DNA of 32,598 bases from positions 1 through 32,598 of the forward strand of contig JAKFYF010000003.1 in assembly GCA_021731005.1 (NCBI GenBank), in the 5' to 3' direction. The notes beneath the pieces were generated by a model. That model did no database searches. It was given only the letters and a program-made list of their open reading frames with translations, and was not told the DNA's origin. The translations under genes and the position numbers were made by a program. Positions 1 to 32,598 of this stretch are shown piece by piece. The first letter of the stretch is position 1. Each line of letters starts with the position of its first letter. This DNA comes from Hyphomonadaceae bacterium. GTDB taxonomy: Bacteria; Pseudomonadota; Alphaproteobacteria; Caulobacterales; Aquidulcibacteraceae.

Positions 1-1
1 G

Positions 2-496
2 GGCGGGGGTTCATTCTGGAAGACCAAATCGCTCGCGCAAATGAGCCACGTCGAATGGGAGAGCCTGTGCGATGGCTGCGGCAAGTGCTGCGTCATCAGC
101 ATCGAGGATGTCGACACCAACGTGCTCTACCGCACCAATGTCGCCTGCAATCTGTTCGATGCCAATGCCTGCGGCTGCGGCGATTACGCCAACCGAAAAA
201 GACGCGTGCCCGATTGCGTGAAGCTGACACCGAAGAACGTGCCCAAGCTCGATTGGCTGCCCCCGACGTGCGCCTATCGCCTCGTCAGCGAGGGCCGCGA
301 CCTTTATTGGTGGCACCCCTTGGTCTCGGGCGATCCGGAAACCGTGCACGCGGCGCGCGCTTCCGTACGTGGAAAAACCCGGCCCGAGGGGCGGTTGAAA
401 ATACCTGGCTTGCTCAAGCGCATCGTCAAATGGCCCGAGCCCGCCGAAACGCCGCCGACCGCGGGCAAGAAACCTGCGAGAAAGCTCCGCCGGTGA
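2..496 (+). CDS. YcgN/UPF0260-family cysteine-cluster protein, 5' end cut by the window
   Basis: The frame is open to the left window edge, and the codons before the first ATG (position 41) read [12 protein letters not shown]. This matches the FWKTK-type start of YcgN/UPF0260 proteins, so the true start lies outside the window and the ATG at 41 is probably internal. After it come a CDGCGKCC cysteine cluster, further spaced cysteines ([21 protein letters not shown]) and a conserved WHPL segment. The cysteines look like metal or Fe-S ligands. The biochemical role of the family is not established. The stop TGA overlaps the GTG start of the aminotransferase, so the two are probably co-transcribed. 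Family assignment is strong; function is unknown. Confidence 0.9.
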
Positions 497-1656
497 AGCC
501 CTTGAACCCAATCTTCGCTGGCGCCGGGACCACGATCTTCACGCTCATGTCGGCGCTCGCCAACAAGTACGGCGCGATCAATTTGGGGCAGGGGTTTCCC
601 GATGCCGACGGGCCGCTCGCATTGCGGGAGCGAGCGGCGCGGGCGTTGATCGATGGGCCTAACCAATATCCCCCGATGATGGGCGTGGAAGCGCTGCGCC
701 AAGCCTTGGCCGCCCATGCCAAGGGTTTCTATGATCTAAGCTACGATTGCAGCGCTGAAATTGTGGTGACGTCCGGCGGCACAGAGGCGCTGACCGCTTC
801 GATCATGGGGCTGGTCGCCCGCGGCGACGAGGTCGTGCTCATCGAGCCCGCCTATGATTCCTATCGACCCATCGTCGAGGCCATGGGAGGCACGGTTCGC
901 GCATTGCGCCTTGAGCCCCCCAACTGGGCGCTGAGCGAAGCCGCGCTCGCGGAGGCGTTCAGCGGCGGCGCAAAGGTGATCATCCTCAATTCGCCGATGA
1001 ACCCGATTGGAAAGGTGTTCGACCGCGCCGAGCTTGAACTGATCGCTGAATATGTTGATCGCCGCGATGCGCTGGCGATCTGCGACGAGGTCTATGAGCA
1101 TCTGACTTTCGACGGGTCCACGCACATCCCGCTGGCGACGCTCCCCGGCATGTTCGAGCGCTGTGTGCGCATCGGCTCAGCGGGCAAGATATTTTCGCTC
1201 ACTGGCTGGAAAGTGGGCTGGGTGGAGGGCCCGCGCGCTCTGATCGGGGCGATCTCCAAGGCGCATCAATTCATCACCTTCACCACGTCGAACGCGCTGC
1301 AGGTAGCTGTCGCCCAGGGTTTGGAGAGCGAGGAGGGCTATTTCCTGTGTCTCGCGCATGAGTTGCAAGGCAAGCGCGATTTTCTTGCCGCAGCGCTGGC
1401 GCGGATCGGCTTCAAGCCGCTTGCCGCGCAGGGCACGTACTTCTTGACGGCGGACATAAGTGGGCTTGGCTTCAGCGGCTCGGATGCCGAGTTCTGCGAA
1501 CACATCACCGAACATGCGCGTGTCGCCGCAATCCCGCTATCGGCGTTTTGCACGGGCGCCGCGCCGACCCATCTGGTGCGGTTCGCGTTCTGCAAGCAGC
1601 GCCCTGTGCTGGAAGAAGCGGCGGAGCGGCTGGCCGCTTATTTCAAGCGGGGTTGA
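493..1656 (+). CDS. PLP-dependent aminotransferase, class I/II (methionine/kynurenine-type)
   Basis: A 387-residue fold-type I aminotransferase. Visible are the N-terminal INLGQGFPD motif, the NQYPP segment, the substrate/PLP-binding NSPMNPIGK (normally NxPxNPTGK, with T replaced by I), CDEVYEHL with the ring-nitrogen aspartate near residue 198, and the Schiff-base lysine near residue 232 in [15 protein letters not shown]. The GQGFPD and CDEVYEHL style resembles the YbdL/kynurenine aminotransferase subgroup that acts on methionine, glutamine or aromatic amino acids; the exact substrate cannot be read. I chose GTG at 493, which overlaps the upstream TGA (GTGA). The same frame stays open further upstream, but there it reads an out-of-frame shadow of the cysteine-cluster gene. 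Confidence 0.9.
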
Positions 1657-1681
1657 GGCGGCGCGGTTGAAACGCAAGTGC

Positions 1682-1763
1682 TTGCAGGTTGGAGCGCGCG
1701 GCTCCTGCCGCGCAACTTTTTTGCACAAGCGCAACTGAGAAATGCGCGCGCTCCAGCCTGCAA
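1682..1763. repeat. Dispersed inverted repeat (GGAGCGCGCGGC family), copy 1
   Basis: Outer arms of 19 bases at 1682-1700 and 1745-1763 are reverse complements with one mismatch. Inside the left part is a second hairpin, GCGCGGC-TCCT-GCCGCGC. A related sequence recurs at 10095-10149. It fills most of the gap between the aminotransferase and the convergent TerB-like gene and could act as a bidirectional transcription stop, although there is no clear T-run. Confidence 0.75.
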
Positions 1764-1791
1764 AGGCCGCCGCCATCGCGGGGCGTCAGCC

Positions 1792-2301
1792 TCAATACTG
1801 CGCCTTGAGCAGCAGCACCTCCATCACCCGCCGCGCGTTGTCGGCCTCGATGTCAAGTTTCGGCGCCAGCCGATCCAGGAACTCGGCCTCGCCCTGCAGC
1901 AATTCGCCGTCCGAGAGGATGATGTCCACGCAATGGGCAAACACCGGCAGGCACATGTCGACCGGCAGCGTTTCGCAGCATTCCTGAAGCGCTGTGTCCC
2001 TGCGTTCCTTGAAGCGCTTGTTGACGTTGGCGTTGGCGTTCGCGAGGTCGGCCGGGGACAGGCTGCTCAACGCGCGTGAACGGCGCGCGAGCATCTCAAT
2101 GGTCTTGCCTTCTTCTTCGGTGAAGCTTCCGTCGGCCATCGCCGCGGCAAATAAAATCCCCATGAAGGCTTCGGGGATAGTCCAGCCCGTATTGCGGTGC
2201 CTGAATCTCTCCGCCAGCCTGTCGACATCGAACGGAGATTTTTTCTCGACCGCGAAATTCTGGAACACGTTGATTGTATCCGGCATGTTGCGAAGCGCCA
2301 T
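1792..2301 (-). CDS. TerB-like (tellurite-resistance/DjlA N-domain type) protein
   Basis: A 169-residue cytoplasmic protein without signal peptide or membrane segment. The helical pattern with acidic turns, AAAMADGSFTEEEGKTIE near residues 52-70 and HCVDIILSDGELLQGEAEFLDRLA near 125-150, is the duplicated calcium/metal-binding-like acidic loop typical of TerB domains. TerB folds occur in tellurite-response and stress modules and in DnaJ co-chaperones; no ter genes are nearby, so tellurite resistance should not be assumed. The ATG at 2301 is preceded by AGGAG about ten bases upstream. The next gene on this strand, 2333-2986, lies just upstream, so they may share a transcript. Confidence 0.75.
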   Translation of the reverse strand: MALRNMPDTINVFQNFAVEKKSPFDVDRLAERFRHRNTGWTIPEAFMGILFAAAMADGSFTEEEGKTIEMLARRSRALSSLSPADLANANANVNKRFKERRDTALQECCETLPVDMCLPVFAHCVDIILSDGELLQGEAEFLDRLAPKLDIEADNARRVMEVLLLKAQY

Positions 2302-2332
2302 TTTCGTTGCTCCTGGATGGAAGATTCTTAGG

Positions 2333-2986
2333 TCATTGCGGCGGCGGAGAGGCCGCTGGCAGCGGTTCCACAGGCGTTTCCACGGTCGGCGGCAGCGCGA
2401 CTGGCGCGCTCTCCGCCGGCAGCGTTGGCACAGCGCTATTGAGCACGTCGCGTAGGGATCGCAATCCGGCGATCTGCGCCTGGAGCTGGGCTTTTTGCTC
2501 GGCGATCCAGAGTTCGGGCGGGGTGTCGTAATTCACCCAGAGATTGCGCACGCGGCCGCGCACATAACCCGCTGCGGGATCGTTGGCCTTGACGGCGATC
2601 TCGGCGCGCAGAGCGGTAACTTCGCTCTGCAGGCCCGCCACTTCGGCAAAGCCGCTCAGCGCCTGACGCTGCGTTTCCGCAATCTCATATTTGCCCTGCA
2701 CTTCGGCCAGTTGGGCTTCAAGCCCCGCCTTCTCGCTCTGCAGCGCTGAATTGCCCTGCCACAGGAAAGCGCCGCCCCCGGCGCCCGCTGCGAAAAGCAC
2801 GCCCGACAGCGCCATGAACGCGCCCGCGCGCCCGCGCGCGGCCGCAAGCTCTCTGCCGCTCGGTACGTCGGAGAAGGCCTTCACGCCGACGCGTCGCGGC
2901 GCTGGTGTTTCAGCAACAGAAGCTGCGTTCTCTGTATCGGCCAAAGTCATTCCCCTCATGCTGGCGATGCCCGCGCGCGCTTCCAT
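2333..2986 (-). CDS. Hypothetical single-pass membrane protein with coiled coil
   Basis: Not recognised as a named family. The protein has a roughly 55-residue Ala/Pro-rich N-terminal part, one hydrophobic segment (FMALSGVLFAAGAGGGAFLW) and then a predicted coiled coil rich in Q, E, A and L (QSEKAGLEAQLAEVQ onward) with a conserved-looking VNYDTPPELWIAEQKAQLQAQ stretch, ending in a Pro-rich tail. This suggests an inner-membrane anchored periplasmic or cytoplasmic scaffold. The start is uncertain: ATGs at 2986, 2959 and 2950 are all in frame and none has a well-spaced ribosome site. It is adjacent to and co-oriented with the TerB-like gene, 31 bases upstream of its start. Confidence 0.65.
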   Translation of the reverse strand: MEARAGIASMRGMTLADTENAASVAETPAPRRVGVKAFSDVPSGRELAAARGRAGAFMALSGVLFAAGAGGGAFLWQGNSALQSEKAGLEAQLAEVQGKYEIAETQRQALSGFAEVAGLQSEVTALRAEIAVKANDPAAGYVRGRVRNLWVNYDTPPELWIAEQKAQLQAQIAGLRSLRDVLNSAVPTLPAESAPVALPPTVETPVEPLPAASPPPQ

Positions 2987-3150
2987 GTTCGCGCACCGAG
3001 GTCCCCGCTCATGGTTAACGCGGCGGCTTTATGGACGACCTCCGGCCGGATGAAAAGCGAAATGGGCGGGGGCGATCCACAGGTTGCGACAACGCAGGCC
3101 TGCGATGCCAACATGGCGCGCTTGCGCAATTCGCGCTAGATACCGCCCCC

Positions 3151-4224
3151 ATGCCCATCGCCCGCGACCTTTCCCGCGCCCGTTACGCCGCCGCGCAGGG
3201 CGCGCGGGTGGCGTGGTATCTGGGGCAGTATTTGTTGGCGCGGCGCATTTCCGGGCCGTTCGACCGGCCGGGCGAGCCGAGATTCAAGCCGCAGCGCCCC
3301 GAGGGAGATCCGCAGCGCATTCGTGCGGCGTTCCTCGAACTCTTCGCCAGGGACCGCGCTAACATCGAAGCCGGCCTTTATCCCGCGCCCGCCGACATGC
3401 GCGTGGCGAACGCGCTGTCGACACTGCGCAATTCGGCGCGCTTCTTCCGCGATCTGCCCAAGGTTGACGCGCGCCGGTTGCAGCGCGCGGGAACGGAAGT
3501 GCGCGAGGTGGTGAGGAACGGCGCCGGAGAGCGCTATCCAACCTATTATCTGCAGAACTTCCATTATCAGAGCGGCGGCTGGTTCTCGAAGGAGGGCGCC
3601 AAGCTTTACGACACGCAGGTGGAGATCCTGTTCGGCGGCGCCGCCGACGCCATGCGGCGGATCGCGCTCGGCTCGCTCGCGCGCGCCGTCAGAGGAACCG
3701 ACCAGCGCCGCGTGAAGCTGCTCGATCTGGCCTGCGGCAACGGGCGCTTTCTGGCGCAGATTCTGGCGGCATTTCCGCGCATGCCCGCAACCGGGCTCGA
3801 TCTGTCGCCAGCCTATTGCGCCGAAGCGCGCGAGCGGCTGGGCGCGTGGCCGCAGGTGGAGATTGTCACAGGCGCTGCCGAAGCCGCCCCGTTCGAAGCC
3901 GCCAGCATGGACGCGGTCACCTGTGTGTACTTGTTCCACGAATTGCCGCCGCGCGTGCGCCGCGAAGTCGCGCGCGAGATTGCCCGCGTGCTTAAGCCAG
4001 GCGGCGCGTTCGTGCTGGCTGATTCAGTGCAGAGCGGGGATGCGCCCGATCTCGATCGCATGCTGGAGTATTTCCCAGTCGGCTTTCACGAGCCGTATTT
4101 TGGATCGTATCTGGGCGAGGATTTCACCGCCTTGTTCGCGGAAGTTGGCCTCGTGCACGAGGAAACTGAACTGGCGTTTCTCACCAAGGTGATGCGGTTC
4201 AGAAAGGCACGCCCGGGCGGTTAG
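3151..4224 (+). CDS. Class I SAM-dependent methyltransferase
   Basis: A 357-residue protein. The first half is family-specific and unrecognised, with a notable YPTYYLQNFHYQSGGWFS segment. The second half is a Rossmann-like methyltransferase: motif I LLDLACGNGRFL near residue 190-200, the acidic ribose-binding end of strand 2 in TGLDLSP, motif IV-like DAVTCVYLFHELP, and the LKPGGAFVLADS strand typical of small-molecule methyltransferases of the UbiE/Methyltransf_11 type. The substrate cannot be read. I chose the ATG at 3151; the frame is open further upstream but composition there is not protein-like. The 3' end overlaps the convergent gene 4199-4771 by 26 bases. Confidence 0.85.
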   Translation: MPIARDLSRARYAAAQGARVAWYLGQYLLARRISGPFDRPGEPRFKPQRPEGDPQRIRAAFLELFARDRANIEAGLYPAPADMRVANALSTLRNSARFFRDLPKVDARRLQRAGTEVREVVRNGAGERYPTYYLQNFHYQSGGWFSKEGAKLYDTQVEILFGGAADAMRRIALGSLARAVRGTDQRRVKLLDLACGNGRFLAQILAAFPRMPATGLDLSPAYCAEARERLGAWPQVEIVTGAAEAAPFEAASMDAVTCVYLFHELPPRVRREVAREIARVLKPGGAFVLADSVQSGDAPDLDRMLEYFPVGFHEPYFGSYLGEDFTALFAEVGLVHEETELAFLTKVMRFRKARPGG

Positions 4225-4771
4225 GCTCGGCGGGCGCTTCATACTCGCCGAACGGGGCGGGGCCCTCGTGTGCGTAGACGATGACGGCGGGCGCATCCAA
4301 CTCGTCGCCGGGCAGCGGGCCGCCAAGCAGAACGCCAGCAGGCGCTGTGTAGCTTACCCGCGTGACCGTGGCCTGTTCGAGATCCTCTTCAGGCGCAGCG
4401 GCGAGTTCCGCGGGCGGCGCGTAGGGAATTTCCGGCAGCGCCGTGAGGGTCAGGTAAGCCTCGGCGCGATAGGGCGCGGCTTCGGCGCTGGGGTTCCAGT
4501 CGGGCCCGCCGCTGAGCAAATAGTCGCAGCTGGCGGCCATCACCAGTGCGAGGCCGGCAAATGCCCCCATCGCCATCAGGCGTTCGCGCAATCTCTCGCT
4601 CCTCACCGCGGCAATCGCGCGCGCCCCCGCTTCGGCAAGGACGCCCACCTTTCGCCGCGCGGCGCGAACGCCGGCGGCGGCGCGCAAGGCGAACGCGGCC
4701 CCGCGCTCCTGGCAGGCCGCATACCATTGCCTCGCCCGCTGACCGAACGCGCGAATCTGAACTCTGAGCAT
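4199..4771 (-). CDS. Hypothetical small membrane-anchored protein
   Basis: A 190-residue product that I do not recognise. Residues 1-65 are strongly basic (Arg/Ala-rich amphipathic helix-like), followed by one hydrophobic helix (MGAFAGLALVMAAS), then a Pro/Ala-rich acidic region ending in PNRPGVPF. The topology suggests an inner-membrane protein with a basic cytoplasmic N-terminus and an acidic periplasmic tail. A good ribosome site (GGAGGG, about eight bases before the ATG at 4771) supports it being a real gene. Its 3' end runs 26 bases into the convergent methyltransferase. Confidence 0.6.
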   Translation of the reverse strand: MLRVQIRAFGQRARQWYAACQERGAAFALRAAAGVRAARRKVGVLAEAGARAIAAVRSERLRERLMAMGAFAGLALVMAASCDYLLSGGPDWNPSAEAAPYRAEAYLTLTALPEIPYAPPAELAAAPEEDLEQATVTRVSYTAPAGVLLGGPLPGDELDAPAVIVYAHEGPAPFGEYEAPAEPNRPGVPF

Positions 4772-4830
4772 GGCGACGCCCTCCAGCGCGGCGGTTTATA
4801 CCGCACCCCTGAGACGCGAACAACAGAAAC

Positions 4831-4891
4831 CCGTTTCGCCGAATCCGGTTTCGCCCAATCCGGGCGCCGCTGAACCCGCGCTTGCGGGTTC
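4831..4891. promoter_or_regulatory. Divergent upstream region with a tandem 15-mer and a hairpin
   Basis: In the 161-base gap between divergent genes there are two near-identical units, CCGTTTCGCCGAAT at 4831 and CCGGTTTCGCCCAAT at 4845. A perfect 8-base-pair hairpin follows at 4872-4891 (GAACCCGC, loop GCTT, GCGGGTTC). These could be an operator and a leader hairpin ahead of the hydrolase gene at 4933. The role is inferred only from position. Confidence 0.35.
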
Positions 4892-4932
4892 GCTCGCGCC
4901 CTGTTTAGGTCGCGCCGAAGTGGGGGACGCTC

Positions 4933-6261
4933 ATGGCGGAGCAGAAAATCGCAATCGTCACCGTGCATGGCACCGGCGACACAGCGGAGGGGCCCGAGGG
5001 GTCGAAATGGTTCCAGCGCGGCTCGAAGTTCAGCGAAGCGCTGCGCCAGCGCCTGGCGGCCTCCAGCGTCGAAGCGGACGTGGTTCCCGTGCTTTGGTCC
5101 GGCGCCAATAGCGCCTCCGAGCGCGAGAAGGGCGCTGAGAAGCTGGCGCGCGAACTGAAGAAGTGCGCCAAGAAATATGCCGGCGTGCATGTGATCGGCC
5201 ATTCCCACGGCGGCAACGTCGCCAACGAGGCGGCAGTGCATCTGCGCTGGGGCAGGAAGCCTCAAGCCAGGCAGAAGCTCGACACGCTGGTCACGGTCGG
5301 CACGCCGTTCCTCAATCTGCGCACCAGTTTTCTGCAGCGCGCCGCGGGGCTGCTGTTCCTGGCGCTGACATGGGGCAGCATCATCGTGTTTCCGCTGATC
5401 GTCGCGGCCATGTGGCTTGACGCCGACAAGCCCATGAGCCCAACCGCACTGTTGATCATGTTCGGACTGATCGGCGCATCGCTTCTGTTCATGTTCGGCA
5501 TATCGCGGCGCGGCGCCAGGCGCATCCTGCGGCCGCGCCGCTCCAGCAGCGAAGCCCACCAGGTGTACGCGATCTGGCACGAGAACGATGAGGCGATCAG
5601 CTTCCTGCGCCGCATCGAGGAAGTGCCGATCGAGGCGTTTCCGAAGGGATCGCTGTTTCGCAGCTCCAACGCCGGGGCGATCGGCTGGGGCGTGCTGGTA
5701 GTGCTGATCATGGGGGTGGGTATTCCGCTCGCCTATTTCCTGGACTTCGATCTGTTCGGCCTCGTTTCCGGGGCGGAGCGGCCGACCGACGCCAGCAACA
5801 GCGTGGCCGCGACCATGATCATGCTGATCTTCGCGCCGGTGGTCTTCGTGCTGACTTATATCGTCTACCGCTTCCTGGTTGGCGGCGCCGCCGAACTCGG
5901 CGCGCGCGCGCCGCTGAACGGGTTTGTTTCAGGCGTGCTGCGCGGCATCGCCATGGGCCGCGACGGCGACCAGGTGATCTGCAACGTCTCCACCGACTCG
6001 CACACCCACGCCACCCAAAGCGTGAAGCTCGAAGGCGAATGCGCGCAGCGCATGCAGGCCGCCGCGGGTGCGGCCGCCGACAGGCTGATCGACAAATACC
6101 GCTGGTCGCTGTTCACCGTCGGCGCCGACACCAACGCGCCGCTGAGCCAGCTAGCCACCGACGCCATGACCTGGGACAGCCTGATCCACACCACGTATTT
6201 CGATCAGCCGGAAGTCGCGGAAATGATCGCGGCGCATATTGTGGGGCGGATGAGGGGGTAG
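4933..6261 (+). CDS. Alpha/beta-hydrolase (lipase/esterase-like) with internal membrane segments
   Basis: A 442-residue protein. Residues 1-125 form the start of an alpha/beta-hydrolase: strand-oxyanion motif IVTVHGTGD (residues 8-16) and nucleophile elbow GHSHGGN with Ser near residue 91, followed by VTVGTPF as in triacylglycerol-lipase or PGAP1-like folds. The domain is then interrupted by about four hydrophobic helices, two near residues 135-190 and two near 250-316. The C-terminal SHTHATQSVKLEG region may carry the catalytic His. There is no signal peptide, so the hydrolase part probably faces the cytoplasm while anchored in the inner membrane. Substrate unknown. A GGGGGA ribosome site precedes the ATG. 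It stands alone, convergent with aroC. Confidence 0.75.
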   Translation: MAEQKIAIVTVHGTGDTAEGPEGSKWFQRGSKFSEALRQRLAASSVEADVVPVLWSGANSASEREKGAEKLARELKKCAKKYAGVHVIGHSHGGNVANEAAVHLRWGRKPQARQKLDTLVTVGTPFLNLRTSFLQRAAGLLFLALTWGSIIVFPLIVAAMWLDADKPMSPTALLIMFGLIGASLLFMFGISRRGARRILRPRRSSSEAHQVYAIWHENDEAISFLRRIEEVPIEAFPKGSLFRSSNAGAIGWGVLVVLIMGVGIPLAYFLDFDLFGLVSGAERPTDASNSVAATMIMLIFAPVVFVLTYIVYRFLVGGAAELGARAPLNGFVSGVLRGIAMGRDGDQVICNVSTDSHTHATQSVKLEGECAQRMQAAAGAAADRLIDKYRWSLFTVGADTNAPLSQLATDAMTWDSLIHTTYFDQPEVAEMIAAHIVGRMRG

Positions 6262-6267
6262 TGCGAA

Positions 6268-6301
6268 GCGTCCCTTCTCCCCTCATGGGGAGAAGGGACG
6301 C
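6268..6301. terminator. Perfect 15-bp palindrome between convergent genes; CCTTCTCCCC repeat family
   Basis: Arms GCGTCCCTTCTCCCC and GGGGAGAAGGGACGC are perfect reverse complements around a TCAT loop. The element lies between the hydrolase stop and the end of aroC, and the aroC stop codon (TCA at 6283-6285 on this strand) is in the loop. By position it may stop transcription from both sides, but it lacks T-runs. The same CTTCTCCCC...GGGGAGAAG core occurs at 26084-26109, so it belongs to a dispersed repeat family. Confidence 0.6.
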
Positions 6302-7395
6302 TCACCCCCCACCTGCCCCCGATGCCGCAGCTTCGCGTCCGCCAGCACGCACGCCAGCATTGCTTCCGCCACCGGCGCCGCGCGTATCCCCACGCAGGGG
6401 TCGTGGCGGCCTTTGGTGGAGATTTCCGCGTTCTGGCCGAAACGGTCGATGGTTTGGCGCGGGGTGAGGATGGAGGAGGTGGGCTTGATGGCGAGGCGCG
6501 CCACGATTCCCTGGCCGGTTGAGATGCCGCCGAGAACGCCGCCGGCTTTGTTGGAGAGAAAAACCGGCTTGCCGTCGGCCCCCGCGCGCATCTCGTCGGC
6601 ATTCTCGACGCCAGTGAGCGCCGCGGCGGCGAAGCCCGCGCCGATTTCCACGCCCTTGACCGCATTGATGCTCATCAGCGCGCCCGCGATTTCCGCGTCG
6701 AGCTTGCCATAGATTGGCGCACCCCAGCCGGCGGGGACGCCTGTCGCTTCTACTTCGACGATGGCGCCGAGCGAATTGCCAGCCTTGCGCGTGTCGTCGA
6801 GCAGCGTCTCCCACGCTTGCGCGGTCACCGCATCGGGGCACCAGAAAGGATTGTTCTCGCACTCGGCCCAGTCCCAGCGCGCGCGGTCGATTGCCGCCGA
6901 CCCGATCTGCACCAAAGCCGCGCGGATGTGCACGTCATCGCCCAGCACCTTGCGCGCCACCGCGCCCGCCGCCACGCGCGCGGCGGTTTCGCGCGCGGAT
7001 TGGCGACCGCCGCCGCGATAATCGCGCACGCCGTACTTTGCGTCGTACACATAATCGGCGTGGCCAGGGCGATAGAGGTCGCGGATAGCGTCGTAGTCGC
7101 GCCCGCGCTGGTCGACGTTCTCGATCATGAGCGAGATCGGCGCGCCGGTGGTGACAGGGCCGCCGGTGCGGTCGTCCTCGAACACGCCGGAGAGGATTTT
7201 CACTTCGTCCGGTTCCTGGCGTTGAGTGACGAAGCGGCTCTGACCCGGCCGGCGACGGTTAAGCCAGAACTGAATGTCGGCCAGCGTCAGCGGCAGGCCG
7301 GGCGGGCAACCGTCCACAACACAGCCCAGCGCTGGCCCATGGCTCTCGCCCCAGGTGGTGACGCGGAACAGGTGGCCGAAGCTGTTGTGAGACAT
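6283..7395 (-). CDS. aroC: Chorismate synthase
   Basis: Final step of the shikimate pathway: conversion of 5-enolpyruvylshikimate-3-phosphate to chorismate using reduced FMN, in the cytoplasm. At 370 residues it is close to the usual 350-370. Diagnostic motifs are the N-terminal [15 protein letters not shown] with [13 protein letters not shown], the central [20 protein letters not shown], and the third signature [17 protein letters not shown] with [11 protein letters not shown] chose the ATG at 7395 ([10 protein letters not shown]); the upstream extension is not conserved family sequence. No clear ribosome site is visible. The last residues, ERPFSP, and the stop are read from a palindromic repeat, so the native C-terminus appears to have been replaced. 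Confidence 0.97.
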
Positions 7396-7473
7396 GGCCG
7401 ACTCTAGGTGACACAGGCGCTCTTGCACGGCAATTTCTATGTATCGGGGCGCGAGTTAGGGTAGGTTGGAATC

Positions 7474-7617
7474 ATGGCTGAAGTCGTAATTCCAGATCTC
7501 GATGATAACTTGGTCGCGGTGTATCAGGCGAGGGCCGACGCTGTGGGGGTGGACCTTGATGTCTACATAGCCTCTGTTCTAACCGCCATTGCAGAAGAGG
7601 CGGACAGGGGGAAATGA
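7474..7617 (+). CDS. Small ribbon-helix-helix-like protein overlapping pdxH
   Basis: A 47-residue gene ([20 protein letters not shown] at the N-terminus; the remainder ends EEADRGK). The pattern of a short beta strand (VVIPDL), then [28 protein letters not shown], resembles ribbon-helix-helix antitoxins of the FitA/VapB type, in which the strand contacts DNA and two helices dimerise. No toxin gene follows; instead the TGA overlaps the ATG of pdxH (ATGA), so translation of the two is probably coupled. It could be a free-standing regulator or an orphan antitoxin remnant. The ribosome site is weak (GGTTGGA). The family call is from pattern only. Confidence 0.55.
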
Positions 7618-8276
7618 GCGACCCGCTGATCCCGCCCTCGCCGAGCTATGATCCAACCGCAACGCCACCCCCGGATGACGCGGCGCTGTTTGCGGAGAGC
7701 GAGCCGTTCGCCCTGTTCGCGCGCTGGTTTCGCGAGGCGAAGGAGAAGGAGCCGAACGATCCCAATTCCATGGCGCTGGCGACCGTTGACGCGAGCGGCG
7801 CACCCGACGTGCGCATGGTGTTGTTGAAGGATTTCGACGCCGACGGCTTCGTCTTCTACTCCAACGCCGAAAGCACCAAGGGCCGCCAGCTCGAAGCGAA
7901 CCCGCGCGCGGCGCTGTGTTTTCACTGGAAGAGCCTGCGTCGGCAGGTGCGCGTGCGTGGGACGGTAGCGTTCGTGAACGAGGAAGAGGCCGATTCCTAT
8001 TTCAAGACTCGCGACCGCGGCGCGCGTCTGGGCGCCTGGGCGAGCGAGCAATCGCGCCCGCTGCCGGATCGGTTGGCGCTGGAAAAGCGCGTGGCCGAGT
8101 TCGCGCTGAAATATGGGCTGGGTGAGGTGCCGCGCCCGCCGCACTGGACCGGGTGGCGGCTCGACCCGCTTCAGATCGAGTTCTGGCGCGACCGGCCGTT
8201 CCGCCTGCACGACCGCCTGGTGTTTGCGCGCGAAACGCCGGGTCAGCCATGGCGGAAGAGCCGGCTTTATCCGTGA
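7614..8276 (+). CDS. pdxH: Pyridoxine/pyridoxamine 5'-phosphate oxidase
   Basis: FMN-dependent oxidation of pyridoxine- or pyridoxamine-5'-phosphate to pyridoxal-5'-phosphate with oxygen, in B6 synthesis and salvage. The 220-residue length is normal. Recognisable elements are [22 protein letters not shown], the [24 protein letters not shown]-binding region, [14 protein letters not shown], and the C-terminal [11 protein letters not shown] with RLHDR and the ending WRKSRLYP, where the terminal R-L-P is strongly conserved in PdxH. The start ATG at 7614 overlaps the stop of the small upstream gene. A short palindrome (GGAGCGCCGGCGCTCC, 8280-8295) just after the stop may act as terminator. Confidence 0.97.
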
Positions 8277-8279
8277 CCT

Positions 8280-8295
8280 GGAGCGCCGGCGCTCC
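8280..8295. repeat. Short perfect palindrome after pdxH (GGAGCGCC family)
   Basis: GGAGCGCCGGCGCTCC is a perfect 16-base palindrome a few bases after the pdxH stop. It shares the GGAGCGC arm with the larger repeats at 1682-1763 and 10095-10149 and is probably a shortened member. A terminator role is possible but unproven, with no T-run. Confidence 0.5.
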
Positions 8296-8388
8296 ACAAT
8301 TGCATCCGGCGGCCTGAGTACAATTGCGCTCGCGCGGGCGCGCGGGATAAGGTCGGAAACAGCATAACAACAACCGGGAGGCGCGACT

Positions 8389-10032
<1,644 letters not shown>

Positions 10033-10094
10033 GCGGGCGGCGGCGACCAAGAGAGGGCCCCCGGCCCTGCGCCGGCATGCACCGATGTGCGCGA

Positions 10095-10149
10095 TTGGGA
10101 GCGCGCGGCCTCCGGCCGCGCATGCGCCGCCGGAGGCATCGCGCTCCAA
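10095..10149. repeat. Dispersed inverted repeat (GGAGCGCGCGGC family), copy 2
   Basis: Outer arms TTGGGAGCGC and GCGCTCCAA bracket an inner perfect hairpin GCGCGGCC-TCC-GGCCGCGC. The string GGAGCGCGCGGC and the GCCGCGCA that follows are shared with the copy at 1682-1763. It sits between the acyl-CoA synthetase and the VOC gene, a few bases before the latter's ribosome site, so it would be in any read-through transcript. Confidence 0.7.
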
Positions 10150-10163
10150 AGGAAGGAGGCGCC

Positions 10164-10547
10164 ATGCTGTTATCGAAGGTAACCCTGGTCGTTCGCGATT
10201 ATGACGAGGCGATCGCCTACTTCGTCGGCGCACTCGGCTTTGCGTTTGTGGAAAACACAGACATGGGCGCCGGCAAGCGCTGGGTCGTCGTGTCGCCTGG
10301 CGAAGGCTCGGCGGAAATCCTGTTGGCCAAGGGGGTGGGCGAAGCCCAAACCGCGCGCGTCGGCGACCAGACCGGGGGCAGGGTGGCGTTTTTCCTCCAC
10401 AGCGACGATTTCGATCGCGACTACGCCGCTTTTCTGTCGCGCGGGGTGAATTTCCTCGAGGGCCCGCGTGCGGAAGCCTATGGCAAAGTCGCTGTGTTTG
10501 CGGATATTTACGGCAACAAGTGGGACCTCATTCAGCCGAAGGCGTGA
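10164..10547 (+). CDS. VOC-family (glyoxalase/bleomycin-resistance fold) protein
   Basis: A 127-residue protein with the two beta-alpha-beta-beta-beta units of the vicinal-oxygen-chelate fold: KVTLVVRDYDEAIAYFVGALGF at the N-terminus, and the second half GGRVAFFLHSDDFDRDYAAF followed by KVAVFADIYGNKWDLIQ. The FADIYGNKWDLIQ ending places the usual metal-ligand acidic residue position, but substrate and metal are unknown; such single-domain proteins range from dioxygenases to thiol transferases. The strong AAGGAGG ribosome site fixes the ATG at 10164. It lies 18 bases before the DUF1499 gene, so the two probably form an operon. Confidence 0.85.
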   Translation: MLLSKVTLVVRDYDEAIAYFVGALGFAFVENTDMGAGKRWVVVSPGEGSAEILLAKGVGEAQTARVGDQTGGRVAFFLHSDDFDRDYAAFLSRGVNFLEGPRAEAYGKVAVFADIYGNKWDLIQPKA

Positions 10548-10565
10548 GGTCCTAGGGGAGCCCTC

Positions 10566-11414
10566 ATGGACAGATTTCGCGACTTCTTCGTGCGCTTTGC
10601 GCTGCTGTTGTCGTTCGCCGTGCCCGCGTATTTTTTGGTCGCGGCATTCGGGAGCAAATTCGGCCTGCTCGATTGGCGCGTCGGCTTCGGGCTGATGACC
10701 TATATGTGGGGCCGCTATGTCTTGTTCGGCGCGCTCGTCATTGGGCTGATCGCGCTGCCGCTGGCCTTCTTCACCCCGCCGCGCCGCGGCGTGATGAGCG
10801 CGCTGTTGGCGCTGCTCATTCCCGCTGCTGGATTGGGATACGGGATCTATGTAGGCGCGCAGGCGCGCGATGTCCCCCCGATCCACGACATCACCACCGA
10901 CATGATAGAGCCGCCATCGTTCAGCGAGGAAGTCGCCGCCGCGCGCGCGGCGGTTCCGGACGGCAACAGCCTCGATCTCGCGAATAAGCGCACCGGCGAT
11001 GGGCGCACGTTCATGGCGCTGCAGCGCGAGGCCTACCCCGACATCGCCCATATCTCGACCAGCGTCGATCCGGCGCGCGCATTCGAGGCGGCGCTGGCTT
11101 TGGCGCGCGAGCAGGGCTGGAGCATTGGCCGCTCGGACGCTGCCTCCGGGGCCATCGAAGCGGTGGCGGAGAGCTTCTGGTACGGCTTCAAGGACGACAT
11201 CGCCATCCGCGTGCGCGCCGATGGGTCCGGCGCGCGCGTCGACATGCGTTCGGTCAGCCGCGTCGGCCGCAGCGACCTCGGCGCCAACGCCGCGCGCATG
11301 GGTCCGTTCCTGGCCGCGCTGCGCACGCGGCTGGAAGCAATCGACGACGGCCCAGCGCCGGCGCCCGAGCGCGAAGGCGCCGCCGCCCCCGAGCCCGATC
11401 CGCCGCCGCCGTGA
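10566..11414 (+). CDS. DUF1499-domain membrane protein
   Basis: A 282-residue protein. Three hydrophobic helices occupy roughly residues 8-30, 48-70 and 76-96. They are followed by a soluble domain with the DUF1499 pattern: RTFMALQREAYPDI, a DPARAFEAALALAREQGW segment, IEAVAESFWYGFKDDIAIRV, and SVSRVGRSDLGANAARM near the C-terminus. The last 25 residues are Pro/Ala/Glu-rich and probably disordered. The DUF1499 function is not established; the topology suggests an inner-membrane protein with a C-terminal domain outside the bilayer. It follows the VOC gene closely on the same strand. The downstream region carries a dispersed repeat instead of an obvious terminator. Confidence 0.85.
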   Translation: MDRFRDFFVRFALLLSFAVPAYFLVAAFGSKFGLLDWRVGFGLMTYMWGRYVLFGALVIGLIALPLAFFTPPRRGVMSALLALLIPAAGLGYGIYVGAQARDVPPIHDITTDMIEPPSFSEEVAAARAAVPDGNSLDLANKRTGDGRTFMALQREAYPDIAHISTSVDPARAFEAALALAREQGWSIGRSDAASGAIEAVAESFWYGFKDDIAIRVRADGSGARVDMRSVSRVGRSDLGANAARMGPFLAALRTRLEAIDDGPAPAPEREGAAAPEPDPPPP

Positions 11415-11464
11415 GCGACTTTACCGGTGGCCCATGACAGTGACCCGCCATTATGTACAATTTC

Positions 11465-11576
11465 GTCATTCCGGGGCTCGCGAAGCGAGAACCCGGAACC
11501 GAGGGGATCGTAGGAAACAGTGCTTGTTGCGCTTGCTGACCCTGGCTTCGATGGCGCTCCAGGCGTCCGGAATGAC
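11465..11576. repeat. Dispersed palindromic element, GTCATTCCGG family, copy 1
   Basis: Perfect 10-base terminal inverted repeats GTCATTCCGG (11465-11474) and CCGGAATGAC (11567-11576) enclose about 90 bases. The interior begins with a sub-hairpin, GCTCGCGAAGCGAG then ACCCGGAACC. The copy at 17201-17303 has the same ends, length class and GCGAAGCG...CCGGAACC core. It fills the 204-base gap between the DUF1499 gene and the convergent oxygenase gene; no gene is seen there. Confidence 0.8.
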
Positions 11577-11618
11577 CGAGGATTTGATTTTTTGAGTCAG
11601 AGCCTTGGGCCGCTAAAG

Positions 11619-12731
11619 TTATTCCAAGAACCCCAAATTCGCCTCCCGTACCGCGGCGGCCGCGTCGTCGTAGAGGAACGGCACGAACACGTAGCGTTTG
11701 CCGGCGGTGACGGGGGTCGCCTGGTGCATCAGCGAGCAGGAGAACACACACGCTCCCCCTGGGGGCGGGCGAAAGCGGGCCGGGCCGAATTCGGGAAAAA
11801 CCAGGTCGCCGCCCTCGTAATCGTCGTTGAGATTGATCGACACCGCGAAGCGCCGGTGCGCCGTTCCCTTGGTGGTGTTGTCGCGGTGGGCGGCGAAATG
11901 GCCGCCATTCTCGCTCTCATAGCAGGCCACGAGATAGCGCTCAATGCGCGTGGTGTTGAACTGGTAGGCGCGCTGGATTTCCGGCGCGATGCGCCGCTTC
12001 ACCCGCACCCGCGTGGCTTCGAGCAGGGCTTGATCTTCGATCGACCAGTCGCGGCGGCGCTTATGGTCGTAATCGTGTTTCTGCACGGTCTTGCCGTCGC
12101 GCTCGACCATGAAGCCGCTTTCCTCTCCGCCGTTGGCGGCGTGCCCCTCGATCAGAGACTGGCAAAGCTTCGGCTCGAACACGTTCGGGATCAGCAGCAC
12201 CGGCGCTTGCAGCGCCGCGCGGCTCGGCGCTGGCGATCGATTGAAGCGGTCGAACAGCGCCAGCGCCTGCGCCGCGTGCGTGGTGGGATCGCGCAACGGC
12301 GCCACGGCGGCGATGCGCAACCGTGCGTCCAGAACAAAACTCGCGGCGCGCACGCCGCCGGCATCGTCGGCCACGCCGAACAGCGCCGCCGCCTTGCGCT
12401 CGAAATCGTAGAGAAAGCGCATGCCGGTCAGGTTCTCCGGCGGCGCGGCGCCACGGTCGGCTGGGTCTGCGGTGACCACCACCATGGCGGTGGTGAAGGG
12501 CTTGAAGCGGTCCGCACCTGCGAGCAGCCCGGCGAGCACGCGCGCGCCGGCCTCATCCGAGAGCGAGGCAAGGAAGGTGAGCAGCACGGTGCGTCCGCCC
12601 AGGGTGGAGAATTGGAACGCATCGTTGATGTCGCACGGCAGGCGGAGCCAGGGCGCGGGGTCGCCGGGGTACAGCGGGGGCGCCGCGCGCGAGGGCGCAT
12701 TCAACGGAACGATGTCGTCAGGCGAATCCAA
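11619..12731 (-). CDS. Redoxin-like domain fused to a 2OG-Fe(II) dioxygenase
   Basis: A 370-residue, two-part protein. Residues 15-165 resemble a peroxiredoxin/AhpC fold (YPGDPAPWLRLPCDIN, TVLLTFLASLSDEAG, SFVLDARLRIAAVAPLRD), but the position expected for the peroxidatic Cys reads ASLSDEA without cysteine, so it is probably inactive as a peroxidase. Residues 175-360 are a prolyl-4-hydroxylase-type double-stranded beta helix: iron ligands His282 and Asp284 in HRDN, His336 in LMHQATP, and the 2-oxoglutarate-binding basic residue in TAGKRYVF. The substrate is unknown. The start is TTG at 12731, chosen because AGGAG lies six bases before it. It is the last gene after the MBL gene, 32 bases downstream of it. 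Confidence 0.85.
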   Translation of the reverse strand: MDSPDDIVPLNAPSRAAPPLYPGDPAPWLRLPCDINDAFQFSTLGGRTVLLTFLASLSDEAGARVLAGLLAGADRFKPFTTAMVVVTADPADRGAAPPENLTGMRFLYDFERKAAALFGVADDAGGVRAASFVLDARLRIAAVAPLRDPTTHAAQALALFDRFNRSPAPSRAALQAPVLLIPNVFEPKLCQSLIEGHAANGGEESGFMVERDGKTVQKHDYDHKRRRDWSIEDQALLEATRVRVKRRIAPEIQRAYQFNTTRIERYLVACYESENGGHFAAHRDNTTKGTAHRRFAVSINLNDDYEGGDLVFPEFGPARFRPPPGGACVFSCSLMHQATPVTAGKRYVFVPFLYDDAAAAVREANLGFLE

Positions 12732-12763
12732 AGCTGGCTCCTGGACGTCTCGTTAGCTCAGTT

Positions 12764-13672
12764 TCACGCGCGTTTCAGCCAATATTCGTTGTCGACGCAG
12801 GCCGGCCCCTCGCAGCCGACGCGGCCGAGCGCGATCAAGCGGATCACATGCGCCAGCACCGAGTGGCAGGCGGCCGGGTGCAGGCGCTTGTCCACGTCGA
12901 CGTACATCTCCGCGACCATGTCCTTGATCAGCCGCTTGCCGCTCGCGAGTTGGGCGACGACCTGGGCTTCGCGGTCGAGCCGATGGTCGAGATAGGATTG
13001 AACGAAAGGCCGCGGTTCGCGGATCGGGGGGCCGTGCGTTGGCCACAGCGTGTCGAAGCCGCGGTCGCGCACCTTCGCCAGGCTGTCCAGATACGCGCTC
13101 ATGTCGCCGTCGGGCGGGCCGATAATGGTGGTCGACCAACCCATGATGTGGTCGCCGGTGAAGAGCGCGTTTTCTTCGGCCAGCGCGTAGGCGATGTGGT
13201 GGGAGGTGTGGCCCGGCGTGGCCACGGCTTCGATGGTCCAGCCCGGTCCGCTGAAGCGATCGCCGTCGTGCACCGTCACGTCGGGGGCAAACCCCGTATC
13301 GTCGCCCGCCTCCATGCGCACGCTGTCGCAATCGCTTTCGATCAGCGGAATCGAGCTGGCGTGGATTTTCGCGCCGGTGCGTTCGGCCAGCGGCCGCGCG
13401 GCGGGGCTGTGGTCCATGTGGAAGTGGGTGACGAAAATGTGGGTGAGGCGATCTTCGCCGAGCGCGCGCATCAGCGCATCGATATGTTCGGGCGTGTCTG
13501 GCCCAGGATCGATGAGCGCAACCTCACCGTGGCCGACGATGTAAACGCCGGTGCCAGTAAACGTGAATGGCCCGGGATTGTTGGCCACCACGCGCCGGAT
13601 CAACGGGCTGACGCGCTGCGCCTCGCCATAGGAGAAATCCATGTCGCGCAGAAACGCGATTCTGTACGCCAT
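12764..13672 (-). CDS. Metallo-beta-lactamase-fold hydrolase (LACTB2/glyoxalase II-like)
   Basis: A 302-residue cytoplasmic protein. The zinc-binding motif HFHMDHS (His83, His85, Asp87, His88) is complete, preceded by GTGVYIVGHGEVALIDPGPDTPEH and followed by the later ligands in TPGHTSHHIAY and FTGDHIMGW. The C-terminal helical part resembles the winged-helix end of LACTB2-type proteins. Related enzymes hydrolyse thioesters, lactones or nucleic acids; the substrate here is not readable. It is on the minus strand 20 bases downstream of the ATP-grasp-like gene and 32 bases upstream of the oxygenase, so all three are probably one operon. A GGGAG ribosome site lies before the ATG. Confidence 0.9.
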   Translation of the reverse strand: MAYRIAFLRDMDFSYGEAQRVSPLIRRVVANNPGPFTFTGTGVYIVGHGEVALIDPGPDTPEHIDALMRALGEDRLTHIFVTHFHMDHSPAARPLAERTGAKIHASSIPLIESDCDSVRMEAGDDTGFAPDVTVHDGDRFSGPGWTIEAVATPGHTSHHIAYALAEENALFTGDHIMGWSTTIIGPPDGDMSAYLDSLAKVRDRGFDTLWPTHGPPIREPRPFVQSYLDHRLDREAQVVAQLASGKRLIKDMVAEMYVDVDKRLHPAACHSVLAHVIRLIALGRVGCEGPACVDNEYWLKRA

Positions 13673-13692
13673 GGTTTGGGTCAGCTCCCGCT

Positions 13693-14649
13693 TCAGTTCG
13701 CCGTTGCGCGCGCGAATGCGCGGAATGCAGCCGCGAGCATGCGGACGGCCTTCAGCTTGTCGGGAAGGTTAAGCGTGATCGGGGGCCCCATGTCGGTCTT
13801 GTTGGCGTCGACGATGTAGAGCTTGCCGTCGCTTCGGTCGCGCAGCACGTCCACACCGCCCCAGTCCAACCCGATCGCCTGGGTGAAGGCCGCGATCTTG
13901 CTCAATTCTTCCGGCGAGAAGACCTCTTCCGGCGCTCTAAGCAACACTTCGGTATTCGTATTGACGAAGCGCTTGGTTACGGGGCGGCGCTTGATGAACA
14001 CGCAAGCCGGCTTTCCCCCCACCGTGCAGGTGCGCAGATCGTCGACGTAATTAGGGTCGAAACCGCGATTATCCACCACGCGCTGATAGACCTTCCCAGG
14101 CGCCGGCTGAGTGGGGCACTGCACGATGCGCCCGTCATGGGCGGCGTTGATTTCCGACTTTTCCACCGCCGGTCCGACATGGCTAAGCGGATCCACGGCG
14201 AGGGGATAGCCGAACGCCAGCCCCGAGGCGCGGGCGACGTTGGATTTCGAGACGTCGGCGCAGCCGAAATTGATCAGTTTCGCGCCCGCCTTGAGCCGCG
14301 TGGGCGCCGGGTTGGGGCTATAGGTTGCGTCCTCGAACTGCATGACCACGTCCGCGGATGCGGCGTCGCGGGCGAGCTTCGCGCCCGCCGCCCGCGCGAC
14401 CGGCCAAATCAGGTACCAGGGCCGCGCGCGTTCGGGCGTAAAATAAATGGTAAATCCCGGACTTGCCGGCTCGATGCCGTGAGCGGCGAAAAAGAAGCGG
14501 AAGAAAGCGGAGACCTCTTTGAGGATCGAGGGCGAATAGGGTACCCGCGCGCCGGTCTTGCGCACCGTGAGGCCGGTCAGCCCCCATTCGAAGTCCCTTA
14601 ACCAGATCGGGCCGGAAGCCTGAAACGCGCGCGAGGACGTGTCGGTCAT
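13693..14649 (-). CDS. ATP-grasp-like conserved hypothetical protein
   Basis: A 318-residue cytoplasmic protein without signal peptide. I recognise the general type (DVSKSNVARASGLAFGYPLAVDP, then basic FIKRRPVTKRFVNTNTEVLL, then DWGGVDVLRDRSDGKLYIVDANKTDMGPP) as resembling ATP-grasp carboxylate-amine ligases, where the final D/E-x-N segment binds magnesium-ATP. This is inference from motif order, and no specific product can be named. A GGGAGG ribosome site nine bases before the ATG supports the start; a two-codon frame (ATG CCA TGA) overlaps the start codon. It heads a close-packed set with the MBL and oxygenase genes. Confidence 0.7.
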   Translation of the reverse strand: MTDTSSRAFQASGPIWLRDFEWGLTGLTVRKTGARVPYSPSILKEVSAFFRFFFAAHGIEPASPGFTIYFTPERARPWYLIWPVARAAGAKLARDAASADVVMQFEDATYSPNPAPTRLKAGAKLINFGCADVSKSNVARASGLAFGYPLAVDPLSHVGPAVEKSEINAAHDGRIVQCPTQPAPGKVYQRVVDNRGFDPNYVDDLRTCTVGGKPACVFIKRRPVTKRFVNTNTEVLLRAPEEVFSPEELSKIAAFTQAIGLDWGGVDVLRDRSDGKLYIVDANKTDMGPPITLNLPDKLKAVRMLAAAFRAFARATAN

Positions 14650-14670
14650 GGCATGATCCTCCCTGCGGGC

Positions 14671-14796
14671 ATGGCGTTTGCTCTACCACAGCTCATGGGC
14701 GGCTTTTTTATGTTCGTGTTGGATCGCATCCGCACCGTGCTGCTTGCCCTGTCCTTGGTTGTGCTGATGAAATGCGCCTGGTCCTTGCTGAATTAA
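14671..14796 (+). CDS. Possible small hydrophobic protein
   Basis: A 41-codon frame in the 143-base gap between two minus-strand genes. It has a basic-then-hydrophobic pattern (VLDRIRTVLLALSLVVLMKC) that would make one membrane helix. Internal ATGs at 14695 and 14710 could be alternative starts; no strong ribosome site precedes any of them. It would run antisense through the probable promoter region of the ATP-grasp-like gene. It is either a real small membrane protein or chance; I consider chance slightly more likely. Confidence 0.3.
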   Translation: MAFALPQLMGGFFMFVLDRIRTVLLALSLVVLMKCAWSLLN

Positions 14797-15236
14797 CCCA
14801 GCGGGCGGCCCAGCCAGATCATTTTCTTCCACACTCCCCTGACCCCGCTCAAGTCGTAACCCGCCTTTGCCGCGATGGCGAGCACATCATCTGGGGCTGC
14901 GCCAGTCGCGGTTTGCGCCATGGCCCACGCCATTATGGAACGCGTCCCACTCTTGCAATAGGCCAAGATCGGCCCTTCGGCTGTCTCCAGCAGCCTGGCT
15001 GTCGCCTCGACCAGCGCCGGCGGGGGCAGCCCTTGAAAGGGCAGTGCGTGGTAAGCGAGCCCCGCCGCCTCGGCTGCCGCTCTCATTTCGGCGCCGGAGG
15101 GCTGGCCGGGGCCTTCGCCATCGGGGCGGTTGTTTATGATTGTGCGGAACCCGGCTGCCGCCGCCAAGGCCAGATCGGCGGGCGCCAATTGGGGTGCGGC
15201 GGCAAATTTGGAGGTCACGGGCCGGAACTCGGTCAT
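14793..15236 (-). CDS. DUF442/TIGR01244-type phosphatase-like protein
   Basis: A 147-residue protein with the beta-lactamase-hydrolase-like (Blh/DUF442) fold, related to dual-specificity phosphatases and rhodanese-like proteins. Visible are FAAAPQLAPADLALAAAAGF, INNRPDGEGPGQPSG, YHALPFQG and the Cys-x5-Arg active loop CKSGTRS with Cys94 and Arg99. Family members are implicated in sulfur or sulfide metabolism when fused to other domains; the free-standing form has no assigned substrate. A GAGGG ribosome site precedes the ATG. It points the same way as the ATP-grasp-like/MBL/oxygenase genes but is separated by 143 bases, so co-transcription is only possible. Divergent from the oppB-like gene. 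Confidence 0.85.
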   Translation of the reverse strand: MTEFRPVTSKFAAAPQLAPADLALAAAAGFRTIINNRPDGEGPGQPSGAEMRAAAEAAGLAYHALPFQGLPPPALVEATARLLETAEGPILAYCKSGTRSIMAWAMAQTATGAAPDDVLAIAAKAGYDLSGVRGVWKKMIWLGRPLG

Positions 15237-15308
15237 GCTGCCCTCAAGTTGACACAGGCAAGCCTGGGGGCAAGGGTCCGCGCCCGTCGGCCGCAGTTAG
15301 GACTTGGA

Positions 15309-16238
15309 ATGCTCGGTCAAGCCGTTCGACGCCTTCTCTTCGCGGTCCCGACACTGCTTTGCATCATTGTCGGCGCTTTCCTGCTCATGCGCGCGGCCCC
15401 CGGCGGCCCCTTCACCAAGGAGCGGCAGGTTTCCGCTGCGATCGAGGAGCGGCTCGATGCCGCCTATGACCTCGACAAACCCATAGGCCAGCAACTCGCC
15501 GACTATGTCGGGGGCCTGCTGCGCGCCGACCTCGGCCCCTCCATGATCTACAAGGACAAGGATGTCGCCGACATCCTGGCGGAAGGCGCCCCGACCAGCG
15601 CGCTGTTAGGCATTGGGGCGATGAGCATCGCCTTGCTGGTGGGCGGCGCGCTCGGCATTGTCGCGGCGACGCGGCAGAACAAGCTGCAAGACCATTTGGT
15701 GATGGCGCTTGCAATCCTCGGCGTGTGCCTGCCGCCGTTGGTGATCGGCCCGCTGATGCAACTTTTGTTCGGGCTCGAATGGGGCCTGCTGCCGACGAGC
15801 GGCCTCTATCGCGATGAGTTCCAGCTTCAGTATCTCGTGTTGCCGATCTTTACGCTCTCGCTTCCATTCATCGCCATCATTTCGCGGCTGATGCGCGCCA
15901 GCATGATTGAAGCGCTGCGCTCCAACGCCATCCGCACCGCTCGCGCCAAGGGCCTGCCCGAGGCGCAAGTGATTTGGCGCCACGCCTTGCCGGTCGCGCT
16001 TCTACCGGTGGTCTCGTATCTCGGTCCGGCGCTGGCGGGGGTGATGGCCGGCTCGTTCGTGATCGAGACGGTTTTTCAGCTGCCGGGAATCGGAAAACAA
16101 TTTGTGCTGGCGGCGAGTCAGCGCGATTACACTTTGGTGATGGGCGTCGTGCTGGTCTATTCGTTCCTGATCATCCTATTCAATCTCGCTGCTGATTTGA
16201 CGTATCGCTTGCTCGATCCGCGGACGCGAACGCCATGA
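15309..16238 (+). CDS. Peptide/nickel-type ABC transporter permease (OppB/DppB-like)
   Basis: A 309-residue inner-membrane protein with the BPD_transp_1 pattern: MLGQAVRRLLFAVPTLLCII first helix, MRAAPGGPF just after it (the conserved RxxPGDP-like sequence), then about five more helices. The EAA loop IRTARAKGLPEAQVIWRHALP contacts the ATPase, and LPGIGKQFVLAASQRDY follows near the end. An AGGA ribosome site precedes the ATG at 15309. The stop overlaps the start of the oppC-like gene (ATGA), so the two permeases are translationally coupled and form the membrane channel for peptide import. No ATP-binding subunits are encoded beside them. Confidence 0.92.
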   Translation: MLGQAVRRLLFAVPTLLCIIVGAFLLMRAAPGGPFTKERQVSAAIEERLDAAYDLDKPIGQQLADYVGGLLRADLGPSMIYKDKDVADILAEGAPTSALLGIGAMSIALLVGGALGIVAATRQNKLQDHLVMALAILGVCLPPLVIGPLMQLLFGLEWGLLPTSGLYRDEFQLQYLVLPIFTLSLPFIAIISRLMRASMIEALRSNAIRTARAKGLPEAQVIWRHALPVALLPVVSYLGPALAGVMAGSFVIETVFQLPGIGKQFVLAASQRDYTLVMGVVLVYSFLIILFNLAADLTYRLLDPRTRTP

Positions 16239-17137
16239 CCGAGCTTTCGATCACGGCGGCGGCGGCGCCTTCGCAGCCGGCAAGGGGGCGTTCGCTTTGG
16301 GACGACGCGCGCCGTCGATTGGCGCGCAATCGCGCCGCAACGATCAGCCTCTATGTAACAGCCGCTCTTGTATTGCTGGCGGTGCTGGGCCCGTTTTTTT
16401 GGGTTCACGACTTCGACCAAATATACCCCGACCGGGTAGCCTTGGCGCCGACGTTCGCCCGCATGCACTTGCTCGGCACCGACACTGTTGGGCGCGACAT
16501 GGTCGCGCGCCTCCTAATCGGCCTGCGGGCTTCGTTGCTGGTCGGCGCCGCGGCGACCCTGGTGGCGCTGACAATCGGCGTTATTTACGGCGCAATAGCG
16601 GGATTTCTGGGCGGATGGCTCGATGAGGCGATGATGCGGATCGTCGACGTCCTCTACGCCATTCCCTTCGTGTTCTTCGTGATTGTGCTCATGAGCGTGA
16701 TCCAGTTCAAGGATCCGCTGGCCAACCTGATGCTTATTTTCATGGCGATCGGGGCGGTCGAATGGTTGACCATGGCTCGCATCGTGCGCGGGCAGACTTT
16801 GAGCTTGCGCCACAAGGAATTCGTGGACGCCGCGCGCGCGGCCGGCGCCAGCCCCTTGCAGATCGTGTTTCGCCATATCGTGCCCAATGTGCTGGGGCCT
16901 GTCGCGGTGTTCGCCACGCTCAATGTCCCGGTGATCATCCTCACCGAGAGCTTTCTTTCCTTTATCGGGTTGGGCGTGCAGGAGCCGCTGACGTCGCTCG
17001 GCAAATTGATCAAGGAGGGCGCCGACCAGATGATCGCCGCGCCCTGGATGCTGGTCTCTCCGGCGCTGGCTATGCTGGTCACGCTGCTGGCGCTGAATTT
17101 TCTCGGCGACGGCCTGCGCGATGCGTTGGATGCGTGA
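16235..17137 (+). CDS. Peptide/nickel-type ABC transporter permease (OppC/DppC-like)
   Basis: A 300-residue partner permease. The N-terminus has the OppC_N feature: a cytoplasmic basic stretch (WDDARRRLARNRAATISL), a first helix, then a periplasmic loop ending in HLLGTDTVGRDMVARLLIGLRASLLVG. This is the conserved LGTDxxGRDxxSR motif, with A in place of S. The EAA loop reads AARAAGASPLQIVFRHIVPN, and the end has ILTESFLSFIGLGVQEP. The start ATG at 16235 overlaps the preceding stop. Just downstream lies a repeat-rich region and a minus-strand gene, and the candidate substrate-binding partner starts only at 17931. Confidence 0.93.
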   Translation: MTELSITAAAAPSQPARGRSLWDDARRRLARNRAATISLYVTAALVLLAVLGPFFWVHDFDQIYPDRVALAPTFARMHLLGTDTVGRDMVARLLIGLRASLLVGAAATLVALTIGVIYGAIAGFLGGWLDEAMMRIVDVLYAIPFVFFVIVLMSVIQFKDPLANLMLIFMAIGAVEWLTMARIVRGQTLSLRHKEFVDAARAAGASPLQIVFRHIVPNVLGPVAVFATLNVPVIILTESFLSFIGLGVQEPLTSLGKLIKEGADQMIAAPWMLVSPALAMLVTLLALNFLGDGLRDALDA

Positions 17138-17141
17138 GGAG

Positions 17142-17191
17142 GGGAATAGGAGTAGGGGGAATAAGGACTAGGGATTAGCGAATAGGGAAGA
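17142..17191. repeat. Imperfect heptamer tandem repeats, left block
   Basis: From 17157 the sequence reads in seven-base units GGGAATA, AGGACTA, GGGATTA, GCGAATA, GGGAAGA, preceded by two slipped units. The consensus is GGGAWTA. It directly precedes the GTCATTCCGG element. Units of opposite orientation lie on the other side of that element at 17310-17337. Confidence 0.65.
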
Positions 17192-17200
17192 AAATTCTCC

Positions 17201-17303
17201 GTCATTCCGGACGCGCGAAGCGCGATCCGGAACCCAGGGGCAACCAGCGCGGCTGTCGCTCCTGGGTTTCGGGTTCTCGGCTAACGCCGAGCCCCGGAAT
17301 GAC
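17201..17303. repeat. Dispersed palindromic element, GTCATTCCGG family, copy 2
   Basis: Perfect terminal inverted repeats GTCATTCCGG (17201-17210) and CCGGAATGAC (17294-17303). The interior has CGCGCGAAGCGCG followed by ATCCGGAACCC, and GGGTTCTCGGCTAACGCCGAG near the right end. It matches copy 1 (11465-11576) in ends and core but differs in the middle, as expected of an RNA-foldable mobile or REP-like element. Confidence 0.8.
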
Positions 17304-17309
17304 GGCGCC

Positions 17310-17337
17310 TAATCCCTAATCTCTGTTCCCTACATTA
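17310..17337. repeat. Imperfect heptamer tandem repeats, right block (inverted)
   Basis: Units TAATCCC, TAATCTC, TGTTCCC and TACATTA are the reverse complement of the GGGATTA-type units at 17142-17191. The block runs into the stop codon (TAA at 17337-17335, minus strand) of the neighbouring gene. Confidence 0.5.
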
Positions 17338-17856
17338 CTGCGTCCGCCGCACCCGCACCGCGCCGCCCCCTGCTTCCACCGACATCATAAAGCTGCCCAG
17401 CGCCGCGCGCCTGATGGTCACTGCCCCGCCCTCGCGGACGTGGCGGACGCCCTCCGTGCCGATTTGGGTCCAGACTTGGCCGTTGCTCATGGTGAAGCGC
17501 GCCGGCAGATTGGCGCGGCGCTCCACGCGGGCGATTTCCAATTGCAGCTCTGAAAACGCGGGCTCGGCGTTGCGTTCGCGGCCAAATAGACGCGGCAAGC
17601 TTGGGAGCGAGAAACCGAAAGCGTCGCGCTCGATCTCTTCAGCCTGGGCGCGGTCCACCGCTACAACTTCACCGCTGCTCTGCGCCTGGCGCAGTCGCCC
17701 CACCGCTTGGTCGTAACAGGCAAGCCGCTCGGCCTCACCACTGACGGCGGCGCAAGCAAACACCTGATCGAGGACGCCGGCCCGCTGCTGGGGCGTGGTC
17801 TGCGCCGCCGCGGTGGCGGCAAACAGTGCGAAAACAACAAAAGCGGCGATGCGCAT
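17335..17856 (-). CDS. Exported hypothetical protein with Cys-containing helical hairpin
   Basis: A 173-residue protein with a clear signal peptide (MRIAAFVVFALFAATAAAQ) and probable cleavage near residue 19. The mature part starts with FACAAVSGEAERLACYDQAVG, a two-cysteine motif common in periplasmic proteins of proteobacteria (VasI-like and related families). A linker follows, and then a beta-rich C-terminal domain (NGQVWTQIGTEGVRHVREGG, VTIRRAALGSFMMSVE). The two cysteines could form a disulphide. Function not assigned. A GGGGAG ribosome site precedes the ATG. It lies between and opposite to the permease genes and the peptide-binding protein gene. Confidence 0.75.
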   Translation of the reverse strand: MRIAAFVVFALFAATAAAQTTPQQRAGVLDQVFACAAVSGEAERLACYDQAVGRLRQAQSSGEVVAVDRAQAEEIERDAFGFSLPSLPRLFGRERNAEPAFSELQLEIARVERRANLPARFTMSNGQVWTQIGTEGVRHVREGGAVTIRRAALGSFMMSVEAGGGAVRVRRTQ

Positions 17857-17930
17857 TCTAGGGCTCCCCTTGGTTGGAGGATCATTCTAGAGGTCTGGCG
17901 AGGTTTGTCAGCCGGGAAGCTGAGTTCGAC

Positions 17931-19559
17931 ATGGCCATGAGGATGCAGTCCAGCAGAAGATCGCTGCTTCGCGGCATGGGCGGGGTGAGCGCAGCCGCGA
18001 TTGCGGGGTGTTCCAGCGCTCGCGTGATTGGCTTGGACAAGGTCCGCCGCTCGCTCGACATATGCAATGGGGCCGAGCCGCTTTCGCTGGATCCGCACAA
18101 GATTTCCGGGAGCTGGGAGAACAATATCGTCGGCAATATGTTCATGGGCCTGACCACTGAAAACGAAAACTCCGATCCTGTGCCGGGCATCGCCAAGAGC
18201 TGGGAGATCAGCGCCGACGGCCGCACCTGGACGTTTGCCCTGCGGCGCGCGCACTGGTCCGACGGCGAGGCGTGCGACGCGCACGATTTTGTGTTCGCAT
18301 TCCGCCGCATTCTCAATCCGGCGACACTGGCGCCGTACGCCTCCATCCTGTTTCCGATAAAACACGCCGAAGCAGTCAATGCGGGCGCGCGTCCACCCGA
18401 GGATCTGGGTTTGCGCGCGCTCGACGATTTGACGCTCGAATTGGAACTTGAGCACCCCGCGCCATACCTGCCGCAATTGCTGAAACACTACACGGCCTTC
18501 CCGGTTCCCAAGCACCGAGTGGAGCGGCACGGCGAGGATTGGATCAAGCCGGAAAACATCGTCGTCAACGGGCCGTTCATCCTGCACCGCTGGTGGTCCA
18601 ATTACATCGTTCACCTGGCGCGCAACCCAGCCTTCTTCGACGCCGACAACGTCATCATGGAGCACCTCTATTATTATCCGACGACGGATGTTGGCGCGAT
18701 GACGCGCCGCGTCTTGGCCAAGGAGGCCGGCTGGGCCACGCGCTTTCCGTCCAACCAGGTTGAGATGTTGCGCCAGGAGCTGCCGGGTTATCCGCGCGTG
18801 GCGCCGTACCTTTATTGCAATTATTTTTCCTTCAACACTACGCGCCCGCCGTTCAACGACGTACTCGTGCGCCAAGCCTTGTCCATGGCCCACGAACGTG
18901 AGCTCCTGGCCCAGCAAATCTATAGAACCGGCGAACGGCCCGCTTACTCGCTTGTTCCGCCGGGAATAGCGAATTACCCCGGCACGGCGCGCTATCGGTG
19001 GGCGGGGCGCCCAATTGCGGAGCGGCGCCAAGAGAGCGAACGCCTGTTGCGCGCCGCGGGGTACGGCCCAGACAGTCCGCTGCGTTTTGAACTCTCGCAC
19101 CGCAACACCGGCGACTATCCGCGCGTCGCGGTGGTGGTGCAGGATCAATGGCGCTCGATCGCGCCATGGGTCAGCGTGCAATTGCACGCCGCCGAACCGC
19201 AGGTGCATTTTGAGAATTTACTGGCCAAGCGGTTCGATTGCGCCGATGACGGCTGGGGCGCCGACTATAACGACGCCAAGAATTTTTTGTATCTGCTGGA
19301 AACGCGCACCGGACCGCAGAATTATGCCGGGTACTCAAACCCCGAATACGATCGGCTGGTGCGAGATTCCGATTTCGAGCCCGATGCTGCCAAGCGCGGC
19401 GAGCTCATGGCTAGAGCAGAGCAACTGATGCTGGACGATGCGCCGGTGTGCATGAGCACCTTCATCAATTCAACCAACCTCGTTCACCCCGACCTCACCG
19501 GCTATGCGGACAACATCGAAGACATCCATCGTGCACGGTGGTTTGGGTTCAGGGCCTAG
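17931..19559 (+). CDS. Peptide ABC transporter substrate-binding lipoprotein (OppA-like, SBP_bac_5)
   Basis: A 542-residue extracytoplasmic binding protein. The N-terminus has a twin-arginine-like SSRRSLLRG and a lipobox (AAIAGC, Cys27), so it is a membrane-anchored lipoprotein, possibly Tat-exported. Family motifs: AEPLSLDPHKISGSWENNI, PGIAKSWEISADGRTWTF, HWSDGEACDAHDFVFAFRRI, a VNGPFIL segment and SNPEYDRLV in the C-terminal lobe. It probably delivers oligopeptides to the OppB/OppC-like permeases encoded 800 bases upstream on the same strand. I chose the ATG at 17931; further upstream codons lack signal-peptide character. Its stop codon shares CTAG with the stop of the convergent oligopeptidase gene. 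Confidence 0.9.
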   Translation: MAMRMQSSRRSLLRGMGGVSAAAIAGCSSARVIGLDKVRRSLDICNGAEPLSLDPHKISGSWENNIVGNMFMGLTTENENSDPVPGIAKSWEISADGRTWTFALRRAHWSDGEACDAHDFVFAFRRILNPATLAPYASILFPIKHAEAVNAGARPPEDLGLRALDDLTLELELEHPAPYLPQLLKHYTAFPVPKHRVERHGEDWIKPENIVVNGPFILHRWWSNYIVHLARNPAFFDADNVIMEHLYYYPTTDVGAMTRRVLAKEAGWATRFPSNQVEMLRQELPGYPRVAPYLYCNYFSFNTTRPPFNDVLVRQALSMAHERELLAQQIYRTGERPAYSLVPPGIANYPGTARYRWAGRPIAERRQESERLLRAAGYGPDSPLRFELSHRNTGDYPRVAVVVQDQWRSIAPWVSVQLHAAEPQVHFENLLAKRFDCADDGWGADYNDAKNFLYLLETRTGPQNYAGYSNPEYDRLVRDSDFEPDAAKRGELMARAEQLMLDDAPVCMSTFINSTNLVHPDLTGYADNIEDIHRARWFGFRA

Positions 19560-21727
19560 AATCTCCCGCCTGCTTCCTCCCCCCCCACCGCCTTGATCGC
19601 GAACGCGTAGTCGTGGGCGATTTCGCGCAGATGCTCGAACCGTCCCGCCGAACCCGCGTGGCCGGCGCCCATGTTCATCTTGAGCAAAACGGGCCGATTG
19701 CTTGTCGTGTGCGGCCTGAGTTTGGCGACCCATTTCGCCGGCTCCCAATAGGTGACGCGCGGATCGGTGAGGCCTCCGGTCGAAAGCACGGCCGGGTAGG
19801 GGCGCGCGGCTATGTTGGTGTAGGGACAATAGGAAGCCATGTAGTCGTAGGCGGCGGGGTCCTCGATCGGATTGCCCCATTCGGGCCATTCGGGCGGGGT
19901 CAGCGGCAGCGATGTGTCGCTCATGGTGTTGATCACGTCGATGAACGGCACGCCGCCGATTACGCCCGCCCAGAGCTCGGGGCGCATATTGTTGATCGCA
20001 CCCATCAGCAGTCCGCCCGCCGAGCGTCCTTCAGCGACAATGTTGCCGGCGCGCGCGTAGCCGCGCGCGATCAGTTCTTCGGCGCAGGCGACGAAATCGG
20101 TGAAGGTATTGCGCTTGGTGAAGCGGCGCCCGTCCTGAAACCAGCCGAAGCCCATCTCCGAGCCGCCACGCACGTGGGCGATGGCGTACACCCAGCCGCG
20201 GTCGACCAGACTTAGCCTCTGCGTGGAAAAATCCGCGTCCATGGCATAGCCGTAGGAGCCGTAGCCATAGAGCAGCATGGGCGCCGAACCATCGAGCGGG
20301 GTTCCGCGCTTCATCAGCACCGTGATCGGCACGCGCTTGCCGTCGGACGCGGCAGCGAAGAAGCGCTGCGCGACATAAGCCGCCGCGTCGTGCCCGGAGG
20401 GAATCTCCTGCGTCTTGCGCAGTGTGCGGGTGTGCGACCGCATGTCGTAATCGAACCATTGCGTCGGCGTGGTCGGCGATTCGTAGGTGTAGCGCTGGAT
20501 CGCGGTATCGTATTCGTAGCCGCCGGCGAGTTCGACTAAATAAGCCTCCTCCGCGAAGGCGATGGCGTGCTCGCCGCCGTCGCGGTGGGCCACGACGATG
20601 CGCGGCAGCGCGTTGGCGCGCTCCGAACGCACGAGATAGTCCTTCTTGGCGGCGAGCCCGAGAATATAACGGCCCGGCTCGTGCGGGATGAACTCGCTCC
20701 AGTTTGCGCGCGCGGTGGCGCCTGGCGCGCAGGCCATCACTTTGAAGTCAACCGCGCCGTCGCCATTGCTCAGCACATACCAGCGACCGTTCCAGTGCGT
20801 GGGCGTGTAGAGGAGGTCGGCCTCGCGCGCGGCGAACAACGCAGGCGCCGCGGTGGGATCGGCGGCTGGGATCGTGTAGTATTCGGACTGCGCGTTGTTG
20901 CCAGCGGCGATCAGAATGAATTCACGGCTCTCGCTGGGGTAGACGCTGAGGAAGAAGCCTTCGTCCGGCTCGTCGTACACCAGCGTATCCTCGCCGCCGC
21001 GCGCGGGGCGGCGGTAGATCTTCGCCGGGCGGCCGTTGTCATCGCGGAAGGTCCAGAACAAAAAGCGCGAGTCCGGGGACCAGCAGAAATCTCCGGTGCA
21101 ATTCTCGACCCGGTGCGCCAGCGTTTCCCCGCTCGCAAGGTCTTTCACATAGACCCTGTAGATTTCCGATCCCTGCTCATCGACGGCGTAGGCGTAGAGC
21201 GCGTGGTCGGGCGAGTGCTGCGCGGCGATCACCTTGTAGAAGGTCTTGCCGCGTGCTTGTTCGTCGACATCGATGAGCACGGATTCCGGCCCGTCCTGGC
21301 CGCGCGGGCGGCGTACATATTTCGGATGCTGCGCGCCGATCTCGAAGCGGCGATAATACTCCCACGCGCCGTCCGGCGTCGGCACGGAGGAATCGTCCTC
21401 TTTGGTGCGCCCGCGCATTTCCTGGTAGAGCTTTTCCTGCAGCGCCTGCGTCGGCGCCATCAGCGCTTCGCGATAGGCGTTCTCTTCGTTGAGATAGGCG
21501 CGGATATCGGCGCGCAGCACCGAAGGGTCGCGCATCACCTCTTGCCAGTTCTCGTCCTTAAGCCAGGCGTAATTGTCGGTGCGCGTGCGGCCCAGCTGGG
21601 TGATGGTCTTGGGCTCGATGCGGGCGACGGGCGGAGTGGGCGTTTCGGTCATGGGAGAATCCGTGGTGGCGCAGGCGGGAAGGAGGGCGAGAGCGGCGCT
21701 GGAGGTGAGCAATTCGCGGCGGTTCAT
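19556..21727 (-). CDS. S9A prolyl oligopeptidase family peptidase (oligopeptidase B-like)
   Basis: A 723-residue serine peptidase: an N-terminal seven-bladed propeller (DNYAWLKDENW start) and a C-terminal alpha/beta-hydrolase. The catalytic triad is visible as Ser569 in AEGRSAGGLLMG, Asp655 in GGLTDPRVTYWEP and His690 in GAGHAGSAGR. The signal MNRRELLTSSAALALLPAC has a lipobox (Cys19), so it is probably a periplasmic lipoprotein, unlike cytoplasmic PtrB. It cleaves short peptides, probably after basic residues if it is a true oligopeptidase B. GAGGAG precedes the ATG. It is the last gene of a tight minus-strand set (MaoC, PP2C-like, this gene), and convergent with the peptide-binding protein. 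Confidence 0.93.
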   Translation of the reverse strand: MNRRELLTSSAALALLPACATTDSPMTETPTPPVARIEPKTITQLGRTRTDNYAWLKDENWQEVMRDPSVLRADIRAYLNEENAYREALMAPTQALQEKLYQEMRGRTKEDDSSVPTPDGAWEYYRRFEIGAQHPKYVRRPRGQDGPESVLIDVDEQARGKTFYKVIAAQHSPDHALYAYAVDEQGSEIYRVYVKDLASGETLAHRVENCTGDFCWSPDSRFLFWTFRDDNGRPAKIYRRPARGGEDTLVYDEPDEGFFLSVYPSESREFILIAAGNNAQSEYYTIPAADPTAAPALFAAREADLLYTPTHWNGRWYVLSNGDGAVDFKVMACAPGATARANWSEFIPHEPGRYILGLAAKKDYLVRSERANALPRIVVAHRDGGEHAIAFAEEAYLVELAGGYEYDTAIQRYTYESPTTPTQWFDYDMRSHTRTLRKTQEIPSGHDAAAYVAQRFFAAASDGKRVPITVLMKRGTPLDGSAPMLLYGYGSYGYAMDADFSTQRLSLVDRGWVYAIAHVRGGSEMGFGWFQDGRRFTKRNTFTDFVACAEELIARGYARAGNIVAEGRSAGGLLMGAINNMRPELWAGVIGGVPFIDVINTMSDTSLPLTPPEWPEWGNPIEDPAAYDYMASYCPYTNIAARPYPAVLSTGGLTDPRVTYWEPAKWVAKLRPHTTSNRPVLLKMNMGAGHAGSAGRFEHLREIAHDYAFAIKAVGGEEAGGRF

Positions 21728-21737
21728 GGAATTCTCC

Positions 21738-22568
21738 TCATATCAGCCGCATCAAAAGGGCAGTGGCGTCGTCGCTCTTCTTGAAGCGAGGATGCAAAGC
21801 GCCCGCCTCGTCGGCGTTTTCGATCGCGCGCAGCTCGCGCCCCAATTCGTGCACGCCCTTGTCGAGCGCGGCGCGCACCAGCCCCCGAGCATCATAGGCC
21901 CGGTAGCGATCGGCTAGCGCGGAAAAACCGTCGGTCATGAGCAGCAGGTGCGCCGGGCGGGAGATCACCCAGGAGAATGCGCGCGCCTGGTCGGCGCAGG
22001 CGGGATCGAGGCAGAAGGTCCAGCGTGAGCCTGGCTTGTTCAATTCCGCCCGCATGCGGCGCAGCATGCCGATGGTATCCGCGCGGCGCAGTAGCGGTTC
22101 GTGTCGGTCAGTCTGCTTGGCCGCGAGGGTGCTTTCGTCATTGGCGGCATCCGCCGGTCCGCCCGCGACGAACACAGCGCCCGCGGCGTCGAGCGCAAAC
22201 ACCCGGCAGTCGCCGAGGTCGAGCGCGGCAATGCCGGCCTCGGTTTCCTCCAGCATCAGCAGCGAGGAGATCGGCGATTGCCAGCGCTCATAGCTTTGAG
22301 CTCCCACGCGCTGCATGAATGCCGCGCCGGCATAAAGGCTCGCGCGGCGAACTGCCTCCCTAATGCTGTCGCACGCGCCGTGGTGCAAACAAGCATTGGC
22401 GAAGTGCGCGATCCAAGCGGCGTCGGACGGGCCGCCCATGAGCGGGGCGTCGCCGAGGTCGGTAGCGCCGTCCAGCACCCATGCGCTACCCCCCGCGAAT
22501 CCAAACGCATCGTCATTCTGCTTGGCGCGGTCGCCGGCCAGCGAAAGCGATTCGACGAAGGTGAGCAC
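21738..22568 (-). CDS. PP2C-like protein phosphatase
   Basis: A 276-residue cytoplasmic protein with the PPM/PP2C layout: GDRAKQNDDAFG at the N-terminus, WVLDGATDLGD (metal-binding Asp33-Gly34), ALDLGDCRVFALD in the GDSR position, LLLMTDGFSALADRY as the LxxTDG motif, and FKKSDDATALLMRL at the end. Such phosphatases dephosphorylate Ser/Thr residues with manganese or magnesium; the partner kinase and substrate are not in the window. The start is GTG at 22568, since the family begins right there (VLTFVESLSLAGDR) and a GAGG-containing stretch precedes it. The gene lies 11 bases after the MaoC stop and 10 bases before the oligopeptidase start. Confidence 0.8.
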   Translation of the reverse strand: MLTFVESLSLAGDRAKQNDDAFGFAGGSAWVLDGATDLGDAPLMGGPSDAAWIAHFANACLHHGACDSIREAVRRASLYAGAAFMQRVGAQSYERWQSPISSLLMLEETEAGIAALDLGDCRVFALDAAGAVFVAGGPADAANDESTLAAKQTDRHEPLLRRADTIGMLRRMRAELNKPGSRWTFCLDPACADQARAFSWVISRPAHLLLMTDGFSALADRYRAYDARGLVRAALDKGVHELGRELRAIENADEAGALHPRFKKSDDATALLMRLI

Positions 22569-22579
22569 GAGAGAGGCCT

Positions 22580-23029
22580 CTAGGCCGGATAGAGCAGGCT
22601 GATATTCTCTGCGACGCAGGCGGGACGCTCCTGGCCTTCGACCTCGATGGTGCATTGGTTCACCACTTGATACGCGCCCGCGCGCATGTCGGCCGACAGC
22701 ATGGTCACGCGCATGCGGATGCGCCCGCCCACCGGCGCCACATTGGTGAAGCGCACTTTGTTGGAGCCGTAATTGATGCCGCGGCCGACGCCCTGGTACT
22801 GGATGATGTTCTTGGCCAGGAACGGGATCAGCGACACCACCAGAAATCCGTGCGCAATCGGTGCGCCGAGCTCCTTTGTCGCTCGTTCGACGTCGACATG
22901 GATCCATTGGTGGTCGCCCGTCGCGTCGGCGAAACGATTGACCCTGTCCTGGGTGATTTCCAGCCAGTCGGAAACACCAATCTCCTGGCCGACCAGGGTT
23001 GGCAGATCGGCTAATGGGACTTCGCGCAT
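22580..23029 (-). CDS. MaoC-family (R)-specific enoyl-CoA hydratase/dehydratase
   Basis: A 149-residue single hot-dog-fold protein. The hydratase motif is complete: FADATGDHQWIHVD with the catalytic Asp39 and His44, followed by ELGAPIAHGFLVVSLIPFL. It hydrates or dehydrates a short acyl-CoA; the NYGSNKVRFTNVAPVGGRIR segment is typical of the NodN/MaoC subgroup. An AGGAG ribosome site just before the ATG at 23029 settles the start; upstream codons are not conserved. It heads the three-gene set with the PP2C-like phosphatase and the oligopeptidase, 56 bases after the VapC-like toxin gene. Confidence 0.92.
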   Translation of the reverse strand: MREVPLADLPTLVGQEIGVSDWLEITQDRVNRFADATGDHQWIHVDVERATKELGAPIAHGFLVVSLIPFLAKNIIQYQGVGRGINYGSNKVRFTNVAPVGGRIRMRVTMLSADMRAGAYQVVNQCTIEVEGQERPACVAENISLLYPA

Positions 23030-23085
23030 GGGGGGCTCCTGTCGGCGGCAGCTAGCGCGGGCCGGCGCGTCTTGTCGAGCTTGGC

Positions 23086-23475
23086 CTAGGGGGCAAGCAC
23101 TTGCACGAATTGGCCCCCCGCTGCGCTGAGCCGGCCATCGGCGGTCCAAAGCGCGGAACACGCGTGATGCTGCGCACAGGCAAGGTGCAGGGCGTCGGGC
23201 AGCTTCAACGAGGAGAGCGCGCGAAGACGGGCGGCATTAACATAGACCTCCTCTGGCATGCCGAGCCGAATGAAACGCCCGAAGACGCCCTCGAAGTTGC
23301 GCTGCAGCGGAAGATCGTGGGTTTTGAAGGGCAAAACGAGGCATTCGCCGACCACCAGCGGCGAGATCGCAAACTGAGTTGAGGCCGCAGCCGCAATAGC
23401 CTGATCGACGCGCGCAAACCAAACCGGGTGTTGTTGCACGAGGTAGATGACGAGACAGGAGTCGAGATAGATCAA
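23086..23475 (-). CDS. VapC-type PIN-domain toxin
   Basis: A 129-residue PIN-domain ribonuclease. The acidic metal-binding residues are in place: Asp5 in MIYLDSC, Glu44 in VVGECLVLP, Asp94 in LPDALHLA and Asp113 in TADGRL. Such toxins cleave tRNA or rRNA when released from their antitoxin. The start is TTG at 23475, overlapping the antitoxin stop (TTGA), which implies translational coupling and low toxin yield relative to antitoxin. The pairing is with a Phd-type antitoxin, not a VapB, as is common for this PIN subgroup. Confidence 0.88.
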   Translation of the reverse strand: MIYLDSCLVIYLVQQHPVWFARVDQAIAAAASTQFAISPLVVGECLVLPFKTHDLPLQRNFEGVFGRFIRLGMPEEVYVNAARLRALSSLKLPDALHLACAQHHACSALWTADGRLSAAGGQFVQVLAP

Positions 23476-23732
23476 TCCCAGGCCGCTCGCTCTTCGGCAA
23501 TGAAGGCGTCGATTTCCTCAGCGCTACGACGCGAACTCTCTGGCAGCGGATTTTCTTGGAGCCATTTGAGGATGCTAGCCCCGGTCCCGATCTGAGGCGC
23601 CACTGGATTAGCCGCCACCAGCCGCGCCACGGGCTCTCCCCGATTGGCGATCACCACCTCTTCGCCGGCCTGCACCGCGCGCAAAAGCTCGGAAAGCCGG
23701 TTCTTGGCTTCGAGGACATTTACCTTGATCAT
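23472..23732 (-). CDS. Phd/YefM-type antitoxin
   Basis: An 86-residue antitoxin. The N-terminal DNA-binding Phd fold reads MIKVNVLEAKNRLSELLRAV followed by GEEVVIANRGEPVARLV. The C-terminal acidic tail (SAEEIDAFIAEERAAWD) is the part expected to wrap the toxin. I chose the ATG at 23732; a TTG two codons upstream (23738) is also in frame. No Shine-Dalgarno sequence is visible, so the mRNA may be leaderless. Directly upstream is a pair of direct repeats that could be its own operator. Confidence 0.88.
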   Translation of the reverse strand: MIKVNVLEAKNRLSELLRAVQAGEEVVIANRGEPVARLVAANPVAPQIGTGASILKWLQENPLPESSRRSAEEIDAFIAEERAAWD

Positions 23733-23763
23733 GGCCAAGTTGGTAACACAACCTGGCTAAGTT
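23732..23763 (-). promoter_or_regulatory. Candidate toxin-antitoxin operator: two direct repeats
   Basis: TGGCCAAGTT (23732-23741) and TGGCTAAGTT (23754-23763) are direct repeats 22 bases apart, about two helical turns, with GGTAACACAACC between them. One touches the antitoxin start codon. Phd antitoxins repress their own promoter at such repeated sites; the assignment here is from position and pattern only. Confidence 0.45.
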
Positions 23764-23825
23764 AGCAATATGAGGGGCTGGTCCCTTGGTTGCTGCACCG
23801 CCGCAAACTGGTCTATCCCCCGCCC

Positions 23826-26072
23826 ATGTCCCTCGACCCCATCGCGCCAGGAACCCTGGCGCTCGCCGAAGAATTCGGCCTTTCCGCCGACGAGTACCAA
23901 CTTGTGCTGCAGAAGCTCGGCCGTACCCCCAACGTCACCGAGCTTGGCATCTTCTCGGTGATGTGGAGCGAGCATTGTTCGTACAAATCCACGCGCGTGC
24001 ATCTGGCGAAGTTCCCGACCAAGGCGCCCCACGTGATCTACGGCCCGGGCGAGAACGCCGGCGCCATCGATATCGGCGCCGGTCCTGATGGAAAACCGCT
24101 CGCAGCCATCTTCAAGATGGAGAGCCACAACCACCCAAGTTTCATCGAGCCGTTCCAGGGCGCGGCCACCGGCGTCGGCGGCATTCTGCGCGACGTGTTC
24201 ACCATGGGCGCGCGGCCCATCGCGATCATGAATGCGCTGCGTTTCGGCGCGCCCGAGCATCCGAAAACGCGCAAGCTGGTGGATGGCGTCGTCAGCGGCA
24301 TCAGCTTTTACGGCAATTGCGTCGGCGTGCCGACCGTGGGCGGAGAAACCAATTTCGACAAGCGCTACAACGGCAACATCCTGGTCAACGTGTTCTGCCT
24401 CGGCATTGCCCCGCGCGACAGAATTTTCACCTCCGCCGCCAAGGGCGCGGGCAACCCGGTCGTGTATGTCGGGGCCAAGACCGGCCGCGACGGCATTCAC
24501 GGCGCCACCATGGCTAGCGCCGAATTCGTCGAGGGCGACGACAGCCAGCGCCCCACTGTACAAGTCGGCGATCCGTTCCTGGAAAAATTGCTGATCGAAG
24601 CTTGTCTAGAATTAATGGAAACCGACGCCATTATCGGCATCCAGGACATGGGCGCGGCGGGGCTGACATCCTCGTCCATCGAAATGGCGTCGAAAGGCGG
24701 CGCGGGGATCGAACTCGATCTCGACGCCGTGCCCGCGCGCGAAGAGGGCATGACGCCCTACGAATTCATGCTCAGCGAAAGCCAGGAGCGCATGCTCATG
24801 GTGCTGAAGCCAGGGCGTGAAGGCCAGGCCAAGGCGATTTTCGATAAATGGAATCTCGATGCCGCGGTGATCGGTGCCACCACAGACACCGGAAATCTCA
24901 CCCTGCGCTGGCATGGCGAGATCGTCTGCGATTTGCCGCTGGCGCCGCTCGCGGACGAAGCGCCAAAATACGAACGGCCCCACGTGGCGCCGCTGAAGGC
25001 GATCCCGCTGAATGCGGGCGAGCAAAAACGGCTGGTGGAAGATTATCCAGGCTTCGCCGCGTCGCTGAGCAAGCTGATGGCTTCGCCCGACATCTGCTCA
25101 AAGCGCTGGATCTGGGAGCAGTACGATCGCGACGTCATGGGCGACACCGTCGCCGATTCCGGAAGTGACGCCGCAATCGTACGACTTTTTCCAGGCCCGC
25201 GCGCGCTTGCGATGACTTGCGACGTGACCCCGCGCTATGTCGAGGCCGATGCCTACGAAGGCGGCAAGCAGGCGGTGGCGGAGGCGTGGCGCAATTTGAG
25301 CGCAGTCGGCGCGCGCCCGCTTGCGGTCACCGACAATCTCAATTTCGGCAACCCGCAACGCCCCGAAATCATGGGGCAAGTTGTTTACGCCATCGAAGGC
25401 ATGGCCGAAGCCTGCCGCGCGCTCGATTTTCCCGTCATCAGCGGCAATGTCAGCTTGTACAACGAGACCGACGGCAAGGCGATACTGCCAACCCCGGCGA
25501 TCGGCGGCGTCGGCATTCTAGAGAATATGGAGCGGCGTGCGACGGCAGATGCGCTCAAAGCGGGCGACGTGCTGGTGCTGATCGGCGAGGGCGCGGGCCA
25601 TCTCGGCCAGAGCATGTATGCGCGCGAGCTGTTTGGACTGGGCGGCGCGGCCCCGCTTGTGGACCTCGCGCTAGAGAAGAGAAACGGCGATTTCGTACGC
25701 GCACTGATCGCGGATGGCATGGTGCGGGCGTGCCACGATCTCAGCGATGGCGGCTTGGCTTGCGCGGTGGCTGAAATGGCGCTGGGTTCGGGCATTGGCG
25801 TTGCGCTCGGCTATCAAGGCGATCTGAGCGACGTGGCGGTTCTCTACGGCGAAGACCAGGCGCGCTATTTGATCGGGCTGTCGCCGAACCGCATGGACGC
25901 GCTGGAGAGCCGCGCGCGCGCGGAGGGTGTGGCGTTCCTAGTTGTTGGCGAAGCCGGTGGACGCGAGCTGAGTTATCTTGGCGCCTCCGGTAACCGCGAA
26001 TGCGTCTCGCTTGAAGGCCTGCGCAAGGCGCACGAGGATTGGTTGCCGGGCTATATGAAGGTCGCGCACTAA
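23826..26072 (+). CDS. purL: Phosphoribosylformylglycinamidine synthase subunit PurL (small type)
   Basis: ATP-dependent amidation of FGAR to FGAM in purine synthesis; the ammonia comes from a separate PurQ with PurS as bridge, neither of which is in the window. The 748-residue length fits the small alphaproteobacterial or Gram-positive PurL rather than the 1300-residue fused form. Motifs: the N-terminal [56 protein letters not shown], the [15 protein letters not shown] helix, and [18 protein letters not shown] in the second half. I chose the ATG at 23826; a frame opening a few codons earlier lacks family sequence. No ribosome site is evident. Confidence 0.97.
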
Positions 26073-26083
26073 AACGGAGCGAT

Positions 26084-26137
26084 CCTTCTCCCCGTGCGCG
26101 GGGAGAAGGTGGCCCGAAGGGCCGGATGGGGGGCTTA
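26084..26137. repeat. Dispersed palindromic repeat, CCTTCTCCCC family
   Basis: Perfect hairpin arms CCTTCTCCCC and GGGGAGAAGG (26084-26109) are followed by TGGCCCGAAGGGCCGGATGG, containing a second small hairpin GGCCC-GAA-GGGCC-like. This two-hairpin layout is a common intergenic repeat of alphaproteobacteria. It lies between purL and gor on the same strand and may terminate or process the purL transcript. The core is shared with 6268-6301. Confidence 0.7.
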
Positions 26138-26205
26138 CGGTCTCTCCGGATAGAGCGGGTTGCCTCTGCGTTGCGTGAACCAAGGGAAAGCGCCAGATAC
26201 ACGCC

Positions 26206-27585
26206 ATGCCCCACACCTACGATCTCTTCGTCATCGGCGCCGGCTCTGGCGGGGTGCGCGCGGCGCGGCTTGCGGCCAAGGCTGGGGCGCGGGTGGCGAT
26301 TGCGGAAGAGTATCGCATTGGCGGCACTTGCGTGATCCGCGGTTGCGTGCCGAAGAAGCTGTTGGTTTACGCATCCGAGTTCACGCAATCGTTCAAGGAC
26401 GCCGCCGGGTTCGGCTGGAGCGTCGAGAACGCGCGCTTCGATTGGCCGACATTGCGCGATAATGTGCAGGCCGAAGTCACCCGGCTCTCGGGACTTTATC
26501 GCAAGAATCTCGACGCCGCGGGCGTGACCATATTCGAGCAGCGCGCGGTGGTCGCCGGACCCCAAAGCGTGCGCCTGGAAAAATCCGGCGAGGCGATCAG
26601 CGCCGAGCGCATCCTTGTCGCCACCGGCGGTCACCCCTATCGGCCGCTCGAGTTGCAGGGGCAGGAGTTCGCCATCACTTCGAACGAAGCGTTCCACCTG
26701 GGGCGCTTGCCGGGGAGCATCATTGTCTGCGGCGGCGGTTATATCGCGGTGGAGTTCGCCTCGATTTTCTCCGGTCTCGGCGTGGAGACCACCTTGCTCT
26801 ATCGCGGCGGGAAAATTCTGCGCGGGTTCGACGAAGATTTGCGCGATCACGTGCAAAACGAACTCGCGCGCACCGGCGTCAAACTCGTGCTCAACGCCAC
26901 ATTCGCCGAGTTGGCCGAAGCTCCGGGCGGCCGGCGCTGCGCGCGTTTGAGCAATGGCGCGACCGCGGAGGCCGAGCAGGTCATGTTCGCCATCGGGCGC
27001 GAGGCGAACACGGGCGCCCTTGGACTCGAAATCGTCGGCGTAAGATTGGCCAAGAACGGCGCGATTGCGGTGGACGAGTTTTCACGCACCAATGTTCCGT
27101 CGATCTTCGCCGTCGGCGATGTCACCGACCGCATCAATCTTACCCCGGTGGCGATCCGCGAGGCGGTGGCGTTTGTGCAGAGCGAGTTCTCAGGCAATCC
27201 AATGGCGTTCGATCACGCCGATGTCGCCTCGGCCGTGTTCGGGCGTCCGCCGATCGCGTGCGTGGGGCTCACTGAAACGGACGCGCGCGCCAAGGGAAAA
27301 GTGCGCATCTTCAAGAGCGTGTTCCGACCGATGAAGAACATCCTTGCCGGCAACGAGCAACGCACGCTGATGAAGCTCGTGGTGGATGCCGCGAACGATC
27401 GCGTCATCGGCGTGCATTTGGCCGGCCCCGAGGCGCCAGAACTCATTCAGGTGGCCGCCATCGCCGTGAAGGCGGGGCTCACCAAGGCGCAATGGGACGC
27501 AACCTGCGCGGTGCACCCGACTGCGGCGGAGGAATTGGTGTTGATGGGCGAACCGGCCAGCCACGACAACGAAGCACCGGCGTAG
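26206..27585 (+). CDS. gor: Glutathione-disulfide reductase
   Basis: FAD/NADPH-dependent reduction of oxidised glutathione, cytoplasmic homodimer. The 459-residue length is normal. Visible are the FAD-binding YDLFVIGAGSGGVRAAR, the redox-active disulphide GGTCVIRGCVPKK (Cys42 and Cys47), the NADPH-binding GGGYIAVEFASIFSGLG followed by basic LLYRGGKILRGFD (arginines in the positions that select NADPH), the second FAD motif SIFAVGDVTDRINLTPVA, and the C-terminal HPTAAEELV with the active-site base His. It most resembles plant/alphaproteobacterial-type glutathione reductases. The gene stands alone, with a palindromic repeat on each side. Confidence 0.95.
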   Translation: MPHTYDLFVIGAGSGGVRAARLAAKAGARVAIAEEYRIGGTCVIRGCVPKKLLVYASEFTQSFKDAAGFGWSVENARFDWPTLRDNVQAEVTRLSGLYRKNLDAAGVTIFEQRAVVAGPQSVRLEKSGEAISAERILVATGGHPYRPLELQGQEFAITSNEAFHLGRLPGSIIVCGGGYIAVEFASIFSGLGVETTLLYRGGKILRGFDEDLRDHVQNELARTGVKLVLNATFAELAEAPGGRRCARLSNGATAEAEQVMFAIGREANTGALGLEIVGVRLAKNGAIAVDEFSRTNVPSIFAVGDVTDRINLTPVAIREAVAFVQSEFSGNPMAFDHADVASAVFGRPPIACVGLTETDARAKGKVRIFKSVFRPMKNILAGNEQRTLMKLVVDAANDRVIGVHLAGPEAPELIQVAAIAVKAGLTKAQWDATCAVHPTAAEELVLMGEPASHDNEAPA

Positions 27586-27592
27586 CGTTTGT

Positions 27593-27665
27593 TATGGACC
27601 GCCGGCGTCCCGCCGGCTTTGTTGCATCACGCAAAGAAGGGCCGGCGGGACGCCGGCGGTCCATA
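27593..27665. repeat. Long perfect inverted repeat (GGACCGCCGGCGTCCC type)
   Basis: Two 25-base arms, 27593-27617 and 27641-27665, are exact reverse complements, with a 23-base loop that itself has TTTG...CAAA ends. It lies between convergent gor and the secreted-protein gene and could fold into a very stable hairpin in either transcript, acting as a terminator or an RNA-stability element. The arms follow the same design (a GGAxCGCCGGC word, then its complement) as the GGAGCGC repeats, but the sequence differs. Confidence 0.8.
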
Positions 27666-27716
27666 CGCAAAGAGGCGCCCGCTTTCGCGGACGCCTCGGT
27701 TCGTGTCGCACTCATC

Positions 27717-28307
27717 TCAACGGCGGCGAGGAGCGCCTTCGAGTTCGCCGCGCTCGCGCAACCCGCCATGCTCGCGATTATCGTCGCCGCCCGGCCAACG
27801 GCGCTCGCCATCGTTGCCGTCCCAGCCGTGATCGCGGCCTTCGCGATAGAGGCGGTCCTCGTCATTACGCCAGCCGCGGTCGTCGCGCTCGTAGCGGCCG
27901 TAACCGCGATAGGAGCGATCGAAGTCGCGCGCCTCGCGCCATTGATACGCGCGCATCGGCAAGTGCGGGGCGAAGATGCGATCGATCGGACGCTGGCGCC
28001 AGCCGTCGAACACGAAGGCCACGCAGCCATGGCGGTTGCAGCGATCGGTGTAGGCATAAGTGAGGCCCGGGCGGAATCCGAACGGGCGGTCCAGCAGGCG
28101 ATAGAACAGGCGGTCGCCCGGATTGACGCTGAAGCTGCGCCCGTCGTCGCGGATGGTGATCACATTGCGCCGATGCCCGCTCCGGCCGTCGCCAGGGCCG
28201 CGCCAATCCCCGTGCAAGCCCCGCCGGAAATCGTCGGCGGCCGCGGGCGCGGCCATCCCAGCAAGCGCCAGCAGCGCAAGCGCGCCGGCGAAAAGCTTGT
28301 TTTTCAT
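27717..28307 (-). CDS. Secreted Arg/Asp/Gly-rich hypothetical protein
   Basis: A 196-residue exported protein. The signal peptide MKNKLFAGALALLALAGMAA is followed by a cleavage-like PAAADD. A central folded part reads DDGRSFSVNPGDRLFYRLLD and TDRCNRHGCVAFVFDGWRQR (two cysteines, possibly a disulphide). The C-terminal 75 residues are low-complexity, dominated by R, D, G, E and Y, and probably disordered. I do not recognise a named family. A strong GAGGAG ribosome site fixes the ATG at 28307 and rules out the longer frame. It is divergent from the ParA-like gene across a 215-base gap. Confidence 0.75.
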   Translation of the reverse strand: MKNKLFAGALALLALAGMAAPAAADDFRRGLHGDWRGPGDGRSGHRRNVITIRDDGRSFSVNPGDRLFYRLLDRPFGFRPGLTYAYTDRCNRHGCVAFVFDGWRQRPIDRIFAPHLPMRAYQWREARDFDRSYRGYGRYERDDRGWRNDEDRLYREGRDHGWDGNDGERRWPGGDDNREHGGLRERGELEGAPRRR

Positions 28308-28522
28308 GATCTTGTACTCCTCTTGCGGGTTACCGGCCCGTAATTTCCTCGCGTCCTCGAAAACGACACTCTCACAGGCCACTTGAACCGGCCCTGAGTG
28401 CGGCGTTAGGGTCGCCGGCAGGGTAGGGATGCCCCCGTTTTCCACATGGCTGTCTTCACCAAAAACTAACCATCCGGGCCGACCGTCCCGGCTTCGAACA
28501 CGGACTTGGAAAGGGCCAGAAC
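28308..28522. other. Divergent intergenic region with no recognised element
   Basis: These 215 bases lie between the divergent secreted-protein and ParA-like genes and should hold promoters for both. I see the GAGGAG ribosome site of the minus-strand gene (28318-28323 region) but no confident -35/-10 pair, no parS-like palindrome (TGTTTCACGTGAAACA-type) and no small gene. Confidence 0.4.
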
Positions 28523-29395
28523 ATGCCCGCGCGCTTGGTGTCAGTGATCAACATGAAGGGCGGCGTCGGTAAATCGACGACGACCGTTTCGCTTGCGGAA
28601 ACATTGGCGCTGCAGCAGCGCCGGCGCGTGCTGATCATCGATCTCGATCCGCAGACCAACGCCTCGATCATGGCGGCGGGCTCGGAAAAGTGGAACGCGA
28701 TGCGCGAGGCCGAACGCACGCTCGATTTTTATTTCGAATCCTACATCGTGCAGCAGCGCCCCAAGCCGTTCAAACAATTGATCGAGCACAAGGTCAGCGA
28801 TTTGAAGGGCAAGCCCGACGTTTCGCTGTGCGCGTCCGCGCCCGAGTTCCGCATTGTCGAACGCGACATGATCGAGAATTTCGTCAAGCGCGGCTTCCAG
28901 ATCGACAACATCCAGAAATGGATTTGCGAGCGTTTCGCCAACGGCATCAAGAGCGTGATCAACGATTACGACTACATCTTGATCGATTGCCCGCCGGGGA
29001 TTTCGCTGTTCGCGGAAGCGGCCTTGATCGCCGCCGATGCTATCCTGGCGCCGAGCATTCCCGATTACGTGTCGCGCCTCGGGCTCATCTCGTTCCGCAA
29101 GCGGGCGCTCAGGCTGATCAACGAGCGCCGCGGCGGCCCGTCGCAGTTGATGGTGCTGGCGACCAAGTACGACGATACGTTTTCGCTGCATCGCTCGGAG
29201 GCGCAATTGCTCAAGGACAATCTGGGGGAGGCCATGTTCGACGTGCGCATTCCCCAGCATGTCGACATCGCCAAGGCGGCCGAGTGGTCGGACACCCCGC
29301 GCACCTTCGATCAGAAGTACGGCGCGATGGCGACCACGATCGCCAAACTGGGGGAAGAATTCCTCGCCAAGGTGGAGCGTGCGCCGGCCTTATGA
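28523..29395 (+). CDS. ParA-family partitioning ATPase
   Basis: A 290-residue deviant-Walker ATPase: INMKGGVGKSTTTVSLAE with the signature lysine pair (KGGVGKS, residues 12-18), Walker A' LIIDLDPQTNASI, and Walker B DYILIDCPPGISLFAEAAL. An insertion (FDFYFESYIVQQRPKPFKQL region) between residues 72 and 95 and the lack of an N-terminal DNA-binding extension distinguish it from chromosomal Soj and plasmid type Ia ParA. It could position a protein cluster, chromosome region or other cargo. The stop overlaps the ATG of the next gene (ATGA), which is the likely functional partner. No parB or parS is visible. Confidence 0.88.
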   Translation: MPARLVSVINMKGGVGKSTTTVSLAETLALQQRRRVLIIDLDPQTNASIMAAGSEKWNAMREAERTLDFYFESYIVQQRPKPFKQLIEHKVSDLKGKPDVSLCASAPEFRIVERDMIENFVKRGFQIDNIQKWICERFANGIKSVINDYDYILIDCPPGISLFAEAALIAADAILAPSIPDYVSRLGLISFRKRALRLINERRGGPSQLMVLATKYDDTFSLHRSEAQLLKDNLGEAMFDVRIPQHVDIAKAAEWSDTPRTFDQKYGAMATTIAKLGEEFLAKVERAPAL

Positions 29396-29895
29396 GCCTC
29401 AACAAAACGCTCGACCGCTTGTTCGACGAAATTCGCCGCGAGGCGAAGCGCAATCCGGAATTTGCCGATCGCCTGGACGCGGTGATGCGGCTGCACGAGT
29501 CGCGGCGCGAGGTGGACGAGGAGGTTATCGAGGAGGTCGCGGCGAGCGTTTCCTCCCCCGCAAGCGGGGGAGGTCCGAGCGGAGCGAAGGGAGGGGGTAA
29601 GTCCGCCAACGCCGGCGTCCGCCCCCTCAGTCATCGCGCTGCGCGCGCTGCCAGTTCCTCCGCGGGCGGGGGAGCAAACCTCAATCCCACCGGCCTCTAC
29701 AAGCGCGAGGGCGAACCCGCGCTGCAGGATGCGCTCGCGGCCCAAGATCTGGGCGCGCTGCGCGCGCTCGTCGCCGAGCACAATCTCGACCCCTCCGGCG
29801 TGACCCCGTCGCTCACCCGCGACGAACTCGCCGCCCACATCCTCTCCCAAGCCAAACGCCGCGCCGAGCGCGACGAGAAGATGTTCGAGTACTAG
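29392..29895 (+). CDS. Small ParA-linked partner protein, interrupted by an in-frame repeat
   Basis: A 167-residue protein. Residues 1-53 are charged helix (TLDRLFDEIRREAKRNPEFA onward), and residues 103-167 form a second helical block (GLYKREGEPALQDALAAQDL onward) ending in RAERDEKMFEY. Between them, about 41 residues rich in S, G, A and P (SSPASGGGPSGAKGGGKSAN onward) are encoded by a dispersed palindromic repeat and look disordered. The end domains look like a conserved alphaproteobacterial protein of unknown function. Start ATG 29392 overlaps the ParA-like stop, so co-translation is expected. It could be the ParA cargo adapter; that is inference. Confidence 0.7.
   Translation: MSLNKTLDRLFDEIRREAKRNPEFADRLDAVMRLHESRREVDEEVIEEVAASVSSPASGGGPSGAKGGGKSANAGVRPLSHRAARAASSSAGGGANLNPTGLYKREGEPALQDALAAQDLGALRALVAEHNLDPSGVTPSLTRDELAAHILSQAKRRAERDEKMFEY
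29551..29674. repeat. Dispersed palindromic repeat (CCTCCCCC family) inside a coding sequence
   Basis: It begins with hairpin CCTCCCCC-GCAAGC-GGGGGAGG, followed by a GAGCGGAGCGAAGG linker, then AGGGGG...CCCCCT with an inner GCCGGCG, and ends with a CCTCCGCGGGCGGGGGAG segment. The plan (hairpin, GAGCGA-type linker, second G/C stem) matches the element at 32502-32598. It lies fully within the ParA-partner reading frame and keeps it open. Confidence 0.75.
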
Positions 29896-29901
29896 GGCGC
29901 T

Positions 29902-29940
29902 CCAGTTCCCCCGCTTACGCTCCGCGGGGGGAGAGGTGAC
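29902..29940. repeat. Partial repeat of the CCTCCCCC family
   Basis: Just after the partner-gene stop, CCAGTTCCCCCGC...GCGGGGGGAGAGGTG forms a hairpin (arms CCCCCGC 29908-29914 and GCGGGGG 29924-29930). It shares CCAGTTCC and the G/C arms with the right end of the element at 29551-29674. It may stop transcription between two convergent genes. Confidence 0.55.
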
Positions 29941-29946
29941 ACTGCG

Positions 29947-31176
29947 TCAATTCTCTAGCCCAAACCTCAACCCCGCCTTCTCCTGCAACCGCGCAATCAG
30001 CGCTTGGCCCATCGCCGCGGCTGGCGTCCATATCGCCCCCGGCGTGGTCGAGCGCGGCGTATCCTTCAAACACAAAGCCGCTTCCGTGATCATCTTCGAG
30101 GTCGAGCCGTAACCCGGGTCCTTGTCGCCACTGACCACGGCGCGCAGCGTGCGCCCATCGTTAGCGCCTGCGCCCATGTCGCCGACATACAGCACTTCGT
30201 ACGATCCGCTTTCGCGCTCCTGCTTCGAAGGGCCTTGCCCAGGCTTGGGCAGCGCAAAACGCCGCAGCAGCGCCCGCGTCGGCGCGAACGCGAGCAGCGC
30301 CATCTGCGTGCGCGCCTGATTGAGCGCGGCTTTCGCGCGTTTCTCGCCGGCGTTCCCAGCGCCCATCAATTGCATCTCGTCATAGGTAAAATCGCGCCCG
30401 TAACGAAAATTGGTCAGCGCATTGGTGCGGTGCACGTTCTTGGTGTTGATCGCCGCCATGATGAAGGGCGCCGACCAGCCGATCCCTTCGTCGTGCACGA
30501 CGCTGTCGCCGCGTGGCTGGCGCACGCCGGGGGAGGCGGGAACCAGCGCATAGGGATTGGTCATGGTTTTGACGATGCTGGGATCGCGCCGGCCCGCCTC
30601 CAAAGTCGCCAGCATCGAGGCCAACGTGCCGCCGGAGAAACCACCCTTCATCGTGCGCACGCGCCCGCGTACGCGCGTGAACGGGTGGCCGAAGCGCTCC
30701 ATCGCCTGCTGCTGCAGATAGAAGACGCCGCAATCGAACGGGATCGAGTCGAAGCCGCAAGAGAAAGTGATGCGCGCGCCCGAGGCCTTCGCTGCGCTTT
30801 CGTAGCGGGCGATCATCTGCGCCATCCAGGCTGGTTCGCCGCACAGGTCGACATAATCGGTTCCCGTGCGCGCGCACGCCGCCACCAGCGCCTCGCCATA
30901 GAGTTGATAAGGGCCGACAGTGGTTAGGATCACGCTCGCGCGCTGGGCCAACGCGTCAAGCGTGGCGGCATCGTCGGCGTTGGCTTCTAGCGTCGGCAGG
31001 CTTTCCGGCGCCCCTAGTTCGCGCGCAATTGCGCGCAGCTTGCCCTTATCGCGGCCAGCCATGGCCCAGCGCAGCGGACCTGCCGCGCCGTACGTCTTCA
31101 GCACGTATTCGGCGACCAGGCGCCCGGTGAAGCCGCTGGCGCCGTAAACGACGATGTCGAATTCTTTTGGGCTCAT
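29947..31176 (-). CDS. Saccharopine-dehydrogenase-like / trans-acting enoyl reductase-type protein
   Basis: A 409-residue NAD(P)-binding protein. The N-terminal Rossmann motif is DIVVYGASGFTGRLVAEYVL; the following TVGPYQLYGEALVAACARTG and YVDLCGEPAWM, and then FSCGFDSIPFDCGVF, are characteristic of the saccharopine dehydrogenase-like oxidoreductase/trans-acting enoyl reductase family. Members in mycobacteria reduce polyketide-linked double bonds, but in proteobacteria the substrate is unknown. I chose the ATG at 31176; a GTG three codons earlier is in frame. It is divergent from the EamA transporter gene with an 83-base gap. Confidence 0.88.
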   Translation of the reverse strand: MSPKEFDIVVYGASGFTGRLVAEYVLKTYGAAGPLRWAMAGRDKGKLRAIARELGAPESLPTLEANADDAATLDALAQRASVILTTVGPYQLYGEALVAACARTGTDYVDLCGEPAWMAQMIARYESAAKASGARITFSCGFDSIPFDCGVFYLQQQAMERFGHPFTRVRGRVRTMKGGFSGGTLASMLATLEAGRRDPSIVKTMTNPYALVPASPGVRQPRGDSVVHDEGIGWSAPFIMAAINTKNVHRTNALTNFRYGRDFTYDEMQLMGAGNAGEKRAKAALNQARTQMALLAFAPTRALLRRFALPKPGQGPSKQERESGSYEVLYVGDMGAGANDGRTLRAVVSGDKDPGYGSTSKMITEAALCLKDTPRSTTPGAIWTPAAAMGQALIARLQEKAGLRFGLEN

Positions 31177-31259
31177 ACGATGCACTATGGACCAGCGCCG
31201 TCGTCGCCTGCAATCTCAACTCTGGCCGGCGCCGGCGTCGGCGGTCCCTAGGCGTCGCC

Positions 31260-32102
31260 ATGCCCCCGCTAGCCATTGCCGCAGCTTTGACTTCGGCGTT
31301 GATACACGCCAGCTGGAACGCGGCCCTTAAGGGCGGCGGCGACAGGCAGCCTGACCGCGTCACCGACGCCTTCCTGATCGCCGTTGGCGGCCTCATGGTC
31401 GGGCTGTCGGTTGTTGTCGTCCTCGGCGCGCCGCGAGCGCAGGCTTGGCCCTTTCTCGCGGCGTCGGTCTTAGTTCACTTGCTTTACTGGCTCACGCTGT
31501 TCAAGAGCTACGATCTGGGCGACCTCTCCCACATCTACACGCTTGCGCGCGGCTCGGCGCCGCTGTTGGTGGCGGTGGGGGCGGGGCTCGCCGCGCAAGA
31601 GGTTCCGCCGCCCATCGAGGCGCTTGGAATCGCTCTTGTATCAGCTGGCGTGCTTGCGGTCGGCGCAAGCCCGCGCGCGCCGCTCAACGCCACTTTGTGG
31701 GCGCTCGCCTGCGGGCTTACCATCGCTGCTTACTCGCTGATCGATGCGCTCGGGGCGCGCGCGGCCGGGGACGCGCTCCAATATATCGGCTGGCAGATGG
31801 CGCTGCAATCGGCGCCGATGGCTGCGTTCGCACTCTGGCGGCGCGGCCGCGGTTTGCTTGCAGCGGCCTCGGTCGCGCCGCTGCGGGGCATCGCCATCGG
31901 CGTCGCTGGTTTCGCCGGCTACGGCCTGGTGCTGTGGGCGCAGACCTTCGCCCCGATTGCGCAGGTGACGGCGCTGCGCGAAACCTCGGTGGTCTGGGGC
32001 GCGCTGGTCGCCTTTGTGTTCCTGCGCGAAAGGCTCGGCCCGCGGCGCTGGGCCGGCGCGCTGATCGTCGCGTTCGGTGCTGGCTTGATCGCGTTTGGTT
32101 GA
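31260..32102 (+). CDS. EamA/DMT-superfamily transporter
   Basis: A 280-residue inner-membrane protein with about ten hydrophobic helices in two EamA repeats. The first repeat starts AIAAALTSALIHASWNAALK; the end of the second repeat is VTALRETSVVWGALVAFVFL followed by RERLGPRRWAGALIVAFGAG, a conserved EamA ending. It probably exports a small metabolite; the substrate cannot be read. I chose the ATG at 31260, since the first helix begins right after it and the upstream codons are Arg-rich. No clear ribosome site. The FolB-like gene follows after 12 bases. Confidence 0.88.
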   Translation: MPPLAIAAALTSALIHASWNAALKGGGDRQPDRVTDAFLIAVGGLMVGLSVVVVLGAPRAQAWPFLAASVLVHLLYWLTLFKSYDLGDLSHIYTLARGSAPLLVAVGAGLAAQEVPPPIEALGIALVSAGVLAVGASPRAPLNATLWALACGLTIAAYSLIDALGARAAGDALQYIGWQMALQSAPMAAFALWRRGRGLLAAASVAPLRGIAIGVAGFAGYGLVLWAQTFAPIAQVTALRETSVVWGALVAFVFLRERLGPRRWAGALIVAFGAGLIAFG

Positions 32103-32114
32103 GTAAGCTTAAGC

Positions 32115-32477
32115 GTGGCCGATCTCCATATTATCCGCATCGACGACGCCAAAGCCATCGTCCGCGTCGGCGTGCCCGAGCCCGAGCGCGCCGCGCCCCA
32201 GGAAGTGCGCATTTCGGTGGCGCTGGCGCTTGCCGATCCGCCGCATTACGCCGCCCATGACCGCATCGGCGCCACCATCGACTATGACCGCATCCTGCAT
32301 TTCATTCGCGACGATCTGGGCGAGCCGGCGCATTTGATCGAAACGCTTGCCGACCGCGTGGCCGGGCATTGTTTAGCGCTTTCCCCGCGTGCGCGCTGGG
32401 TGGAGGTAAGCGTGAAGAAGCCATCGGTGCTTTCCGGCGATGGATTGGTCGCGGTAACGTTGCGGAGAGAGAAATGA
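32115..32477 (+). CDS. folB: Dihydroneopterin aldolase family protein
   Basis: A 120-residue T-fold protein of the FolB family, which cleaves 7,8-dihydroneopterin to 6-hydroxymethyl-dihydropterin in folate synthesis. Family-like parts: AIVRVGVPEPERAAPQEVRI near the N-terminus, ATIDYDRILHFIRDD, and HLIETLADRVAGHCLALSP, where the Glu in LIETLA binds the pterin, followed by VEVSVKKPSVLSG with the catalytic-type Lys. The start is GTG at 32115 (MADLHIIRIDD); no ribosome site is obvious. Some proteobacterial homologues are epimerases (FolX), so the exact activity is less certain than the family. Confidence 0.85.
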   Translation: MADLHIIRIDDAKAIVRVGVPEPERAAPQEVRISVALALADPPHYAAHDRIGATIDYDRILHFIRDDLGEPAHLIETLADRVAGHCLALSPRARWVEVSVKKPSVLSGDGLVAVTLRREK

Positions 32478-32501
32478 GCCGGCGATTGATGTTGAGCGCG
32501 G

Positions 32502-32598
32502 CCTCCCCCCTTGCGGGGGAGGTGGCGAGCGAATGCGAGCCGGAGGGGGCGCGTGCCGACACGCGAGCACCTGACGTGTCGGCGCGCCCCCCACCCCC
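32502..32598. repeat. Dispersed palindromic repeat (CCTCCCCC family), runs to the window end
   Basis: Hairpin CCTCCCCC-CTTGC-GGGGGAGG (32502-32522), a GCGAGCGAATGCGAGCCGG linker, then a large imperfect stem: the stretch around 32545-32563 (GCGTGCCGACACG core) pairs with 32575-32592 (CGTGTCGGCGCGC core). It begins 24 bases after the FolB-like stop. A frame starting at ATG 32474 runs through it to the edge but is mostly repeat. Confidence 0.7.

Follow-up and report, generated by a model that had tools for sequence, protein, structure and literature searches.

A dispersed palindromic repeat lies in frame in the linker of a ParA-partner gene in a genus of Caulobacterales

The window analysed here is the whole 32,598 nt stretch. 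A ParA-family ATPase gene and a partner gene overlap by 4 bases, and the partner gene carries a palindromic element assigned to a repeat designated family A. A palindrome of a second family, B, and part of a further element lie elsewhere in the window. The features are as follows, with R1 denoting a covariance model of the repeat.

28523..29395, + strand: ParA-family ATPase gene (Pfam AAA_31 2e-29, CbiA 7.8e-16)
29392..29895, + strand: ParA-partner gene, 167 codons, with predicted helices at residues 3-54 and 99-163 and an element-derived linker between them
29551..29674, + strand: family-A palindromic element, an in-frame insert forming residues 54-94 (R1 model bounds 29548-29677)
29548..29571, + strand: left terminal inverted-repeat arm, 24 nt, 83% complementary to 29656-29679
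29656..29679, + strand: right terminal inverted-repeat arm, partner of 29548-29571
32501..32598, + strand: partial related element 3' of folB (R1 16.3 bits, E 0.25, model positions 1-78), cut at its 3' side by the contig end
27593..27665, no strand assigned: family-B palindrome copy with 25-nt arms, 100% complementary

Additionally, of two adjacent small genes at 23086-23738 on the minus strand, one encodes a PIN-domain protein (Pfam 1.1e-10) and the other an antitoxin of the Phd/YefM type (2.2e-10); they are likely a toxin-antitoxin pair.

The element lies inside the open frame of the partner gene, as an earlier note on this DNA had stated; its first base is that of codon 54, its last base falls in codon 95, and residues 54-94 are encoded wholly by it. 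Its architecture is that of a nested palindrome of about 120 bases with several hairpins. In R1, the outer arms, one C-rich and the other G-rich, pair with each other end to end; each can also form a local hairpin, and further hairpins lie inside. The segment 29548-29680 has a predicted fold of -80.6 kcal/mol (z -4.1), and none of 200 shuffled sequences was equally stable. The window copy, which is among the 14 copies used to build R1, scores 107.4 bits; the calibration of R1 was short, so its E-values are rough. Rfam covariance models run against 29450-29780 gave no match up to E 1, and the plasmid collection searched gave none.

Blast of the element DNA against the source genome (G000) returned 41 matches at E<=1e-3, which correspond to 38 places, three matches being the opposite strand of places already counted. 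The architecture of an intergenic repeat, which the earlier note had ascribed to these roughly 124 bases, is thereby borne out, and the alternative it had raised, a sequence unique in the genome, did not hold. Nine copies are full length, including 29551-29674 itself, with 82-100% identity. Two other copies proposed within the window fared less well. Near 32502, next to a gene assigned to FolB by Pfam, a related element is present with its left part only, and its R1 score alone is not significant. The part copy at 29902 is a single short hairpin seen in the sequence by eye, which R1 does not report at E<=1. Family B has 96 two-strand matches in G000. The source genome is a bin of 373 contigs with 4.79% contamination, and contigs C6, C77, C124, C279 and C305 start or finish in, or a few bases from, repeat copies. 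Because contigs end at copies, the real copy number in G000 probably exceeds this count.

The repeat type spans the order. Counting both strands, R1 matches all 14 genomes of the genus that were tested, with 4 to 70 matches each among at most 150 candidates scored per genome. In a sample of 120 genomes from the order it matches 85, in 22 of 28 genera, among at most 29 candidates scored per genome; nine of these 85 genomes belong to the source genus. The behaviour inside genes described below is seen in this genus, the one surveyed for it.

Neither Pfam (at E 1e-3) nor NCBIfam (at E 1e-8) assigns the partner protein to a family, and a search of Pfam at E<=1 yields only sub-threshold matches. 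An AlphaFold model (mean pLDDT 73, pTM 0.42) has pLDDT below 50 exactly over residues 54-94 and helical parts on either side, in agreement with the suggestion that about 41 residues separate two ordered-looking blocks. The part encoded by 29677-29892 weakly resembles the peripheral-subunit-binding domain of E2 proteins (E 0.14-0.36); these matches are too weak for membership of that family to be claimed.

Of 61 genomes searched with the partner protein, 32 gave a match at E<=1e-3, some solely through repeat peptide located elsewhere, and 30 homologues were extracted, 28 from the genus and 2 from the family. Their N- and C-terminal parts are conserved and the linker is variable, so a linker shared by all distant homologues, which had been named as grounds against insertion, was not found. 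Element-free homologues have a P/A/K-rich linker of their own, and a P/A/S/K-rich composition is general in the linkers of the genus. Median linker length is 57 residues with the element (11 proteins) versus 45.5 without (18 proteins, including two from other genera; p 2.8e-5), the truncated G009 partner being excluded from these lengths as it is from A2 (29 of 30). The sharp gap predicted at residues 54-95 was not seen; by median length, linkers without the element are shorter by about 11 residues. Since this gain is far below the 41 residues encoded, the element appears largely to replace the older linker or to be trimmed.

R1 matches the partner linker in 12 of the 28 genus members, ten clearly and two weakly, which supports the proposal that the linker tolerates insertion; the other 16 have no R1 match there at E<=1. 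Scores of 59-107 bits were obtained in G000, G007, G028, G019, G011, G023, G006, G022 and G005. The G009 linker, cut by a contig end, scores 27 bits on the minus strand and 21 on the plus strand. The two weak matches, G018 (19.6 bits, E 0.053) and G020 (16 bits, E 0.3), are backed by blastn, with 51 and 46 nt respectively at 100% identity to dispersed copies. The element starts at a similar position in all 12 linkers. Judged from the phase of the first hairpin, the 12 copies are read 9/2/1 over the three sense frames, and G005, G018 and G023, which form one clade on a tree with some poorly supported deeper nodes, use three different frames. The C-run of G023 is one base shorter than that of G018, a 1-nt deletion that changes the frame. 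The element is in practice frame-neutral at this linker, one of two options that had been put forward. Copies are truncated in G018 and G020 and lack the right hairpin in G028, with the reading frame still open, and the G001 linker looks eroded relative to that of G011.

Copies in other genes were fetched around the top of the listed matches in G000, G007, G018, G005, G022, G009, G020 and G023, located by R1 and classified by a self-trained codon model alone. Through-frames suggested by first-pass ORF calls were rejected as noise; one such call concerned a copy between two genes, whose products resemble DnaN and RecF. Of 141 copies, 111 are intergenic, 20 lie in frame within genes, 7 form C-termini and 3 form N-termini. 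This count of frame-keeping intragenic copies, which the earlier note had called for, comes from a biased sample, the top of the listed matches, and is no unbiased rate; it is far below random at an assumed coding density of 88%. In all 20, the codon score is negative in the element and positive on both flanks. Eight and ten are read in two sense frames and two are antisense, so that 18 of 20 are in sense orientation (p 0.001 against the open-frame expectation). Four of the 20 are partner linkers (G000, G007, G005, G022). The other 16 lie in the following genes, named by NCBIfam or Pfam.

G018: pyruvate dehydrogenase (PDH) E2; a second E2-type acyltransferase; ligase-associated DEXH helicase
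G005: PDH E1 beta; a second E2-type acyltransferase; MutL
G007: a second E2-type acyltransferase
G009: PriA; LeuRS
G020: ChrA; ligase-associated DEXH helicase, at a site differing from that in G018
G022: GltB; UvrC; PutA
G000: MnmA; LeuRS

The stretches assigned to GltB and the DEXH helicase are incomplete and score below the curated cut-offs. In G018 and G007 the second E2 falls under every NCBIfam cut-off, but in G005 it has the Pfam E2 domains; 'branched-chain' would be a guess. Likewise, the C-terminus of RimP is formed by a repeat copy in five genomes (loci L140, L005, L073, L119 and L133), with differing ends and in two frames.

Insert-free orthologues were found for gltB, mnmA and leuS. 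For gltB, the match spans the insert only in G022 and breaks there in other genomes, except in G014, where it runs to residue 133; the loop was taken from 13 of 26 loci, and 12 extracted orthologues are continuous without the insert. The leuS gene has inserts in G000 and G009, a different and shorter insert in G010, and a short loop in 19 other extracted orthologues (22 of 30 were extracted, six more were scanned with R1 without a match, and two fell outside). The mnmA loop, extracted from 28 of 29 loci, holds family A in G000 and G003 by R1, in G009 a short fragment that looks A-like by eye, and, in G007, G017, G013, G005 and G022, an in-frame palindrome that by eye resembles the family-B copy at 27593-27665; the other 20 have a short loop. 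R1 was scanned over all 30 E1/E2 loci, 15 of 29 mnmA loci and 9 of 30 leuS loci. It matches PDH E2 linkers in G018, G016 and G022, weakly also in G008 and G028, and E1 beta linkers in G005, G009 and G022. Several other PDH E2 linkers carry a third motif (L278 1735-1860, loci L255-L281), with peptides like PSPLAGEGREGG ... PSPQGGGER. Taken from the G008 linker, this motif matches 14 times in G008 and 37 times in G007, counting both strands and partial matches, and is therefore read as a further dispersed repeat, C.

At E<=1e-20, leuS and mnmA each have one match in G000, so to judge from sequence the interrupted copies are probably the working ones. For MnmA of G000 the AlphaFold model is of low quality (mean pLDDT 56); it places the insert, residues 340-368, at low confidence between two strands, and is a hint only. 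Alignment of PutA with PDB shows scattered gaps across the insert and no single clean gap, and those of MnmA and PriA stop over the stretch containing it. Two intergenic copies common to G018 and G023 are missing at the collinear place in G005.

Marks of transposition were sought around 134 copies. A shared word of at least 6 nt near the ends occurs in 4 of them, versus about 3.6 in shuffled pairings, and the element was accordingly not classed as a MITE, a transposase-mobilized element with target-site duplication. The word TCACCCT, which flanks the G000 mnmA copy on both sides, was rejected as a target duplication, as such words are not enriched over the 134 copies. Y1 transposases (Y1_Tnp) are present in 16 of 30 genus genomes; among element-rich genomes they occur in G000, G007, G005, G009 and G022 and are absent from G018, G020 and G023. 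Across these genomes they do not track the element, and RAYT, the transposase type linked to REP/BIME sequences, is not supported as its mobilizer.

The reading we favour, at a probability of roughly 0.75, is that of a spreading palindrome kept inside genes where the frame holds in a flexible stretch, working in the manner of the Rickettsia palindromic elements (RPE). A dispersed multi-hairpin repeat would have been amplified in this Terricaulis-like genus (Hyphomonadaceae/Caulobacterales) and its copies would land in many places. Copies within genes would survive only where they keep the frame, introduce no stop codon when read in it, and fall in a linker, loop or tail that is flexible; the partner linker would be such a harbour, probably hit or overwritten more than once. 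With neither target duplication nor a tracking transposase, mobility is deduced from distribution alone, and movement may proceed via some enzyme or by replication or recombination of the hairpins. Given that codon scores are negative in all 20 copies and that truncated or eroded copies persist, neither peptide nor hairpins look conserved. The encoded peptide looks irrelevant and would be near-neutral. However, the sense bias of 18 of 20 argues against simple neutrality, as pure frame-neutrality predicts no bias.

The rival that survives best, rather unlikely as it stands and compatible with the favoured reading, is a single ancestral insertion in the partner linker, inherited and then altered through frameshifts, deletions and gene conversion with dispersed copies. 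The similar start in all 12 linkers, the G023 frame change relative to G018 and the eroded G001 linker against that of G011 fit such a history. Nearest relatives divide: for four linkers (G007, G019, G006 and G023) the nearest is another linker, a grouping consistent with an older shared insertion, whereas for eight (G000, G005, G009, G011, G018, G020, G022 and G028) it is a dispersed copy, in G000 and G022 one from the same genome. This test is weak, as 137 dispersed copies were set against 12 linkers and own-genome copies were included for only 8 of the 12 genomes. Presence on a five-gene tree is scattered, which also counts against a single event; 8 parsimony changes are needed for 12 of 28 tips, and shuffled labels give a mean of 9.3 with a fraction of 0.26 at or below 8, so the changes are not significantly fewer than shuffled. 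Additionally, families A and B at the mnmA site in different species need separate events.

A second rival, which we consider improbable, holds that the element is kept for a function as RNA, its hairpins in the mRNA delaying the ribosome between domains and aiding co-translational folding. The strong fold of the window copy and the favoured sense orientation would suit this, as would copies placed between domains in the partner, in the lipoyl-domain linkers of PDH E1/E2 and of the second E2, and in MutL, a placement read from sequence for all except the partner. Yet the frame stays open in linkers whose element is truncated, lacks the right hairpin or looks eroded, and the 16 genus members without an R1 match do without a recognizable copy. 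An artefact of assembly or binning is far less probable still: the source bin is fragmented and contaminated to the degree given above, with several contigs ending in or beside copies, but a clear linker copy lies in the single-contig genome G023, and eight further assemblies besides G000 have more than weak matches, which makes an artefact already unlikely for the genus as a whole. Convergence, by which GC-rich Ser/Gly/Ala linkers would look repeat-like through composition, draws on the P/A/S/K-rich linkers found even without the element and is refuted by 82-85% DNA identity over about 120 bases to eight other copies; the use of three frames and negative codon scores between positive flanks also count against it.

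Among known systems, RPE (Ogata et al. 2000, 2002) are described as palindromes of about 100-150 bp, present in many copies both intergenically and in frame in conserved genes (PMC2229807, PMC10969869), each encoding a conserved peptide according to PMC10969869. The resemblance to RPE proposed in the earlier note stands for the many-copy palindrome of that size, in an alphaproteobacterial host in both cases, and for in-frame insertion in conserved protein genes (20 of the 141 top-listed copies). It fails for the conserved peptide, since here the peptide changes with the frame, three sense frames and rarely antisense being used. The host order also differs, and here copies recur in one linker across many species; this comparison is by description. 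Wolbachia palindromic elements (WPE), named as protein-coding palindromic repeats in a title cited in PMC3733652 and PMC2229807, share that property to the extent of the title and occur in a different host.

The CIR repeats found in Caulobacter and related bacteria (Chen and Shapiro 2003) are described as inverted repeats of about 110 bp with a conserved GANTC and, in the account of PMC2229807, as not found inside genes. The likeness in size, inverted-repeat form and related host is evident; GANTC occurs in only 10 of the 141 copies from the top of the listed matches, and identity with CIR was rejected. ERIC/RU-1, YPAL/RU-2 and the 107-bp Correia element are presented in PMC2229807 as small palindromes that sometimes form in-frame gene fusions, and are listed there with target duplications, in contrast to the element here, which has none beyond chance. 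REP/BIME sequences are likewise dispersed short palindromes (as REPs are termed in PMC3733652), whereas the present element is a longer composite unit with copies inside genes, whose occurrence does not follow Y1 transposases.

A wider reading, held tentatively and at somewhat less than even odds, is that several unrelated families of self-spreading palindromes continually build and rebuild the flexible linkers of multidomain proteins in this genus, and possibly throughout Caulobacterales, in any open frame, the element giving length and disorder rather than a particular peptide. It draws on the mnmA loop, which holds A or B, and the PDH E2 linker, which holds A or C, according to species.

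In-frame palindromes in conserved genes are presented as a hallmark of Rickettsia, with more cases in Wolbachia and enterobacteria, in the accounts of PMC2229807, PMC10969869 and PMC3733652, and no description of them in Caulobacterales was found in the open-licence full texts searched. A genus of Caulobacterales now shows them in housekeeping genes, as in Rickettsia, and such repeats seem able to settle safely in flexible stretches of proteins. One clade with a predicted translation of the element in three frames at one site is a natural experiment that sets length and flexibility against peptide sequence. The roughly 30 genomes available make it possible to study the origin of new protein linkers and the cost of repeats that land in genes.
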